A DNA stretch of 64,000 nt from Blastococcus xanthinilyticus (lineage in GTDB: Bacteria; Actinomycetota; Actinomycetes; Mycobacteriales; Geodermatophilaceae): NCBI RefSeq assembly GCF_008124835.1, contig NZ_VNHW01000009.1:1-64000 (forward strand), given 5' to 3'. Positions 1-64,000 of the stretch are shown piece by piece. The notes under the pieces are model-generated. The model was not told where the DNA came from, did no database searches, and worked only from the letters and a program-made list of their open reading frames with translations. Both the position numbers and the translations under genes were made by a program. Each line of letters opens with the position of its first letter. Position 1 is the first letter of the stretch.

Positions 1-39
1 CCCTGAACTCCTGCGTGTAGACCCTGCCCACGAAGACAC

Positions 40-283
40 CCCTCCCGTGGCGATGCCGCCACTGTGACGGTGTCCGCGAAACCCGGGCAAGCTCAACGTC
101 CACCACGTCGCCCACTGGGCGCACGGCGGGCCGACCAGCTGCGACAACGGCGCGCTGCTCTGCGAGCGGCACCACACGAGCTGTCACGAGGGCGGGTTCT
201 CGATCCGCCGAGATCCCGGCACCGCACGGTGGCACACCTACCGGCCGGACGGGACCGAGGTCCTCAGCCGCGCCGGCCCCTGA
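40..283 (+). pseudogene. Remnant of HNH endonuclease (DUF222/13E12 type), C-terminal end
   Basis: Bases 51-80 read RCRHCDGVRE, the Cys-containing start of an HNH domain of the DUF222-associated family. From about 86 the match continues in another frame as LNVHHVAHWAHGGPTSCDN, then LLCERHHTSCHEGGF, ending at TGA 281-283. Stops at 18-20 and 65-67 close the two frames upstream, so no single frame covers the domain and no start is visible. I read this as a frameshifted, decayed copy. Such genes are multicopy in many actinobacteria. A sequencing indel near 80-86 could mimic the frameshift, but the upstream stops argue for real decay. Confidence 0.65.
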
Positions 284-309
284 CCCGGCGGCGGCGCGGC
301 CGCACCGGG

Positions 310-645
310 CTACCCCTCCCGCGGGGCGTACATGATCACCGCGACACCCACGAGGCAGACCGACGCGCCCACGACGTCCCACCGGTCCGGCCGGAAGCCG
401 TCGACGGCCATCCCCCACGCCAGCGAGCCGGCGACGAAGACGCCGCCGTAGGCAGCGAGGATCCGGCCGAAGTTCGCGTCGGGCTGCAGGGTCGCGACGA
501 ATCCGTAGAGCCCGAGCGCGATGACACCGGCGCCGATCCAGGCCCAGCCGCGGTGCTCGCGGACGCCCTGCCAGACCAGCCAGGCGCCGCCGATCTCCGC
601 GAGGGCGGCGAGCGCGAAGAGCGCCAGCGACCGGGCGACGGTCAC
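310..645 (-). CDS. YnfA/UPF0060 family small membrane protein
   Basis: A 111-residue protein with about four hydrophobic segments, close to the usual family length of about 108. Family hallmarks are visible: [10 protein letters not shown] near residue 15, FVATLQP near 50, YGGVFV near 66 and the C-terminal [10 protein letters not shown]. YnfA proteins belong to the small-multidrug-resistance-like membrane proteins; their physiological substrate is not settled. The start codon overlaps the stop of the upstream hydrolase gene by 4 bases, so the two are probably translationally coupled. Confidence 0.9.
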
Positions 646-1475
646 TCGACGACGTCCAGGAAGCGGCGCAGCGTCGCCAGGAAGACCTCCGGCTGCTCGG
701 AGTGCACCCAGTGGCCGGCGTCGTTGATCCGGACCAGGCGCGTGCTGGGGAACAGCTCATCCATGTGGTCGCGGTCCTCGGGGAGGATGTAGTGCGAGTT
801 CGACCCGGCGATCCACAGCACCGGCCCCTCGAAGGCCGCGCCGGGCGGCGGATCGGGGAAACCGCGGAGCTCGCCGAGGTCGCGCCCGAGCAGCTCCAGG
901 TTCAGCCGCCAGTGCCAGCCGTCCCCGTCCTCCTCGCGGCTCAGGCTCTGCAGCAGGAAGCTGCGCACCATCCGGCTCGGGACGGCGGTGCGCAGCGCGG
1001 CATCGGCGTCGGTGCGGCTGGCCAGCGCGGTCAGGTCGATCTCCCGCATGGCGGCGATGAAGGCGGCGAAGGGCGAGGCCTCCTCGTCGGGGTCCTCGGT
1101 CCGGCCGCCCTGGAGCGGGTACTCGACCGGGGCGATGTCCACCACCACGAGGGCGCGCAGCAGCTCGGGCCGGCGCAGCGCCAGCTGCATCGACACCTTG
1201 CCGCCCATCGAGTGCCCGACCAGGGTCACCGGCTCCCCGTAGCTCTCGAGCTCCGCGGCGAGCAACCCGGCCATGTCGACGTAGTCGACCCGGTCGGTCC
1301 AGGGGGAGTGCCCGTGGTTCGGCAGGTCGAGCAGGGTCACCCGGTGGTCGTCGGCCAGCCCCTTGGCGATCGTCGTCCAGTTCTTGCCCTGGCCGAACAG
1401 CCCGTGCACGAAGACGACACGTGGTCCCCGCTCGCCCAGGACGCGCCCGTGCAGCCGCTCCTCGTCATCCGTCAT
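642..1475 (-). CDS. Alpha/beta fold hydrolase (YbfF-like esterase)
   Basis: A 277-residue cytoplasmic alpha/beta hydrolase. The oxyanion segment [12 protein letters not shown] lies near residue 22, the nucleophile elbow GHSMGG puts Ser at about 89, and the catalytic His is in DAGHWVH near 256. Overall it resembles the YbfF/YwfM-type esterase group. The substrate cannot be told from sequence. It begins 22 bases after the stop of the LGFP protein gene and overlaps the YnfA gene by 4 bases, giving a three-gene minus-strand unit with no obvious shared pathway. Confidence 0.88.
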
Positions 1476-1497
1476 GCGGCCATCCCACCAGGTCCGG

Positions 1498-2760
1498 TCA
1501 GCCGCCGGTCACCACCTCCGTGGTGTTGGTGGCGCGGTCCCACCGGATGTAGCCGCCCTCGAAGTCGCTGCGCCGGCCACCGTCGACGTCGTACTCGCCC
1601 GAGACGGGGTAGCCCAGCACCCCGTGCTCGGCGCCCAGCGACGCCCACCGCCGGTAGATGGCGCCGTACACCTCGTGCGCACCCAGGTCGGGGCGCCAGT
1701 AGATGCCGCTCTCCCCGAACCGGCCGGTGAAGGTCTGGTAGCGCCCCTGCCCGACGGTGGCGCGCTCGCCGGTCAGCGGGAAGCCGAGGACGCCGTGCTC
1801 GGCGTCCAGCGCCGACCAGCGCTTGTAGATGTCGCCGTACACCTCGTGGGCGCCCAGGTCGGCCCGCCAGTAGATCCCGCCCACGCCCCACCAGCCGGCG
1901 AAGCTCTGGTACCGGCCGACGCCCTCGGTGGCGCGCTCCCCGGTCAGCGGGAAACCCATCACGCCGTGCTCGGCACCCAGCGCACCCCAGCGCTCGTAGA
2001 TGTCGCCGTACACCTCGTGGGCGCCCAGGCTCGGGTGCCAGTAGATCCCGCCGCCCCCGTAGCCGCCGGCGTAGCTCTGGTAGCGGCCGACGCCCGCGGT
2101 GGGGTGCTCCCAGGTGATCGGCGGCCCCATGAAGCCGCCCGGCCCGCCCAGGGCCCGGTACTGCTGCTCGACCGGCGACCAGGCCACCGACACCCCCAGG
2201 CGCTGCCCGGCCGCCGCGCGTTCCTCCAGGACGGGGTAGACGTTGGCCAGGCAGCCCTGCAGGGAGATCGACTGCTGCTGCATCACCCAGGCCGTCCGGC
2301 CCGCGCTCGGGCAGTCGGTGTGCGGGATGCCGACCCAGTGCCCGACCTCGTGCTGGATGACGTAGCGCTGGTAGGCGGCGAGACCGTGCGGCCAGGACGA
2401 GGTGCCGAACCGCCACCGCTCGTCGTTGATGTACACCGAGCGGCCCACCCGGCAGCTCCACTGGGCGCTGCAGCCGGGGGAGGCGGCGGCGATGACGGAC
2501 GGCGCGGCGAGGATCAGGTCGAAGTCGCTGCCCGAGCCCACCTGCTCGAACGCCACGGTCCCGCCCAGGCTCCACCCGCGCGGGTCGGTGAGCACCTCCC
2601 GGGCGATCGCCGTGAAGTGGCCGAGGTCGCCGGCGACGGCGCCGCGCGTGGACACCGTGTAGGTGACCGTCCGCTCCGCGGCCGAGGCGGTGGACGGGAA
2701 CACCGCCACCGCCGCCAGCGTGACGAGGACGGTCAGGAGCAGACGAGCGGCTCTGGACAT
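1498..2760 (-). CDS. Secreted DUF3152-like protein with LGFP repeats
   Basis: A 420-residue exported protein. I start it at the ATG at 2758-2760 (MSRAARLLL) because a GGGAGG ribosome site lies 4-5 bases upstream; an in-frame start 17 codons earlier lacks one. Residues 1-28 are a signal peptide ending ASA. The next ~160 residues contain HEVGHWVGIPH near 137, a zinc-protease-like HExxH with a third His, as in the DUF3152 family. From about residue 185 there are four LGFP-type repeats (GVMGFPLTGE, GVLGFPLTGE, GVLGYPVSGE), which in corynebacterial proteins are linked to the cell envelope. Likely an envelope-bound or secreted hydrolase; peptidase activity is inferred only from the motif. Confidence 0.85.
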   Translation of the reverse strand: MSRAARLLLTVLVTLAAVAVFPSTASAAERTVTYTVSTRGAVAGDLGHFTAIAREVLTDPRGWSLGGTVAFEQVGSGSDFDLILAAPSVIAAASPGCSAQWSCRVGRSVYINDERWRFGTSSWPHGLAAYQRYVIQHEVGHWVGIPHTDCPSAGRTAWVMQQQSISLQGCLANVYPVLEERAAAGQRLGVSVAWSPVEQQYRALGGPGGFMGPPITWEHPTAGVGRYQSYAGGYGGGGIYWHPSLGAHEVYGDIYERWGALGAEHGVMGFPLTGERATEGVGRYQSFAGWWGVGGIYWRADLGAHEVYGDIYKRWSALDAEHGVLGFPLTGERATVGQGRYQTFTGRFGESGIYWRPDLGAHEVYGAIYRRWASLGAEHGVLGYPVSGEYDVDGGRRSDFEGGYIRWDRATNTTEVVTGG

Positions 2761-2939
2761 GAGGCCTCCCGGCGCGGACCCCCCGCCCGCGCCCCAGGTC
2801 GACGTCGGCACCGCCGCCCGGTGCGCTGACCCGGCGCCGGCTGTGTGTCGTCGACCGGTCTACCGCACGCGGGGGGCCCGGAGGAACCCGTTCCGCGACG
2901 CCGGTCCGGCGGGTGCACGGCTTCGTCGTCCCGGGCCTC

Positions 2940-2945
2940 TACCGT
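2940..2945 (+). promoter_or_regulatory. Probable -10 element (TACCGT) of the helicase gene
   Basis: TACCGT fits the actinobacterial TANNNT -10 pattern. A start site about 7 bases downstream would give a leader of roughly 20 bases that contains the GAGGGGG ribosome site. Confidence 0.4.
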
Positions 2946-2972
2946 GCCCGGGGGATCGACGAGGGGGCGCAG

Positions 2973-4709
2973 ATGCCAGGACGACGCCGGAGCGGGACCA
3001 GCACCCGACGGGCGACGGGGACCACGACGCGGAAGGCCGCGCCGCGGAAGCCGGCTGCGCGCAAGGCGGCGCCGCGGAAGGCCGCCCCCGAGCTGCCCAC
3101 CGCGGGGCCGGGGGAGCGGGTGTGGGTGCTCGCCGTCCCCTTCCGCGCGCCGGCGCCCGGCGCCGTCTGGCACCCGGGGCTGCAGGCCTCCGTCTGGGTG
3201 GGTCGCTCGCTGCCGCCCGAGCTGGCGCCCTACGACCCGCCGCCGTACAGCCTCGAGCGGTACCTCGAGGACGAGCTGAACGAGGTTCCGCGGCCGATCC
3301 CCGAGGGCCGGCCGCTCACGCCGCGCGACCAGCAGTGCGACGGCGCCGACGTGGTGGCGGCGCACGCCGCGGCCGGGGGCCGGGTCTTCCTGCTCGGCGA
3401 CGATCCCGGCGTCGGCAAGACCGGTACGGCGATCCTGGCGGTGAAGGCGATCGCCGAGCAGCGCGAAGTCCGGACCGTGCTGGTCATCGCCGACCGGCCG
3501 GCGGCGATCACCATCCCGCACTGGGCGCGCTCCATCGCCGGCTTCGGCGACGGCGGGCTGCGCTGGTGCGTCACCACCTGGGACCGGCTGGGCAAGGTGG
3601 CGAAGCTGCGCTTCGACGTCGTCGTCGCCGACGAGACGCACATGGTGCGGCACACGACCACCCAGCGGTGGAAGCACTGGAAGGCCGTCTCCGGCGCCGC
3701 CCGGGTCAAGGACACCCCCTACGTGCTGGCCGCCACGGCGACGCCGGCGCACACGCCGCTGGAGCTGCCCTACCTGGCACCGGAGTTCGCCGCCCGGCAC
3801 GGGGAGTCGATCAAGGAGTGGGCCGATCTGCCGAAGGCGCTGGAGCGGCACACGTTCCACGTGGAACGTGGCCGCTACGGCTGGCAGTGGACCGAGGACG
3901 CCGACGAGCGCCGGGCCGACCTCGCGCGCCTGCAGTCCTGGCTCGCGGACGCCGATCCGCCGGCCACCCTGCACCGTCCCGCGCCGTGGGGCCCGGTCAC
4001 GGTGACCGGGACGCCGGTGCTGCTGACGCCCGCGGAACGGACGGCCTACGAGGCGGAGTGGTCGGAGTTCCGCGCCGAGATGCAGCTGGCCCGCCGGTCC
4101 CGGCAGAGCGCGAAGGGCCGGGCGGCACTGCTCCGGTTCCGGCAGAAGGCCGGGCTGATCCGCGTGCAGGCGACCGTCGAGTGGATCAAGGCGCAGGTGG
4201 AGGCCGAGCGGCAGGTGGCGGTCTCGGTCGAGTTCGTCGAGACGGCGGCCGACCCGATCCGCGAGGCGCTGCTCGACGGCGGCATCCCGGTCGCCGGCAT
4301 CTACGGGCGCGACCGCTTCGACGTGGAGGCCGAGCGGCTGCGGTTCCAGCGCGGCGAGGCCGCCGTCTGCGTGTTCACGGTGACCGCCTCGATCAGCCTG
4401 CACGCGGGCGAACTGCTGCCCGACGGGGCGACGGCGTCGGAGGCGCCCAGGGTGGGGTTGTTCCACCAGCCCCGGTTCTCCGGCATCCAGGCGCGCCAGG
4501 TGACGGGACGGACCCACCGCGACGGGCGCAGCTCTCCGTGGCGGGTGGCGTTCGCCGCCGACACGGTGGAGGAGCAGGTGGCCCGCGTGATGGTCGAGCG
4601 GCTGGCGGTCAGCGGCTCCACCGCCGGGGCGGACACCTCGGCGCTGCAGGAGATCGCCGAGCTGCTCGACGCCGACTGGCTGCCCGCCGCCGCCCTCACC
4701 GAGGGCTGA
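2973..4709 (+). CDS. Stand-alone SF2 (SNF2/DEAD-like) helicase or translocase
   Basis: A 578-residue protein from the ATG at 2973, chosen because GAGGGGG precedes it with good spacing; an in-frame ATG 20 codons upstream has none. Residues 1-40 are a Lys/Ala/Pro/Arg-rich basic tail suited to nucleic acid binding. Helicase motifs follow: Walker A DDPGVGKTGTA near 142, DETH near 220, ATATP near 257 and a motif VI-like QVTGRTHRDG near 510. No nuclease, methylase or restriction partner sits beside it. A parS-like palindrome lies inside the gene at 3854-3867. It resembles phage-type helicases, but no other phage gene is present and the role is unknown. Confidence 0.8.
   Translation: MPGRRRSGTSTRRATGTTTRKAAPRKPAARKAAPRKAAPELPTAGPGERVWVLAVPFRAPAPGAVWHPGLQASVWVGRSLPPELAPYDPPPYSLERYLEDELNEVPRPIPEGRPLTPRDQQCDGADVVAAHAAAGGRVFLLGDDPGVGKTGTAILAVKAIAEQREVRTVLVIADRPAAITIPHWARSIAGFGDGGLRWCVTTWDRLGKVAKLRFDVVVADETHMVRHTTTQRWKHWKAVSGAARVKDTPYVLAATATPAHTPLELPYLAPEFAARHGESIKEWADLPKALERHTFHVERGRYGWQWTEDADERRADLARLQSWLADADPPATLHRPAPWGPVTVTGTPVLLTPAERTAYEAEWSEFRAEMQLARRSRQSAKGRAALLRFRQKAGLIRVQATVEWIKAQVEAERQVAVSVEFVETAADPIREALLDGGIPVAGIYGRDRFDVEAERLRFQRGEAAVCVFTVTASISLHAGELLPDGATASEAPRVGLFHQPRFSGIQARQVTGRTHRDGRSSPWRVAFAADTVEEQVARVMVERLAVSGSTAGADTSALQEIAELLDADWLPAAALTEG
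3854..3867. promoter_or_regulatory. parS-like ParB binding site
   Basis: GTTCCACGTGGAAC, a perfect 14-bp palindrome identical to the other sites in this window and close to the general bacterial parS core (TGTTNCACGTGAAACA). It lies within the helicase coding sequence, about 46 kb from parAB. Confidence 0.8.
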
Positions 4710-4732
4710 CGGCCGAGGTAGGGCGGCGGTGA

Positions 4733-5116
4733 TCAGCGGAGCAGGCCGGGGAGGTCGAGCACCACGAACGGGGTGAGCCACAGCGCCACCGACGTCCACC
4801 ACCAGGCGCGGGCGGGCAGCCGGGCCCAGCGCCGGGCGAGCATCGTCAGCGGCCCGGCGATCGCCGCGAAGAACAACCACAGCCCGGTGATGAACACGAA
4901 GTAGATCGAGATCCCGTCGTCCACCATGGTCGGGTCCACCGCCGCCCAGCCGGCCTCCATGGCCACCACCCACCCCGTCAGCCAGGTGTTGGCGAGCGGG
5001 AAACGGCACAGCCAGCCCAGCGCCAGCCCGAGGACCACGCACACCGCCCAGCCGAGCGGGGCCGGGAGGCCGCGGCGCGCCGTGCCGGCGGGACCCGCCC
5101 CGGAGACCGCGCTCAT
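4733..5116 (-). CDS. Small integral membrane protein, unknown function
   Basis: A 127-residue protein with three or four hydrophobic segments (near residues 20-36, 70-92 and 106-122) and an N-terminal stretch rich in Ala, Gly and Pro. I do not recognise the family. Its start overlaps the stop of the peptidase E gene by 4 bases, so it is the last gene of a minus-strand operon. It converges with the helicase gene, whose stop is only 23 bases away. Confidence 0.72.
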   Translation of the reverse strand: MSAVSGAGPAGTARRGLPAPLGWAVCVVLGLALGWLCRFPLANTWLTGWVVAMEAGWAAVDPTMVDDGISIYFVFITGLWLFFAAIAGPLTMLARRWARLPARAWWWTSVALWLTPFVVLDLPGLLR

Positions 5117-5766
5117 CGCGGCGCGGCCGCCCCGAGCTGGACGTGCGCACCCTCGCCGACGACCGTCACCCGGTCGCCGTCCACGGCCACCGCGGTCCCG
5201 TCCGCCAGCCCGAACACCGGGTGCGCCAGGTCGCGCGCGGCCGCCCGCAGCGCCTCCTCCGAGGCGTTCGGGAAGTAGGGCGAACCGAGGTGCGGAAGCA
5301 CCAGGAGGTCCACCAGCCCCAGGCCGACGCAGTCCTCCGGACGCGGCTTGTCCGACGCGCTGAGCGCGAGATCCGGGCCCAGGACCATGCTGCCCGCGCT
5401 GATCCCGATCAGCAGCCGGGACGCCAGCAGCCCGGGCAGCCGGTCAGCCAGCCCGGACCGCCGCAGCTCCCGTAGCAGGTGGGTCGTGTCCCCGCCGGTG
5501 AGCACGAGCACGTCGGCCGCCTCGAGCCGCGGCCGCCACACCTCGCCCTCCAGCGCGGAGACGTCCACGATGTCGACGGCGGCGAAGCCGGCGCGCTGGA
5601 GGTTCACGTAGTCGGCGATCAGCCAGCCCTTGTCCCCGTCGACGACGTTGGCCGCGGTGGGTACGACGGCGGCTCGCAGACCGCTCAGCGGGCGCCCGGC
5701 CAGCTCCGCCGCCGCCTCGACCAGGGACGGGTGGCAGAGGCCGGCGGAGGTCAGCAGCAGCCTCAT
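5113..5766 (-). CDS. Peptidase E family (S51) serine peptidase
   Basis: A 217-residue cytoplasmic protein of the peptidase E/cyanophycinase superfamily. The GISAGSM motif places the nucleophile Ser at about 123, and VLTGGDTTHLL near 88 is the conserved glycine-rich loop. The start is the ATG at 5764-5766, where MRLLLTSAG matches the family's usual N-terminus; the longer open frame upstream only shadows the preceding gene. S51 enzymes cleave Asp-Xaa dipeptides or act on cyanophycin-like polymers; which applies here is not visible. ATG/TGA overlaps on both sides tie it to the DUF3291 and membrane-protein genes. Confidence 0.87.
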   Translation of the reverse strand: MRLLLTSAGLCHPSLVEAAAELAGRPLSGLRAAVVPTAANVVDGDKGWLIADYVNLQRAGFAAVDIVDVSALEGEVWRPRLEAADVLVLTGGDTTHLLRELRRSGLADRLPGLLASRLLIGISAGSMVLGPDLALSASDKPRPEDCVGLGLVDLLVLPHLGSPYFPNASEEALRAAARDLAHPVFGLADGTAVAVDGDRVTVVGEGAHVQLGAAAPR

Positions 5767-6266
5767 ACCGGGCAGAGCCAGTCGTCCGACGACGGCGCCA
5801 CGGTCTCCGTCAGCGGCGGGAAGTGCGTGCGGAAGGTGAACGCCTCGGGGGTGGGGCCGTGCGCCCGCAGGTGCCGGATCCGCTCCTCGGCGTCGTCGGT
5901 CGTGGGGAGGGTGCCGGCCGGGATCCACCAGAGCGCCGTCGTCGCCTCTGCGGCGCGGGCGAACCACTCCCGGCGCCGCCGCATGATCTGCACGTGGCGG
6001 CCGGCGAAGACGTAGCCGGCCAGCGCCTCGACGTCCCGCCAGACGGTGAGGTTGACGATCACGCCGTGGCTGCCGGCGGTGTCCCAGCCGAAGGCCTGCA
6101 CCGAGGTGGCGTTGCCGTCCTCGGTCTGCAGCCGCCAGACGAAGCCCGGCGCCCGGTCGGCCTCGGCGTTGACCTCGTCCAGGGCCGCCATGAAGTCGGC
6201 CAGCACCAGGCTGTCCAGCGGAGCCAGGAGCCGGGAGACGTTCACCTGGGCGAGATGGTGGGTCAC
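5763..6266 (-). CDS. DUF3291 domain protein
   Basis: A 167-residue protein starting at GTG 6264-6266 (VTHHLAQVNVSRL); the longer open frame would run into the thiamine promoter. Typical DUF3291 features are HLAQVNVSR at the N-terminus, a central GFVWRLQ, VNLTVWRDVEAL and a C-terminal FTFRTHFPP. The family resembles ferredoxin-like dimeric alpha-beta-barrel monooxygenases, but no function has been shown. It heads the three-gene minus-strand operon and is divergent from the thiamine operon. Confidence 0.85.
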   Translation of the reverse strand: MTHHLAQVNVSRLLAPLDSLVLADFMAALDEVNAEADRAPGFVWRLQTEDGNATSVQAFGWDTAGSHGVIVNLTVWRDVEALAGYVFAGRHVQIMRRRREWFARAAEATTALWWIPAGTLPTTDDAEERIRHLRAHGPTPEAFTFRTHFPPLTETVAPSSDDWLCPV

Positions 6267-6344
6267 TCGCCGGAACCTAGGGGATCGGCCCGGTCCCCGA
6301 CCAGGGCCGGAACCACCCCGCGGGACGGCGCCCGCCGGCTGCGC

Positions 6345-6350
6345 TAGGTT
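6345..6350 (+). promoter_or_regulatory. Probable -10 element (TAGGTT) of the thiamine operon
   Basis: TAGGTT fits TANNNT. Transcription starting about 7 bases later would begin exactly where the TPP riboswitch begins, so position and element support each other. No clear -35 is seen. Confidence 0.5.
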
Positions 6351-6356
6351 CGGCCG

Positions 6357-6430
6357 TGGCACGGGGTGTCCCGCCCGGGACTGAGATCACACCCGTCGAA
6401 CCTGCTCCAGTTCGCACTGGCGAAGGGATG
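6357..6430 (+). promoter_or_regulatory. TPP riboswitch (THI element)
   Basis: The conserved THI-box segments are present in order: CGGGGTG, then CTGAGATCACACCC, CGAACCTG, and GCACTGGCGAAGGGATG. It immediately precedes thiM. The 3' strand of the closing helix (GAAGGGA, 6422-6428) doubles as the probable ribosome site for the ATG at 6440. This suggests that TPP binding blocks translation initiation rather than ending transcription; I see no separate terminator hairpin between aptamer and gene. Confidence 0.95.
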
Positions 6431-6439
6431 TCACCCGGC

Positions 6440-7246
6440 ATGTCCGATGCTGTGGAAGTCGTCGACCTGCGCGCTGCCCGCACGGCGCTGCGCGAGAACG
6501 CCCCGCTCGTCCACTGCCTGACCAACACGGTCGTGCAGACGCTGACCGCCAACGCGCTGCTCGCCGTCGGCGCGGCCCCGGCGATGGTGGACGCGCCGCA
6601 GGAGGCCGGCGACTTCGCCGCCGTCGCCTCCGCCGTCCTGATCAACGTGGGCACGGTGCACGAGCGCACCGCGGAGGCGATGCGCCTGGCCGCCCGCTCG
6701 GCCGGTGCGGCCGGCACCCCCTGGGTGCTCGACCCCGTGGCCGTGGGCCCGCTCGCCTACCGCACCGCCCTGGCCGGTGAGCTCGTCGGGCTCGCCCCCG
6801 CCGTCGTCCGGGGCAACGCCTCCGAGGTCATGGCGCTGGCCGGTGCCGGCGCCGGCGGTCGCGGCGTGGACAGCACCGCCGGCGCCGACGACGCGGGCAG
6901 CGCCGCCGCGGGGCTCGCGGCCCGCACCGGCGGGGTCGTCGCGGTGAGCGGGGAGGTGGACCTGATCACCGACGGCACGCGGACCGTCCGCGTCGGCGGC
7001 GGATCGGCCCTGCTGACCCGCACCACCGGCGCAGGCTGCGCGCTCGGCGCCCTGGTCGCCGCGTACGTCGCGGCGACCGGGGATCCCCTGGCCGGCGCCG
7101 TGGCCGCGCACGCGCACGTCGCCCTCGCCGCGGAACGGGCCGCGGCCACCGCCGCCGGTCCGGGCACCTTCGCGGCCGCCTGGCTGGACGCCCTGGACGC
7201 GGTTGGACCCGACGACCTCGCCCGCGCCGACGTCCGGCCGGCCTGA
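6440..7246 (+). CDS. thiM: Hydroxyethylthiazole kinase ThiM
   Basis: A 268-residue kinase that phosphorylates 4-methyl-5-(2-hydroxyethyl)thiazole, the thiazole salvage step of thiamine synthesis. Family motifs are [10 protein letters not shown] at the N-terminus, [28 protein letters not shown] and the phosphate-binding [10 protein letters not shown], with the catalytic Cys in GAGC. I start at ATG 6440 ([10 protein letters not shown]) because the earlier in-frame ATG at 6428 is part of the riboswitch and farther-upstream starts would translate the aptamer. The thiE ATG overlaps its stop by one base. First gene of a TPP-controlled operon. Confidence 0.96.
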
Positions 7247-7908
7247 TGAGACCGCCGTTCGACCCCACGCTCTACCTGGTCACCGACACCGCCCTCTGCC
7301 TCCCGCGGCCGGTCGCCGACGTGGTGCGCGCCGCCGTGGCCGGGGGCGTCACCGCCGTCCAGGTGCGCGACAAGCTCGCCCCCCGCCGGGAGCTGCTCGC
7401 CCTGACCCGCTCGGTGCAGGCGGCCCTGGCCGACCGCCCGGACGTGCCGGTGGTGGTCAACGACGCCGTGGACGTCGCCCTGCTGGCCGGCGCCGACGGC
7501 GTGCACGTCGGCCAGGAGGACCTGCCGGCCGACGAGGTGCGCGCCCTGATCGGGCCCGACCGGCTGCTCGGGGTCTCGGTGGAGAGCGCCGCCGACCTGG
7601 CCGAGGCGCTGGCGCTGCCACCGGGCACCGTCGACGTGGTGGGGCTGAGCCCGGTGTGGGCGACGCCGACCAAGCCCGAGGCCGGGCCCGGGCTGGGGCT
7701 GGACGCCACCCGCGAGCTGGCCGCCGCCGCGCACGCCGGTGGGCTGCGGGCCGTGGCCATCGGCGGCATCGACGCCACGCGGGCCGCCGCGGCGGCGGCC
7801 ACCGGGGTGGACGGGATCTGCGTCGTCTCCGCCGTCTGCGCCGCCCCCGATCCACGCGCGGCCGCGGCGCGACTGCGCGCGGCGCTGAGCCCGGTGGGTG
7901 CGCGATGA
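7246..7908 (+). CDS. thiE: Thiamine-phosphate synthase ThiE
   Basis: A 220-residue TIM-barrel enzyme joining HMP-PP and thiazole phosphate into thiamine phosphate. Diagnostic segments are LYLVTD at the N-terminus, VQVRDK near 40, VNDAVDVALLAGADGVHVGQEDLP, GVSVES, GLSPVWATPTKP and AIGGI. Length is normal for the family. Its ATG overlaps the thiM stop (TGATG), and thiD begins inside its own stop, so translation is probably coupled along the operon. Confidence 0.96.
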   Translation: MRPPFDPTLYLVTDTALCLPRPVADVVRAAVAGGVTAVQVRDKLAPRRELLALTRSVQAALADRPDVPVVVNDAVDVALLAGADGVHVGQEDLPADEVRALIGPDRLLGVSVESAADLAEALALPPGTVDVVGLSPVWATPTKPEAGPGLGLDATRELAAAAHAGGLRAVAIGGIDATRAAAAAATGVDGICVVSAVCAAPDPRAAAARLRAALSPVGAR

Positions 7909-8717
7909 CGCCGACCGCGCTCACCGTGGCCGGCAGCGACCCCAGCGGGGGAGCCGGCATCCAGGCCGACCTGAAGACCTTCAGCGCCCTCGGTGCCTAC
8001 GGGACCGCGGTGCTGACCGCGCTCACCGCGCAGAACACCCACGGCGTCACCGGCGTGCACCCGGTGCCCGCCGGTTTCGTGGTGCAGCAGCTGGAGACGC
8101 TCCTGGACGACGTCGCGGTGCACGCCACCAAGCTGGGCATGCTGGGCAGCGCCGAGGTCGTGCGGGCGGTGGCGGGCGTGCTGGCGCAGCGGCGGCCGGG
8201 GCCGGTGGTGTGCGACCCGGTGATGGTGGCGACCAGCGGCGACCGGCTGATCGACGACGACGCCGTGGCCGCCGTCCGCACCGACCTCCTGCCGGTGGCC
8301 GACCTGATCACGCCGAACGTCCCCGAGGCCGCGGCCCTGCTGGACGCGGCGCCGGCTCCCGACGTCGCCGGGCTGCACGCGCAGGCGCGGGCGCTGCTGG
8401 ACCTGGGCCCAGGGGCGGTGCTGCTCAAGGGCGGCCACCTGGGCGGCTCGGAGAGCGTCGACGTCCTGGCCACCGCCGCGGGCACGGTCGAGAGCCGGCG
8501 GCCCCGCGTCGCGACCACGGCGACGCACGGCACCGGCTGCACGCTCTCCTCGGCGCTCGCGGCGCTGGCCGCCCGCGCGGACGGGCCGCCCGACTGGGCA
8601 CCGCTGGTCGAGACGGCGCGGACCTACCTCCAGCGGGCGCTGACCGAGGGCGCCGCGCTGCGGATCGGCTCCGGGCACGGGCCGGTGCACCACTTCGCCG
8701 GGATCTGGCCGGCGTGA
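7905..8717 (+). CDS. thiD: HMP/HMP-phosphate kinase ThiD
   Basis: A 270-residue ribokinase-family enzyme that phosphorylates hydroxymethylpyrimidine twice for ThiE. Visible motifs are TVAGSDPSGGAGIQADLKTF at the N-terminus, ALTAQNT, KLGMLGS, VCDPVMVATSG, ITPNVPEAAALL, LLKGGH and the anion-hole HGTGCTLSSA. The start at ATG 7905 overlaps the thiE stop by 4 bases. Together thiM, thiE and thiD form a salvage set; no de novo thiC or thiG lies in the window. Confidence 0.96.
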   Translation: MTPTALTVAGSDPSGGAGIQADLKTFSALGAYGTAVLTALTAQNTHGVTGVHPVPAGFVVQQLETLLDDVAVHATKLGMLGSAEVVRAVAGVLAQRRPGPVVCDPVMVATSGDRLIDDDAVAAVRTDLLPVADLITPNVPEAAALLDAAPAPDVAGLHAQARALLDLGPGAVLLKGGHLGGSESVDVLATAAGTVESRRPRVATTATHGTGCTLSSALAALAARADGPPDWAPLVETARTYLQRALTEGAALRIGSGHGPVHHFAGIWPA

Positions 8718-9397
8718 GCTCCTTCAGCGACCGGGCCTGGGCGGCCACCGCCGAGCTCCGCCGGGCGATCGACGAGCTGGCCTTCCTGACCGAGCTGGGG
8801 GAGGGCACCCTCGCCCCGGCGGTGTTCCGCCACTACCTGGAGCAGGACGCCCTCTACCTCGGCGGGTACGCGCGGGCGCTGGCGCTGCTGGCCGCCCGGG
8901 CGCCGGACCCCGGAGCGGCGGCGTTCTGGGCCGGCTCCGCGCAGAACTGCGGCGTCGTGGAGACCCAGCTGCACGCCGATCTGCTGTCCACCGACCTGCT
9001 CGGGTCGGCCGGGGCCCCGCCGGCGCGCCCGCCGGAGCCCTCGCCCACCTGCCTGGGCTACACCTCCTACCTGGTGGCGACGGCGGCCACCGCGCCCTAC
9101 GCCGTCGCCGCCGCGGCGGTGCTGCCCTGCTACTGGGTCTACGCCGACGTCGGCGCCCGGCTGGCCCCGGTGGCGCGGGCGGCGGCCGACCACCCGTACC
9201 GCCGCTGGGTCGCCACCTACGACGCCGAGCCCTTCCAGCTCGCCACGGCCCGCGCCCGCGCCCTGACCGACGCCGCGGCCGAGGCCTCGCCGGCCGAGGA
9301 GCCGGCGATGCTGGCGGCCTTCACCGTCGCGGCGCGCTACGAGCTGGAGTTCTGGCGGGCGGCGCACGTCCGGGAGAGCTGGGCTCCCGCCGGCTGA
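8714..9397 (+). CDS. tenA: TenA family aminopyrimidine hydrolase
   Basis: A 227-residue all-helical TenA protein starting at GTG 8714 and overlapping the thiD stop by 4 bases. TenA enzymes release HMP from damaged thiamine so that ThiD can re-use it. Residues matching the known active site are Asp45 (EQDALY), Tyr116, Cys139 in LPCYWVY, Tyr143 and a Glu in the C-terminal YELEFW. The Cys places it in the TenA_C class. Last gene of the riboswitch-controlled operon, fitting a thiazole and pyrimidine salvage route. Confidence 0.92.
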   Translation: MSSFSDRAWAATAELRRAIDELAFLTELGEGTLAPAVFRHYLEQDALYLGGYARALALLAARAPDPGAAAFWAGSAQNCGVVETQLHADLLSTDLLGSAGAPPARPPEPSPTCLGYTSYLVATAATAPYAVAAAAVLPCYWVYADVGARLAPVARAAADHPYRRWVATYDAEPFQLATARARALTDAAAEASPAEEPAMLAAFTVAARYELEFWRAAHVRESWAPAG

Positions 9398-9468
9398 GCG
9401 ACCGGTGCCGCCGCGGTTCCGGCGGGCCGCCCGCCGCCGGACCGGCACCGCAGGCGATCATCGGTGCC

Positions 9469-10812
9469 ATGCGGCGGGAGGCGAGCATCCTGCATCTGGA
9501 CCTGGATGCGTTCTTCGCCGCGGTGGAGCAGCGTGACAAGCCGTCGCTGCGCGGGCGCCCCGTCGTCGTCGGCGGCGTCGGCGGCCGCGGCGTCGTCGCC
9601 ACCGCCTCCTACGAGGCGCGGGCCTACGGCGCGCGCTCGGCGATGTCCACGGCCGAGGCCCGCCGTCGCTGCCCCTCGGGGACGGCGTTCCTCGGCGGTC
9701 GGTTCGCCGCGTACCGGCGGACCTCCGACGTCGTCATGGAGCTGCTCCGCGAGCTCTCCCCGCTCGTGGAGCCGGTCTCCATCGACGAGGCCTACGTCGA
9801 CCTCGCCGCCGGGCCGGGCCACGACCTCTCCGTTTCCGGTGTGACGGAACTCGGCCGAAGGCTCAAGGAACGGATCGCCGCGGCCACCGGGGGGGTGACC
9901 GGGTCGGTCGGCATCGGCAGCTCCAAGCTCATGGCCAAGATCGCCTCGGATCTCGACAAGCCCGACGGGCTCGTCGTCGTCCCGCCGGGTGGTGAGCTCG
10001 AGGTGCTGCACCCGCTGCCGGTCACCCGCCTCGGCGGGGTCGGCCCCGCGACGGCGGAGCGGCTGCGCCAGGTCGGGGTGTCCACCGTGGCCGACCTCGC
10101 GGCCAAGTCGCTGCCCGACCTGGTGGCGCTGGCCGGCCGGGCCCACGGGGCGGGGCTGTACGCGCTGGCGCGGGCGGAGGACGACCGGGCGGTCGTCCCC
10201 GACCGGGAGGTGAAGTCGGTGTCGCACGAGGAGACGTTCGAGCGCGACCTCACCGATCTGGCCGTGCTCGGCCGGGAGATCGACTCGATGGCGACCCGGG
10301 TGGGCAACCGGCTGCGGTCGTCGGCCTACTCCGGCCGGACCGTCACGGTGAAGCTCCGGCGGTACGACTTCACGACCATCACCCGCTCGCAGACCCTGCC
10401 CCAGCCCACCGACGACCCCCGGCTGATCGCCGCGACCGCCCGCCGGCTGCTCACCGAGGCCGGCACCAGCGGCGGGCTGCGGCTGCTGGGCGTCGGCGTC
10501 TCCGGGCTGTCGCTGTACGCGCAGGGCGACCTGTTCGCCGACGACGAGGAGCCGGCGGAGGACGCCGGTGCGGCTCCCGACGCTGCGGAGCCCGCGGCCG
10601 GGCAGCCGGAGCTGCCGGTCGAGAAGCGCTGGTGGCCCGGCCAGGACGTGCGGCACCAGGAGCTCGGCTCTGGCTGGGTGTGGGGTCGCGGGCTGGGCCG
10701 GGTCACCGTGCGGTTCGAGGGGCCGACGACGCCCCCCGGGCCGGTGCGCACGCTCGCCGCCGACGACCCGCTGCTGGAGCCCGCCGACCCGCCGTCCTGG
10801 ACGCCCGGGTGA
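9469..10812 (+). CDS. dinB: DNA polymerase IV (DinB, Y family)
   Basis: A 447-residue translesion polymerase. The first metal-binding Asp is in HLDLDAFFAAVE at the N-terminus, YEARAYGARSAM follows, and SIDEAYVDL near 105 carries the other catalytic acids. A helix-hairpin-helix thumb and little-finger region follow. QGDLF near residue 350 looks like a beta-clamp binding motif. About 85 residues beyond it form a tail (WWPGQDVRHQELGSGWVWG) seen in some actinobacterial DinB proteins. No LexA box is visible in the 70 bases upstream. Confidence 0.94.
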   Translation: MRREASILHLDLDAFFAAVEQRDKPSLRGRPVVVGGVGGRGVVATASYEARAYGARSAMSTAEARRRCPSGTAFLGGRFAAYRRTSDVVMELLRELSPLVEPVSIDEAYVDLAAGPGHDLSVSGVTELGRRLKERIAAATGGVTGSVGIGSSKLMAKIASDLDKPDGLVVVPPGGELEVLHPLPVTRLGGVGPATAERLRQVGVSTVADLAAKSLPDLVALAGRAHGAGLYALARAEDDRAVVPDREVKSVSHEETFERDLTDLAVLGREIDSMATRVGNRLRSSAYSGRTVTVKLRRYDFTTITRSQTLPQPTDDPRLIAATARRLLTEAGTSGGLRLLGVGVSGLSLYAQGDLFADDEEPAEDAGAAPDAAEPAAGQPELPVEKRWWPGQDVRHQELGSGWVWGRGLGRVTVRFEGPTTPPGPVRTLAADDPLLEPADPPSWTPG

Positions 10813-10849
10813 CCGCACCGGCCGGCGGATGCCCGTGTAGAACGGCATC

Positions 10850-11455
10850 ATGACCGAGCCGAGCACGTGGACGCGGATGACCCAGGAGGACCCGGAGCAC
10901 TCCCGGGCCTACGTGCAGCGCTTCCGGGACCTCGCGGCGCAGGGGATGGACCTGGCCGGGGAGGCCCGGCTGGTCGACGCGATGCTGCCGCGCGGCTCCC
11001 GGGTCCTGGACGCCGGCTGCGGGCCCGGCCGCGTCGGGGGCTGGCTGGCCTCCGTCGGCCACCAGGTGGTGGGGATCGACGTCGACCCGGTGCTGATCGC
11101 GGCAGCGGACGAGGACCACCCCGGGCCGCGCTGGCTGGTCGGCGACCTGGCCGAGCTCGACCTCCCGGCCCGCGGCGTCCCCGAGCCGTTCGACGCGATC
11201 GTCAGCGCCGGCAACGTGATGGCGTTCCTGGCGCCGTCCACGCGCGGCGCCGTCCTCACCCGGCTGCGGGCGCACGTCGCCCCCGGGGGCCGGGCCGCCA
11301 TCGGGTTCGGGGCCGGGCGGGGGTACGACTTCGACGAGTTCCTCGCCGACGCCGGCGCAGCCGGCTGGGCGCCGGACCTGCTGCTGTCCACCTGGGACCT
11401 GCGGCCGTTCACCCCCGCGTCGGACTTCCTGGTGGCCGTCCTCCGCCCCGTCTGA
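10850..11455 (+). CDS. Class I SAM-dependent methyltransferase
   Basis: A 201-residue Rossmann-fold methyltransferase. Motif I is VLDAGCGPGRVGG near 47, with the acidic strand-2 end at GIDVDP and a VGDL segment before FDAIVSAGN. The N-terminus HSRAYVQRFRDLAAQG resembles small methyltransferases of unknown substrate. A TAGAAC hexamer six bases before the ATG suggests a leaderless message. It converges with the next minus-strand gene across a hairpin. Confidence 0.87.
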   Translation: MTEPSTWTRMTQEDPEHSRAYVQRFRDLAAQGMDLAGEARLVDAMLPRGSRVLDAGCGPGRVGGWLASVGHQVVGIDVDPVLIAAADEDHPGPRWLVGDLAELDLPARGVPEPFDAIVSAGNVMAFLAPSTRGAVLTRLRAHVAPGGRAAIGFGAGRGYDFDEFLADAGAAGWAPDLLLSTWDLRPFTPASDFLVAVLRPV

Positions 11456-11474
11456 CGGAGCCCTGTGCCGCGAT

Positions 11475-11513
11475 GCCGTGCGGGCCGCCAGGGTCAGCGA
11501 CCGCCCGCACGGC
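11475..11513. terminator. Bidirectional hairpin terminator
   Basis: GCCGTGCGGGC (11475-11485) and GCCCGCACGGC (11503-11513) form a perfect 11-bp stem between two convergent genes. There is no U-tract, as is common in high-GC actinobacteria. Confidence 0.65.
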
Positions 11514-11557
11514 ACCCAGGGGTGTTCGCCGCCCGGCCGCTCCCCGGATGGGTCCGG

Positions 11558-12514
11558 TCAGAGCCGGCCGTTGGCCCGCAGCTGGATCAGCGCCTGCACC
11601 GTGCGGTGCCCGCGCCACTCCAGGGCGGCCGCGGGGGACCAGCTGTCGAAGTCGACCGCCCAGCCGCCGTCGGGCTGCTGGCCCGCGGCGAGCCGGTCGA
11701 GCTCGGCGTCGACGACGGCCGGCGCGAACAGGGCCCGCACCGGACCGCCCGGCAGGGGAGCGAAGTCCAGCGGCCGCATGTACTCGTCGTCGGCTCCCCC
11801 GGCCACGTGCAGCAGCCCGTCGGCCGGCACCTGCGGGCGCAGGGAGTCCACGAGGTCCGCGGCCTCCGGCCGGACCGGCGCGGCGGCGTCGAGGAACTGC
11901 GCCGCGAACGCCAGCTCCATGGCGTGCGCGCCGCCGGCCAGGCCGGCGATCGCGTCCAGGCAGTGGTCCGTCGCCCGGGCCAGCCAGGGATGCCCCGCCA
12001 CGGCGGGATCGGTGCCCGCCACCCGGTGCGCTCCGGCGGCGACGACGGCGGTGATCTGCAGCGACGCGCGGGTGGGGTCCGCGCCGGTCCAGAAGGGAGC
12101 GCAGGCGGCCGGGTCGGGAACGGCCAGGGCGAACGGGAGGCCACCGTCGGGCAGCGTGGCGGCGGCCAGCCAGTCGCACAGCTCCCGTGCCCGCCCCGTC
12201 GTCCCCGGCGCCAGGTCGGCGAAGACCTCGAACGCGTGCAGGGCGCCGCCGGGCTGGCTGGTGCCCGACCGGAGGTCCGGCTCCAGACCCCAGCCGTAGC
12301 CGCCGTCCGGATTGCGGTAGCCGTCGACGGCGGCCAGCACGGCCGCCGGATCGCCCCCGCCGGTCAGCAGGTCGAACCGCCGGCGGTCGAGCACGCGGCC
12401 AGACCCGGCCAGGAAGTCCGCCGCGGCGGCCAGATCGACGGTCACGGGCCGAGCCTTCCGCCTGGCGCGGGTCACCGCCAGGTCCGCCGCTGTTTCCCGT
12501 GAAACGGCGGTCAC
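11558..12514 (-). CDS. Prenyltransferase/squalene-cyclase-repeat-like protein
   Basis: A 318-residue protein with two QW-like segments, YRNPDGGYGWGLEPD near 67 and QQPDGGWAVDFDSW near 278, typical of alpha/alpha-barrel proteins of the terpene cyclase/prenyltransferase fold. No DxDD or DxDTA catalytic motif is seen, so enzymatic activity is doubtful. The GTG at 12512-12514 overlaps the stop of the upstream PucR gene by 4 bases. An alternative GTG at 12443-12445 (VTVDLAAAADFL) has GGAAGG upstream and may be the true start. The degenerate parS-like palindrome overlaps the N-terminal codons. Confidence 0.7.
   Translation of the reverse strand: MTAVSRETAADLAVTRARRKARPVTVDLAAAADFLAGSGRVLDRRRFDLLTGGGDPAAVLAAVDGYRNPDGGYGWGLEPDLRSGTSQPGGALHAFEVFADLAPGTTGRARELCDWLAAATLPDGGLPFALAVPDPAACAPFWTGADPTRASLQITAVVAAGAHRVAGTDPAVAGHPWLARATDHCLDAIAGLAGGAHAMELAFAAQFLDAAAPVRPEAADLVDSLRPQVPADGLLHVAGGADDEYMRPLDFAPLPGGPVRALFAPAVVDAELDRLAAGQQPDGGWAVDFDSWSPAAALEWRGHRTVQALIQLRANGRL
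12492..12505. promoter_or_regulatory. Degenerate parS-like site
   Basis: GTTTCCCGTGAAAC differs at one position from the Streptomyces parS core GTTTCACGTGAAAC. Weaker than the perfect palindromes elsewhere in the window. Confidence 0.4.
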
Positions 12515-13728
12515 CGACCGCTGGACGCCTCCGGTGGCGCGGGTGGTGGCACGGCCACGCCCAGGGCCACGGTGAGGTCCAGCACCGTCTGCGGGTCCTC
12601 CAGCCGCGGCCCGTAGAGCTCCCGCAGCTGGGTCATGCGGTAGCGCACGGTCTGGGGGTGCACGAACAGCGCCGCGGCCACCTGGTCACGGCGACCGTGG
12701 TGCAGCAGCCAGCAGCGCAGCGTCTCGGTCAGCTTCTCCCGCGCCGTGTCCCCCACCGACTCCAGCGGCGCCAGCACCCGGGTGCGCAGATCGGCGAGCG
12801 CCTGCTCGTCGGCACGGAGGACGAGCTCGGCCAGCCGGGCGTCGGTGTCCACCGGCTCGCCCTCCGCGCCGGTCAGCCCCTGCCGCAGGGCCCGCAGCGC
12901 CCGGCCGTACGACGCCTGGACCTCCCACCAGCCGCGGGCCGGGCCCACCACCGCCTCCCGGCCGGCGAGCCCGCGCAGCAGAGCACCACGGGCGACTCCC
13001 TCGGCGTCGGGCACGAGCAGCACGGCGAGGTCACCGGTCGGCTCGAGGTCCGGCACGTCCTCCGTCGCGAGCAGCGTCCGCGGATCGAGGGAGACCATGG
13101 CGCCCCGGGTCCGGCCCTCGGGCAGGAGCACCGCGGTCAGCGTGCGCGGCGGCGTCCACTCCGCCCGCTGCGCCAGCCCGATCAGCTCGGCGTGCGGGGC
13201 GCCGGTGAGCAGCGCGTGCGCCAGCCGCTCGCGCAGCCGCTGGGCCGCCCGGCCGCTGGAGGCCAGCTCGTCCGCGTGCCCGGACACGCTGGCGGCCGAC
13301 AGCCGGTCGATGTAGGCGAACACCAGCTCGGCGAACCGTGCCACCGGCTCGGGCCCGAGGCCTGCGGCGACCGCCGCCGCGCTCATGTCCCGCCAGGACA
13401 CCCGCGCGCCGACGCGGTAGGCGGCGAGCAACGCGTCCATGGAGCGGCCGCTGCGCGCCTCACCGCGGCCGAGGGCGTACGCCGCCTCCACGACCGGCCC
13501 ACCCGGCGTGGCCGCGTCGGCGTTCCCGCCGGCCGCGGCGAGCTCCAGGAAGCCGCGCAGGGTCAGCTCGACCGCCGTGGAGATCTTGCGCCCCATCTTC
13601 CCGGTGAAGGCGTCCGCGTAGCCCGGCACCGCGACGATGATCTCCTCGACGGCCCGCTCGGCCACCTTCGGCAGCTCCCTCCGCATCGCGTCGGCGACGG
13701 CTTCGGGGAATGGCGCGACACCCGGCAT
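12511..13728 (-). CDS. PucR-type transcriptional regulator
   Basis: A 405-residue regulator with a C-terminal PucR-family helix-turn-helix: LRCWLLHHGRRDQVAAALFV followed by HPQTVRYRMTQLRELYG near 345-385. The N-terminal ~300 residues are helical and match the general PucR/CdaR architecture without a named sensor. AAGGAG precedes the ATG by seven bases. It is divergent from the ferredoxin reductase-desaturase pair across 94 bp, so control of fatty-acid desaturation is a reasonable inference, not shown. Confidence 0.85.
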   Translation of the reverse strand: MPGVAPFPEAVADAMRRELPKVAERAVEEIIVAVPGYADAFTGKMGRKISTAVELTLRGFLELAAAGGNADAATPGGPVVEAAYALGRGEARSGRSMDALLAAYRVGARVSWRDMSAAAVAAGLGPEPVARFAELVFAYIDRLSAASVSGHADELASSGRAAQRLRERLAHALLTGAPHAELIGLAQRAEWTPPRTLTAVLLPEGRTRGAMVSLDPRTLLATEDVPDLEPTGDLAVLLVPDAEGVARGALLRGLAGREAVVGPARGWWEVQASYGRALRALRQGLTGAEGEPVDTDARLAELVLRADEQALADLRTRVLAPLESVGDTAREKLTETLRCWLLHHGRRDQVAAALFVHPQTVRYRMTQLRELYGPRLEDPQTVLDLTVALGVAVPPPAPPEASSGR

Positions 13729-13822
13729 CGTCAGTCTCCTTTGTCCTCAGCGAACAGAAGCTACCGCGCGATTCACGTGCGGAGCACAGGTATTTGGCGG
13801 TGGAACTGGGAAAGGTAGAGAT

Positions 13823-14932
13823 ATGACAGCCACCGCCCCGCGCCCTGCCGCGGCCCGTACGCCGGCGCGGCCCGCGCTGCGGGACCGGGTGTTCAAGCTG
13901 GCCGAGCTGGTGACCACCCCGCTGCTGCCGGTCGACTACCTCGACCTGTTCGACCCGCTCCGTTCCGGCGCGGCGCTGCGCGGTCGCATCGAGGCCGTGC
14001 ACGAGGAGACGCGCGACGCGGCGAGCATCGTCATCCGCCCCGGCCGCGACTGGCTCCCCCACGTGCCGGGCCAGTACGTCCGCATCGGTATCGACATCGA
14101 CGGGGTCCGCCAGTGGCGCGCCTACTCGATCACCTCGGTGCTCGGCCGTCCGGACGGCTGCTTCACCATCACGGTGAAGGCCATCCCCGACGGCAAGGTC
14201 AGCAACCACCTGGTGCACCGGGTGAAGCCGGGCACGATCATCCAGCTCGACCAGGCCACCGGGGAGTTCTGCCTCCCGGAGGAGACTCCGGGCAAGGCCC
14301 TGTTCGTGACCGCCGGCTCGGGGATCACCCCGGTCATGGGCATCCTGCGCAACTCCGCCGACTCCCTTGCCGACACCGTGCTGGTGCACTCCGCGCCCAC
14401 CTCCGAGGACGTCGTCTTCGGGGAGGAGCTGCGGCAGATGGCCGCCGACGGCCGGATCCGGCTGATCGAGCAGCACACCGACAGCGCCGGGATGCTCGAC
14501 GCCCGGTCCATCGCCGAACTGGTGCCCGACCTGCACGAGCGCGCCACCTGGGCCTGCGGCCCGGTCGGCATGCTGGAGGCGCTCGAGGAGCACTGGGCGT
14601 CGGTAGGCATCGCCGACCGGCTCTACACCGAGCGCTTCCGCCCGCGGATCCTCGTGACCGGCGAGGGCGGCACGGTCACCTTCACGAAGAACGGGACCAC
14701 CGTCGAGGCCGACGGCGCGACGCCGATCCTCGACGCCGCCGAGGAGGCCGGCGTGCTCATGCCCAGCGGGTGCCGCATGGGCATCTGCTACGGCTGCGTG
14801 CTGCCCATGCGGGCCGGCGCGGTCCGCGACCTGCGCAACGGCGAGATCACCACCGCCGAGGACGTCGGTGACGGCGTCCTCATCCAGACCTGCGTCAGCG
14901 CCGCCGCCGGCGCCTGCGACATCGACCACTGA
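13823..14932 (+). CDS. Ferredoxin reductase (FAD/NAD/2Fe-2S), desaturase electron donor
   Basis: A 369-residue three-domain oxidoreductase. The FAD domain has WRAYSITS near 95, the NAD(P) domain has TAGSGITPVMGIL near 165, and a C-terminal plant-type 2Fe-2S ferredoxin has Cys317, Cys322, Cys325 and Cys357. The ATG at 13823 follows GAAAGGTAGAG; the longer open frame upstream covers the promoter. Layout and the adjacent desaturase match the mycobacterial Rv3230c/DesA3 pair, in which this protein passes NADPH electrons to an acyl-CoA delta-9 desaturase. Only 26 bases separate the two genes. Confidence 0.92.
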   Translation: MTATAPRPAAARTPARPALRDRVFKLAELVTTPLLPVDYLDLFDPLRSGAALRGRIEAVHEETRDAASIVIRPGRDWLPHVPGQYVRIGIDIDGVRQWRAYSITSVLGRPDGCFTITVKAIPDGKVSNHLVHRVKPGTIIQLDQATGEFCLPEETPGKALFVTAGSGITPVMGILRNSADSLADTVLVHSAPTSEDVVFGEELRQMAADGRIRLIEQHTDSAGMLDARSIAELVPDLHERATWACGPVGMLEALEEHWASVGIADRLYTERFRPRILVTGEGGTVTFTKNGTTVEADGATPILDAAEEAGVLMPSGCRMGICYGCVLPMRAGAVRDLRNGEITTAEDVGDGVLIQTCVSAAAGACDIDH

Positions 14933-14958
14933 CCACCTCGAGCCCCAGGAGCCCGGAC

Positions 14959-16158
14959 ATGACCGTCATCCAGAAGAAGCCCGAGAACCCGATCGCCCAC
15001 CTCACCCCCGAGGACATCGAGCTCATCGGCAAGGAGCTCGACACCATCCGCCAGGAGATCCGCGACAGCCTGGGCGAGGACGACGCCAAGTACATCCGCA
15101 CCGTCATCGACGTGCAGCGCAAGCTCGAGCTCGGCAGCCGCGCCGTGCTGCTGTTCTCCAAGTTCCCCCCGGCCTGGGTGCTCGGCACCGCCGGCCTCTC
15201 GGTGGCCAAGATCCTGGAGAACATGGAGATCGGGCACAACATCCTGCACGGCCAGTGGGACTGGATGCGCGACCCGAAGATCCACTCCACGACGTGGGAG
15301 TGGGACATGGCCAGCCCGGCCGAGCAGTGGAAGCACTCGCACAACGAGCTGCACCACACGTACACGAACGTGATCGGCAAGGACAACGACCTCGGCTACG
15401 GCATCATGCGCGTGGACGAGGACCAGAAGTGGCACCCGATGTACCTGGCGCAGCCGCTCTGGAACTTCATCAACGCCTGCTTCTTCGAGTACGGGATCGC
15501 CGCGTACGACCTGGAGCTCGGCAAGAACCTGGCCACCAAGAAGCGCCGCAACGACCCGAAGTTCCGGGCCGCCGCCAAGCAGGTGCTCAAGAAGATCCGG
15601 AACCAGGCCGCGAAGGACTACGTCGTCCACCCGCTGCTGTCGGGCCCGTCGTTCCTGCCGACCCTGGCCGCGAACTTCACCGCCAACGTGGTGCGCAACC
15701 TCTGGTCGCACTCGGTGATCATGTGCGGCCACTTCCCCGAGGGCGTCGAGACGTTCGAGAAGACCTCGATCGACGGCGAGACCCGCGGCGAGTGGTACGT
15801 GCGCCAGATGCTGGGCTCGGCGAACATCTCCGGCAGCAAGGCCATGCACACGATGACCGGGAACCTGTCGCACCAGGTGGAGCACCACCTCTTCCCCGAC
15901 ATCCCGAGCAACCGGTACGCCGAGATCGCCCCGCGGGTGAAGGAGATCTTCGACCGCTACGACCTCACCTACCACTCGGCCCCGCTGTACAAGCAGGTCG
16001 CGAGCGCCTGGCATAAGGTCATCCGGCTCTCGCTGCCCAACGGCTGGCTGGCCGAGACGACGCCGAAGAACGCCCCGGCGCAGCTGGCCAAGCTGTACAA
16101 GATGACCACCGGTGGGCCCAAGGTCCGCCGCGCGCTGCAGTCGAAGGCCGCCGCCTGA
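14959..16158 (+). CDS. Membrane acyl-CoA (delta-9) fatty acid desaturase, DesA3-like
   Basis: A 399-residue di-iron membrane desaturase. The three His boxes are HNILH at 93-97, HNELHH at 128-133 and HQVEHH at 305-310. Hydrophobic stretches lie between boxes one and two and around residues 160-245. The family inserts a double bond into saturated acyl chains, producing oleate for membrane fluidity. Substrate and position are assumed from DesA3 resemblance. It forms an operon with the upstream reductase and ends at a strong hairpin. Confidence 0.92.
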   Translation: MTVIQKKPENPIAHLTPEDIELIGKELDTIRQEIRDSLGEDDAKYIRTVIDVQRKLELGSRAVLLFSKFPPAWVLGTAGLSVAKILENMEIGHNILHGQWDWMRDPKIHSTTWEWDMASPAEQWKHSHNELHHTYTNVIGKDNDLGYGIMRVDEDQKWHPMYLAQPLWNFINACFFEYGIAAYDLELGKNLATKKRRNDPKFRAAAKQVLKKIRNQAAKDYVVHPLLSGPSFLPTLAANFTANVVRNLWSHSVIMCGHFPEGVETFEKTSIDGETRGEWYVRQMLGSANISGSKAMHTMTGNLSHQVEHHLFPDIPSNRYAEIAPRVKEIFDRYDLTYHSAPLYKQVASAWHKVIRLSLPNGWLAETTPKNAPAQLAKLYKMTTGGPKVRRALQSKAAA

Positions 16159-16176
16159 CCCCAGGGCACCTCGTCG

Positions 16177-16221
16177 AACCGGAGAGGCCCAGGACCCACG
16201 TGGTCCTGGGCCTCTCCGGTT
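16177..16221. terminator. Strong bidirectional hairpin terminator (20-bp stem)
   Basis: Bases 16177-16196 (AACCGGAGAGGCCCAGGACC) pair perfectly with 16202-16221 around a 5-base loop. It lies between the convergent desaturase and secreted hydrolase genes. Confidence 0.85.
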
Positions 16222-16289
16222 GCGGGCTCGCGAGGCAGCTCGGCCTCCCCCTCGGGCGGGACCAGCCCAGGGGTGAGCCGAGAAGTCGG

Positions 16290-18260
16290 TCAGGGTTGCT
16301 GCGCCGGCGCCGGCTCGCGCTGCGAGAGCAGGACGGCCGGATCGCGGATCGGCACCTCCCACACCTCCTCCGCCGCGTCAGGGTCCACCACCCGACCGGT
16401 GTCGAGGAAGGCCGCGATCTGCGCCAGGCCCTGGAGCGCAGCCGGCCGTGGCGTCTGCAGGAGGAAGGCGTGCGGGTTGCTGGCCTCATCGGGTGTCTCG
16501 TCGCCGCGGTACAGGCTGGTCCGTGACCACAGCGCCCCGGCGTCGACGACCGAGAACGATGTCGAGTTCGGGACCGATCGGTCGCCCAATGCCACCTGCA
16601 CCAGTACCCGTTCGGGTCGGATCAGCGGGGCGAAGGCCTCCGGACTGCCCGGCCGGGCCAGCCAGGTCGCCCCCGCCAGGTAGTCCGCCAGCAGCAGCGC
16701 CCGGGGCGCGGTGGCGACCACCGGGTCCTGTCCCACGACGGGCAACGCCTCGGCGACGAGCTGCCGCATGGCGGCCGGGTCACCCGGCAGGCCCGTGGCC
16801 TCCAGCGCCTGTTCGGTCACCAGCTCGAACGACGGCGCCAGACGGGCGATCTCGGTGATCGGCCCACCGGGCACGTTCAGCGCCGATCGGGCCACCGCCG
16901 GGTCGGCCGCCGTGAGCATGGCGCCGTACATCCCGCCCAGGCTCTGTCCGGCGTACCCGACGTCGTGTCCCGAGAGATCCGCCCGCCTGTCACCGTCGAC
17001 GTCGGTCCCCCTCAGCGACCGGACCAGGGTCATGATGTCCGCCGCGGTCTGGCGGAGCGCGTCCCGCGAGGAGACCGCCGCAGCCGGCCCGGTCGCCGAG
17101 AAACCCTCCGCGCCGGTGATGGTGGCGTCCGTGTCCCCCTGGTCGACGCCACGCCCCAGGCTCGGCAGGGTCCTCGACTCGCCGTCGGATGTACCGATGA
17201 TCCAGCGGCTCTCCGGGCCGTAGCCGTGGCCGACGGCGTTCGTGGCGATGGTCGCGATGCCTCGCTGCGCGTTCTCCTGGGCTGCGAGGAAGACCCTGGT
17301 CATCGATTCCGTGAAGCCGTGTCCGAAGACGGCGACCGGCCAGCCCCCGGCGGGGGCCTCCCCTTCCGGGAGAACGGCGACGAAGGGCAACCGATCGGCT
17401 GCCACGGGGTCCGGCCCGGCGTCCCCTGTGGGCGTCTGCTGGATCGTCACGTCCTGCCGCAGCCACGATGGCGCCTCGAAAGATCCAAAGACCAGGGTGC
17501 CCCCGCTCATAGGCTGCGGGACGGACACCGGTGGCCCACCGAGCGCCCCGGGCGCCGCGATCGTGTCCGCCTCGAACTGCACGGTGGTCCCGGAAACTGG
17601 GAAGACTCCGTCGATCCGCAGGCCCGGCCGGGTGATCCCGGTGGCGCGGAAGGCCGTGCCGTCGTCGATCTGCCGGCGCAGGTCGAGGAGGCCGTCCGTG
17701 GCCGACAGCGTCGTGAACCTCTCCTCCGCCGGACCAGTGCCAGGACTGCTTCGCAGCCGGAGCCGGTAGGTGGTGCCGGGGGCGAGCTGCTCGGCCGGGT
17801 GTGCGTACACGGTGAGCGTGAGGGGGTTGTAGACGACGCGGTCGACTCCGGTCCGCCAGCCGCCCCCCTCCCGCTCTATGGAGATGAGGCCGGCGACCTC
17901 GGATGGATCGACCGGGTCGGTGAAGCGGATCGCAAGCCGCGGGTCCAGGTCAAAGCCGTCCAGCTGGTTCAGCCTCCGGACCAGCCCACAGGCGATAACC
18001 GTCGAGCAGTCCGTGGAGGGAAGGGCCACCCGCCTCCCCGTCCGCTGGTCGGGATCGGCCACGGTGAGCGAGTTCGACGGGAACACCCACACCGGCTGGG
18101 CGGCGTCCGCCCGGGTGGCGACCTCCCCAGCCGGTCCCCGGTGCCCTGTCCTCCCGGAATCCGGCGAGGTGCCAGCCGTGGCAGCGAGGACCACGGTCAG
18201 GATGCTGAGCGCCGAGAGGGTCGCTCGTCGCCGGCTGCGGTGGGGCACGGAAGTCTCCAT
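16290..18260 (-). CDS. Large secreted alpha/beta hydrolase (lipase/esterase-like)
   Basis: A 656-residue exported protein. I start at ATG 18258-18260 (METSVPHRSRRRATL), which gives a normal signal peptide with basic n-region and hydrophobic core to about residue 30; an upstream ATG at 18333-18335 would bury it. The first half looks like Ig/adhesin-type sandwich domains (VWVFPSNSLTV, FTDPVDPSEV). The second half is an alpha/beta hydrolase with VAVFGHGFT near 320 and the nucleophile elbow GYAGQSLGGMYG near 440. This matches the bacterial virulence-factor-lipase N-terminal plus hydrolase architecture. Substrate is unknown. Codon use appears somewhat less GC-biased than in neighbours. Confidence 0.75.
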   Translation of the reverse strand: METSVPHRSRRRATLSALSILTVVLAATAGTSPDSGRTGHRGPAGEVATRADAAQPVWVFPSNSLTVADPDQRTGRRVALPSTDCSTVIACGLVRRLNQLDGFDLDPRLAIRFTDPVDPSEVAGLISIEREGGGWRTGVDRVVYNPLTLTVYAHPAEQLAPGTTYRLRLRSSPGTGPAEERFTTLSATDGLLDLRRQIDDGTAFRATGITRPGLRIDGVFPVSGTTVQFEADTIAAPGALGGPPVSVPQPMSGGTLVFGSFEAPSWLRQDVTIQQTPTGDAGPDPVAADRLPFVAVLPEGEAPAGGWPVAVFGHGFTESMTRVFLAAQENAQRGIATIATNAVGHGYGPESRWIIGTSDGESRTLPSLGRGVDQGDTDATITGAEGFSATGPAAAVSSRDALRQTAADIMTLVRSLRGTDVDGDRRADLSGHDVGYAGQSLGGMYGAMLTAADPAVARSALNVPGGPITEIARLAPSFELVTEQALEATGLPGDPAAMRQLVAEALPVVGQDPVVATAPRALLLADYLAGATWLARPGSPEAFAPLIRPERVLVQVALGDRSVPNSTSFSVVDAGALWSRTSLYRGDETPDEASNPHAFLLQTPRPAALQGLAQIAAFLDTGRVVDPDAAEEVWEVPIRDPAVLLSQREPAPAQQP

Positions 18261-18368
18261 CGACTCGGGGACATCCTCTTCCTCGCCTACGGGTGGCTCG
18301 GCGCAACCGTCCGCCCGCGTGGAAGCCTGGAACATGCGACGGCCCCCGACTAGGGACCGGGCGCAAGG

Positions 18369-19739
18369 TCAGTTTGCCATGTCCACGAAGCGGCTGTAGT
18401 GGCCCTGGAAGGCGACGGTGACGTTGGCGGTCGGGCCGTTGCGGTGCTTCACCAGCATGATGTCGGCCTCGCCCGCCCGCGGGGACTCCTTCTCGTACAT
18501 GTCCTCGCGGTGGATCATCATAACCATGTCGGCGTCCTGCTCGATCGAGCCGGACTCACGGAGGTCGGACAGCATCGGCTTCTTGTCCTGCCGCTGCTCC
18601 GAGCCACGGTTCAGCTGCGACATCGCGATGACCGGCACCTCGAGCTCCTTGGCCAGCAGCTTGAGCGCACGGGAGAACTCCGAGACCTCCTGCTGGCGGC
18701 TCTCGACCTTCTTGCCCGACGTCATCAGCTGCAGGTAGTCGATGACGATGAGCTTGAGGTCGTTGCGCTGCTTGAGCCGCCGGGCCTTCGCCCGGATCTC
18801 CATCATCGTCATGTTCGGCGAGTCGTCGATGTAGAGCGGCGCGTCGGCCACCTCGCCCATGCGGCGGGCCAGCTTGGCCCAGTCCTCGTCGGACAGCGTG
18901 CCGGCGCGCATGTGGTGCAGCGGCACCTTCGCCTCGGCCGAGAGCAGACGCATGGTGATCTCGTGCTTGCTCATCTCCAGGGAGAAGATGCAGGCCGGCA
19001 TCCCGTGCTTCACCGTCGCGGACCGCGCGATGTCCAGGCCCAGCGTGCTCTTGCCGACACCCGGACGGGCCGCGATGACGACCATCTGACCGGCCTGCAG
19101 GCCGTTGGTCAGCTCGTCGAGGTCGCGGATGCCGGTCGGCACACCGCGGGCGGTGCCACCGCGGGAGGCGATCGCGTCGAGCTCGTCCATCGTCGGCTGC
19201 AGGACGTCCTCGAGGCGCGAGTAGTCCTCGCTCATCCGCTTCTCGGTGACGTCGTAGATCTCCTGCTGGGCGCGGTCGACGATGTCGTCGACGTCGCCGT
19301 TGCCCCCGGCCGCGCCGTAGCCGAGCTGCACCACGCGAGTGCCGGCCTCGACCAGCCGGCGCAGCACCGCCTGCTCGGCCACGATCGCGGCGTAGTAGCC
19401 CGCGTTGGCCGCCGTCGGCGTGGACTGGATGAGGGTGTGCAGGTAGACCGCGCCACCCATCTTCGACAGCTGGTCGGTGCGGTTGAGCTCGGCGGCGACG
19501 GTGATCGCGTCGGCCGGCTCGCCACGGCCGTAGAGGTCGATGATGCAGTCGAAGATCACCTGGTGCGCCGGCCGGTAGAAGTCGTTGCCGTGCAGCACCT
19601 CGACGACGTCGGCGATCGCATCCTTGCTCAGCAGCATGCCGCCGAGCACCGACTGCTCCGCCGCGACGTCCTGCGGCGGCTGCCGGTCGTACGCCGGCGC
19701 CGTCGCGGTCGGTCGGCTGAACTCGTCGGCCACCGCCAC
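18369..19739 (-). CDS. dnaB: Replicative DNA helicase DnaB
   Basis: A 456-residue hexameric helicase. The N-terminal domain starts PPQDVAAEQSVLGGMLLS; the RecA-like domain has Walker A ARPGVGKST, Walker B LKLIVIDYLQLM, and the MSQLNRG and KHRNGPT motifs. There is no intein, unlike some mycobacterial DnaB genes. Start is GTG 19737-19739, seven bases after GGAGG; a second in-frame GTG is at 19733. The gene follows the rpsF-ssb-rpsR-rplI operon on the same strand after 620 bp holding a terminator, a DnaA box and a LexA-like box. Confidence 0.96.
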   Translation of the reverse strand: MAVADEFSRPTATAPAYDRQPPQDVAAEQSVLGGMLLSKDAIADVVEVLHGNDFYRPAHQVIFDCIIDLYGRGEPADAITVAAELNRTDQLSKMGGAVYLHTLIQSTPTAANAGYYAAIVAEQAVLRRLVEAGTRVVQLGYGAAGGNGDVDDIVDRAQQEIYDVTEKRMSEDYSRLEDVLQPTMDELDAIASRGGTARGVPTGIRDLDELTNGLQAGQMVVIAARPGVGKSTLGLDIARSATVKHGMPACIFSLEMSKHEITMRLLSAEAKVPLHHMRAGTLSDEDWAKLARRMGEVADAPLYIDDSPNMTMMEIRAKARRLKQRNDLKLIVIDYLQLMTSGKKVESRQQEVSEFSRALKLLAKELEVPVIAMSQLNRGSEQRQDKKPMLSDLRESGSIEQDADMVMMIHREDMYEKESPRAGEADIMLVKHRNGPTANVTVAFQGHYSRFVDMAN

Positions 19740-19823
19740 GGGGGTACCTCCATCTCCTTGCGGGCGCGCCCGCGGAACCACTCGGCGCAGGGGAAGTACG
19801 CGAGCTCGGCGGGCGACGCCGGA

Positions 19824-19839
19824 CCGAACATCCGTTCGG
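19824..19839. promoter_or_regulatory. LexA (SOS)-box-like palindrome upstream of dnaB
   Basis: CCGAACATCCGTTCGG contains CGAAC-N4-GTTCG, the core of the actinobacterial SOS box TCGAAC-N4-GTTCGA; only the outermost pair differs. It lies 85 bp before the dnaB start and would cover the start site predicted from the TAGGCA hexamer. Confidence 0.5.
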
Positions 19840-19952
19840 TCACTGCCTACCGGAGGGGACCGACAGTCCGGCTCCCCGTGGTGGCCGGAGAGGACGTTAG
19901 GAACTGCGGCGGGCGGCGTCCACCACCGCTGTGCACGCCGATCTGCACAACT

Positions 19953-19961
19953 TGTGGACAA
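19953..19961 (-). promoter_or_regulatory. DnaA box upstream of dnaB
   Basis: TGTGGACAA on the plus strand is the exact reverse complement of the actinobacterial DnaA box TTGTCCACA. It is 214 bp upstream of the dnaB start. Confidence 0.55.
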
Positions 19962-20290
19962 GTCGGTGGACGGAGGCGTGTCGACATGTGGAGGAAACGG
20001 GGGAGGTCGCGTCCCCGCGCACGCGGGCACCCCGGCTGACCTGCACGGACGCCGGCCGGGGGGTGTGGACGCAAGAAATCCGGGGAGAAATTTCGGGAGA
20101 CGCACCACGAGTCACAGCAGGCCGCGCGGTGGCGACCGGTCGACGACCGGGCGACCACCCGGCGACGGTCCGGCGACCGGCAGCCGGCCCCGCCCCGTGG
20201 TGCCCGACCTCACGCTGCGCGGTGCGGTCGGGCACCGGGCGGTGGGGACGGCGGGCGGCGGACAGAGGCCCGTAGCCGCCCTGAACGCCA

Positions 20291-20324
20291 CGAGGGGCGC
20301 CGGACCGGAGTCCGACGCCCCTCG
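20291..20324 (-). terminator. Terminator of the rpsF-ssb-rpsR-rplI operon
   Basis: Bases 20291-20305 and 20310-20324 form a 15-bp stem with one mismatch and a 4-base loop, just beyond the rplI stop codon. Confidence 0.75.
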
Positions 20325-20361
20325 GGGACGGTGCACGCGCTCAGGGCGCGTACGGCCTCGC

Positions 20362-20817
20362 TCAGCCTGCGACGACCTCGATCGTCAGCTGGGAGGCGAC
20401 CTCGGGGTGCACCCGCACGGTGACGGTGTGCTCGCCCGTGGTCTTGATGCTGCTGGGCAGCTCGATCCGGCGACGGTCGAGCTCCGGGCCGCCGGCCGCG
20501 GTGACCGCGGCGGCGACGTCGGCGGTGGTGACCCGGCCGAACAGGCGGCCGCCGTCACCGGCGCGCGCCGGCACCTGGACGGTGAGCCCGGTGAGACGGC
20601 CGGCCAGGGCCTGCGCCTCCTCGAGGGACCGCACGTCGCGGGTCGCCCGGGCGCGGCGCAGGGACTCGACCTGCTTCTCGGCACCCCGGGTGGCCTGGAT
20701 GGCCAGCCCGCGGGGCAGGAGGTAGTTGCGGCCGTAGCCGCCCTTGACCTCGACGGTGTCGCCGGAGGACCCGAGACCGGTGACCTCCTGCGTGAGGATC
20801 AGCTTCATCGTGCTCAT
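20362..20817 (-). CDS. rplI: 50S ribosomal protein L9
   Basis: A 151-residue L9. The N-terminal rRNA-binding domain reads MKLILTQEVTGLGSSGDTVE then VKGGYGRNYLLPRGLA, followed by the long connecting helix and a C-terminal domain (VPARAGDGGRLFGRVT). The ATG at 20815-20817 adds three residues (MST) before the family's usual MKLIL start at 20806-20808; either is possible and neither has a clear ribosome site. Last gene of the rpsF operon. Confidence 0.96.
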   Translation of the reverse strand: MSTMKLILTQEVTGLGSSGDTVEVKGGYGRNYLLPRGLAIQATRGAEKQVESLRRARATRDVRSLEEAQALAGRLTGLTVQVPARAGDGGRLFGRVTTADVAAAVTAAGGPELDRRRIELPSSIKTTGEHTVTVRVHPEVASQLTIEVVAG

Positions 20818-20819
20818 GA

Positions 20820-21056
20820 TCAGCGCGCCGTCGAGGTGTAGGGCAGCAGCGCCATCTCACGGCTGTTCTTCACGGCCGTGGCGACGTCGCGCTGGTGCTG
20901 GCTGCAGTTGCCGCTGACGCGGCGGGCACGGATCTTGCCGCGGTCGGAGATGAACTTCCGCAGCAGGGTCGTGTCCTTGTAGTCGACGTAGGTCGCCTTG
21001 TCCTTGCAGAACTGGCAGACCTTCTTCTTGGGCTTGCGAACAGGGGGCTTGGGCAC
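20820..21056 (-). CDS. rpsR: 30S ribosomal protein S18 (zinc-type, C+)
   Basis: A 78-residue S18. [10 protein letters not shown] near residue 14 and [10 protein letters not shown] near 50 supply Cys and His ligands of the zinc-binding (C+) form, as opposed to the Cys-lacking paralogue induced by zinc shortage in many actinobacteria. [17 protein letters not shown] is the conserved S18 core. It sits between ssb and rplI, three bases from rplI. Confidence 0.96.
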
Positions 21057-21152
21057 CGGAGTTCTCCAGTAGTCAGATCAGGGGTACGAGGGGTCTGGCC
21101 CCGTCCGGGGCTCGCCCGAGCGTGCGGGGGGCGAGTGGGACGGGGTCCTTGC

Positions 21153-21659
21153 TCAGAAGGGAGGCTCGTCGGACGGGCCGGCGGGCGTCGACCAGGGGTC
21201 GCTCGCCCCGCCGCCGCCGCCGCCACCGCCGAAGCCGCCGCCGCTGTTGCCGCCGCCGCCGAAGCCGCCGCCACCACCGCCGCCGCCCTCACCGCGCGAG
21301 GCGCGGGTGACCTTGGCCGTGGCGTAGCGGAGCGAGGGGCCGATCTCGTCGACCTCCAGCTCGATGACGGTGCGCTTCTCGCCCTCCTTCGTGTCGAAGG
21401 AGCGCTGCTTGAGGCGGCCGCTGACGATGACCCGGGAGCCGCGGGTGAGCGACTCGGCCACGTTCTCCGCGGCCTGGCGCCACACGTTGCAGCGGAGGAA
21501 GAGCGCCTCGCCGTCCTTCCACTCCTGCGACTGGCGGTCGAAGGTCCGCGGCGTGGAGGCCACGGTGAAGTTGGCGACGGCAGCCCCGGACGGCGTGAAG
21601 CGCAGCTCCGGATCGGCGGTGAGGTTGCCGATGACGGTGATGACGGTTTCGCCGGCCAT
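21153..21659 (-). CDS. ssb: Single-stranded DNA-binding protein
   Basis: A 168-residue SSB. Residues 1-110 form the OB fold ([45 protein letters not shown]). A Gly-rich linker follows, and the acidic tip PSDEPPF is the usual docking site for repair and replication partners. It starts 2 bases after the rpsF stop, in the conserved rpsF-ssb-rpsR-rplI operon. Confidence 0.96.
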
Positions 21660-21661
21660 GG

Positions 21662-21949
21662 TCAGTGGACCTCGGGTCGCATCAGCTTCGTGCGCAGCAC
21701 CGACTCGTTCAGGTTCAGCTGGCGGTCCAGCTCCTGGACGGCGGCCGGCTCGGCCTGGATATCGATGATCGCGTAGATCCCCTCGACCTGCTTCTTGATC
21801 TCGTAGGCCATCCGGCGACGGCCCCAGATCTCGGTCTTCACCGTTCCACCGGAGTTGGTGACGACGGTCAGGAACCGGTCCAGGCTGGGAGCGATGGTGC
21901 GCTCCTCGAGCTCAGGGTCGAGGATGATCATCAATTCGTAGTGACGCAC
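21662..21949 (-). CDS. rpsF: 30S ribosomal protein S6
   Basis: A 95-residue S6, partner of S18 in the 30S platform. The N-terminus [18 protein letters not shown], the central [18 protein letters not shown] and C-terminal [16 protein letters not shown] are typical. I use GTG 21947-21949; GAGGAGG lies about 11 bases upstream, and the longer open frame has no family similarity. It heads the operon. Confidence 0.96.
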
Positions 21950-22107
21950 GGAGAACCCCACCTCCTCTGGTCTCAGCGGCTGCAGGGCATCTGCAGCAGG
22001 AGGGTCGTACACGCGTCGCGCGCCCGGACCCGCAGGGAGCAGGAGAGGACGCGCACCGGCCAGGCTACCAGCGCCATGGACACGGTGTCCCCGTCGGACC
22101 GGCGCTC

Positions 22108-22113
22108 TACGCT
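22108..22113 (+). promoter_or_regulatory. Probable leaderless -10 (TACGCT) of nfo
   Basis: TACGCT ends six bases before the GTG start at 22120, the spacing expected for leaderless actinobacterial transcripts. Confidence 0.5.
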
Positions 22114-22119
22114 CCCCGG

Positions 22120-22935
22120 GTGGCTGAGCAGCTGATCGGCGTGCACGTCGGACCGGGTCTGACCGAGGAGAACGAACTGCTGGACGGCGGGCCGCTGGCC
22201 CGCGCGGCGGAGGTGGACGCCGACGCGGTGCAGGTGTTCCTGGCCGACCCGCAGGGGTGGAAGGCACCGAAGCCGCGCCCGGACGCCGAGGCGCTGCTCG
22301 GCTCCGACGTCGCCGTGTTCGTCCACGCGCCGTACGTGCTCAACGTCGCGACCACGAACAACCGGATCCGCATCCCCAGCCGCAAGCTGCTCGGAGCGCA
22401 CGCCGCGGCCGCCGCGGCGGTCGGCGCCCGCGGTCTGGTCGTGCACGGCGGCCACGTGCTGGCGAAGGACGACCCGGCGGCCGGGGTGGACAACTGGCGC
22501 AAGACCTTCGCCCGCCAGGCCGAGGACGGCGGGTTCCCGGTGCCGGTGCTGATCGAGAACACCGCCGGCGGCGGCAACGCCATGGCCCGGGAGCTGGACG
22601 CGCTCGCCCGGCTCTGGGAGGCGGTGGGGGAGTTCGGCGCGGGGCTGGTGCTGGACACCTGCCACGCGTGGGCCGCGGGGTGGGACCTGACCACCGTGGT
22701 CGACGACGTCCGGGGGATCACCGGGCGGATCGACCTGGTGCACCTGAACAACAGCCGGGACGCCGCCGGCTCCGGCCGCGACCGGCACGCCCCGCTGGCC
22801 GACGGGGAGATCCCGACGGAGCTGCTGGTCGAGGTGGCGCGGCGGGCCGACTGCCCGGTGCTCCTGGAGACCCCCGGCGACGAGGCGGGTCACGCCGCGG
22901 AGATCGCGCTGCTCCGGGCGGCCCTGGGGACGTGA
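22120..22935 (+). CDS. nfo: Deoxyribonuclease IV / AP endonuclease (Nfo family)
   Basis: A 271-residue TIM-barrel endonuclease IV that cleaves abasic sites in base-excision repair. Metal-ligand segments in order: [49 protein letters not shown] and [19 protein letters not shown] near 205. Length is typical. GTG 22120 is likely leaderless. Divergent from rpsF; 18 bases beyond its stop a 94-bp tandem repeat array begins. Confidence 0.9.
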
Positions 22936-22953
22936 ACCCTGGCCCTGTCGTGA

Positions 22954-23366
22954 GGGTTCAGCGCCCGCGGGGGACGGCACGTGGCCGCGGTGGACTGTCC
23001 TGTCGTGAGGAGTGGGGCCCGGAGGGTCCCGCGAGCGAGCGACGGAAGGGTTCAGCGCCCGCGGGGGACGGCACGTGGCCGCGGTGGACTGTCCTGTCGT
23101 GAGGAGTGGGGCCCGGAGGGTCCCGCGAGCGAGCGACGGAAGGGTTCAGCGCCCGCGGGGGACGGCACGTGGCCGCGGTGGACTGTCCTGTCGTGAGGAG
23201 TGGGGCCCGGAGGGTCCCGCGAGCGAGCGACGGAAGGGTTCAGCGCCCGCGGGGGACGGCACGTGGCCGCGGTGGACTGTCCTGTCGTGAGGAGTGGGGC
23301 CCGGAGGGTCCCGCGAGCGAGCGACGGAAGGGCTCAGCGCCCGCGGGGGACGGCACGTGGCGGCGG
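22954..23366. repeat. 94-bp GC-rich tandem repeat, four full copies plus a partial one
   Basis: Four copies of a 94-bp unit start at 22954, 23048, 23142 and 23236 and look identical by eye. A fifth, shortened copy from 23330 begins GGGCTCAGCG (one T-to-C change) and diverges after GCACGTGGC near 23360. It fills the 398 bp between nfo and the convergent membrane-protein gene, whose last codons lie in the partial copy. The unit contains inverted stretches such as GGGCCCGGAGGGTCCC. A diverged relative lies just after dnaA (56859-56945). There are no spacers, so this is not a CRISPR array. Confidence 0.93.
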
Positions 23367-24827
23367 TGATGCCCGGAGGGCATCCATGTGATGGTCCAGG
23401 ACCCCGCCGGCCGGGTCGTCCACGCCGGGCCAGCTGGTGCGCACGACGTCGCGGTCCGGATCCAGCACGTCCCGCACCACGAGGGCCATCAGCACGAGCA
23501 CGGCGACGTCCCGCAGCCCGACGGCCAGGAAGAACCACTCGACGTCGACGCCCATGTCGTCGGCGCCGAGGTACCAGAGCAGCCGCGGCACCCACAGCAC
23601 CGCCTCGGTCGCCTGCCAGGCGAGCAGCGACCGCCACCTGGGGCGGGCGAGGGCCGCGAGCGGCAGCAGCCACAGCGACTCCTGCGGGCTCCACGTCGTG
23701 CCGGTGAGCAGGACGACCGCCACCAGGAGGAAGGCCACCTGGGGCACCCGGGGGCGCACCGGTGCCACCCGGGTCAGCCAGGCCACGGCGGCGAGCCCGG
23801 CCAGCCCCACCAGGACGGCGACCGCGTCCAGCAGGGCGGGCACCGGGTCGGCGCCCGGGCCCCCGGTCAGGTGCACGGCGATGTTCCACAGGCTGTCCGG
23901 TTCGGCCGCCGCGACGCCGGGCAGCGCCGGGAGGACCGCCCAGCCGGCCGGCCCCGCGAGCGCGACCGGGAGGACGACCGCGAGCCAGGTGCCGGCCGCG
24001 GCCAGCGCCGTGCGCGACCAGGCCCGGAGCCGGCCGGCCCGCAGGCACAGCAGGAGCAGCGCGAGCAGCAGGAGGACGGCGTGCAGCGCGGCCGCGGCGG
24101 CGAGCCCGGTGAGGGCACCGGCGAGCAGCAGCCGGCGCCGCGCCCAGGCCCACAGCGCCAGGCCGGCGAGGGCGACGGCGAACAGGTCCCAGCCGGTGAA
24201 GGCGTGCACGAGCAGCAGCGGGGAGAGCCCGATGATGGCGGCGTCCCACGGCCGCCGCCCGGCCAGCGCGAGGGTGCTCCGCACGAGGAGGAACGCGCAG
24301 GCGGTCAGCAGCAGGCAGGTGAGCACGTAGTAGCTCTGCACGGGCGGGATCTCGGGGAGCACGCCGGAGCCGGCGGCCGCGCGGTCGTAGACCCCGGCGA
24401 GCGCCGCGGCCACCGCCGTGAAGCCACCGGTGAGCACCGGCTGGTCGACCACCACGTCGAGGTGCGGCAGCGCGCCGTCACCCAGACCGTGCGTGCCGAA
24501 CAGCGGCACCGCGTCGGAGTAGCAGAGGTGCGTGTACTGGACGCCGGCCGTCCAGTTCCCGTCGGAGCACGGCGCCTGCTTGATCCAGGCGACCGCCAGG
24601 ACCAGCGTGGTGAACAGCAGGCACACCCGCAGCGGCGTCCAGAACAGCGCCCGCCCGGTGACGGCGAACCGGCCCCACGGCCCGCCCACCGCCTCGCTCG
24701 CCTGGCGCACGACCGGATCGACCCAGGAGGGCACCACCCGATCCGGCTCGCCCGGCGGGTGCGTTCCACGTGGAACGACGACGGGCCCGTCCGCGGTGGC
24801 GGACGGGCCCGTGGCCGGGGTGCTCAT
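23334..24827 (-). CDS. Polytopic membrane protein, GT87/GT-C-like (Rv0051 type)
   Basis: A 497-residue protein with about ten to twelve membrane segments, resembling the DUF2029/GT87 polyprenyl-phosphate mannosyltransferase class and occupying the position of mycobacterial Rv0051 next to ponA1. An extracytoplasmic loop after the first membrane helix holds CSDGNWTAGVQYTHLCYSD. No catalytic residue can be named with confidence. The start is 23 bases after the ponA stop, so the two are probably cotranscribed. The last residues (PPPRAVPRGR) are encoded by the partial repeat copy, implying that the repeat has altered this C-terminus. Confidence 0.78.
   Translation of the reverse strand: MSTPATGPSATADGPVVVPRGTHPPGEPDRVVPSWVDPVVRQASEAVGGPWGRFAVTGRALFWTPLRVCLLFTTLVLAVAWIKQAPCSDGNWTAGVQYTHLCYSDAVPLFGTHGLGDGALPHLDVVVDQPVLTGGFTAVAAALAGVYDRAAAGSGVLPEIPPVQSYYVLTCLLLTACAFLLVRSTLALAGRRPWDAAIIGLSPLLLVHAFTGWDLFAVALAGLALWAWARRRLLLAGALTGLAAAAALHAVLLLLALLLLCLRAGRLRAWSRTALAAAGTWLAVVLPVALAGPAGWAVLPALPGVAAAEPDSLWNIAVHLTGGPGADPVPALLDAVAVLVGLAGLAAVAWLTRVAPVRPRVPQVAFLLVAVVLLTGTTWSPQESLWLLPLAALARPRWRSLLAWQATEAVLWVPRLLWYLGADDMGVDVEWFFLAVGLRDVAVLVLMALVVRDVLDPDRDVVRTSWPGVDDPAGGVLDHHMDALRASPPPRAVPRGR
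24763..24776. promoter_or_regulatory. parS-like ParB binding site
   Basis: GTTCCACGTGGAAC, a perfect palindrome in the N-terminal codons of the GT-C-like gene. Confidence 0.8.
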
Positions 24828-24849
24828 GCGAGCGATTGTGCGGGACGGA

Positions 24850-27471
24850 TCAGCGCGGAGCCGGAGGCGTCGTCGGACCGGGTGTCCCGCCGCTGCGCCC
24901 GCCCGTGCCCGGGACGGTGGGGTCGTTGTCGTTCGGGTCCGCGTTGGCCGGGACGCCGTCGCCGTCGGCGTCGATGGTCGAGGGGTCCGGCCGCTTCGTC
25001 ACCGTGGGGTCGTTCGGCGCGAAGTCCTTGTTGTCCGGCACCCCGTCCCCGTCGCTGTCCACCGTCGACGGGTCCGGCTTCTTGGTCACCGTCGCGTCGT
25101 TGGGGGCGAAGTCCTTGTCGTCCGGGACGCCGTCCCCGTCGGTGTCGACGACGGCCGGCTGGGCCGGCCGGCTCGGCTCCGGCGTGGGGGTCGGCGTCGG
25201 CTCCGGCTCGGGCAGCTGCACGCCCTTGCCGGTGTCGCCCTTGATCAGCGCCTTGTCCGGCAGGTCCTCCTCCGGCGTGCCGGCGAGGACGGTGTCCATG
25301 AACCGCTGCCAGATCGCGCCGGGCAGGCCCGAGCCGTAGATGATCCGCTGCCGGGAGTCGACGATCGGGTTGGTGGGGGAGTCGTTGCCCATCCACACCG
25401 CCGTCGAGAGGGACGGGGTGTAGCCGACCATCCAGGCATCGGAGTTGTTCTCCCCCTGGCCCTGGGTGCCGGTCTTCGCGGCCACCTCGCGGCCGCCCTC
25501 CAGCGACCGGCGCGAGTACCCGGCGACCTCCTTCATGGCCACGGTGACGTCGTTGGCGACGTTCGCCGGGATGACCTGCTCGCCGGAGTCCGGCGGGGTG
25601 CCGACCAGGACGGCGCCCTGGCTGTCGGTCACCTGCGCGACGAAGTGGTGGTCCCGCTCGATGCCGCCCGCGGCCAGCGTGGCGAAGCCGTGCGCCTGGT
25701 CGATCGGCCGCATCTCGTACTCGCCGATGCCGATCGCGGAGCCGGTGCCGCCGTCGGCGTTGGCGAGCGTCGTCGACTCTGCGAGGCCGCCCACCTCCCA
25801 GACCTCGGGGAGGCCGGTGGCCTCGAGGATGGTCTCGCGCACCTTCTCCGCACCGACCTCGAGCGCCAGCCCGTAGTAGGTGGTGTTCAGCGACTTGGTC
25901 ATCGCCTCGGTCAGCGTGCAGGCGGGGCAGGAGGTGCCGCCGGAGTTGACCACCGGCTTCTCCCGGTCGTCGAACTTCATCGGCGAGCTGCCGTCGCGGC
26001 GGGAGTCGATGCCGATGCCCTGCTCCAGCGCGGTGGCGAGCACGTAGGGCTTCACCGACGAGCCGGGCTGCCGCTGGGCCTGGGCGTAGTCGATGACCCC
26101 GTCGCCGGCGCCCTTCGGGCCGCCGTAGTACGCGACGACGCCGCCGGTGCGCGGGTCGATGGCGACCAGTGCCTCGCGCAGGCCGTCCGGCTCCCCGGTC
26201 ATGACCTCCTCGACGCTGGCCTTGGCGGCGTCCTGCGCCTGCTTGCTGACCGTGGTGGTGACCCGCAGGCCGCCGGCGCGGATCTGCTGCTCGTCGTAGC
26301 CGTAGGTGCCCTCGAGCTCCTGGAGGACCTGGTTGACGATCAGCCCCTCGGAGGTCTCGGGGATGCCGAGCGTGCTGCCGGTCTTCGGCAGCACCGGCGG
26401 GTACACCGACGCGGCCCGCTCCTCGGCGGTCAGCCAGCCCTCCTCGGCCATCGCGTCGAGGACGAGGGCCCAGCGGTCCTGCGCGCCCTCGGGGTTGGTC
26501 TCCGGGTCGTACCCCGAGGGGCTCCGGACGAGGACGGCGAGGACGGCGCCCTGCTGCGCGGTGAGCTGCGCGGCCGGGACGCCGAAGTAGGTGTTCGCGG
26601 CGGCCTCGATGCCGTAGGCGCCGCGGCCGTAGTAGATCGTGTTCAGGTAGTTCTCGAGGATCTGCTCCTTCGAGAAGTTGTTGTCCAGCTTGATCGCCAG
26701 GAACAGCTCCTGGAACTTGCGGCTGAACGTCTGGTCGTGCGTCAGGAAGGCGTTCTTCACGTACTGCTGGGTGATCGTCGAGCCACCCTGGGTGGAGCCG
26801 CCGGTCACGTTGTTCCAGGCCGCCCGGACGATGCCGGTGAAGGAGATGCCGGGGTCGGTGTAGAAGCTGCGGTTCTCCGCGGCCAGGATCGCCTGCTGCG
26901 CGGGCTCGCTGATCTGGTCCAGCGTGACGTTCGTCCGGTTCTCGTCACCCAGCCGGGCCATCTCCGTGGTGCCGTCGGAGTAGTAGAGGACGGTCGTCTG
27001 CTTGGTGGAGACCGAGTCGGGGCTGGGCACCTCGGTGGTGGCGTAGACGACGCCGATGAAGACGCACAGGAGCGCGAACAGGCCGCCGAGGATGCCGGCG
27101 CCGATCTTCAGCCGGCGCCGGCGGCGCTGCTTCGGGGTGCGCCCCGCCTTGCCCTTGCCCTTGGCGGCCGGCTTCCCGGCCGGTCGCGCTCCACGGCCGG
27201 CCGGAGCACCGCCGCGGGAGGCCGTCGTGCCACCGCGCGAGGCGCTCGTGCCACCGCGGGACGCGCTGGTGCCGCCGCGCGAGGCGCTCGTGCCACCGCG
27301 CGAGGCGCTGGTGCGTCCGCGCCCGGGGACCGGCGGGCGACCCGAGCCCCCGGCCGGGGGACGGCCGGAGCCACCGCCGCCGGAGCCGGGAGCGCGGACG
27401 GCCGCGGGACGGCGGACCGAGCCGGCCCGTGGTGCGACGGGCGAGGTCTCGTCGTGGCTGGGCACGAACAC
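24850..27471 (-). CDS. ponA: Bifunctional class A penicillin-binding protein with TSP3-like tail
   Basis: An 873-residue peptidoglycan glycosyltransferase/transpeptidase. Residues 1-120 are a cytoplasmic Pro/Gly/Arg-rich tail with five (S/T)ASRGGT repeats; a membrane anchor lies near 125-147. The GT51 domain has AAENRSFYTDPG with catalytic Glu199, GGSTITQQYVKN and the YLNTIYYGRGAYGIE segment. The transpeptidase has Ser471 in SSVK, SLN near 520 and KTGT at 666. Residues 776-862 carry three D-x-DGDGVPD calcium-binding-type repeats. Start is GTG 27469-27471 behind AGGAAGG. It sits in the conserved ino1-PadR-DUF5318-ponA neighbourhood. Confidence 0.95.
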   Translation of the reverse strand: MFVPSHDETSPVAPRAGSVRRPAAVRAPGSGGGGSGRPPAGGSGRPPVPGRGRTSASRGGTSASRGGTSASRGGTSASRGGTTASRGGAPAGRGARPAGKPAAKGKGKAGRTPKQRRRRRLKIGAGILGGLFALLCVFIGVVYATTEVPSPDSVSTKQTTVLYYSDGTTEMARLGDENRTNVTLDQISEPAQQAILAAENRSFYTDPGISFTGIVRAAWNNVTGGSTQGGSTITQQYVKNAFLTHDQTFSRKFQELFLAIKLDNNFSKEQILENYLNTIYYGRGAYGIEAAANTYFGVPAAQLTAQQGAVLAVLVRSPSGYDPETNPEGAQDRWALVLDAMAEEGWLTAEERAASVYPPVLPKTGSTLGIPETSEGLIVNQVLQELEGTYGYDEQQIRAGGLRVTTTVSKQAQDAAKASVEEVMTGEPDGLREALVAIDPRTGGVVAYYGGPKGAGDGVIDYAQAQRQPGSSVKPYVLATALEQGIGIDSRRDGSSPMKFDDREKPVVNSGGTSCPACTLTEAMTKSLNTTYYGLALEVGAEKVRETILEATGLPEVWEVGGLAESTTLANADGGTGSAIGIGEYEMRPIDQAHGFATLAAGGIERDHHFVAQVTDSQGAVLVGTPPDSGEQVIPANVANDVTVAMKEVAGYSRRSLEGGREVAAKTGTQGQGENNSDAWMVGYTPSLSTAVWMGNDSPTNPIVDSRQRIIYGSGLPGAIWQRFMDTVLAGTPEEDLPDKALIKGDTGKGVQLPEPEPTPTPTPEPSRPAQPAVVDTDGDGVPDDKDFAPNDATVTKKPDPSTVDSDGDGVPDNKDFAPNDPTVTKRPDPSTIDADGDGVPANADPNDNDPTVPGTGGRSGGTPGPTTPPAPR
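24900..25150 (-). repeat. Thrombospondin-type-3-like Asp/Gly repeats encoded in ponA
   Basis: Three repeats reading DTDGDGVPDD, DSDGDGVPDN and DADGDGVPAN, separated by KDFAPNDxTVTKxPDPST, make up the extracellular C-terminus of PonA. The DxDGDG pattern is a calcium-binding signature. Confidence 0.85.
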
Positions 27472-27496
27472 ACCCCTTCCTGAACTGTCTGGGTCG

Positions 27497-27520
27497 ACGC
27501 CCGGGCACGTGCCCGGGCGT
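27497..27520. promoter_or_regulatory. 24-bp perfect palindrome between DUF5318 gene and ponA
   Basis: The left half ACGCCCGGGCAC is followed directly by its reverse complement. As RNA it can fold into a hairpin with a CACGTG loop. It could be a terminator of the upstream gene or an operator of ponA, whose start codon is 26 bases away. Confidence 0.5.
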
Positions 27521-27603
27521 ACTTCGTCTTGAGCTGTGGGAGCAGGTGGTCCGCCTCGTCGCGGACCTCCCCCGCTCGGGGGTGCGGGCCGGTGGCCCCC
27601 GGG

Positions 27604-28035
27604 CTACTCGGTGACCGCGCGGCGGCGGCCGCGGCGCGGTTGCCGGCCCGGTTCGGGCTCGGCTCCGAGGACGTACGAGCAGTCCAGGTGGTTCCAGCCG
27701 CAGCCGCGGCACACCTCGACCCGGTACACGGAGAACTCGTCCTGCGCCGCGTCCATGCGGGCGAGCTCAGCCTCGGTCTTGGCCTGGCCGGCCACCGGTC
27801 CGAGGTGCTCGCCGTACACGTAGTTGACCAGGGTCAGGCGTTCCCGGCGGCACACCGGGCAGGCGACGTCGGTGGGCTGCCCGTGGTACTTCGCCGCCCG
27901 GGAGAGGTAGGGGCTGGCGTCGCACACCTCGAACAACCCGGTACGCCCGGCATGTACTCCCGCGAGGACGGCTCGCCGCTGCAGCGAGTAGTCCACGACG
28001 GATCGACGTCCGGGCACGGCGGCCAATGTACGCAC
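27604..28035 (-). CDS. DUF5318 zinc-ribbon-like protein
   Basis: A 143-residue protein starting at GTG 28033-28035, eight bases after GGAGG; the longer open frame overlaps the PadR promoter and lacks similarity. The conserved core is VVDYSLQRRAVLAGVHAGR, then CDASPYL, CPVCRRERLTLVNYVYGEHL and CRGCGWNHLDCSYVLG. Two CxxC pairs suggest a zinc ribbon. It matches the mycobacterial Rv0049 type next to ponA1. Function unknown. It is divergent from the PadR gene and upstream of ponA. Confidence 0.85.
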   Translation of the reverse strand: MRTLAAVPGRRSVVDYSLQRRAVLAGVHAGRTGLFEVCDASPYLSRAAKYHGQPTDVACPVCRRERLTLVNYVYGEHLGPVAGQAKTEAELARMDAAQDEFSVYRVEVCRGCGWNHLDCSYVLGAEPEPGRQPRRGRRRAVTE

Positions 28036-28139
28036 CGGGTCCGCCTCCGTGGGGCTCCCGGAAGGCCCCCCAGCTCGGTGTTCGTCCCGCAGGAACCACC
28101 CGCCCCAGGCCTTCGGGGTGGAGATCGCGAGGAGCGCCG

Positions 28140-28158
28140 ATGTATCGTCCCGATACAT
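28140..28158. promoter_or_regulatory. Probable PadR operator
   Basis: ATGTATCGTCCCGATACAT is a perfect 8-3-8 inverted repeat with the ATGT...ACAT ends typical of PadR sites. It lies 26 bp upstream of the PadR gene's start codon and also in the divergent region to the DUF5318 gene. Confidence 0.75.
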
Positions 28159-28184
28159 CGATTCGCAGAGACCGGGAGGGCGAC

Positions 28185-28910
28185 GTGCTCGAGTTCGCCA
28201 TCCTGGGCCTGCTGCACCAGACACCGATGCACGGGTACGAGCTGCGCAAGCAGCTGGCGCAGGTGCTCGGCGGGCTGCGCAGCATCTCCTACGGCTCGCT
28301 GTATCCGGCGCTGCGGCGGATGCACGCGGCCGGGCTGATCAGCACCGATGAGCCCGAGCGGCATGCCCTGCTCCCCGCCGACGCGCCGCCGCTGACCGGG
28401 CGGCGCGGGAAGGTGGTCTACACGATCACCGCGGAAGGCAAGGAGCGCTTCCACGAGCTCGTCACCCAGACGGGCCCGGAGGCCTACGACGACGGCGGTC
28501 TCTTCGGCGTCCGCCTGGCGTTCTTCCGGCACACGGCCCGCGACGTCCGGCTGCGCATCCTCGAGGGCCGTCGCCGCACCGTGGAGCAGCAGCGGGAGGG
28601 GCTGCGCTCCTCGCTGGCGCGGACCCGCGAGCGCCTCGACCGCTACACCCTCGAGCTGCAGCGCCACGGGCTGGAGTCGGTGGACCGGGAGGTGCGGTGG
28701 CTGTCGGAGCTGATCGACAGCGAGCGCCGGGAGGCGACGGAGCCCGGGGGAGAGCGCCGGGAGGCGACGGAGCCCGGGGGAGAGCGCCGGGAGGCGACGG
28801 AGCCCGGGGGAGAGCGCCGGGAGGCGACGGAGCCCGGGGCAGAACGAGACGGAGCGGGCGGAGCAGCGCAGCCCGGCCAGTTCGGCGAGGAACCGCCGGG
28901 CACCACGTGA
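28185..28910 (+). CDS. PadR family transcriptional regulator
   Basis: A 241-residue PadR regulator from GTG 28185 behind GGGAGGG. The winged helix is at residues 1-90: FAILGLLHQTPMHGYELRKQ, ISYGSLYPALRRMHAAGLI and a wing GKVVYTITAEGKERF. A helical C-terminal dimerization region of about 90 residues follows. The tail contains four copies of ERREATEPGG encoded by a 30-bp tandem repeat. An operator-like palindrome overlaps its promoter region, suggesting autoregulation. It lies just upstream of ino1, as in mycobacteria. Confidence 0.92.
   Translation: MLEFAILGLLHQTPMHGYELRKQLAQVLGGLRSISYGSLYPALRRMHAAGLISTDEPERHALLPADAPPLTGRRGKVVYTITAEGKERFHELVTQTGPEAYDDGGLFGVRLAFFRHTARDVRLRILEGRRRTVEQQREGLRSSLARTRERLDRYTLELQRHGLESVDREVRWLSELIDSERREATEPGGERREATEPGGERREATEPGGERREATEPGAERDGAGGAAQPGQFGEEPPGTT
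28722..28841 (+). repeat. Four 30-bp tandem repeats in the PadR gene
   Basis: Units start at 28722, 28752, 28782 and 28812 and each encodes ERREATEPG(G/A). Only the penultimate base of the last unit differs (G to C). Because 30 is a multiple of three, copy number can change without breaking the frame. Confidence 0.95.
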
Positions 28911-29006
28911 AACCAGCCGGTGGGGCGTCCGTCCCCGCCGGCAGACAGCACCGGACCGCACGCGGTCCAGGAACACAGGACCAACGGTCCAGGGAGAAGG
29001 AGAGTC

Positions 29007-30086
29007 ATGGGGTCAGTCAAGGTCGCCATCGTCGGCGTCGGGAACTGCGCGGCCTCGCTCGTTCAGGGCGTGGAGTACTACCGGGACGCCGACGCGAGTG
29101 CGTCGGTCCCGGGGCTGATGCACGTCCGCTTCGGCGAGTACCACGTCTCCGACATCGAGTTCGTCGCCGCGTTCGACGTCGACGCCAAGAAGGTCGGGCG
29201 TGACCTCTCCGAGGCGATCGTCGCCAGCGAGAACAACACGATCAAGATCTGCGACGTCCCGCCGCTCGGCGTGACCGTGCAGCGCGGCACCACCCTGGAC
29301 GGCCTCGGCAAGTACTACCGCGAGACCATCGAAGAGTCCGACGACCAGCCGGTCGACATGGTCGCGGCGTTGCGCGAGTCGGGTGCCGACGTCCTCGTCT
29401 GCTATTTGCCCGTGGGCTCGCAGCACGCCGCGGAGTTCTACGCCCAGGCGGCGCTGGACGCCGGCGTCGCGTTCGTCAACGCGCTCCCGGTCTTCATCGC
29501 CGGGACCAAGGAGTGGGCGGACAAGTTCACCGCCGCGGGCGTCCCGATCGTGGGCGACGACATCAAGAGCCAGGTCGGCGCCACCATCACCCACCGGGTG
29601 CTCGCCAAGCTGTTCGAGGACCGCGGCGTGCAGCTGGATCGCACGATGCAGCTCAACGTCGGCGGGAACATGGACTTCAAGAACATGCTCGAGCGGGAGC
29701 GCCTGGAGTCCAAGAAGATCTCCAAGACCCAGTCGGTGACCTCCCAGGTCGACCGCGACATGGGCCAGGGCAACGTGCACATCGGCCCGTCGGACCACGT
29801 GCCGTGGCTGAGCGACCGCAAGTGGGCCTACGTCCGGCTCGAGGGCCGTGCGTTCGGCGACGTCCCGCTGAACCTGGAGTACAAGCTCGAGGTCTGGGAC
29901 TCCCCCAACTCGGCCGGCATCATCATCGACGCCGTCCGCGCCGCCAAGATCGCCAAGGACCGCGGCATCGGCGGCCCGATCCTGTCGGCGTCGTCGTACT
30001 TCATGAAGAGCCCGCCGGTGCAGTACAGCGACAGCGAGGCCCGCGACGCCGTCGAGGCGTTCATCCGGGGCGACATCGAGCGCTGA
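29007..30086 (+). CDS. ino1: Inositol-1-phosphate (myo-inositol-3-phosphate) synthase
   Basis: A 359-residue NAD-dependent enzyme that converts glucose 6-phosphate to inositol phosphate, the source of phosphatidylinositol and mycothiol in actinobacteria. The N-terminal [15 protein letters not shown] binds [38 protein letters not shown] and [13 protein letters not shown] are core family segments; lysines in DDIKSQ and SKKISKTQ are active-site candidates. ATG 29007 has a GGAG-rich leader. Length matches the short actinobacterial form. A 23-bp hairpin follows the gene. Confidence 0.95.
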
Positions 30087-30096
30087 GCCCCACCGG

Positions 30097-30154
30097 GCAC
30101 AGGAGGCTTTCCCTACGTCTCCGGGGGTCAGGACGTAGGGAAAGCCTCCTGTGC
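30097..30154 (+). terminator. Very strong hairpin terminator of ino1
   Basis: Bases 30097-30119 and 30132-30154 are perfect 23-bp reverse complements around a 12-base loop, 11 bases after the ino1 stop. Confidence 0.9.
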
Positions 30155-30193
30155 CGCGCCGCGTCGCCGCCGGTCCGGGGCGACCGGCTTCAC

Positions 30194-30199
30194 TACGCT
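30194..30199 (+). promoter_or_regulatory. Probable leaderless -10 (TACGCT) of the lipoprotein gene
   Basis: TACGCT ends six bases before the ATG at 30206, with no ribosome site between them. Confidence 0.5.
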
Positions 30200-30205
30200 G
30201 CCGCC

Positions 30206-30967
30206 ATGCCCGACCGCCGCCCGCTCGTCCCCCGGGCGGCCGCGGCCGGGCTGGCCCTCGCCCTCCTCACCGGGTGCACCGAGGAGAGCCGGCAGGCCGG
30301 TGACCCGGTCACCGAGGAGGACGCCGCGGTGCTGGCGAAGCTGCTCCACCGCAACCACGAGCAGGGCGGTGCCGACTTCGTCGTCACCGTGCCCTTCGCC
30401 GACGACGCGGTGCTCACCCTCACCGGCGAGATCGACTTCCGGCGGGCCGTCGGGCAGGCGCAGGCGGTCACGACCGTCGGCGACGAGGAACTCGACACCC
30501 GGACGCTCTTCTTCGACGCCGACGAGCTGTGGTCCGGTGACCTGCCGGGGCTGCCCGAGGCGCTGGAGGCCGCCGGCGCCCCGTCGGCCACCTACCTGCG
30601 CCGCGCCCTCCCCGCGGCGGGCGAGGAGCCGGAGCTGATCGACGTCGTCGTGCAGGTGCTGCAGAACCTCAGCGCCCGCACCGCCGACGACCCCGCCGCG
30701 TTCCTGGGCGACCCGTACGCGTTCGAGGCCGAGCAGCCGGTCGACGGCCGGCCGACCACCGTCTACCGGCTGCGCGAGGGGCGCACCGTCGCGGTGGCCG
30801 ACGGCGACGCGACGCTGGTCCGGTACCGGACGCCGCTGCCGGGTGGGGGCTCGGAGGTCACGGTCACGCTGGCCGACCACGGCACCCGCAGGCTCGCCCT
30901 GCCCGGCGAGGAGGAGACGGCAGCCGCCGCGGAGCACCCGGAGATCGCCGAGGCGTTCGGCATCTAG
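30206..30967 (+). CDS. Putative lipoprotein, unknown function
   Basis: A 253-residue protein with a lipoprotein signal peptide: basic start, hydrophobic AAAAGLALALLTGC with the lipidated Cys at 24. The mature part is mostly beta-prone and rich in acidic residues (LTLTGEIDFRRAVGQAQAVT, LFFDADELWSGDLPGLPEAL), resembling LppX/LolA-like actinobacterial lipoproteins in style. I cannot assign a family firmly. It follows the ino1 terminator and converges with the YqgE gene. Confidence 0.78.
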   Translation: MPDRRPLVPRAAAAGLALALLTGCTEESRQAGDPVTEEDAAVLAKLLHRNHEQGGADFVVTVPFADDAVLTLTGEIDFRRAVGQAQAVTTVGDEELDTRTLFFDADELWSGDLPGLPEALEAAGAPSATYLRRALPAAGEEPELIDVVVQVLQNLSARTADDPAAFLGDPYAFEAEQPVDGRPTTVYRLREGRTVAVADGDATLVRYRTPLPGGGSEVTVTLADHGTRRLALPGEEETAAAAEHPEIAEAFGI

Positions 30968-31016
30968 GGGGGCGTCGGGCACCCGGGGGCGGCTCCGGCG
31001 ACCGGGCCCGGACATG

Positions 31017-31055
31017 CGGGAAGGGGCGGCCTCTTCCCCAGACCGCCCCTTCCCG
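31017..31055. terminator. Bidirectional hairpin terminator
   Basis: CGGGAAGGGGCGG (31017-31029) pairs with CCGCCCCTTCCCG (31043-31055), a 13-bp perfect stem between the convergent lipoprotein and YqgE genes. Confidence 0.75.
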
Positions 31056-31108
31056 TGCACTTTCCTACCAGACCGGAGGCGTTCGCGCCTCCCGACACGG
31101 CGGACGGC

Positions 31109-31768
31109 TCAGTTCTGGGTGGGGTCCGGCGTCGCCGAGGAGAGCACCGCGAGCCGGCCGGCCTGACGGCCCATCACCGACCGCCACAGCTGGGGGCCGG
31201 AGAGCCCGCTGAGCACGTCGCCCGGGCGGCTGGGCACGACCGCCCAGGCCCCCTCGGCGATCTCGCCGCCCAGCTGACCGGTGGACCACCCCGCGTAGCC
31301 GGCGAAGACGCGGAGCCCGTCCAGCCGCCCCACCAGCGCGTCCGGGTCGCCGTCGAGGTCCACGAGGTGCACGTTCCCGGCGACCGGTCGCAGCCCGTCG
31401 GCCGGGCTGCCGCCCGCCGCGGTCGCGAGGCACAGCGCGGTGTCGGTCTCGCACGGACCGCCGACGTGGAAGACCCCGGGGGAGACGGCGAGGTCGCACC
31501 AGCCGGGGAGGACGTCGCGGATCTCGACCTGGCTCGGGCGCCCGAGCACGACGCCGAGGGTGCCGTTCTCCGAGTGGTCGAGGACGTACACGACCGCCCC
31601 GGCGAAGGTGGGGTCGGTGAGCACCGGCATGGCCACCAGGAGGGCGCCGGCGCGCACGTCGTCGAGGGCTCCGACCGACAGCGGCGGAACCGCTCCGGCA
31701 CGTCGGCGACCGGTCGCGGGCCGCGTGGGCGGGCCGGACTCGGGTTCGGGCGCAGGCACCGGGGACAT
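31109..31768 (-). CDS. YqgE/AlgH family protein (DUF179)
   Basis: A 219-residue protein of the AlgH/YqgE family. The domain begins near residue 36 with GALLVAMPVLTDPTFAGAVV, followed by NGTLGVVLGRPS, FHVGGPCE, FAGYAGWSTGQLGGEI and the C-terminal LSGLSGPQLWRSVMG. The family's molecular role is unknown. The first 30 residues are a Pro/Arg-rich extension. Start is ATG 31766-31768 behind GGGGAAG; the far longer open frame is antisense to the MFS gene. Divergent from that gene. Confidence 0.9.
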   Translation of the reverse strand: MSPVPAPEPESGPPTRPATGRRRAGAVPPLSVGALDDVRAGALLVAMPVLTDPTFAGAVVYVLDHSENGTLGVVLGRPSQVEIRDVLPGWCDLAVSPGVFHVGGPCETDTALCLATAAGGSPADGLRPVAGNVHLVDLDGDPDALVGRLDGLRVFAGYAGWSTGQLGGEIAEGAWAVVPSRPGDVLSGLSGPQLWRSVMGRQAGRLAVLSSATPDPTQN

Positions 31769-31867
31769 CTTCCCCAGTGTGCCCCAGATGAACCCGCCAG
31801 GGCGGGGCACGGCCCGCCGTCCCGGCCGACGGGGCGGCGGTGACCCTGCGGTCGGCGGCGGTCGCCC

Positions 31868-31873
31868 TAGGGT
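31868..31873 (+). promoter_or_regulatory. Probable leaderless -10 (TAGGGT) of the MFS gene
   Basis: TAGGGT ends six bases before GTG 31880. Confidence 0.45.
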
Positions 31874-31879
31874 GACCGC

Positions 31880-33151
31880 GTGGCGGTGGCGGGGACGACG
31901 GTGCGCGGGCTGCTGACCCGCGGCGACTTCCGGCGGCTGCTGGGCACCCGGCTCCTGTCGCAGTTCGGGGACGGCGTCTTCCAGGCGGCGCTGGCCGGCA
32001 CGGTGCTGTTCAACCCGCAGCGCGCGGCCGACCCGGTGGACGTCGCCGCCGGCTTCGCCATCCTGCTGCTGCCCTACTCCCTGGTCGGCCCCTTCGCCGG
32101 GGTCTGGCTGGACCGCTGGAGCCGCCGGCAGGTGCTCCTGCGCGCGAACGTGCTGCGGGCCGGCCTGGTGGCGGTGGTGGCGGCGCTCGTCCTCGGCGGC
32201 GTGCAGGGGCCTGCGTTCTACGCCGCCGGGCTGCTGGTCTTCTCGGTCAACCGGTTCGTCCTGGCCGCGCTGTCCGCGGGGTTGCCGCACACCACCGACG
32301 AGGCGTCGCTGGTCTCGGCCAACGCGCTCTCGACGACGTCCGGTGCCGTGGCGACGGTCGCCGGCGGCGGCGCCGCCCTCGCGCTCCTGCAGGTGACCGG
32401 TTCGGACGACGCGGGCTACGCCTCGCTGGCGCTGGCAGCCGCGCTGCCCTACCTCGCGGCCGCCGGCGTGGTGGCCGGCTTCACCCGCGCCCACCTCGGC
32501 CCCGACCACATGGCCCGCTCGGCGCGGCTCTCGCCTAGCCAGGTGGTCGGGGGCATGGCCGCGGGCGCCCGCCACGCATGGCAGCACCGGCCCGCGGCCG
32601 CCGCGCTGACCGCGATCAGCCTGCACCGGGTCTGGTTCGGGCTGCTGACGCTCATGGCGTTGCTCCTCTACCGGAACACCTTCGACGGCGCGGCCGGCCC
32701 GTTCCCCGGGGGCCTCGTCGGGCTCGGTGAGGTGGTCGCCGCCGGCGCGGTCGGCACGCTCACCGCCGCGGCCGTGACCCCGGCCGCGGTGCGCCGGCTG
32801 GGCAAGGAGCGCTGGATCTTCCTGCTCCTGGCGGCCGGCGGCCCCGCTCAGCTGGGCCTGGGGCTGCTGCTGGAGCCGGCGGCGGCCGTGGCGGCCGGCT
32901 TCCTGCTGGGCCTGCTCGGCCAGGGCGTGAAGATCTGCGTCGACACCACGCTGCAGGAGAGCATCGACGACGACCACCGCGGCCGGGTCTTCTCCGTCTA
33001 CGACACCCTGTTCAACGTCGGGTACGTCGCCGCTCTGGTCGCCGGGGCGTTCGTCCTGCCCGCGTCGGGCGTCTCCCGGCCGCTGCTGGTCCTCGTGGGC
33101 GTCGGCTACGTGGCCACGGCCGTGCTGCACGCGCGCATGGTCCGCCGCTGA
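31880..33151 (+). CDS. MFS transporter (major facilitator superfamily)
   Basis: A 423-residue protein with twelve predicted membrane helices. The loop after helix two, GVWLDRWSRRQVLL, is the MFS motif A; a second, DDDHRGRVFSVYD, precedes the last helices. It looks like an MFS efflux or permease protein of the MefA/NreB style, but the substrate is not visible. GTG 31880 is probably leaderless. It converges with the protease gene, 22 bases apart. Confidence 0.88.
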   Translation: MAVAGTTVRGLLTRGDFRRLLGTRLLSQFGDGVFQAALAGTVLFNPQRAADPVDVAAGFAILLLPYSLVGPFAGVWLDRWSRRQVLLRANVLRAGLVAVVAALVLGGVQGPAFYAAGLLVFSVNRFVLAALSAGLPHTTDEASLVSANALSTTSGAVATVAGGGAALALLQVTGSDDAGYASLALAAALPYLAAAGVVAGFTRAHLGPDHMARSARLSPSQVVGGMAAGARHAWQHRPAAAALTAISLHRVWFGLLTLMALLLYRNTFDGAAGPFPGGLVGLGEVVAAGAVGTLTAAAVTPAAVRRLGKERWIFLLLAAGGPAQLGLGLLLEPAAAVAAGFLLGLLGQGVKICVDTTLQESIDDDHRGRVFSVYDTLFNVGYVAALVAGAFVLPASGVSRPLLVLVGVGYVATAVLHARMVRR

Positions 33152-33173
33152 GGTCTCCCGCCCACCCCCGGCC

Positions 33174-34133
33174 TCAGAGCTCCGGGACGCACGGCCCGTC
33201 GCCGAGCACCGCGAGGCCGGCCAGGTCGCCGGCCGCGAACGCGGTGAACGACCGCCGCGCCTCCGGGTACATCAGCTCCCGGTCGTCGTCCACGTGCGAG
33301 AGGCCGACCAGGTGGCCGAGCTCGTGGAGCACCACCGCCCGGACGCTGGCGGCGCCGTCCGGCTCGGCCAGGATCGCCGGCAGCTGCCCGGCGTCCAGGC
33401 TGACCGTGCCGGTCACGTACACGCGCGGGCCGTCGTCGAGGAAGACGGCGGTGCTGCCCGCCTCGCCGACGACGTCCCCCGCGAGCGCCGGGTTCTCCGC
33501 CTCGACCTGCCAGCCGATGAGCACCGGCGCCCACCGGTCGCCGTAGCGCTCCGGCTGGAAGGGCGCGTGCTCGCCGGTCAGCGGCTCGTCGCTGTAGCCG
33601 TCGAAGACGAAGGTCAGGCCGGTGGCCTCGGCGACCCGGGCGACCGCGTCGTGCACCAGCGCCTCGCCGCCCGGCGGCGCCGCATCCGGGCGGAACACGT
33701 AGCGGATCTCCCGGCAGGGGTCGTAGGCGACCGGGGTGACGCCGTCGGCCTGGGTCGCGGTGAAGGCGTGCACGCCGCCGCCCGGGATGCCGGCCGGGGG
33801 CCGGCCCAGCGGCGTGGTCGCGCCGGCCGGGGTGGGCCGGTCGGTCGGCGGGGCCGGGGCCGCGACGACGGGCAGGTCCGGCGCCGCGGTGGTGGTCCCG
33901 GTCGACCACGGCCACGCCGGGGGATCGGTGAAGGCCAGCCCGGCCGCCACGGCCGCGACGACGAGGGCGGCGCTCCAGCGGCCGGCCCGGGACCCGCGCC
34001 GGCGTGGCAGGGGCGGCGGGAGGGGCGGCCCGCCGGCGGCCTCGTCGAGGACCCACTGCGGCGTCCGGCCGCTGGGCGACGACGGCAGCCCGAGCACGTC
34101 GTCCCCGGGTCGCTGGGGTTCCACACCCGTCAT
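33174..34133 (-). CDS. Membrane-anchored metzincin-like (matrixin-type) protease
   Basis: A 319-residue protein with a short Pro-rich cytoplasmic part, a single membrane helix near residues 52-70 and a long Pro/Thr linker. The extracellular domain has HELGHLVGLSH at 270-280, the HExxHxxGxxH zinc site of metzincins, followed by ELMYPE, a likely Met-turn. The upstream PVAYDPCREIRYVFRP and DGYSDEPLTGE segments occur in other actinobacterial matrixin-like proteins. Substrate unknown. It lies downstream of cca on the same strand. Confidence 0.85.
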   Translation of the reverse strand: MTGVEPQRPGDDVLGLPSSPSGRTPQWVLDEAAGGPPLPPPLPRRRGSRAGRWSAALVVAAVAAGLAFTDPPAWPWSTGTTTAAPDLPVVAAPAPPTDRPTPAGATTPLGRPPAGIPGGGVHAFTATQADGVTPVAYDPCREIRYVFRPDAAPPGGEALVHDAVARVAEATGLTFVFDGYSDEPLTGEHAPFQPERYGDRWAPVLIGWQVEAENPALAGDVVGEAGSTAVFLDDGPRVYVTGTVSLDAGQLPAILAEPDGAASVRAVVLHELGHLVGLSHVDDDRELMYPEARRSFTAFAAGDLAGLAVLGDGPCVPEL

Positions 34134-34197
34134 GTCGGCAGCGTCGCCCCTTTCCTGGAGGGGGCAACGTGCGCGCCGGGTCCGGCGTTCCGCGCGC

Positions 34198-35685
34198 CTA
34201 GCCCTGGCGCTCGGCCCACCACCGGCGGAGCGCGGCCTCGGCCTCGTCCCGGTCCAGCGGCCCGCGCTCGAGCCGCAGGTCCTTGAGGAACCGCCACGCC
34301 ACGCCCACCTCCGGGCCGGGGGGCAGGCCGAGGAGCTCCATGATCGCGTTGCCGTCGAGGTCGGGCCGGACGCGGGCGAGGTCCTCCTGCTCGGCGATCT
34401 CGGCGATCCGCTGCTCGAGGGAGTCGTAGGTCGCCGACAGCGCCGCCGCCCGCCGCTTGTTGCGGGTGGTGGAGTCCGACCGGACCAGCTTGTGCAGGCG
34501 GGGGAGCAGGTCGCCGGCGTCGGTGACGTACCGGCGGACCGCGGAGTCGGTCCAGTGGCCGTCGCCGTAGCCGTGGAAGCGCAGGTGCAGGAAGGTCAGC
34601 CGGGAGACGGCCTCGATCACGTCCTTGGGGTAGCGCAGGGCGGTGAGCCGCTTGCGCACGAGCTTGGCCCCGACCACCTCGTGGTGGTGGAAGGAGACCC
34701 GCCCGCCGGGTTCGTGCCGCCGCGTCGCGGGCTTGCCGATGTCGTGCAGCAGCGCGGCCAGGCGCAGCACCAGGTCGGGGGAGTCGTGGTCGTCGTCGGC
34801 CAGCTCCAGGGCGATGGCCTGGTCCAGCACGGTCAGCGAGTGGCTGTAGACGTCCTTGTGCTGGTGGTGCTCGTCGATCTCCATGCGCAGCGCCGACAGC
34901 TCCGGCAGGACGACGTCGGCCAGCCCGGTGGCGACGAACAGCTCCAGCGCGGCGCGGGGGGAGTCCTGGAGCAGGGTCTTGGACAGCTCGGCGTTGACGC
35001 GCTCCGGCGTGATGCGGGCCAGGTCGCCGGCGAGCGCGGTCATCGCGGCGACGACGTCCTCGGTGGGGGCGAGGCCCAGCTGGGCGACGAAGCGCACCGC
35101 CCGCAGCATCCGCAGCGGGTCGTCGGCGAAGGACTCGACGGCCGCCCCCGGCGTGCGCAGCCGCCGGGCGAGCAGGTCGCCGAGGCCGCCGAAGGGATCG
35201 GTGACCGTGCGATCGGGACCGAGGGAGACCGCCATCGCGTTGACGGTGAAGTCGCGCCGGGCGAGGTCGTCGACCAGGGAGTCGCCCCACGCCACCTCGG
35301 GGTTGCGCGACTCGCGGTCGTACCGGTCGGCCCGGAACGTGGTGATCTCCACCCGGAGGCCACGGATCTCCGCGCCGACGGTGCCGAACGCGATCCCCGT
35401 GTTCCACGTGGAACGCGCCCAGCCCTGGAGCAGCTCGAGCACCTGCTCGGGCCGGGCGTCGGTGGTGACGTCGATGTCGCCCGGGGTCCCGGACCCGCCG
35501 GCAGCGGCAGCCAGCAGCGCGTCGCGCACCGAGCCGCCGACCAGGTGGACCTGGAATCCCGCGGCGGCGGACCGCTGCCCCAGCTCGGTGAGCACCGGGG
35601 AGAGGTCGACCAGCTTCCGGACGGTCTCCTGGACCGCCGGCGGGACCGGCTCGGGCTCAGGGGGACTCGGCGGGGTGGCGGACAC
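34198..35685 (-). CDS. cca: CCA tRNA nucleotidyltransferase (PcnA/Cca type)
   Basis: A 495-residue nucleotidyltransferase adding or repairing the tRNA 3' CCA. The catalytic head shows LVGGSVRDALL near 48 and GDIDVTTDARP with the metal-binding Asp pair, then VEITTFR, RRDFTVNAMA and DPLRMLRAVRF. A C-terminal HD domain carries LLHDIGKP near 320 and HHHEVVGA. GTG 35683-35685 gives the usual N-terminus; the longer open frame is antisense to the NUDIX gene. It holds a parS site and is divergent from the NUDIX gene, as in mycobacteria. Confidence 0.94.
   Translation of the reverse strand: MSATPPSPPEPEPVPPAVQETVRKLVDLSPVLTELGQRSAAAGFQVHLVGGSVRDALLAAAAGGSGTPGDIDVTTDARPEQVLELLQGWARSTWNTGIAFGTVGAEIRGLRVEITTFRADRYDRESRNPEVAWGDSLVDDLARRDFTVNAMAVSLGPDRTVTDPFGGLGDLLARRLRTPGAAVESFADDPLRMLRAVRFVAQLGLAPTEDVVAAMTALAGDLARITPERVNAELSKTLLQDSPRAALELFVATGLADVVLPELSALRMEIDEHHQHKDVYSHSLTVLDQAIALELADDDHDSPDLVLRLAALLHDIGKPATRRHEPGGRVSFHHHEVVGAKLVRKRLTALRYPKDVIEAVSRLTFLHLRFHGYGDGHWTDSAVRRYVTDAGDLLPRLHKLVRSDSTTRNKRRAAALSATYDSLEQRIAEIAEQEDLARVRPDLDGNAIMELLGLPPGPEVGVAWRFLKDLRLERGPLDRDEAEAALRRWWAERQG
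35401..35414. promoter_or_regulatory. parS-like ParB binding site
   Basis: GTTCCACGTGGAAC inside the cca coding sequence, about 15 kb left of parAB. Confidence 0.82.
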
Positions 35686-35829
35686 GACGAGCCAGCCTAG
35701 TGCCGCGGCGGCGCCGGCCGGACCGGGCCGGCGGACGCCCCGCCCCGCGGGCGCCCTCCACCGGCGTCCCGCGGCGGTGCCGCCGGGCTCCCCGCTGCGC
35801 TGCTCCCGGAGCCGCGGCCGGTGGCGCGC

Positions 35830-35835
35830 TACCCT
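35830..35835 (+). promoter_or_regulatory. Probable leaderless -10 (TACCCT) of the NUDIX gene
   Basis: TACCCT ends six bases before ATG 35842. Confidence 0.5.
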
Positions 35836-35841
35836 CCTGGC

Positions 35842-36318
35842 ATGGCTGGGACGGGCGGGCGAGGGCGCCCGGGCCGCCGGCTGCGCCGGGTCGACGAGAC
35901 CTCCGCCGGGGGCCTGGTGGTGGCCGACGACGGCGTGACGGGGCCCCGTGCCGCCCTGATCGGCCGCACCGACCGCCGCGGCCGACTGCTCTGGTCGCTG
36001 CCGAAGGGCCACATCGAGGCGGGGGAGACCCCCGAGGACACCGCCGTCCGCGAGGTGGCCGAGGAGACCGGGATCATCGGCGAGGTCGTCGCCCCGCTGG
36101 GGATCATCGACTTCTGGTTCGTCGCCGAGGGCCGCCGGGTGCACAAGACGGTGCACCACTTCCTGCTGCGGGCGGTCGGCGGCGCCCTCTCCGATGCCGA
36201 CGTCGAGGTCACCGAGGTGGCCTGGGTCCCCCTGGACGAGCTGAGCACCCGGCTGGCCTACGCGGACGAGCGGGCGCTGGTCGAGCGGGCGCCCGGGCTC
36301 CTGGCCGACAGCGCGTGA
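35842..36318 (+). CDS. NUDIX hydrolase (MutT4-like)
   Basis: A 158-residue NUDIX protein. The box [20 protein letters not shown] followed by TGI near residues 54-76 contains the REVAEE metal-binding core. WSLPKGH precedes it and VHHFLLR follows, as in RppH/diadenosine-polyphosphate-type members. It corresponds in position to mycobacterial mutT4 (divergent from pcnA, before the DUF6049 and murJ genes). Substrate is uncertain. Its stop overlaps the GTG of the next gene (GTGA), starting a plus-strand operon NUDIX-DUF6049-murJ-pseudokinase. Confidence 0.93.
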
Positions 36319-38702
36319 CCCGGCCGGCTGCCGCCCGCGCCGGTGGCCGCCCCGCCGCCGACGCCCCTGCCCGGCCGGGCGCCGCCCGGCGCGTGGCCGC
36401 GCTCGCCCCGCTGGTGGCCGGCGCGCTCGCGCTGACCGGGCCCGCCCTGGCACCTGGCGTGGCCGCGGCCCCGGCCGCTCCCCCGGGGACGACCGCACCG
36501 GTCACGGCACCCGCGGCGGCACCGGACGAGGCGGCCACCACCGTCGGGCCGGTCCGCATCGACGTCGCCCGCTTCGAACCGCGCACGGTGACGCCCGGCT
36601 CGCTCATCACCCTGACCGGCACGCTGACCAACACCGGCAGCGAGCCGATCACCGATCTCGCGGTGCGGCTGCAGCGCGGCGACGTCCGCACCGACCGTCC
36701 CGCGCTGGCCGAGGCCGTGCGGGATCCCGATCCGGCGACCACGGTGCAGCCCGCGTTCGCCCCTCTTGACTTCGAGCTCGCACCCGGGGAGAGCGAGGAG
36801 TTCAGCTACACGCTGGACTCCGCCGAGCTGCGGCTCGACGCCGACGGGGTCTACCCGGTGCTGTTCAACGTCAACGGCACCGTCGGCGGGGACGACGAGC
36901 GGGTGGGGGAGCTGGCGACCTTCCTCGCCCAGCAGCCGGTCGAGCCGACGGCGCGGACGACCGTGGCCTGGCTGTGGCCGCTGTCCGAGCGCACCCACCG
37001 CACCGCGGCCGGGGCGTTCGCCGACGACGAGCTCACCGAGAGCGTCAGCGCCGGTGGCCGGCTCGACCGCGCGCTCGCCGTCGTCGAGCGGCTGCCCGGG
37101 AGCGGCAACGGCGCGCCCCCGCTGCCGGTGACCCTGGCCATCGATCCGGCCCTGGTGGAAGCGCTGGCCCTCATGGCCGGCGGGCCCTACGCCGTCGGAG
37201 GGGTCGAGGACGCCGGTACCGGCACCGAGGAGGCACAGGCCTTCCTGGAGCGGCTCCGGGCGGTCGCCGCCGTCCACCCGGTGGTCGCCCTGCCCTACGG
37301 CGATGTCGACGCCGACAGCCTGACATCGGCCGGTCTCGGCGACGTGGTGACCCGCAGCCTCCCCGGGACGCCGGAGGGCACCGCCCAGGCCCGCCCGGCG
37401 CCCGTGCCGGACCCGGCCACGGACGGCGGCACGGCGGCTCCGACCGGGCCGGCGCAGACCCCGGCGGCGGAGACCGGTGCCGGGGCGGCGATCCTCGCCG
37501 AGGTGCTGGACGTCACCCCGGTCACCGACCTGGCGTGGGCCGCCGACGGCTCCTTCGACCCGGCGACGCTGGACACCCTGCGCGCCGGCGGGGTGGAGCG
37601 GGTGGTGCTGGACAGCGAGGCGCTCACCGACGGCGACTCCGCCGTCGGCATGGACGGCTCCGACGCCGTTGCCCGCAGCACGCTGGTCACCGGCGAGGAG
37701 CAACTGGACGTGCTGGTCGCCGACCAGACCCTGGGCGCCGTCGTGGGGTCGGCCGCGGTGACCGCCGGCGGGCCGCGCATCGCCGAGCAGCGCTACCTGG
37801 CCGAGCTGGCCGCCCTGACGATGCAGGCGCCCCCCGGCACCGAGCAGACGGTGCTGGTGGCCCCGCCCCGCGCCCTCGAGGCCGGTCTCGAGGGCGCCGG
37901 GGCGATGATCTCCGACGCCACCGGCCTGCCCTGGCTCCGGCCGGGGACGGTGGCCGGGCTCGCCGCGCTGCCGGCCGCGGACGCCGGTGGCCTGGCCCCG
38001 GCGGACGGCGACGGCGGGCTCGACGCCGCCGGGCTGGCCACCCTGGGGGAGGCGGTCGCGGCGCGCGAGGACCTCGCCGCGGCGGTCGTGGGCGACCCGG
38101 CGACGGCGCTGCGGGCCTACGACGCCGGTCTCGCCCGGACGGCCTCGGTCCTGTGGCGGACCGCCCCGGAGGAGTTCGCCGCGGCCGCGGCCGACGCCCG
38201 GGCCACGGTGTCCCGCCTCCGCGAGCGGGTGACCGTGGTGGCGCCGGCGGACGGCACCTACAGCCTGGCCTCCAGCGACGCGCCCCTGGTGCTGACCGTC
38301 GACAACCCGCTCCCCTTCCCGGTGCAGGTGCGCCTACAGGTCCAGACCCCCGCCAACCGCGGCATCGTGGTCGGGGACATCGGCGTGCAGACCCTCGCGC
38401 CCGAGCAGCGCACCCTCCTGCAGATCCCGGCCGAGCTGCACCGCTCCGGCGGCTTCCCGGTCACCGCGCAGGTCACCACCCCCTCGGGCCTGCCGCTCGG
38501 CGACCCCGTCGAGATCCAGCTCAAGAGCACCGCCTACGGCTCCATCTCGCTGTTCATCACCGTCGGGGCGGCCTCGCTGCTCGGGCTGCTGTTCCTCCGC
38601 CGGCTGGTGCACTTCGTGCTCCGCCGGCGCCGTGGGACCGCCGCGGCGGACGTGGCGGCGGCGCCGGACCTGCCGGCGCCCCCCGTGCGGAGCCCCGTGT
38701 GA
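36315..38702 (+). CDS. DUF6049 family exported membrane protein (Rv3909 type)
   Basis: A 795-residue protein from GTG 36315, overlapping the NUDIX stop by 4 bases. It has a signal sequence ([20 protein letters not shown] near 27-46), a long extracytoplasmic region and one C-terminal membrane helix ([18 protein letters not shown] near 740). The ectodomain begins with an Ig-like module ([20 protein letters not shown]), then [17 protein letters not shown], a family hallmark, and a glycosidase-like barrel region. It is conserved next to murJ in actinobacteria; a cell-wall role is inferred from that place. Its last base pairs overlap the murJ start. Confidence 0.88.
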
Positions 38703-40801
38703 GCGACCAGTCCCGGTCCTCCTCGGAGGACCCGGTGCGCGATCACGCGCCCGACGACCGCGCGCCGGACGACCACCCGCAGCGGCCGGTCCGCCTGCCT
38801 CCGCCGCCGGCGCCGACGCGCACCGGGCAGCGGCGCGCGTGGGGTTCCCCGTCGCCGCTGCCGCCCGCCCCCTACCTGGCGACCCCGCCCAGCGACGCGG
38901 TCTTCGCCGCCCCTCCCGTCGGTGACGGCGGCCCGGCCGAGGCCGCCGCCGACAGCGCCGTCCCGCCGCCGGTGCGGCCTCTGCCCGGACGCCCGCCGGT
39001 CCCCCCGCCGCCGCCCGGGCGCCCCGACCGCCCCCGGGCGGCCACCCCGGTGCCGCCGCTGCCGCCGCTGCGGCACCGCTGGGTACCGGCCGCGGACGAG
39101 ACCCAGGTCTTCGCGATGCCGGTGCTCCCGCCGGTCCCCCGGGCGGCGCAGGAGACCGACGAGGACGTCGAGCGCCGCGAGGGCGCCCCCGGCGCCAGCG
39201 GTGGCATCCTCCGCGCCGCCGGGACCATGGCGGTCGCCACGCTGGTCTCCCGGATCACCGGGCTGCTCCGCACGACGGTGCTGGCCGCGGCCCTCGGCGT
39301 CGGGCTGGTGGCCAACGCCTACGTCGTCGTCAACACGCTGCCCAACATCATCTACGAGCTGCTGCTCGGGGGCGTCCTGACCTCGGTGATCGTGCCGCTG
39401 CTCGTGCACGCCCAGGAGCGGGACCGGGACGACGGCGTGGGCTACGCCCAGCGGCTGGCCACCGTCGCCCTGGCCGGCCTGGCGGTGATGACCGCCGCCG
39501 CCGTGCTCGCCGCACCCCTGCTGACCGCGCTCTACGGGCTCGACGAGGACCCCGAGCAGTACCGGCTGGCCACCTGGCTGGCCCGCATCCTGCTGGTGGA
39601 GATCGTCTTCTACGGGTTCGGCGCCTTCGCCCAGGCGGTGCTCAACTCCCGTGGCGTGTTCGGGCCGCCCGCGTGGGCGCCGGTGCTCAACAACGTCGTC
39701 GTGATCGCGACCGGCCTGGTCTTCCTCGCCGCGGCCGGCCCCGGCTCGCTGGAGCCGGCCACCATCGCACCCGGCCTGGTGTGGCTCCTCGGCATCGGCA
39801 CGCTGCTGGGCATCGCCGTGCAGGCGCTGGTGCTGGTGCCCTCGCTGCGCAAGGTCGGGGTGCCGCTCCGGCCCCGCTGGGGTCTCCGGGACACCGGCCT
39901 GCGCGAGGCCGGGACCCTGGGGCTGTGGGTGGTCGGTTACGTGGCAGTGAGCCAGGTCGGCGTGCTGGTCGCCACCCGGATCGCCAACGACGCCGCGCTC
40001 GAGGGCGGCCTCGGGCCGGCGGCGTTCTCCTACGCCAGCCTGCTGTTCCAGATGCCGTACGGGATCATCGGCGTCGCGCTGCTGACCGCGCTGGTGCCCC
40101 GCATGAGCCGGGCGGCCTCCCGGTCCGACGTCCCCGGGGTCGTGCAGGACCTCTCGCTCGGCACCCGTCTCTCGTCCCTCGGGCTGCTGCCGGTCACCGC
40201 CGTGCTCACGGTCCTGGGCCCGGCGATCGGCGTCCTGGTCTTCGCCTGGGGCAACACGTCGGTGGACGAGGCCCGCGCCATCGGCACGGCGCTGGCCGTG
40301 GGCGCCTTCGGGCTCCTCCCGATGGCGGTGACCCTGCTGCAGCTGCGCGTCTTCTACGCGATGAAGGACGCGCGCACGCCCACCCTCATCCAGGTGGGCA
40401 TGGTCGCCGTCCGGGTCCCGCTGCTCCTGCTGGTGCCCGCCGTCGTCGAGCCCGAGCACGTCGTGGCCGGGCTGATGCTGGTCACCAGCCTCACCTACGT
40501 CGCAGGGTGGGTCATCGGCGACCTCGCGCTGCGCCGCGAGCTCGGCGGCCTGCGCACCAGCGAGACCTTCCTCCCGGTCGCCCGCATCGCCGCGGTGGCC
40601 CTCGTCGCGGGTCTCGCCGGCGGTCTTGTCCAGATCGTGACCGGCGACCTGCACGGACGGTCGACCGCAGGGTCGCTCCTGCAGGTGCTCATCGGTACCG
40701 TGGTCATCGGCGGTGTCGCACTGGTCGGCCTGGTGATGGCCCGTGTTCCGGAGGTCCGGGAGCCCCTGGCTTCGGTCAGGGCCCGGCTGGGGCGCGGGTG
40801 A
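38699..40801 (+). CDS. murJ: Lipid II flippase MurJ (MviN)
   Basis: A 700-residue MurJ starting at GTG 38699 inside the upstream stop. Residues 1-165 are a Pro-rich cytoplasmic extension. From about 167 (GILRAAGTMAVATLVSRITG) there are fourteen predicted membrane helices. MurJ landmarks are NTLPNIIYELLLGGVLTSVI, FGAFAQAVLNSRGVFGPPAWA near 303 and QMPYGIIGVALLTALVPRMS near 450. MurJ carries lipid-linked peptidoglycan precursor across the membrane. In mycobacteria the same polypeptide continues into a pseudokinase; here that part is a separate overlapping gene. Confidence 0.94.
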   Translation: MSDQSRSSSEDPVRDHAPDDRAPDDHPQRPVRLPPPPAPTRTGQRRAWGSPSPLPPAPYLATPPSDAVFAAPPVGDGGPAEAAADSAVPPPVRPLPGRPPVPPPPPGRPDRPRAATPVPPLPPLRHRWVPAADETQVFAMPVLPPVPRAAQETDEDVERREGAPGASGGILRAAGTMAVATLVSRITGLLRTTVLAAALGVGLVANAYVVVNTLPNIIYELLLGGVLTSVIVPLLVHAQERDRDDGVGYAQRLATVALAGLAVMTAAAVLAAPLLTALYGLDEDPEQYRLATWLARILLVEIVFYGFGAFAQAVLNSRGVFGPPAWAPVLNNVVVIATGLVFLAAAGPGSLEPATIAPGLVWLLGIGTLLGIAVQALVLVPSLRKVGVPLRPRWGLRDTGLREAGTLGLWVVGYVAVSQVGVLVATRIANDAALEGGLGPAAFSYASLLFQMPYGIIGVALLTALVPRMSRAASRSDVPGVVQDLSLGTRLSSLGLLPVTAVLTVLGPAIGVLVFAWGNTSVDEARAIGTALAVGAFGLLPMAVTLLQLRVFYAMKDARTPTLIQVGMVAVRVPLLLLVPAVVEPEHVVAGLMLVTSLTYVAGWVIGDLALRRELGGLRTSETFLPVARIAAVALVAGLAGGLVQIVTGDLHGRSTAGSLLQVLIGTVVIGGVALVGLVMARVPEVREPLASVRARLGRG

Positions 40802-40875
40802 ACCCGGACGACCGGCCGGCGCCGTCCGTGCCGGAGCGTCCGCCTCGGCGGCTCGAGAAGCACAGGGAGTCGACA

Positions 40876-42600
40876 GTGTCGATGGCGTCAACGACCACCG
40901 GCCTGCCCGACCGCTACCGGCCACTGGACCAGCTCGGCCCGGACGAGACCACGCCGACGGGCGTCATCCAGAGCTGGCGGGCCAAGGACCGGGTGCTCAA
41001 CCGTGACGTCGCCATCCGGGTGCACGTCCCGGCCGGGCCGGCCGCGCACGCCTGGATCACCCGCGCGCTGACCGCCGGCGGTCTCGCCACCCCGGCGCTG
41101 GCCATGGTCTACGACGCCTCCGAGGGCAGCGTGGACGGCGGCGCGGCCGGGGCGGCGTACGTCGTCAACGAGTGGATCGACGGCGAGACGCTGGCGCACC
41201 GGCTGAGCTCCGGGCCCATGCCCGAGCGCGAGCTGCGGTTGGTCCTGCGCCGGCTGGCCGAGGGCGTCGCCGAGGCGCACCGCGTCGGCCTCGCCGTGGG
41301 CGGCCTCACCCTGGAGAACGTGGTGCTGCGGCCCAACGGGCTGGTCGGCCTGCGGGCCGTCCCCGCCGCGGTGGGCACCGTGGACGGCGACATCAAGGCG
41401 CTCGGCGCCCTCCTGGAGGCCTGTCTCACCGGCGTCGGCCCGGGCGCGCGCCCCGCCACCGGCCCCTCCGACCTCGTCGCCCTGGCCCGCCGGGCCCGCT
41501 CCACCGAGCCCGGCCAAGGGATGTCGAGCGTCGCCGCCATGGCCGCGCTGCTCACCGAACGCCCGCGCACCGGCCCGACGCAGTCGATCACCGCGCCCCG
41601 CGGGGAGGACGGCGAGCGCGGCCGGCGCCGTCGGTCCTGGGGAGGCCGGGCCGAGGCGCCCGTCCGGCTCGAGCCCGGCGCACTGCCCCCCGTGCCTCCT
41701 GTGCGACCGGTCCCGGACGGGCCCACCCTCGCCGCGACCCCGCCGCCGCCGGTTCCCGCCGGCACGCAGCCGGCCGCCGTCCCGGGGCCCGACCGCGACG
41801 ACGAGGAGCCGTTCGGCGTGCTCGGCGCAGGCGACGCCGGCACGTACCCGGCCGGCGCGCACGGGTCGCACGCCTACGGGGCCGAGGCCTACGAGGCCGA
41901 CGGGTACGAGGCCGACGGGTACGAGGCGGACGCCGTCGACCCGGCCGACGAGGAGGACGGCGCCCGCCGGCACCGCGCCGTCGTCGTCGGCCTCCCGCTG
42001 CTCGCCCTCGCCGTGGTCATCGCGCTGGCCTGGTGGTTCGGATCCAGCATCCTGTCGGTGGCCGACTCGGTGGACGAGGACGGCACCGGATCCACCCCGC
42101 CCTCGAGCAGCGCCCCGGCCGAAGGATCCGACCAGGGCGGCGCGCCGGCCGGCGCCCCCGTGCCGATCACCGCCGCGGAGGTCTTCGACCCCTTCGGCGA
42201 CGGTGAGCCGGAGAACGACGGCGACGTCCCGCTCACCTACGACGGCGACCCGGCCACCGGCTGGTCCACGCTCACGTACCGCGGCTCGCCGGCCTTCGGC
42301 AACCTCAAGCCGGGCGTGGGCGTCGTCTACGACCTGGGCAGCGCCCAGCAGCTGTCCGGCGTCACCCTGCAGAGCGCGACGCCCGGCGCGACCGTCGAGG
42401 TGCGCACCAGCGAGTCGGCCACCGCCACGCTGGAGGACTTCGCCGTCGCCGCCGACGGGACGCTCGCCGACTCCACCGACCTCGCCTTCGACGAGCCGGT
42501 GACCGCCCGGTACGTGCTGGTGTGGCTCACCGGCCTGGTGGAGGGTCCCGACGGCTTCGCCGCCTCGGTGAACGAGGTCGAGACCCGCGCCGCGGGCTGA
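40876..42600 (+). CDS. Membrane-anchored pseudokinase with discoidin-like ectodomain
   Basis: A 574-residue protein. The N-terminal ~260 residues have a protein-kinase fold trace (LPDRYRPLDQL, DVAIRVHVPAGP, YVVNEWIDGETLAHRL) but no catalytic HRD or DFG; GGLTLENVVL replaces HRDLKxxN, so it should be inactive. A membrane helix lies near 367-385, followed by an ectodomain ending in a discoidin-like part (DGDPATGWSTLTY, VVYDLGSAQQLSGVTLQSA). This is the C-terminal half of mycobacterial MviN as a separate protein. GTG 40876 has AGGGAG six bases upstream; GTG 40798, overlapping the murJ stop, and ATG 40882 are alternatives. Confidence 0.82.
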   Translation: MSMASTTTGLPDRYRPLDQLGPDETTPTGVIQSWRAKDRVLNRDVAIRVHVPAGPAAHAWITRALTAGGLATPALAMVYDASEGSVDGGAAGAAYVVNEWIDGETLAHRLSSGPMPERELRLVLRRLAEGVAEAHRVGLAVGGLTLENVVLRPNGLVGLRAVPAAVGTVDGDIKALGALLEACLTGVGPGARPATGPSDLVALARRARSTEPGQGMSSVAAMAALLTERPRTGPTQSITAPRGEDGERGRRRRSWGGRAEAPVRLEPGALPPVPPVRPVPDGPTLAATPPPPVPAGTQPAAVPGPDRDDEEPFGVLGAGDAGTYPAGAHGSHAYGAEAYEADGYEADGYEADAVDPADEEDGARRHRAVVVGLPLLALAVVIALAWWFGSSILSVADSVDEDGTGSTPPSSSAPAEGSDQGGAPAGAPVPITAAEVFDPFGDGEPENDGDVPLTYDGDPATGWSTLTYRGSPAFGNLKPGVGVVYDLGSAQQLSGVTLQSATPGATVEVRTSESATATLEDFAVAADGTLADSTDLAFDEPVTARYVLVWLTGLVEGPDGFAASVNEVETRAAG

Positions 42601-42652
42601 CCGGGCACCCCGCGGAGGACCACCCGGCCCACCCCCGGGAGGGGGTCGCCGG

Positions 42653-42678
42653 GGAATGGGCCCCCTACCATCCTGGTT
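42653..42678 (+). promoter_or_regulatory. Sigma-R/SigH-type promoter of trxB (GGAAT-N18-GTT)
   Basis: GGAAT at 42653-42657 and GTT at 42676-42678 are separated by exactly 18 bases, the consensus of the thiol-stress sigma factors SigR (Streptomyces) and SigH (mycobacteria), which are known to drive trxB. Transcription would start near 42685-42688. Confidence 0.75.
42666..42671 (+). promoter_or_regulatory. Second, housekeeping-type -10 (TACCAT) at trxB
   Basis: TACCAT ends seven bases before GTG 42679, within the spacer of the SigR-type promoter, and could give a leaderless message starting at that codon. Confidence 0.4.
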
Positions 42679-43704
42679 GTGCCGCCCGTGACGAGTGACC
42701 AGCAGCCCACCCCCGGCCCCGCGGTGACCACCGAGGAGATCGTCGATCCGGTGATCCCGCCGGCCGAGCACGACGGCGTCCGGGACCTGATCATCATCGG
42801 CTCCGGTCCGGCCGGCTACACCGCTGCCACCTACGCCGCGCGGGCCAACCTGCACCCCCTGGTCCTCGAGGGCTCGCAGTTCGGCGGCGCGCTGATGACG
42901 ACCACCGAGGTGGAGAACTTCCCCGGCTTCCCCGAGGGGATCCAGGGCCCGCAGCTCATGGACGACATGCGCACACAGGCCGAGAAGTTCGGCGCCGAGC
43001 TCGTGCCGTCGGACGTCACCGAGGTCGACCTCACCGCCGACCCGAAGATCGTCAAGGTCGGCGACACGGTGCACCTGGCGCACGCGGTCATCGTCGCGAC
43101 CGGGTCCAAGTACCGGTACCTGGGCCTGGACAACGAGCAGCGGCTGCTCGGCCGCGGCGTCTCCGCGTGTGCGACCTGCGACGGCTTCTTCTTCCGCGAC
43201 CAGGACATCGTGGTGGTCGGCGGTGGCGACTCCGCGATGGAGGAGGCCACCTTCCTCACCCGCTTCGCCAAGAGCGTGACCGTGGTGCATCGGCGCCAGG
43301 AGCTCCGGGCGTCGAAGATCATGGTCAAGCGCGCGCAGGACAACGAGAAGATCCGCTGGGCGCTGGGCAAGCAGGTCACCAACGTGCTGGGCGAGAACAC
43401 CCTCTCCGCGGTCGAGCTGACCGACACCACGACCGGCGCCACCGAGACGGTGCCGGTGAGCGGGCTGTTCGTCGCCATCGGGCACGACCCGCGCAGCGAG
43501 CTCTTCGCCGGGCAGCTCAAGCTCGACGACGGGGGCTACATCCAGGTGGACCACCCGAGCACCCGCACGAACATCGACGGGGTCTTCGCCTGCGGCGACG
43601 TCGTCGACCACATCTACCGGCAGGCGATCACCTCCGCCGGCACCGGTGCCGCCGCCGCGATCGATGCCGAGCGGTGGCTCGCCGACACCTTCGACGAGCG
43701 CTGA
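42679..43704 (+). CDS. trxB: Thioredoxin reductase TrxB
   Basis: A 341-residue NADPH-dependent flavoenzyme that reduces thioredoxin. FAD binding is at [20 protein letters not shown] near 37. The redox-active disulfide is CATC in [13 protein letters not shown] near 170, the NADPH fold is [13 protein letters not shown], and [10 protein letters not shown] closes the FAD site. Start may be GTG 42679 or, for a message from the SigR-type promoter, GTG 42688 ([11 protein letters not shown]), which would be nearly leaderless. trxA follows after a hairpin. Confidence 0.96.
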
Positions 43705-43722
43705 CGCGGGCATAACCGACGC

Positions 43723-43753
43723 CGCTCGCCGGTTGCACCCGGCGAGCGTTTCT
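43723..43753 (+). terminator. Hairpin between trxB and trxA
   Basis: CGCTCGCCGG (43723-43732) pairs with CCGGCGAGCG (43739-43748) around a 6-base loop, followed by TTTCT. It could terminate or attenuate trxB transcripts before trxA. Confidence 0.75.
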
Positions 43754-43810
43754 CGTCAGCGCCACCAGCCAGTGCAGCAACGAGCCAGTCGACCGAGAGG
43801 GAGAACGACC

Positions 43811-44140
43811 ATGGCAGGCAACACCGTGACCGTCACCGACGCCAGCTTCGCGAACGACGTGCTGGGCAGCGACAAGCCCGTGCTCGTCGACTTCTGGGCG
43901 GAGTGGTGCGGCCCGTGCAAGATGGTCGCCCCCGTCCTGGAGGAGATCGCCTCCGAGCACGGTGACAAGCTCACCATCGCCAAGCTGAACATCGACGAGA
44001 ACCCACAGATCGCTCGCGACTACCAGGTCATGTCGATCCCGACGATGACCGTCTTCCAGGGCGGCAAGCCGGTCAAGAGCATCATCGGCGCGAAGCCGAA
44101 GGGCGCCATCCTCAGCGACCTGGCCGACTACATCGCCTGA
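43811..44140 (+). CDS. trxA: Thioredoxin TrxA
   Basis: A 109-residue classical thioredoxin. VLVDFWAEWCGPCKMVAPVL carries the WCGPC active site near 31-35, followed by KLNIDENPQIARDYQVMSIP with the cis-Pro and TMTVFQGGKPV. GAGAGGGAG precedes the ATG at 43811. Reduced by the adjacent TrxB; the pair supplies electrons to ribonucleotide reductase and other thiol enzymes. Confidence 0.97.
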   Translation: MAGNTVTVTDASFANDVLGSDKPVLVDFWAEWCGPCKMVAPVLEEIASEHGDKLTIAKLNIDENPQIARDYQVMSIPTMTVFQGGKPVKSIIGAKPKGAILSDLADYIA

Positions 44141-44216
44141 CGCGCCGGACGGGCCCGGCCTGCGGGCTCCCGCCGCGAGCGGGACGAGCGGGCAGGTTCT
44201 CGATCACGCTCCGCAT

Positions 44217-44258
44217 GCCGAAGGCCCACCGCGTCCGCCGGACGGGTGGGCCTTCGGC
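44217..44258 (+). terminator. Hairpin terminator after trxA
   Basis: GCCGAAGGCCCACC (44217-44230) pairs with GGTGGGCCTTCGGC (44245-44258), a perfect 14-bp stem ahead of cwlM. Confidence 0.8.
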
Positions 44259-44318
44259 GTGTCCGGGGGACGACGCCGCCCCCGGTAGGCCATCCGGGCG
44301 GAGAGAGACGACAATCTC

Positions 44319-45479
44319 ATGACGATGGGAACCGACAGCCGCATGCAACCCCTGAGGCATGGGGACCGCGGACCGGCCGTGGCAGACGTGCACGCCGCGC
44401 TGCGCAGCCTGGGCCTCCTCCTGGCCACCGCACCCGACGGGGAGGCACCGGCCCTCGAGTCCGCCGAGTACGACGAGGCCACCGAGCTCGCCGTCCGCCA
44501 CTTCCAGCAGGTGCGCGGCCTGTCCGTGGACGGACGGGTCGGCGAGGAGACCTACCGGGCGCTGAGCGAGGCCCGCTGGTCGCTGGGGGACCGGCTGCTC
44601 CGCTACGACCCCGAGCGCCCCATGCGCGGCGACGACGTCACCAACCTCCAGGAGCGGCTGCTGGAGCTGGGCTACGACGCCGGCCGGGCCGACGGCATGC
44701 TGGGGGCGGAGACCGAGGCGGGGCTGCGCGCGTTCCAGCGCGACTACGGCCTCACCTCCGACGGCACCTGCGGCCCGGCCACCCTGCGGGCGCTGCGCCA
44801 GCTCGGTCGCAAGGTCACCGGCGGGCGGCCGCAGCTGCTGCGGCAGAGCGCCTCGTTCGTGGAGAGCGGCCCGCACCTGATCGGCCGGCGGATCGTCGTC
44901 GACGCCGGGCACGGTGGCGCCGACACCGGGTTCGCGGCGGGCGAGACCACCGAGGCCGACCTGGTGTTCGACCTCGCCTCGCGCGTCGAGGGCCGGCTCG
45001 CGGCGGCGGGCGCCACCGTGTACCTCACCCGTGGCCGGTCGCAGGGCCCCGAGCTCGCCCAGCGCACCGCCTTCGCCAACGACGCCCGCGCCGACCTCTT
45101 CATCTCCCTGCACATGGACGCGCACAGCTCCGAGCACGCCCGCGGGGTGGCCAGCTACTACTACGGCACCGGTTCGGGTGCGTCGTCCACCGTGGGGGAG
45201 CAGTTCGCCAACCTGGTCCGGCGCGAGGTCGTGGCCCGCACCGGCCTGCTCGACCTGGGCTCGCACCCGAAGACCTGGGACCTGCTGCGCATGACCCGGA
45301 TGCCGTCGGTCCGGCTGGACAGCGGCTACCTCTCGCACCCGGTGGACCGGCTGCTGCTCCTGGACGCCCGGGTCCGCAGCGCGATCGCGCACGGCGTCCT
45401 CGCCGCCGTCCAGCGGCTCTACCTGCCCGCCGAGGCGGACCCGGCGACCGGCACCTTCGTCCTGCCCGACAAGAGGTAG
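44319..45479 (+). CDS. cwlM: CwlM-like peptidoglycan regulator (amidase fold)
   Basis: A 386-residue protein without signal peptide. Two peptidoglycan-binding-1 modules come first (LRHGDRGPAVADVHAALRSL and VTNLQERLLELGYDAGRADG), then an Amidase_3 domain with IVVDAGHGGADTG near 192, a TTEADLVFDLA Glu and SLHMDAHSSEHARG. The usual catalytic Glu of the late VEVGFLSN motif is Asp in VRLDSGYLSH. In mycobacteria CwlM is a cytoplasmic non-enzymatic activator of MurA, phosphorylated by PknB at a C-terminal Thr; here Thr377 and Thr379 lie in the tail. The place beside trxA supports the CwlM call. Confidence 0.9.
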   Translation: MTMGTDSRMQPLRHGDRGPAVADVHAALRSLGLLLATAPDGEAPALESAEYDEATELAVRHFQQVRGLSVDGRVGEETYRALSEARWSLGDRLLRYDPERPMRGDDVTNLQERLLELGYDAGRADGMLGAETEAGLRAFQRDYGLTSDGTCGPATLRALRQLGRKVTGGRPQLLRQSASFVESGPHLIGRRIVVDAGHGGADTGFAAGETTEADLVFDLASRVEGRLAAAGATVYLTRGRSQGPELAQRTAFANDARADLFISLHMDAHSSEHARGVASYYYGTGSGASSTVGEQFANLVRREVVARTGLLDLGSHPKTWDLLRMTRMPSVRLDSGYLSHPVDRLLLLDARVRSAIAHGVLAAVQRLYLPAEADPATGTFVLPDKR

Positions 45480-45512
45480 AGCGGCCCGCATCGGGGCGGG
45501 AATCGTCGGGCC

Positions 45513-45518
45513 TACACT
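45513..45518 (+). promoter_or_regulatory. Probable leaderless -10 (TACACT) of the aminotransferase gene
   Basis: TACACT ends seven bases before GTG 45526. Confidence 0.5.
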
Positions 45519-45525
45519 GCTGAAG

Positions 45526-46962
45526 GTGGTCACTCCCCCGCCCGGCACGCCTGCCGGTCCCGGTCAGCCGGGGACGCACCTGACCCACGGTGCGCATCCC
45601 CACGTCGTTCCGCGGCACCCGCGGCTGGACCCGCTGGCCGACCGCTACGCAGCCCGCACCCACGGGATGAAGTCCTCGGAGATCCGGGCGCTGTTCTCCG
45701 TGGTCAGCCGGCCGGAGGTCGTCTCCCTGGCCGGTGGCATGCCGGCCGTCACCGCGCTGCCCCTGGACGCCGTCGGCTCCATGATCGGTGAGCTGGTGTC
45801 GGGCATGGGCGCCCAGACGCTGCAGTACGGCTCCGGGCAGGGTGACCCGCGGCTGCGCGAGCGGATCTGCGACGTCATGGCCCTGGAGGGGATCACCGAC
45901 GCCTCTCCGAGCGAGGTCGTCGTCACCGTCGGGTCCCAGCAGGCCCTGGACCTGGTCACCCGGGTCTTCATCGACCCCGGCGACGTCATCCTGGCCGAGG
46001 GACCCTCCTACGTCGGTGCCCTGGGCGTCTTCCAGGCCGCCCAGGCGCGCGTCCGGCACGTGGCCATGGACGAGCACGGGCTGATCCCGGAGGCGCTGGA
46101 GGAGGCGCTGGCCGACTGCCGGGCCAACGGTGACCGGGTGAAGTTCCTCTACACCGTGCCGAACTTCCACAACCCGGCCGGCGTCACGCTCTCCGAGCCG
46201 CGCCGCGAGGCCGTCATGGCCCTCGCCGAGCAGCACGACCTGCTCGTCATCGAGGACAACCCCTACGGCCTGCTCGGCTTCGAGGGGGAGCCGCTGCGGG
46301 CGCTGCGGGCCCGCAACAACCAGCGGGTCATCTACCTCGGGTCGTTCTCCAAGACCTTCTCCCCGGGCCTGCGGGTCGGCTGGGTGCTCGCCCCGCTCGC
46401 CGTCCGCGAGAAGCTGGTGCTCGCGACCGAGGCGCAGGTGCTCTGCCCGCCGTCGCTGACCCAGTACGCGGTGGCCCGCTACCTGGACACCCAGCCCTGG
46501 CGCGAGCAGATCAAGACGTTCACCGAGCTGTACCGGGAGCGGCGCGACGCGACGCTGGAGTCCCTGGCCGCCCTGATGCCCGCCGGCACCGCGTGGACCC
46601 GGCCGGAGGGCGGCTTCTACGTGTGGCTCAAGCTGCCGGCCGGGCTGGACGCCAAGCAGATGCAGCCCCGGGCCGTGAACGCCCACGTCGCCTACGTGCC
46701 GGGCATCGGTTTCTTCGCCGACGGGAACGGCCAGGAGTACATGCGGCTGTCCTACTGCTACCCGGAGCCCGACCAGATCCGGGAGGGCGTGCGCCGGCTG
46801 GCCCGCGTCGTGGAGGCCGAGCTGGACCTGCACTCCACCTTCGACCGCGTCGACACCGGCAGCTTCCGGGCCGTGCGCGGCATCCCTGGCCACGAGGCCC
46901 CGTCCACCGACTCCGGCACCATCGTCGGCCCCGCCAACAGCGACACCTACGAGGACCGGTGA
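45526..46962 (+). CDS. PLP-dependent class I/II aminotransferase
   Basis: A 478-residue fold-type I aminotransferase of the 2-aminoadipate/MocR-catalytic-domain (LysN-like) group. Core segments are VVSLAGGMPAV near 65, LQYGSGQGDPRLRE, VTVGSQQALDLV, YTVPNFHNPAGV, IEDNPYGLLGF and SFSKTFSPGLRVGW with the Schiff-base Lys276. There is no N-terminal GntR domain, so it is an enzyme, not a MocR regulator. The amino donor is unknown. Its stop overlaps the ATG of the D-Ala-D-Ala ligase-like gene, suggesting a joint role, perhaps amino acid supply to the wall. Confidence 0.9.
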   Translation: MVTPPPGTPAGPGQPGTHLTHGAHPHVVPRHPRLDPLADRYAARTHGMKSSEIRALFSVVSRPEVVSLAGGMPAVTALPLDAVGSMIGELVSGMGAQTLQYGSGQGDPRLRERICDVMALEGITDASPSEVVVTVGSQQALDLVTRVFIDPGDVILAEGPSYVGALGVFQAAQARVRHVAMDEHGLIPEALEEALADCRANGDRVKFLYTVPNFHNPAGVTLSEPRREAVMALAEQHDLLVIEDNPYGLLGFEGEPLRALRARNNQRVIYLGSFSKTFSPGLRVGWVLAPLAVREKLVLATEAQVLCPPSLTQYAVARYLDTQPWREQIKTFTELYRERRDATLESLAALMPAGTAWTRPEGGFYVWLKLPAGLDAKQMQPRAVNAHVAYVPGIGFFADGNGQEYMRLSYCYPEPDQIREGVRRLARVVEAELDLHSTFDRVDTGSFRAVRGIPGHEAPSTDSGTIVGPANSDTYEDR

Positions 46963-47951
46963 TGAGCGAGACGGCCCCCGCAACCGACCCCGCCGACGCA
47001 GCCGAGCGGCACCCGCTACGCGCCGTCATCCTCGCCGGCGGGCTGACGTTCGAGCGGGAGGTCAGCCTCGTCTCGGGCACCCAGGTGGTCGAGGAGCTCA
47101 CCCGCGCCGGGCTGGACGCCGAGCTGCGCGACGCCGACGCCGAGCTGCTGCCCGGGCTCGCCGCCGCCCCCGCCGACGCCGTCTTCATCGCGCTGCACGG
47201 CTCGACGGGGGAGGACGGCGCCCTGCGCGCCGTCCTCGACCTGGCCGGTGTGCCCTACGTCGGTTCCCCGGCCGCCGCCTGCCGGCTGGCCTGGGACAAG
47301 CCGGCGGCCAAGTCGGTGGTGCGCGCCGCCGGCCTCACCACGCCGGACTGGGTGGCGCTGCCGCACAGCACGTTCCGCGAGCTGGGCGCCGGGGCGGTGC
47401 TCGACCTGATGGTGGCCCGGCTCGGTCTGCCACTGGTCGTGAAGCCCGCCTCGGGCGGTTCGGCCCTGGGCGTGCAGAAGGTGAGCCGCGTGGAGGACCT
47501 GCCCGCGGCGATGGTGAGCTGCTTCGCCTACGGCGACACCGTGCTCGTCGAGCGGTTCGTCGAGGGCGTCGAGCTGGCGCTCGCCGTCATCGACCTGGGC
47601 GACGGCCCCGAGGCGCTGCCGGCGGTGGAGATCGAGCCGGAGTCCGGCGTCTTCGACTACACCTCGCGCTACACCCCGGGCCTCACCGAGTACCACGCCC
47701 CCGCACGCCTCCCCGACGACGTCGCCGCCCGGGCGGCCGAGCTGGCGGTGCGGGTGCACGAGGCACTCGGCCTGGCCGACCTCTCCCGCACCGACGCCAT
47801 CGTCACCCCCGACGGCGAGGTCCACTTCCTCGAGGTGAACGTCTCTCCCGGGCTGACCGAGACCTCCATGTTCCCCATGGCGGTGGAGGCGGCCGGGCAC
47901 GAGCTGGGCGAGGTCCTCACCCAGTTGCTCACCAACACGGCTGCCCGGTGA
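46962..47951 (+). CDS. D-alanine-D-alanine ligase family protein (ATP-grasp)
   Basis: A 329-residue ATP-grasp ligase. The N-terminal VILAGGLTFEREVSLVSGTQ resembles the Ddl GGxSxExxVS motif, LVVKPASGGSALGVQKV is the ATP loop, and FLEVNVSPGLTETSM near 290 holds the Mg ligands and the catalytic loop. Length is slightly short for Ddl (about 340-370). It may be a Ddl paralogue making another dipeptide. ATG 46962 overlaps the aminotransferase stop by one base (TGATG). Confidence 0.85.
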   Translation: MSETAPATDPADAAERHPLRAVILAGGLTFEREVSLVSGTQVVEELTRAGLDAELRDADAELLPGLAAAPADAVFIALHGSTGEDGALRAVLDLAGVPYVGSPAAACRLAWDKPAAKSVVRAAGLTTPDWVALPHSTFRELGAGAVLDLMVARLGLPLVVKPASGGSALGVQKVSRVEDLPAAMVSCFAYGDTVLVERFVEGVELALAVIDLGDGPEALPAVEIEPESGVFDYTSRYTPGLTEYHAPARLPDDVAARAAELAVRVHEALGLADLSRTDAIVTPDGEVHFLEVNVSPGLTETSMFPMAVEAAGHELGEVLTQLLTNTAAR

Positions 47952-47989
47952 GGTCGTGCTCGACCCGGACACCCGGATCGAGCACGACC
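47952..47989. terminator. Bidirectional hairpin terminator
   Basis: GGTCGTGCTCGA (47952-47963) pairs with TCGAGCACGACC (47978-47989) directly after the ligase stop and before the convergent secreted-protein gene. Confidence 0.8.
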
Positions 47990-48003
47990 GCCACGACCGG
48001 AGG

Positions 48004-48576
48004 TCAGGGCCAGGGGCAGGTGTCCTTGCGGGCGATCTGGGTCCGTGAGACGCGGTCCAGGCCGTAGGGCAGGCGCGCCATCGGGAGACAGGACGTCCGG
48101 ACCTTGTCGGGGTTCGTCGTGATGTCCGTCAGCACGACGTAGTTGCAGTTCCCCGCCCCACGGATCGACCGGATGTTGTTGTTCCAGTACGAGTTGGGTG
48201 ACACCCTGTAGCCCGTGTAGTCACACGTGCCCGACGAGCCGTAGATCAGCGTGCTGTTTCCGACGTAGTTGTCGTTCGCGTACCAGGTCATGAGCACCGT
48301 CGACGCGGCGGCCGCGGAAACCTGACCCGAGCCCTGGGCACGTTGCCGGGACTGCATCGCCGCCGTCGCCCGCGACGGCGTGGACGCACATGCTTCGGCA
48401 AGGACGACGGAGTCGCCGTTGGCGTCCACCTCGGTGCTGCTGAGAAGGACGGCACAGTGCCTCTCGGGCGGCGCGGCGACCGCTGGCGTGCTCACTGCCA
48501 ACACGCCCATGGCGAGCCCGACGGCCGTGCCTACGACCGCGAACCTCCGGCGGCGTGAACCAGTCTTGATCTTCAT
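48004..48576 (-). CDS. Small secreted beta/gamma-crystallin or I36 inhibitor-like protein
   Basis: A 190-residue exported protein starting at ATG 48574-48576 behind GGGGAG. The signal peptide is MKIKTGSRRRRFAVVG followed by a hydrophobic core ending in PAVAA. The mature part holds TWYANDNYVGNSTLIYGSSG, then YWNNNIRSIRGAGNCNYVVL, a layout like the beta/gamma-crystallin fold shared with family I36 metalloprotease inhibitors. Several Cys may form disulfides. It is Asn-rich and looks less GC-constrained than neighbours. It interrupts the otherwise conserved cwlM-parB interval; function not known. Confidence 0.65.
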   Translation of the reverse strand: MKIKTGSRRRRFAVVGTAVGLAMGVLAVSTPAVAAPPERHCAVLLSSTEVDANGDSVVLAEACASTPSRATAAMQSRQRAQGSGQVSAAAASTVLMTWYANDNYVGNSTLIYGSSGTCDYTGYRVSPNSYWNNNIRSIRGAGNCNYVVLTDITTNPDKVRTSCLPMARLPYGLDRVSRTQIARKDTCPWP

Positions 48577-48769
48577 GACGCGCTCCCCTCGACCTGCATC
48601 TGTCCGACACCTGCGGTGGCGCGAAACTACCGAGGGTCGGAGTACAGAACAAGACGAGACCGAGCTGTTTCTGATCGGGTCCGGCGTGTCCGTCATCGCC
48701 GGGCCGGAGGACGGTCCCGCCACCCCAGTCCGTTCACGTTGTGACGAAACAATGGGTGCGACCTGTGGG

Positions 48770-49819
48770 TCAGGCCTCCGGGCGGCGCCCGGTGATGTCG
48801 GGCGCCATGACGCCGATGATGCGCTGCAGGTCGTCGACCGATCCGAACTCCACGACGATCTTGCCCTTGGCCCGGCCGATCTGGATCTTGACCTTGGTCT
48901 CGAACATGTCCGACAGCCGCGAGCCGAGCTCCTCGACGCCGGGTGCGCTGATGTTGCGAGCGCGGCGGCGGGCGGCCGGCTGCTCGGCGGCGGCCATGGC
49001 GACCGCCTCCTCCGTCGCCCGGACCGACAGCCCCTCGGCGACGATGCGGGTGGCGAGGGCGTCCTGCGCCTCCGCGTCGTGCAGACCCAGCAGGGCTCGG
49101 GCGTGGCCGGCGGAGATGACCCCGGCGGCGACCCGCGTCTGCACCTTCACCGGCAGCTTCATCAGCCGGATCGTGTTGGTGACCTGCGAGCGGCTGCGCC
49201 CGATGCGCGTGGCCAGCTCCTCGTGCGTCGCCCCGAACTCCTCCAGCAGCTGCTGGTAGGCCGCGGCCTCCTCCAGCGGGTTGAGCTGCACCCGGTGGAT
49301 GTTCTCCAGCAGGGCGTCGCGGAGCATCGCGTCGTCGGTGGTGTCCCGGACGATCGCCGGGACGGTGCCGAGCCCGGCCGCGCGGGCCGCCCGCAGCCGG
49401 CGCTCGCCCATGATGAGCTCGTACCGGCCGTCGGCGGCCTCGCGGACGACGATCGGCTGGAGCAGCCCGAACTCGCGCACGCTGTGCGTGAGCTCCTCCA
49501 ACGCCTCGTCGTCGAAGACCTGCCGCGGCTGCTTGGGGTTGGGGACGACGTCGTCGACGGCGAGCTCGCGGAGCTGCGCGCCGGGAACGCCCACCGCGGC
49601 GCTCGCCGGCTCGGTCGACGGGTCGGGCACCAGGCTGACCGGGGAGGCCGGCACCGGGGCGCCGGCGTCACCCTCCTCGAGGGCGACCGGCTGCGGGGCT
49701 GGGCGCTGGTCCTCCTCGGCACGGTCCGCCACCGGCGCCGGCGCCGGCGTCGGCGTCGGCGCGGGACCGGTGGGGATGAGCGCCGCGAGCCCGCGGCCGA
49801 GGCCACCTCGCTTGGTCAT
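48770..49819 (-). CDS. parB: Chromosome partitioning protein ParB
   Basis: A 349-residue ParB/Spo0J. N-terminal [16 protein letters not shown] is typical; after a Pro-rich linker the CTP-binding domain has [18 protein letters not shown] and the GERRLRAA motif. The HTH region is [20 protein letters not shown], and the C-terminal [16 protein letters not shown] dimerization domain ends the protein. ATG 49817-49819 has GAGGAG upstream. ParB loads at the parS palindromes described here and acts with ParA, 25 bases upstream on the same strand. Confidence 0.96.
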
Positions 49820-49844
49820 GACTGCTCCTCGTCGGCCGGGGTGC

Positions 49845-50900
49845 TCACTGGGAATCCTGGGCGGTGAAGGGGACCGCCGTCTCACCGAACGCCAGCGCGC
49901 CGACCGGCGTGGCCCCGTTGCTGCCGGCCGCGCTGTCGAGCGGGGGGAGATCCACCCCGCGCTGGGCGAGCTCGCGGGCGGCGTCGACGTAGCTGGTCGA
50001 TCCCCGCGACCCGGGGTCGTAGGTCAGCACCGACTGGCCGTAGCCGGGCGCCTCCGAGACCCGCACGTTGCGCGGGATGACGGCACCGAGCACCAGCTCG
50101 CCGAAGTGGTTGCGCACCTCGTCGGCCACCTGGTCGGCGAGCTTGGTCCGGCCGTCGTACATGGTCAGCAGGATGGTCCGGACCGCGATCCCCGGGTTGA
50201 GGTGCTGCCGGACCAAGTCGATGTTGTTGAGCAGCTGGCCGAGTCCTTCCAGCGCGTAGTACTCGCACTGGATGGGGATGAGCACCTCGTCCCCGGCCAC
50301 CAGCGCGTTCAGCGTGAGCAGACCGAGGGACGGCGGGCAGTCGATGAGCACGTAGTGCGGCCGGCGTTCCCGGGGGAGGGCGGCCACGTAGGCCTCGATC
50401 GAGCGGCGCAGCCGGTGCTCGCGGGCGACGACGGAGACCAGCTCGATCTCCGCACCGGCCAGGTCGATGGTCGCGGGGACGCACAGCAGGTTGGGGCTGG
50501 CGGTGGTCGGGTGCACGACCTCGGAGAGCGTGCTGTCACCGACCAGCGCGTCGTAGATCGAGGGCGTGCCCACCGTGTGGTCCACGCCGAGGGCGGTGCT
50601 CGCGTTGCCCTGCGGGTCGAGGTCGATCACCAGCGTCCGCAGCCCGTACAGGGCCAGCGCCACGCCGAGGTTCACCGTGGAGGTGGTCTTCCCGACGCCA
50701 CCCTTCTGGTTGGCGATGGTGATGACCCGGATCCGGCCCGGCGGCGGGAACGGCTCCTGGTTGGAGGCGTGCAGGACCCGGGTGGCGCGCAGCGCCTCCA
50801 TCGCGATGGGGCTGTCGAAGTCGGCCAGACCTCCGGACGACGCCCCCGGGGACTGGTCGGCGGCCAGACTCGTGCGTAGCCGCTCGCCCGGGTCGGTCAT
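49845..50900 (-). CDS. parA: Chromosome partitioning ATPase ParA
   Basis: A 351-residue Walker-type ATPase. The deviant Walker [13 protein letters not shown] lies near 65-76; [16 protein letters not shown] and [17 protein letters not shown] complete the nucleotide site. About 55 residues precede the domain. GGAAGGA precedes the ATG at 50898-50900. It forms the segregation operon with parB; two parS sites lie in the 94 bp between it and rsmG. Confidence 0.96.
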
Positions 50901-50922
50901 CGCGGATCCTTCCTCTGCCGGC

Positions 50923-50936
50923 GTTTCACGTGGAAC
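50923..50936. promoter_or_regulatory. parS site upstream of parA
   Basis: GTTTCACGTGGAAC, a mixed-half parS core in the rsmG-parA gap. Confidence 0.88.
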
Positions 50937-50954
50937 GGGTCGGGTATCGGCTGC

Positions 50955-50970
50955 TGTTCCACGTGGAACA
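50955..50970. promoter_or_regulatory. parS site upstream of parA (16-bp perfect palindrome)
   Basis: TGTTCCACGTGGAACA is palindromic over all 16 bases, the longest match to parS in the window. Confidence 0.92.
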
Positions 50971-50994
50971 GCTCGGTGCAGCGGCGTAGCGCCG

Positions 50995-51681
50995 TCACCG
51001 GTCTCCCCGCGTCATGACCACCACGGTAGTGGCAGCGTCCCCCAGGGACTCACCCACGGCTCGCGCCTCGATGTCCCGCATTCCTGCCGCGCGCAGTTCG
51101 GGCAGCAGGCCCGGCAGCTCCTCCAGGGCCCGCGCGCCGACCAGCGCGACCAGGCGGGAGCCCGGCCGCAGCAGCCCGCGGCACCAGCCGACCAGCCGGG
51201 GGAGCGGCGCCACCGCGCGAGCGGTGACGACGTCGACCCGGCCGACGGCGGTCACGACGCTCCGGTCCTCCGCACGACCCCGGACCACGCGCCACGGCGG
51301 GCCACCGGGCCCGGGCGCGAGCTCCGCCACGGCCTCCTCGAGGAACTCGACCCGCCGCGCCATCGGCTCCACGAGGGTCAGCGCGACGTCCGGCCGGGCC
51401 AGGCCGAGCGGGATGCCCGGCAGCCCGGCACCACTGCCGACGTCCACGACCCGGGCGCCCTCGGGGACCGCCTCGGCGACCGCCGCGCTGTTGAGCACGT
51501 GCCGCTCCCACAGTCGGGGAACCTCCCGCGGCCCGATCAGGCCGCGGGTCACCCCGTCGGTGGCCAGCCGGGCGACGTAGCGCTGGGCGGCCGGGAGGGC
51601 CGCGCCGAACACCTGCTCGGCCACGGCCGGGGCCGGGGGCGCGGCTCCCACCGGCTCCGGTGCCGGACGCGGCTCGGTCAC
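50995..51681 (-). CDS. rsmG: 16S rRNA (guanine527-N7)-methyltransferase RsmG (GidB)
   Basis: A 228-residue SAM methyltransferase that modifies 16S rRNA near the decoding site; its loss gives low-level streptomycin resistance in several bacteria. WERHVLNSAAVAEAVPEG is the family entry segment, VVDVGSGAGLPGIPLGLARP is motif I, LVEPMARRVEFLEE follows, and VTARAVAPLPRLVGW is conserved. GTG 51679-51681 overlaps the jag stop by 4 bases. Confidence 0.95.
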   Translation of the reverse strand: MTEPRPAPEPVGAAPPAPAVAEQVFGAALPAAQRYVARLATDGVTRGLIGPREVPRLWERHVLNSAAVAEAVPEGARVVDVGSGAGLPGIPLGLARPDVALTLVEPMARRVEFLEEAVAELAPGPGGPPWRVVRGRAEDRSVVTAVGRVDVVTARAVAPLPRLVGWCRGLLRPGSRLVALVGARALEELPGLLPELRAAGMRDIEARAVGESLGDAATTVVVMTRGDR

Positions 51682-52271
51682 CTGTCGGGCAGGACCACGA
51701 CGCGGCGGTTGGGCTCCTCGCCCTCCGACTCGCTGTGCACCCCGGTGACCGAGGCGATGACGTCGTGGACGACCTTGCGCTCGAACGGGTTCATCGGGCT
51801 CAGCCGCTCGGGCTGACCGCTGGTGGAGACCCGTCGGGCGGTCTCCGCCGCCAGCGAGCTGAGGTCCGCGCGGCGCTTGGCCCGGTAGCCGCCGACGTCG
51901 AGCATCAGCCGGCTGCGGACCCCGGTCGACTGCGCGACGGCCAGACGGGTGAGCTCCTGCAGCGCCTCCAGGGTGGCGCCGTCCGGGCCGATCAGGTCGG
52001 TCAGGCGGCCGCCGACGATGGCGACCGACGCCCGATCGCCCTCGACGTCGAGGTCGATGTCGCCGTCGACGTCGAGGATGTCCAGGAGCCGCTCGAGGTA
52101 GTCACCGGCCACGTCGCCCTCGCGGACGAGCAGGTCGTCACCGGACCCACCCGCCCCACGCGCCACAGCCGGCTCGATGTCGATCGGCTCGACGACGGCG
52201 TCGTCGCTGCCGGCGTCGGCGTCGGGCAGGGCGGTCGGGTTCTCTGTCACGGGCTGCTGCGGAGCACTCAC
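51678..52271 (-). CDS. jag: Jag/KhpB-type RNA-binding protein (KH and R3H domains)
   Basis: A 197-residue protein. A KH-like domain spans about 55-115 (LLDILDVDGDIDLDVEGDRA, GRLTDLIGPDGATLEALQEL). The R3H domain is near 125-190 (LMLDVGGYRAKRRADLSSLA, LSPMNPFERKVVHD). The N-terminal Jag domain is missing or replaced by an acidic stretch, as in other actinobacteria. GTG 52269-52271 has GGGAGG upstream. It lies between yidC and rsmG in the usual order. Confidence 0.94.
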   Translation of the reverse strand: MSAPQQPVTENPTALPDADAGSDDAVVEPIDIEPAVARGAGGSGDDLLVREGDVAGDYLERLLDILDVDGDIDLDVEGDRASVAIVGGRLTDLIGPDGATLEALQELTRLAVAQSTGVRSRLMLDVGGYRAKRRADLSSLAAETARRVSTSGQPERLSPMNPFERKVVHDVIASVTGVHSESEGEEPNRRVVVLPDR

Positions 52272-52359
52272 GGGTGTTCCTCCCAGGTCTGTGCGGCGGC
52301 CGGGTTGTCCCGGTGGTCGATGTGCCGGTCGGGCCGGCGGGGGAGCGGTCGGGCGGCGG

Positions 52360-53469
52360 TCAGCGGCGCTTGCGCTTGCCGCGGTTGGCCGGACCCTGGC
52401 CGGAGCCGGGCCGCGAGCCGCCACCGGCGCGCGGCACACCGTTGCCGGTGCTGCCGGGGGCCGGTCCCGAGCCGTTCGCGGAGGCGTCCGGGGTCGCGCC
52501 CTCGTCGCCTCCCGTGCTGCCGGCGGCCGTGCTCCCGGCGGCCGTGCTCCCGGTCGGCGGCGTGGCCGGCCGGCCCGGCTTCGGCCGGACCGGCTTGGCG
52601 CCGGGCTTGGGCGCGAGCGTCCGCGGGTCGACCGCCGGCTTGTCGGCGCCGGCCTTCGCCTTGGCGGCGTCGGATCCCGGCGGCGGCATCTTCTTGAGGA
52701 CGAAGAACTGCTGGCCCATCGTCCAGAGGTTGTTGGTCATCCAGTAGATGAGCACACCGATGGGGAAGATGAAGCCGGAGACGAAGAGGCTGATCGGGAC
52801 GCCGTAGAGCATCAGCTTCTGCACCATCGCGGCCTGGCCCTCGACCGGGCCGGAGCGCGCCATGATCTGCTTCTGCGTGAAGTAGGTCGTGAAGCACATG
52901 ACCACGATCAGCGCGAAGGCGACGATCCGGATGTTGGTGTAGTTGACGCCCTGGATACCCAGGATCGCCTGCTCCTTGGCGCCGCTCATGTTGAAGGACG
53001 AGGAGATCGGGGCGCCGAACAGCTGCGCGCGCGCCGCCTCGTCGGTCAGCTGGTTCGACCAGGAGTAGAGCCCCTGCTTGTCCGGGGCCAGCCGGCGCAG
53101 GACGTGGAAGAGTGACAGGAAGACCGGGATCTGCGGCAGGATCGGCAGGCAGCCGGCCAGCGGGTTGACCCCGCGCTCCTTCTGGAGCTGCTGCATCGCG
53201 ACCGCCATGCCCTGGCGGTCGCTGCCGTACTGCTTGCGCAGCTTGGCCAGCTCGGGCTGCAGCTCCTGCATGGCCCGCTGCGACTTGATCTGCTTGACGA
53301 ACAGCGGGAACAGGATCACCCGGATCGTGATCACCAGGAACACGATCGCCAGCACCCAGCTCAGCCCGCCGAGCGCCGTCTCGGGCGCCGGGTCACCGAA
53401 GAGCAGGTTCCACAGCGAGTGCCACCGGGCCATCACCCAGGAGATGGCGGTGTAGAGCCAGTCAAGCAA
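52360..53469 (-). CDS. yidC: Membrane protein insertase YidC
   Basis: A 369-residue insertase with five membrane segments. [20 protein letters not shown] near 50 contains the conserved positively charged groove region; [20 protein letters not shown] near 110 and [20 protein letters not shown] close the core. About 110 C-terminal residues are Pro/Gly/Ser-rich and end NRGKRKRR, suited to ribosome contact. The start appears to be TTG at 53467-53469 ([13 protein letters not shown]), nine bases after AGGAGG and overlapping the yidD end; no ATG or GTG is better placed. Confidence 0.94.
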
Positions 53470-53869
53470 CGGAGGACTCCTCCTGCGGGGTCCGGCACCC
53501 GGCCGGACGGGCGGCCTCGCGGCCGGGGTCATCGGTCGGTGCACCCGACAGGCGCACCGCTGTGCTGGACGAGCGGGGAGGCTGCGCGGTTCCGCAAGCC
53601 TCCGCTCCGTGCCGGTCCGCCGGGGGGACGAAGTCCACGCCACCCGGGTGCCAGGGCGCGCACTTGAGCAGGCGCACCAGGGCGAGCCGGCTGCCGCGCC
53701 CGGCCCCGTGCAGGGCCACCGCCTCCGCGGCGTAGGCGCTGCAGGTCGGGTAGAACCGGCACCGCGCCGGCAGCGCCGGGCTCACCGCACGGGAGTAGAA
53801 GCCCACCGCACGGAGCAGCACCCGCGCGGCGGCCGAGCGGCGTGGCACCGCGGCCGGGTCGCCGCTCAC
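53462..53869 (-). CDS. yidD: Membrane protein insertion efficiency factor YidD
   Basis: A 135-residue Yid[21 protein letters not shown] near 26-45 and [15 protein letters not shown] near 70 are the family signatures, with three conserved Cys. The ~50-residue C-terminal tail is variable. GTG 53867-53869 overlaps the rnpA stop by 4 bases. It helps YidC-dependent insertion and sits in the invariant rnpA-yidD-yidC order. Confidence 0.94.
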
Positions 53870-54246
53870 CGGGAGCGCACCCGGTCGCCGAGCAGCCGGT
53901 CCAGACCGGCGCTCAGATCGCGGTGCAGCACCGCGGAGTCGGCGTCCGCCGCCTCCGGCCGCGCCCGCACCACCAGATCGGCGGTCCCGGGCAGCCGGTC
54001 GAGCTCGGCTCGGACGACGGCCCGCAGCCGACGGGTCACCCGGTGGCGGACCACCGAGTTGCCCACGGCCTTGCCCACCACGAAACCGGCCCGCGCAGCC
54101 ACCGGCGACGTGTCGTCGCCGGCCGACTGCCCGGGCCGTTCGGAGAGGTAGTGCAGCACCATGGTCGGCCGCCCGGCGCGCCGGCCGGAACGGACCACCG
54201 CGGTGAACTCCGGGCGCCGGCGCAGGCGTGCCTGCGCAGGCAGCAC
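53866..54246 (-). CDS. rnpA: Ribonuclease P protein component
   Basis: A 126-residue basic RNase P protein that assists the catalytic RNA in tRNA 5' maturation. [20 protein letters not shown] lies at the N-terminus and the RNR-type motif is [17 protein letters not shown] near 59. GTG 54244-54246 follows the rpmH stop by one base. Confidence 0.95.
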
Positions 54247-54247
54247 G

Positions 54248-54385
54248 TCAGGCGGAGAGCTTCTCGCGGCCCTTGCGCCGACGGGTGGCGAGGATCGCCC
54301 TGCCCGCGCGGGTCCGCATCCGCAGCCGGAAGCCGTGGGTCTTGGACCGGCGGCGGTTGTTCGGCTGGAACGTGCGCTTGCTCAC
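54248..54385 (-). CDS. rpmH: 50S ribosomal protein L34
   Basis: A 45-residue L34, [20 protein letters not shown] then [20 protein letters not shown] and EKLSA. Start is GTG 54383-54385 with GGGAG upstream. First gene of the minus-strand cluster beside dnaA. Confidence 0.97.
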
Positions 54386-54572
54386 GAGGTACTCCCACTA
54401 CACGACATCGGCGGTGCGTCCCCGTCGGTGGACGGGCACGCGTGGGGTGACGGTGGCGGCTTCGCCGGCCGGCATCCCAGAAGCTGGCACTGCGGACGGC
54501 GACGACCGGACCCGGCCGCGCAGGCACGCTGCGGGGGCCGGGGACGGGCACACCCGTCCACAGACTCCGCCC

Positions 54573-54578
54573 AGCATA
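54573..54578 (-). promoter_or_regulatory. Probable -10 (TATGCT) of rpmH
   Basis: TATGCT on the minus strand, 188 bp upstream of the rpmH start; no clear -35 is seen. Confidence 0.4.
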
Positions 54579-54731
54579 GCCGAGGAGCGCGGGGCACCGG
54601 CGACCGGCAGCACGGCGACCCGCCATGGTGCCCGGCTCCGGGCCGGTCCGCCCCGTGGCGCGCCGGATCGGCCGCCCGCGCGGCGGCCACCTCCGGACAC
54701 GGCCGGGGGACCAGCGGGATCGCCCGCGCCG

Positions 54732-54761
54732 TTGCCCGGCTGTGGACGGGGCTGTTAGCGT
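54732..54761 (+). promoter_or_regulatory. Candidate dnaA promoter (TTGCCC-N18-TAGCGT)
   Basis: TTGCCC at 54732-54737 and TAGCGT at 54756-54761 are 18 bases apart. The resulting leader of about 310 bases includes the DnaA-box cluster. Confidence 0.4.
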
Positions 54762-54935
54762 CGCCGTCGCTCCGCGTCGGGCGTCAGGGTCACGGCGCGC
54801 GGGCCGACCCCGTCGGTCGACCGACCGCCGAGCCGTTCTCCTCGCCGCCCGATCTGGGCCGTGAGCAGCAGGAATGCTGTTCCGGCCGCAGTCCCGTGCG
54901 TGGTCGGCGCACCATCCCGCCGACCGTGCACAGCC

Positions 54936-54976
54936 TGTGGACACCGGTGTGGACCACATGCGTGCGTGTATCCACA
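54936..54976. promoter_or_regulatory. Cluster of three DnaA-box-like 9-mers upstream of dnaA
   Basis: TGTGGACAC (54936-54944), TGTGGACCA (54948-54956) and GTATCCACA (54968-54976) each differ by one base from a DnaA box (TTGTCCACA or TTATCCACA). Position suggests autoregulation of dnaA. Confidence 0.6.
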
Positions 54977-55080
54977 ACCGGGAGCCGTCCACGGTGGCCG
55001 GCGCCCCCGAGGAACCCGGCGCGGACGAGCCGGACGCACCGGGACCGGCCGCGGGGTCGACTTCGAGGAGGACGAGCGGC

Positions 55081-56841
55081 ATGGCCGACACGCCGGATCT
55101 GCCAACGGTCTGGGACCAGATCCGCGAGCGGCTGGCGACGAGTCTGTCGCCGCAGCAGAACGCCATGCTGAACCTCACTCGCCCGGTGGGCCTGGTGGAG
55201 GGGACGGCGGTGCTGGCCGCTCCCAACGAGTTCACCCAGACGGTGCTCGAGTCCCGGATGCGCCGGGTGCTCGCCCAGGCGCTGTCCGAGCAGTTCGGCC
55301 GTGACATCCACGTCGCCGTCCAGCTCGAGGACTCCCCGCCCGCGCCGCCGGCCGAGGCTCGCGACGACGAGCCGACCCGGCGCCCCTGGTCGTCGGTCGA
55401 GGCGCAGCGCGAGGAGGAGGACCGGGCCACCCGCGACCGGGCCGACGACGGGCGGAGCGCGTTCGGCGTGCGGGCCGACGTCGTCGGCACCGCCGCCCCG
55501 TGGGACCGCGACACGACCGCCGAGCGCCCCGCGCCCGCGGACTTCCCCGCCGTCCGGGAGCTGCACCCGGCCGACGGCCCGGCCCGCCCGCCGGTGGACC
55601 GCGGCGCCCCCGAGGACTGGAGCACCACCACCTGGGGCGCCGGCGCCGGCGATGCAAGTGCGCAGTCCGGCGGCCGCGACTGGGGAGGCGGCGACGAGCG
55701 CAGCGCCGACGTGCTGCCCTTCGACGTCGACGGCGCGGGGGAGCAGCGGCGTCCCGGGAGCGGGGGACGGGCCCGCCGCCCCGAGTCCGGCCGCCCCGCC
55801 GGGCTGGACCCGGGCCTGAACGCCAAGTACGTCTTCGACTCGTTCGTCATCGGCAACAGCAACCGGTTCGCCCACGCCGCGGCCGTCGCCGTCGCCGAGG
55901 CGCCGGCCCGTGCCTACAACCCGCTGTTCATCTACGGGGAGTCCGGGCTGGGCAAGACCCACCTGCTGCACGCGATCGGCCACTACGCGGCGCGGATGTT
56001 CCCCAACGTGAAGGTGCGCTACGTCAGCACCGAGGAGTTCACCAACGAGTTCATCAACCTGGTGCACTCCGGCCGGGCCGAGGACTTCCGCCGCCGCTAC
56101 CGGGACATCGACTTCCTGCTCATCGACGACATCCAGTTCCTGGAGCGCGCCGAGCGGACGCAGGAGGAGTTCTTCCACACCTTCAACACGCTGCACAACG
56201 CCAGCAAGCAGATCGTCATCACCTCCGACCGTCCGCCGAAGAAGCTGACGACGCTGGAGGACCGGCTGCGCACCCGCTTCGAGTGGGGGCTCATCACCGA
56301 CGTCCAGGCGCCCGACCTGGAGACCCGCATCGCCATCCTGCGCAAGAAGGCCTGGGGCGAGCGGCTGCAGGTGCCCGACCAGGTGCTCGAGTTCATCGCC
56401 AGCAAGGTGCAGACCAACATCCGCGAACTCGAGGGCGCGCTGATCCGGGTGACCGCGTTCGCGTCGCTCAACAAGCAGCAGGTCGACCTCCCTCTGGCCG
56501 AGCTGGTGCTCAAGGACCTGATCAGCGACGAGCAGGGGCCGCAGATCACGGCGGCGATCATCATGGCCGCCACCGCCGAGTACTTCTCCGTGACGATGGA
56601 GGAGCTGCAGGGCACCAACCGCAGCCGCACGCTGGTCAACGCCCGCCAGATCGCGATGTACCTGTGCCGGGAGCTCACCGAGCTGTCACTGCCCCGGATC
56701 GGCGCCTCTTTCGGCGGCAAGGACCACACCACCGTCATGCACGCCGTCAAGAAGATCACCAACCTCATGAGCGAGCGGCGGGCCACCTACACGCAGGTCA
56801 CCGAGCTCACCGCCCGGATCAAGAGCCGCGCCCGGCAGTAA
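55081..56841 (+). CDS. dnaA: Chromosomal replication initiator DnaA
   Basis: A 586-residue initiator ATPase. Domain I spans about 1-85 ([20 protein letters not shown]). A long Asp/Arg/Pro-rich domain II covers about 90-245, typical of actinobacteria. The AAA+ domain III begins [20 protein letters not shown], with Walker [10 protein letters not shown] at 286 and Walker [11 protein letters not shown]. Domain IV carries the DnaA signature [19 protein letters not shown] near 541, which binds DnaA boxes. ATG 55081 follows GAGGAGGACGAGCGGC. It opens plus-strand replication and repair genes running away from oriC. Confidence 0.97.
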
Positions 56842-56858
56842 CTCTGTCGTCCTCCGGA

Positions 56859-56945
56859 CGACACCGCGGCCAGGTGCCGTCCCCAGCTGGGCTGAGCCCA
56901 TCCGTCGCGCCTGCGCGGGACCCTCCGGGCCCCACTCGGCACGAC
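56859..56945 (-). repeat. Diverged copy of the 94-bp repeat after dnaA
   Basis: In reverse orientation this segment matches the array at 22954-23366: blocks GAGTGGGGCCCGGAGGGTCC, GCGACGGA, GGGGACGGCAC and TGGCCGCGGTG occur in the same order with similar spacing. Shorter partial copies follow to about 57055. Confidence 0.8.
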
Positions 56946-57162
56946 CGTGCTCGTTCCGTCCCCCCGCTCGGATGAGCGGGCCGTCGCGCCTGCGGGCCCC
57001 ACTCGGCCGAGCCCATCCGTCGCGCCTGCGGGCCCGCTCGGCGGGACCCTGCCGTGCCGTTCCCCGCCCTGCTTCCGAGGCCCGCCGTGGTGACGGTGTG
57101 CAGGCGGGGCGGTCACCGTCCGGACACCTACCGGCCACCGCCCCGACGCGGTCGACAAGTCG

Positions 57163-57171
57163 TTGTCCACA
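57163..57171 (+). promoter_or_regulatory. Perfect DnaA box in oriC
   Basis: TTGTCCACA, exact match to the actinobacterial DnaA box. Confidence 0.75.
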
Positions 57172-57931
57172 CCTGTGTGGATCCCTGGGGACGACGGAAT
57201 CGCTGGTTCCGCGCACGATCGACCGCGCACCGATCGCACCGGACGTCGACAGATCGAGAAGTTGTCCCCAAGGATGTGCACAGGTTGGGGGAAAGTCGGC
57301 CGATCGGGGTCCGCGGATCGTGGCCCCGGCCGCTCCACCGCCGCGCCGGCCGGCGGCGCCACGGGCCGTCACCGCCCGCTGACCTGCGGGAATGCCGCCC
57401 GGAACGGTTCCGCCGGGCTGCGGGGCTCGAATGCCCTCGGCGACGCCTCCCCAGGGGCTGGGGACGACCCGGGGAGACGCAGGGGACAGGGGGTGGACCA
57501 CCGGGCGCACCGGTGCACAGCCGTCGATCTGTCCACGTGTCGACAACAGGAAGACGCTGACCACCCACAACGGGCCAACACCCCCGTTCGCGTGCTGACC
57601 TGCGAAAAGGGCCTCGATCCCCAGGTTCCACACGTGTGATGACGAGGATGAGGGAGTTCTCTCGAGAAATTCTTGAACCACACTCTGGGTGGGGACGCTC
57701 CGCTCCGAGGGCCTCAGGAAGGCCCCGGAAAGGCCATCCGGGACACGAGCGCCCAGCGGGGAAGCGGTAGGCCATCGAGGGACGGGGTTTCCCCAGAAGG
57801 CACCGCACCAGGCACGATGAGCACCGCGGCGCAGCCCTCGCGCTCTGCCGCACGACGAACGACGAGCTCCTCGCCCGTGCCGGTCACCCCGGTGCCGATC
57901 GGGCGCGGACCGAACATGGGTGGGTCGAGAG

Positions 57932-59089
57932 ATGAAGTTCCGGGTGGCACGTGAGGTGCTCGCCGACGCCGTCGCCTGGACGGCCCGCAGCCTCCCGCCG
58001 CGGCCGTCGGTACCGGTCCTGGCCGGCATCCTGCTCGAGGCCGACGGGAGCCAGCTGTCGGTCTCCGGGTTCGACTACGAGGTGTCCGCGCGCGCCGAGG
58101 TCGACGTCCAGACCACCGAGAACGGCCGGGTACTGGTGCCGGGTCGGCTGCTGGCCGAGATCACCCGGGCGCTGCCCCCGCACCCGGTGGAGCTCATCGC
58201 CGAGGGGCCGCGGCTGGCCATCGCCTGCGGCAACGCGCGGTTCAGCCTCCCCACCCTGCCGGTCGAGGACTACCCGTCCCTGCCCTCGATGCCCTCGGCC
58301 GCGGGGATCGTCGACAGCGACGTCTTCGCCGAGGCGGTCGCGCAGGTCGCCGTCGCCGCGGGGCGGGACGACACCCTCCCGATGCTGACCGGGGTCCGGC
58401 TGGAGATCGAGGACGACCAGATCACCCTCGCCGCCACCGACCGCTACCGCCTCGCCGTCCGGGAGTTCTCGTGGCGGCCGGAGACCTCCGGGCTGTCGGC
58501 GGCCGTGCTCGTGCCGGCCCGCACCCTCGCGGAGGCGGCCAAGACGCTGACCAGCGGGCCGGAGATCACCCTCTCGCTCTCCTCCGGCAGCTCCGGCGAG
58601 GGCATCCTGGGGCTCTCCGGCAAGGACCGGCAGACCACGACGCGGCTGCTCGACGCGGAGTTCGTCAAGTACCGCGCGATCATGCCCAACGAGTCGCTCG
58701 CCAACGCCACGCTGCCGGTCGGGCTGTTCACCGACGCCGCCAAGCGGGTCGCGCTCGTCGCCGAGCGGGGGACGCCGCTGCGCTGCGAGTTCACCCCCGG
58801 CCAGGTCACGCTCCGGGCCGGCGGCAGCGACGACGAGGGCCAGGCGGAGGAGCGCTGCGACGTCGACTTCGACGGCGACCCGCTGACCATCGGCTTCAAC
58901 CCGACGTTCCTGCTGGACGGGCTGGCCGCGGTGCACACCGACCGGGCCCGGATGGACTTCACCAGCCCGCTGAAGCCGGCCGTCCTCTCCGGGGTGGACG
59001 AGCCGTCGACCGACGACGAGAAGCCGGCTCCGGCCACCCGTCCGGGGAGCTACCGGTACCTGATCATGCCGGTGCGGCTGCCGGGCTGA
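57932..59089 (+). CDS. dnaN: DNA polymerase III beta sliding clamp
   Basis: A 385-residue sliding clamp with three similar domains. It begins MKFRVAREVLADAVAWTARS and contains LAGILLEADGSQLSVSGFDY, TLPMLTGVRLEIEDDQITLA near 150 and AATDRYRLAVREF, and ends YRYLIMPVRLPG, the hydrophobic-cleft terminus. I use ATG 57932 rather than GTG 57920 because MKFRV is the standard actinobacterial start. It tethers polymerases, including DinB through its QGDLF motif. Confidence 0.97.
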   Translation: MKFRVAREVLADAVAWTARSLPPRPSVPVLAGILLEADGSQLSVSGFDYEVSARAEVDVQTTENGRVLVPGRLLAEITRALPPHPVELIAEGPRLAIACGNARFSLPTLPVEDYPSLPSMPSAAGIVDSDVFAEAVAQVAVAAGRDDTLPMLTGVRLEIEDDQITLAATDRYRLAVREFSWRPETSGLSAAVLVPARTLAEAAKTLTSGPEITLSLSSGSSGEGILGLSGKDRQTTTRLLDAEFVKYRAIMPNESLANATLPVGLFTDAAKRVALVAERGTPLRCEFTPGQVTLRAGGSDDEGQAEERCDVDFDGDPLTIGFNPTFLLDGLAAVHTDRARMDFTSPLKPAVLSGVDEPSTDDEKPAPATRPGSYRYLIMPVRLPG

Positions 59090-59181
59090 CCGAGGACGAC
59101 GTCCCGGGCGCGAGAGTGCCGGGGGGCGAGCAGGATGAGTACGACACGACGACCACGACACGACGACGGAGAGGCGGGAAC

Positions 59182-60114
59182 GTGCAGCTGGGGCTGATCG
59201 GTCTGGGCAAGATGGGTGGCAACATGGCGGAGCGGGTGCGCCGCGCCGGCCACGAGGTCATCGGGTACGACCGCGCCCCGGGCAAGCGCGACGTCGACAG
59301 CCTGCCGGCGCTGGTGGAGGCACTCAGCGCCCCCCGCGTCGTGTGGGTCATGGTCCCCGCCGGCGACCCGACCAAGGCGACGGTGAAGGAGCTGGCCGAG
59401 CTGCTCAGCCCCGGTGACGTCATCGTCGACGGCGGCAACTCCAAGTACACCGACGACCAGGTGCACGACGTGCTGTGCCGCGAGAAGGGCATCGGCTACG
59501 TCGACGCCGGCGTCTCCGGCGGGGTGTGGGGCCTGGAGAACGGCTACGCGCTCATGGTCGGCGGCACCAAGGAGGACGTCGCCAAGGTGCAGCCGGTCTT
59601 CGACGCGCTCAAGCCGCCGGCCCCGGTCGACGAGTCCGGCCAGGAGATGCCCGGTGCGGGGTTCGTGCACGCCGGGCCCGTGGGCGCCGGGCACTTCAGC
59701 AAGATGGTCCACAACGGCATCGAGTACGCCCTGATGCAGGCCTACGGCGAGGGCTACGAGCTGCTCACCGCCGTCGACCTGGTCGAGGACGTGCCCGGCG
59801 TCATCGCCTCCTGGACCCAGGGCACCGTCATCCGCTCCTGGCTGCTCGACCTGCTGGTCCGGGCGCTGGAGGAGGACCCCCAGCTGGAGGCGATCACCGG
59901 CTACGCCGAGGACTCCGGCGAGGGCCGGTGGACCGTGGAGCAGGCGATCGAGAACGCCGTCCCCATGCCCACGATCGCCGCCTCCCTCTTCGCCCGGTTC
60001 TCCTCGCGGCAGGACGACTCGCCGACCATGAAGGCGGTCGCGGCACTGCGCAACCAGTTCGGCGGGCACTCGGTGCGCGCCGTCCAGGCGCAGGAGGCCG
60101 AGCGCCCCGCGTGA
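59182..60114 (+). CDS. gnd: 6-phosphogluconate dehydrogenase, decarboxylating (short form)
   Basis: A 310-residue enzyme of the short (YqeC/GntZ-like) 6PGDH group, about 160 residues shorter than the long form. NAD(P) binding is LGLIGLGKMGGNMAERVRRA at the N-terminus; DGGNSKYTDD, VDAGVSGGVWGLENGYALMV and HAGPVGAGHFSKMVHNGIEY hold the catalytic Lys and Asn. It makes ribulose 5-phosphate and reduced cofactor. GTG 59182 has GGAGAGGCGGG upstream. A gnd between dnaN and recF is normal in actinobacteria. Confidence 0.95.
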   Translation: MQLGLIGLGKMGGNMAERVRRAGHEVIGYDRAPGKRDVDSLPALVEALSAPRVVWVMVPAGDPTKATVKELAELLSPGDVIVDGGNSKYTDDQVHDVLCREKGIGYVDAGVSGGVWGLENGYALMVGGTKEDVAKVQPVFDALKPPAPVDESGQEMPGAGFVHAGPVGAGHFSKMVHNGIEYALMQAYGEGYELLTAVDLVEDVPGVIASWTQGTVIRSWLLDLLVRALEEDPQLEAITGYAEDSGEGRWTVEQAIENAVPMPTIAASLFARFSSRQDDSPTMKAVAALRNQFGGHSVRAVQAQEAERPA

Positions 60115-60135
60115 ACGCGTCGGCGAGGGCGTGAG

Positions 60136-61344
60136 GTGTACCTGAGGCACCTGCAGGTCGGGGACTTCCGGAGCTGGGAGCGGGCCGACCTGGCGCTGCC
60201 CCCGGGGCCGACGGTGTTCGTCGGCCGCAACGGCGAGGGGAAGACCAACCTGGTCGAGGCGGTGGGCTACCTCGCGACCATGAGCAGCCACCGGGTCTCC
60301 GGGGACGCCCCGCTGGTGCGGCACGGCGCCGGGCAGGCCGTGGTGCGGGCCGCCCTGCGGCGGGGTGACCGGGAGCTGCTGGTCGAGATCGAGATCAACC
60401 CGGGGAAGGCCAACCGGGTACGGGTCAACCGGGCGCCCCTGCCTCGGCCCCGGGAGCTGCTCGGCCTGGTGCGCACCGTGCTGTTCGCGCCGGAGGACCT
60501 CTCCCTGGTCCGGGGCGACCCGACCGAGCGGCGGCGTTTCCTCGACGAGCTGCTGGCGACCCGTACGCCCCGGCTGGCCGGGGTGCGCAGCGACTACGAC
60601 CGGGTCCTCAAGCAGCGCAACGCGCTGCTGAAGACCGCCCGGCTCGCCCGCGGCAAGGCGATGGAGACCCTGGACGTCTGGGACGGGCACCTCACCGACC
60701 TCGGTGGGCAGGTGCTGGCCGCGCGGCTGCGGCTGATCGCCGACCTGGCCCCGCACGTCGCGGAGTCCTACGCCGGGGTGGCCGGCGAGGGCGCCGACGT
60801 CGCGGGCCTGGGCTACAGCTCGACCGTGCCGCTGGCCGGGGACGGCGCCGCCCTGCCGCCGGACGCGCCGCTCCCGGGCGTCGAGGAGCTCACCGCAGCC
60901 ATGGCCGGGCGGATCGCCGAGCGCCGGGGCGACGAGCTGGACCGCGGCATGACGCTGGTCGGGCCGCACCGCGACGACCTCGTGCTGCACCTGGGGTCGG
61001 CGCCGGCGAAGGGGTTCGCCAGCCACGGCGAGTCCTGGTCGCTCGCGCTGGCCCTGAAGCTGGCCACCTTCGCGCTGCTGCGGGCCGAGGGCGAGGACCC
61101 GGTGCTCGTCCTGGACGACGTCTTCGCCACCCTCGACGCCCAGCGCCGCTCGGCACTGGCCGCGGTCGCCCGGTCGGCCGAGCAGACGCTGATCACCGCC
61201 GCGGTCATCGACGACGTCCCGGCCGAGCTGCGGCTGACCCGGGTGGAGGTCGGTGAGGGCGTAGCGCTCGTGGTCAAGGAATCGGTGGCCGGGGAGTCGG
61301 TGGCCGGGGACGCGGTGCCGGCCGGCACGGGCGGCCAGCCGTGA
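60136..61344 (+). CDS. recF: DNA replication and repair protein RecF
   Basis: A 402-residue SMC-like ATPase of recombinational gap repair. [20 protein letters not shown] opens the protein, Walker A is GRNGEGKTN near 35, [20 protein letters not shown] carries a conserved mid-domain, and [16 protein letters not shown] near 320 is Walker B with the signature-helix region before it. GTG 60136 is preceded by GAGGG. The last ~25 residues repeat [11 protein letters not shown]. Confidence 0.95.
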
Positions 61345-61841
61345 GCGACGAGCGCCCGCCGCGGCCCAGCGACATCGCCCGCGCCGCGCTGGAGGCGGCC
61401 CGTGCCGCCTCGGCCGCCCGGCCGCGGCCCACCCGCCGCCGGATCGCCGGCCCGCGGCGTGCCTGGAGCGGCCCGCGCCCGGGCGCCGACGACCCGCAGC
61501 TCCTCGGCCGGCTGGTCGACTCGCTGGTCAGCCAGGAGGACTGGTCGGAGCGCACCAAGGTCGGATCGGTGTTCGGCCGCTGGTCGGTCCTCGTCGGTCC
61601 CGACATCGCGGCGCACTGCCGGCCGGAGACGCTCACCGACGGCGAGCTGCTCGTCGTCGCCGAGTCCACGGCGTGGGCCACCCAGCTGCGCCTGCTCGCC
61701 CCGACCATTCTCGGCAAGCTGCACGCCCAGGTCGGCGGGGACGTCGTGAAGCGGTTGCGCGTTATCGGACCGACGGCCCCCAGCTGGAAGAAGGGTCCGC
61801 GCTCGGTGCGCGGACGGGGGCCCCGCGACACCTACGGATGA
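61341..61841 (+). CDS. dciA: DciA family (DUF721) helicase loader
   Basis: A 166-residue protein starting at GTG 61341, overlapping the recF stop by 4 bases. The DUF721 core is [20 protein letters not shown] followed by [20 protein letters not shown], near 78-125. DciA proteins load or assist DnaB in bacteria lacking DnaC, and mycobacterial DciA is essential. The N-terminal Arg/Ala-rich third is variable. Its stop lies in a short 18-bp tandem repeat. Confidence 0.92.
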
Positions 61842-61885
61842 GGGCAGACCTACGGATGAGGCCAGACCCACGGATGAGGCGACGT
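61832..61885 (+). repeat. Three 18-bp near-identical tandem repeats at the dciA stop
   Basis: Copies begin at 61832, 61850 and 61868, each carrying (C/T)ACGGATGAGG. The first contains the dciA stop codon (TGA 61839-61841). Confidence 0.75.
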
Positions 61886-61920
61886 CCCGCGAGGGCACGG
61901 CGCCGGGAGGAGGGGCAGCG

Positions 61921-62901
61921 ATGAGCGGCCCACGGGAACCGGACGGCTTCGACGACGGGCGGGAGGACGGCGCCGGCTGGCGCGAACCCCCGCACCTGGG
62001 CGGCGACGCCTCCGGCGAGGACGTCGACCGCCCGAACTTCGCCGACCGCAGGAAGCAGCCGCGGGACGACGCCCCGGTGCCGGGGCAACCCTGGCAGCCC
62101 CCGGGCTGGGACCTGCCGCCGGCCGAGGGGCAGCGCCCGGTGCCCCCGGCCGCCGGTGGCGCGGTGCCCCCGGCTCCGGACGGCGCGGCACCCGGGAGCC
62201 GGTCGCCCGAGGACGCTGCGCCGCCGGCGCAGGACGTCCCGCCGGCCGCTCCGGGCCCGCTCCGGGGCGGTGGGCTCTTCGGCCGGCGCCGCCGGCAGCC
62301 GACCGTGGCCGAGCGGGTGTTCGCCTACGAGGGCGACGCCGTGGGCGCGCAGGGCTGGGCACTGCAGCAGGGCTGGACGGTGTCCGACGGCACCGCGCCG
62401 GAGGACGCCGCCCTGGCCGACCTGATCGCCGGCTCGCCGGTGCGCGCGACCAAGGACCACCGGGCGGCCAACGTGCTCCGCGGCCGCGCCGGCTCGCTCG
62501 AGGTCGTCGCCTTCGACGTCGTCTACGCGTCGGGCCGGTACCTGGTCCCGGAGTACGCCATCACCGCCGTGCCGATGCTCGGCGGCGTCCCCGGCTTCCG
62601 GCTGAGCCCGTCGCGGTTCTGGCGGCACGGGACCGGCGGCCTGCTGCCGATGCCCAGCGGCGACGAGGCGTTCGACGCCCGCTGGCTGCTGCTGGCCGCC
62701 GAGGACAGCCCCCAGCTGCGCCGGCTGGTCCAGGACCCGACCGTGCACGGCCTCCTGCTCGGCAGCGACGACGGCGACGAGTTCTGGTCCGGTGCCGGCC
62801 ACGTGGCGGCGGTCCGGCCCGACGGGCACCGGCCGCAGCTGCTCGAGCACCACGGGCGGCTGCTGACCGCCATCGCCGGGGCGTTGATGGCCGGCGCGTG
62901 A
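61921..62901 (+). CDS. Hypothetical protein with Pro-rich N-terminus
   Basis: A 326-residue protein. Residues 1-125 are Pro/Gly/Asp-rich and disordered-looking, ending GLFGRRRRQPTVAERVFAYE. A globular part follows (GDAVGAQGWALQQGWTVSDG, RYLVPEYAITAVPMLGGVPG, FDARWLLLAAEDSPQLRRLV). It has no signal peptide or membrane helix. I do not recognise the family. GGGAGGAGGGG precedes the ATG. Its stop overlaps the ABC exporter start by 4 bases. In many relatives gyrB lies here instead. Confidence 0.75.
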   Translation: MSGPREPDGFDDGREDGAGWREPPHLGGDASGEDVDRPNFADRRKQPRDDAPVPGQPWQPPGWDLPPAEGQRPVPPAAGGAVPPAPDGAAPGSRSPEDAAPPAQDVPPAAPGPLRGGGLFGRRRRQPTVAERVFAYEGDAVGAQGWALQQGWTVSDGTAPEDAALADLIAGSPVRATKDHRAANVLRGRAGSLEVVAFDVVYASGRYLVPEYAITAVPMLGGVPGFRLSPSRFWRHGTGGLLPMPSGDEAFDARWLLLAAEDSPQLRRLVQDPTVHGLLLGSDDGDEFWSGAGHVAAVRPDGHRPQLLEHHGRLLTAIAGALMAGA

Positions 62902-64000
62902 CCGCTCCCGCGATCTCCGGACCGGAGGCGGCCCCGACCGGGGTCGGCGTCCGGCACCTGCTCCCGCTGCTGAGCCCGCACCGGCGTCCCCTGCTGCTCG
63001 CCGGAGGGCTGTCGCTGGTGGCCGCGGCCGGCGCGCTGGCCCAGCCGGCACTGGTCGCCCGGGTGATCGACGTCGTCGGCTCCGGGCAGCCGCTGCTGCC
63101 CGCGGTCGCGCTCCTCGTGGTGGTGCTCGTGGCCGCCTCGGCGGTGGGCGCCTTCCAGCAGTTCCTGCTGCAGCGCACCGCCGAGGGCGTCGTGCTCACC
63201 ACCCGGCAGACGCTCACCGACCGGCTGCTCCGCCTGCCGGTGGCCGAGTACGACCGGCGCCGCACCGGTGACCTGATGTCGCGGGTCGGCGCGGACACCA
63301 CGCTGCTGCGGGCGACGGTCACCTCCGGCGTCGTCGACGTGGTCGGCTCGGTCGTCGTCGGCGTGGGTGCCCTGATCGCGATGGCGCTGGTCGACGTCTG
63401 GCTGCTGCTCGTGACCGTGGGCGCCGTCGCCGTGGGCGTGACCACCGCGGTCCTGGCGTCGCGGGGCGTGCGCCGGCTCTCCCAGCGGGCGCAGGAGGAG
63501 GTCGGCGCGATGTCGGCCGCCGTCGAGCGGGCGCTCTCGGCGGTGCGCACCATCCGGGCCAGCGGGGCGACGGAGCGGGAGGTCGCGGCGGTGGGCGCCA
63601 GTGCCGAGCGCGCGTACGCGGCCGGCGTGCAGGTGGCCCGGCTTGAGGCGCTCGTGTCGCCGGCCGGGTCGATCGCCGTCCAGGGGGCGTTCCTCGCCGT
63701 GCTGGGCGTCGGCGGGTACCGGGTGGCCGAGGGCACGATCAGCGTGGCCGAGCTGGTCGCCTTCATCCTCTACCTGTTCCTGCTGGTCATGCCCCTGGGT
63801 CAGGCGATCTCCGCCTGGACCCAGCTGCAGACGGGGCTGGGGGCGCTCACCCGCATCCAGGAGGTGCTCGGCCTGGAGCCCGAGCACGAGGACCGTCCCG
63901 AGCGCCCCGGCACCGGCGGATCCAGCGCCGGCGCCCCGCTGCTGGAGCTGGACGGGGTCTCGTTCCGGTACCCCGACGGGACGCCGGTGCTGAACGCCGT
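62898..64000 (+). CDS. ABC exporter, membrane domain plus start of ATPase (partial)
   Basis: The 5' 367 codons of an ABC exporter half-transporter; the gene runs off the window. GTG 62898 overlaps the upstream stop. About six membrane helices lie between residues 30 and 300 (LLLAGGLSLVAAAGALAQPA, LLPAVALLVVVLVAASAVGA). EYDRRRTGDLMSRVGADTTL and ERALSAVRTIRASGATEREV are coupling-helix segments of the ABCB type. The nucleotide-binding domain begins LELDGVSFRYPDGTPVL at the very end; Walker A lies beyond the window. Substrate unknown. Confidence 0.9.
   Translation, partial: MTAPAISGPEAAPTGVGVRHLLPLLSPHRRPLLLAGGLSLVAAAGALAQPALVARVIDVVGSGQPLLPAVALLVVVLVAASAVGAFQQFLLQRTAEGVVLTTRQTLTDRLLRLPVAEYDRRRTGDLMSRVGADTTLLRATVTSGVVDVVGSVVVGVGALIAMALVDVWLLLVTVGAVAVGVTTAVLASRGVRRLSQRAQEEVGAMSAAVERALSAVRTIRASGATEREVAAVGASAERAYAAGVQVARLEALVSPAGSIAVQGAFLAVLGVGGYRVAEGTISVAELVAFILYLFLLVMPLGQAISAWTQLQTGLGALTRIQEVLGLEPEHEDRPERPGTGGSSAGAPLLELDGVSFRYPDGTPVLNA

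Follow-up and report, generated by a model that had tools for sequence, protein, structure and literature searches.

A 94-bp GC-rich unit is repeated in tandem between nfo and a convergent gene in the genome of Blastococcus xanthinilyticus, and a related sequence lies in the opposite orientation behind dnaA. The question is what joins these two sites and why both of them should lie at the end of a gene. The window analysed here is the whole stretch of 64,000 nucleotides that contains both. The array and the dnaA-linked copy are probably members of a single Geodermatophilaceae family of mobile elements that are palindromic, structured and non-autonomous and that insert preferentially at stop codons of genes on the opposite strand. 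The family is dispersed, restricted to Geodermatophilaceae among the genomes searched, built on a covarying structure of one strand and set in register with stop codons; its sites are found full, empty or reversed, and some of its copies lie in frame inside genes.

The array behind nfo and the copy behind dnaA

In the 64-kb window, TRF reported a 94-bp period at 22953-23368 with 4.4 copies and 99% matches, and a search of the unit against the whole genome returned 4/4 array units as identical (100% each), which bears out the four identical copies and a partial one described in the sequence-only reading. In the phase of the element the features are as follows.

22120 to 22935, plus strand: nfo, AP endonuclease (PF01261)
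22947 to 23395, plus strand: whole array in the phase of the element, a partial copy followed by three copies without the terminal hairpin and one full copy
22947 to 22992, plus strand: 5' partial copy covering profile positions 39-84 (of 105), 24.9 bits
23001 to 23093, plus strand: copy 1, without the terminal hairpin, 69.9 bits with the covariance model
23095 to 23187, plus strand: copy 2, without the terminal hairpin, 69.9 bits with the covariance model
23189 to 23281, plus strand: copy 3, without the terminal hairpin, 69.9 bits with the covariance model
23283 to 23395, plus strand: full-length 3' copy with the terminal hairpin, 103 bits, in the model's own alignment
23334 to 24827, minus strand: gene for a GT87 glycosyltransferase, starting at either 24737 or 24827, last codons in the element
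55081 to 56841, plus strand: dnaA, its stop codon at the element boundary
56835 to 56946, minus strand: full-length single copy, its 3' end coinciding with the dnaA stop codon (56839-56841)
56953 to 57048, minus strand: possibly remnants of decayed copies, upstream of the element at dnaA, E 0.41-0.69 (chance level)

The 5' partial copy begins 11 nt past the nfo stop. The true 3' end of the array, 23389/23395, falls within the predicted C-terminus of the convergent GT87 gene, which the full-length last copy overlaps in antisense. Among 18 genomes, this one included, nfo and GT87 overlap by 17-32 bp, with no spacer, in nine. The distance is 398 bp in this genome and 429 bp in G016 (a gap that is partly unresolved sequence); in both, the copies are oriented alike and the last residues of the GT87 protein, ALRASPPPRAVPRGR and ALRASPRPGAVPRLG respectively, are coded by the element. 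The 62-bp gap of G013 holds a copy in the opposite orientation, whose TCA is the exact nfo stop codon. In the remaining six genomes the gaps measure 7-87 bp, and that of G017 contains a weakly scoring copy.

On the dnaA side, a search of the whole 4.6-Mb genome with the 94-bp unit gave matches at 56901-56945 (E 9.1e-9) and 56862-56899 (E 8.7e-6). The profile assigns 119.5 bits to this copy, which belongs to the model's own alignment, and 90.8 bits in the comparison with twenty Markov-shuffled windows, none of which scored above 10.1 bits. Since both window copies are among the 39 sequences behind the model, their profile scores are not independent, and the independent support for the dnaA-linked copy is the plain sequence match of the unit. 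The copy placed at 56859-56945 by the sequence-only reading is therefore real and has the opposite orientation, but it is longer than stated and reaches the dnaA stop, the terminal hairpin having been missed there. The smaller fragments noticed beyond it do look like decayed copies by eye, but score no better than chance. With the unit matching genome-wide, it is excluded that it occurs only at nfo and meets the dnaA region by chance.

Family size and taxonomic range

Across the 4.6 Mb of the genome, 99 sequences match the 94-bp unit at E<=1. In the 35 stretches examined around such matches (634,451 bases including the window), 87 profile matches form 44 clusters, and the element consensus is 105-113 nt long. 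A covariance model built from 39 own copies, R1, was scored on 150 candidates from the whole genome and returns 110 matches at E<=0.01, the 39 model copies among them. When 97 genomes were scanned with R1, with at most 38 candidates per genome scored under strict filters, 47 had matches: 22/23 of the same genus, 25/34 of other genera of the family and 0/40 of other families of the order. The search of the genome and related genera, recommended earlier as a check, speaks for a family of this range. The sole congener without an R1 match is G003, whose genome is a natural negative control for the element; the nine genomes of other genera without a match come from three genera (g6, g9 and g11). 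Plain sequence search gave one borderline match in each of two other-family genomes (E 1.0e-3 and 6.0e-4), and in these two R1 finds nothing.

A 21-base core occurs in at least 115 stretches of the named GTDB set. Among the core matches listed, 79/80 are from Geodermatophilaceae (Blastococcus, Geodermatophilus, Modestobacter, Klenkia and “Geodermatophilaceae bacterium”), several of them sharing one genome, and the one non-family entry is “UNVERIFIED_ORG: Bacillus sp. AZ43”. The element had no Rfam match in the window or in four other copy-bearing stretches. Elsewhere in the window, a TPP riboswitch scores above the gathering threshold at 6352-6445 (plus strand), ahead of a predicted gene at 6452.

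Structure of the element

The 5' part of the full element is a long stem-loop enclosing a further hairpin (GGGGCCC-GGA-GGGTCCC). A conserved linker joins it to the terminal hairpin, whose loop is of the GGA type, and the element ends in TGTCANNGC. A single 94-bp unit folds just slightly better than its shuffles (z -1.48, 14/200), as does the dnaA region (z -1.73, 11/200); the single-unit fold energy being unremarkable, the structural case rests on covariation. In the 39 own copies, 15/24 predicted pairs show changes on both sides that keep the pair. For other genomes the 51 best copies (E<=1e-10) were taken from 100 of the at least 115 core loci and aligned by fitting to the model; in these, the paired share of cells is 94.8%, where shuffles reach 81.2%, and both-sided cells number 139 as opposed to 37.

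G-U wobbles are found predominantly on the sense strand, with ratios to the other strand of 88:7 in the own set and 100:13 in the other-genome set, which marks the sense strand, whether RNA or single-stranded DNA, as the folded one. Open frames are more numerous on this strand than in dinucleotide shuffles (means of 2.31 against 1.98 in own copies and 2.31 against 2.04 in others) and less numerous on the antisense strand (1.69 against 2.08 and 1.55 against 2.14). Short tandem runs of the terminal hairpin alone, apart from the remaining element, were seen at the phoU locus of G016, at L061 and at L040.

Position of the element at stop codons

The position of the element relative to genes was followed in 114 clusters with complete 3' ends facing a gene on the opposite strand (35 own, 79 from core-match loci), the genes having been called with a simple codon-usage gene caller. 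These anchoring and register counts exclude 11/124 clusters, which lay at the edges of stretches, as well as any cluster whose 3' end was incomplete. The 3' end of the element lies within -14 to +4 nt of the opposite-strand stop codon in 85/114 cases, as against a mean of 40 and a maximum of 53 in 2000 simulations of uniform placement in the same gaps; 29/114 fall outside this zone. The stop codon sits exactly at element positions 107-109, as the TCA of the element, in 40/114 (9/35 own, 31/79 others), beyond position 117 in 17/114 and deep inside the element in 8/114. Copies away from such stops often end in TGTCANNGC too, which makes this ending largely a property of the element itself.

Convergent gaps hold 23/44 own clusters as against 35/239 of the gaps of at least 100 nt in the fetched stretches. 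Together with the genome matches and the anchoring, this enrichment bears out the idea of a dispersed palindromic family at gene 3' ends. The statement that the repeats directly follow a stop codon is right in that they are tied to stops; it is the stop of the opposite-strand gene, however, that the 3' end of the element anchors, and some copies lie in frame within genes. In 78 convergent gaps both ends of the element face a stop, which is abutted by the 3' end 56 times and by the 5' end three times. Insertion anywhere in 3' spacers, followed by selection against gene damage, is for that reason disfavoured as the sole cause of the location.

Occupancy of orthologous sites and copies inside genes

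Eleven loci were compared by eye across six congeners, over 150 nt after each stop and with gain and loss unpolarised. G003 is empty at 11/11 of the followed loci, and at leuS, pstB, vwa and the L048 locus the element is present in this genome alone among the seven. It is found in reverse orientation at merR (G020) and ftsX (G016, G017). At nine of these loci the C-terminus of the gene product is as long as in most orthologues, and at the other two, merR and the L048 gene, it differs by 1-2 residues. No target-site duplication could be read, the congener spacers being too diverged at the junctions and the in-gene sites unresolved. On the whole, elements of this family seem to have moved between sites. 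In the spacer downstream of ftsX in G016 and G017, the terminal GGAGG hairpin ends just before the apparent start codon of the next gene, presumably a smpB-like one, and the ribosome-binding site of that gene may come from the element.

The 3' region of dnaA in 23 Blastococcus genomes (this one included) and in G023 carries full, decayed, interrupted or absent copies. In the six best of these 24 orthologous loci, 92.3% of cells are paired and seven pairs have changed on both sides, against 3.1 in shuffles. Such paired changes could come from gene conversion between copies or from local selection for a function in cis. By eye, a region resembling DnaA boxes adjoins the dnaA-linked copy.

A second class of hairpin repeat, of the AAGGACC..CTCGCACGCTCG..GGCC type, lies between the dnaA stop and the element remains in G020, G018, G005, G002, G009 and G019, and is reversed at dnaA of G013. 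Similar sequences trail pstB, vwa or purA in some other species, and a rough pattern for this class has one match in 634 kb of the present genome.

Two of the 44 own clusters sit within intact genes, on the same strand. An AddA-like helicase with UvrD and PD-(D/E)XK domains carries two in-frame copies here and one each in G008 and G005, and none in G002, G003, G006, G007 and G010, in a count from which 4/12 loci (G011, G009, G004, G001) were left out. A metallophosphoesterase carries four in-frame copies here and some in G002, G005, G007, G008 and G013, none in G009 and at most a possible remnant in G006; the automated count left out 5/12 (G000, G014, G012, G003, G010), and G000, which is the present genome, was read separately. 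Three further in-gene clusters in other genomes are known from gene calls alone, two of them on the opposite strand.

Comparison with known repeat families

The element resembles Rickettsia palindromic elements (RPE) and transposase-free CGTC REPs, yet fails the GTAG and CGTC REP sequence features that were tested. Rickettsia is of a different phylum and base composition from Blastococcus. RPEs are palindromic, measure about 150 bp and fall into several families, and nearly half of the R. conorii copies are described as lying in frame in unrelated genes (PMC10969869). The likeness, one of description only, is the in-frame insertion in protein-coding genes, here the AddA-like helicase and the phosphoesterase; the Blastococcus element differs in being mostly intergenic and stop-anchored, with two in-gene clusters of 44.

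CGTC REPs are reported downstream of genes, often between convergent genes and sometimes inside them, with no dedicated transposase; they are 20-40 bp long, with an unpaired CGTC tag, an 8-9-bp stem and a 4-5-nt loop, and are recorded from five phyla, the word Actinobacteria being absent from the main text of that report (Di Nocera 2013, PMC3733652). The present element shares the location downstream of genes, and no dedicated transposase was found for it in searches for Y1 and reverse-transcriptase enzymes. It differs in its 105-113 nt, in its several helices with mostly 3-nt loops (GGA/GNA-type) and in its 5' GTCGTG, which is inside a covarying stem and forms no unpaired terminal tag. With GTAG REPs, BIMEs and REPINs it shares hairpins at gene 3' ends and grouped copies; GTAG REPs, however, are 20-40 bp with GTAG at one end, whereas the consensus here is 105-113 nt with no GTAG at either end, and the REP/REPIN-RAYT arrangement is contradicted by the lack of a RAYT in 36/36 family genomes. 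MITEs are set apart by eye, as the ends GGTCGTGCC.. and ..TGTCANNGC are not complementary and make no terminal inverted repeats.

The MIRU of mycobacteria are intergenic, occur in tandem with a unit length of tens of bases and touch or overlap stop and start codons; where a stop and a start overlap, they run in the direction of the operon. By description only, they are alike as tandem intergenic units of tens of bases at stop codons, and different in that the Blastococcus element is structured and antisense to the gene it anchors. Literature searches of titles and abstract openings, with most subscription papers beyond reach, returned no published description of this element family. We read its members as REP/RPE-like mobile palindromes of a new family, without a RAYT. 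In-frame palindromes are best known from Rickettsia (PMC10969869), and a GC-rich actinobacterial counterpart, together with a congener (G003) in which it has no match, offers a test of how such elements move, of the reason for their siting at stop codons and of whether they supply new protein tails.

Mobility and alternative explanations

According to the mechanism proposed, copies would have arisen by transposition, with the hairpins needed as single-stranded DNA or RNA and some trans-acting enzyme moving the element. It would insert preferentially with its 3' end on, or a few bases from, the stop of an opposite-strand gene, where its terminal TCA would serve as, or coincide with, the TGA stop of the anchored gene. 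Less often it would land in frame inside a gene, to be read on the sense strand with its surplus of open frames over shuffles. Arrays such as that at nfo/GT87 would come from copies duplicated locally after insertion, and the inserted element would probably act passively, its putative role being that of a hairpin at gene 3' ends.

As for the enzyme, a RAYT/Y1 transposase (PF01797) is rejected as mobiliser, being present in 0/36 family genomes, this one included, while 5/14 control genomes were positive. Reverse transcriptase is rejected as well: it occurs in 9/35 family genomes searched without correlation to the element, is missing from many element-rich genomes (e.g. G008, G016, G020, G022) and is present in G032, where the element has no match. 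No mobiliser was thus found among Y1 and reverse transcriptase, the enzymes searched. It is tentatively put forward that the palindrome is of a stop-codon-targeted kind which recognises gene ends and is moved by neither the REP/IS200 (Y1) nor the reverse-transcriptase route. With a TGA in antisense at the end that joins, and with its other strand open to translation, such an element would do little harm to the genes at or in which it lands.

The main competing explanation, considered unlikely, is a structured 3' RNA element that has a function and is maintained by selection: putatively it would be a bidirectional terminator, block antisense transcription, stabilise mRNA or act as a brake on translation. 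The enrichment in convergent gaps, the precise anchoring at stop codons, the paired changes among orthologous dnaA copies and the wobble bias of the sense strand all agree with it, and the brake has a precedent, being reported for E. coli REPs within 15 nt of a stop codon; REPs less than 16 nt from the stop are described as lowering translation (PMC12306157, citing earlier work). Yet the presence of the element varies freely between congeners, G003 having no match, some copies lie inside genes, and of the two strands it is the one poorer in wobble pairs that is transcribed with the anchored gene. Termination, one of the roles suggested in the sequence-only reading, loses ground, as neither window site has an intrinsic terminator (a GC hairpin with a T-run). 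No sigma-70-like promoter was found at either of them.

Very improbable is a DNA site of the REP/BIME type, putatively bound by gyrase, IHF or a nucleoid protein. Such a site would likewise be palindromic, dispersed and at 3' ends, like REPs, and the dnaA copy adjoins the region resembling DnaA boxes; however, the wobble asymmetry of 88:7 means that the two strands are not equivalent, unlike what a duplex-binding site would produce, and there is no known protein for the element. Plain minisatellites with chance GC-rich hairpins, suggested by tandem arrays of similar period at several loci, can be dismissed almost entirely: one consensus is shared by dozens of scattered loci, covariation, restriction to the taxon and in-frame copies likewise speak against them, and they are refuted by unit matches at other loci far above chance and by shuffled windows without a comparable profile match.

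Other repeats

Genomes of Geodermatophilaceae are reported to contain zero to seven “questionable” CRISPRs each (PMC9686282); arrays like the one at nfo/GT87 may, as a guess, account for some of them. Two further tandem repeats of the window were reported by TRF. At 28722-28843, a 30-bp unit in 4.1 copies at 98% forms a coding minisatellite in the predicted gene 28185-28910 and has no match to the element model. At 1607-2115, a 171-bp unit is present in three copies at 82% within a predicted minus-strand gene (1498-2760).
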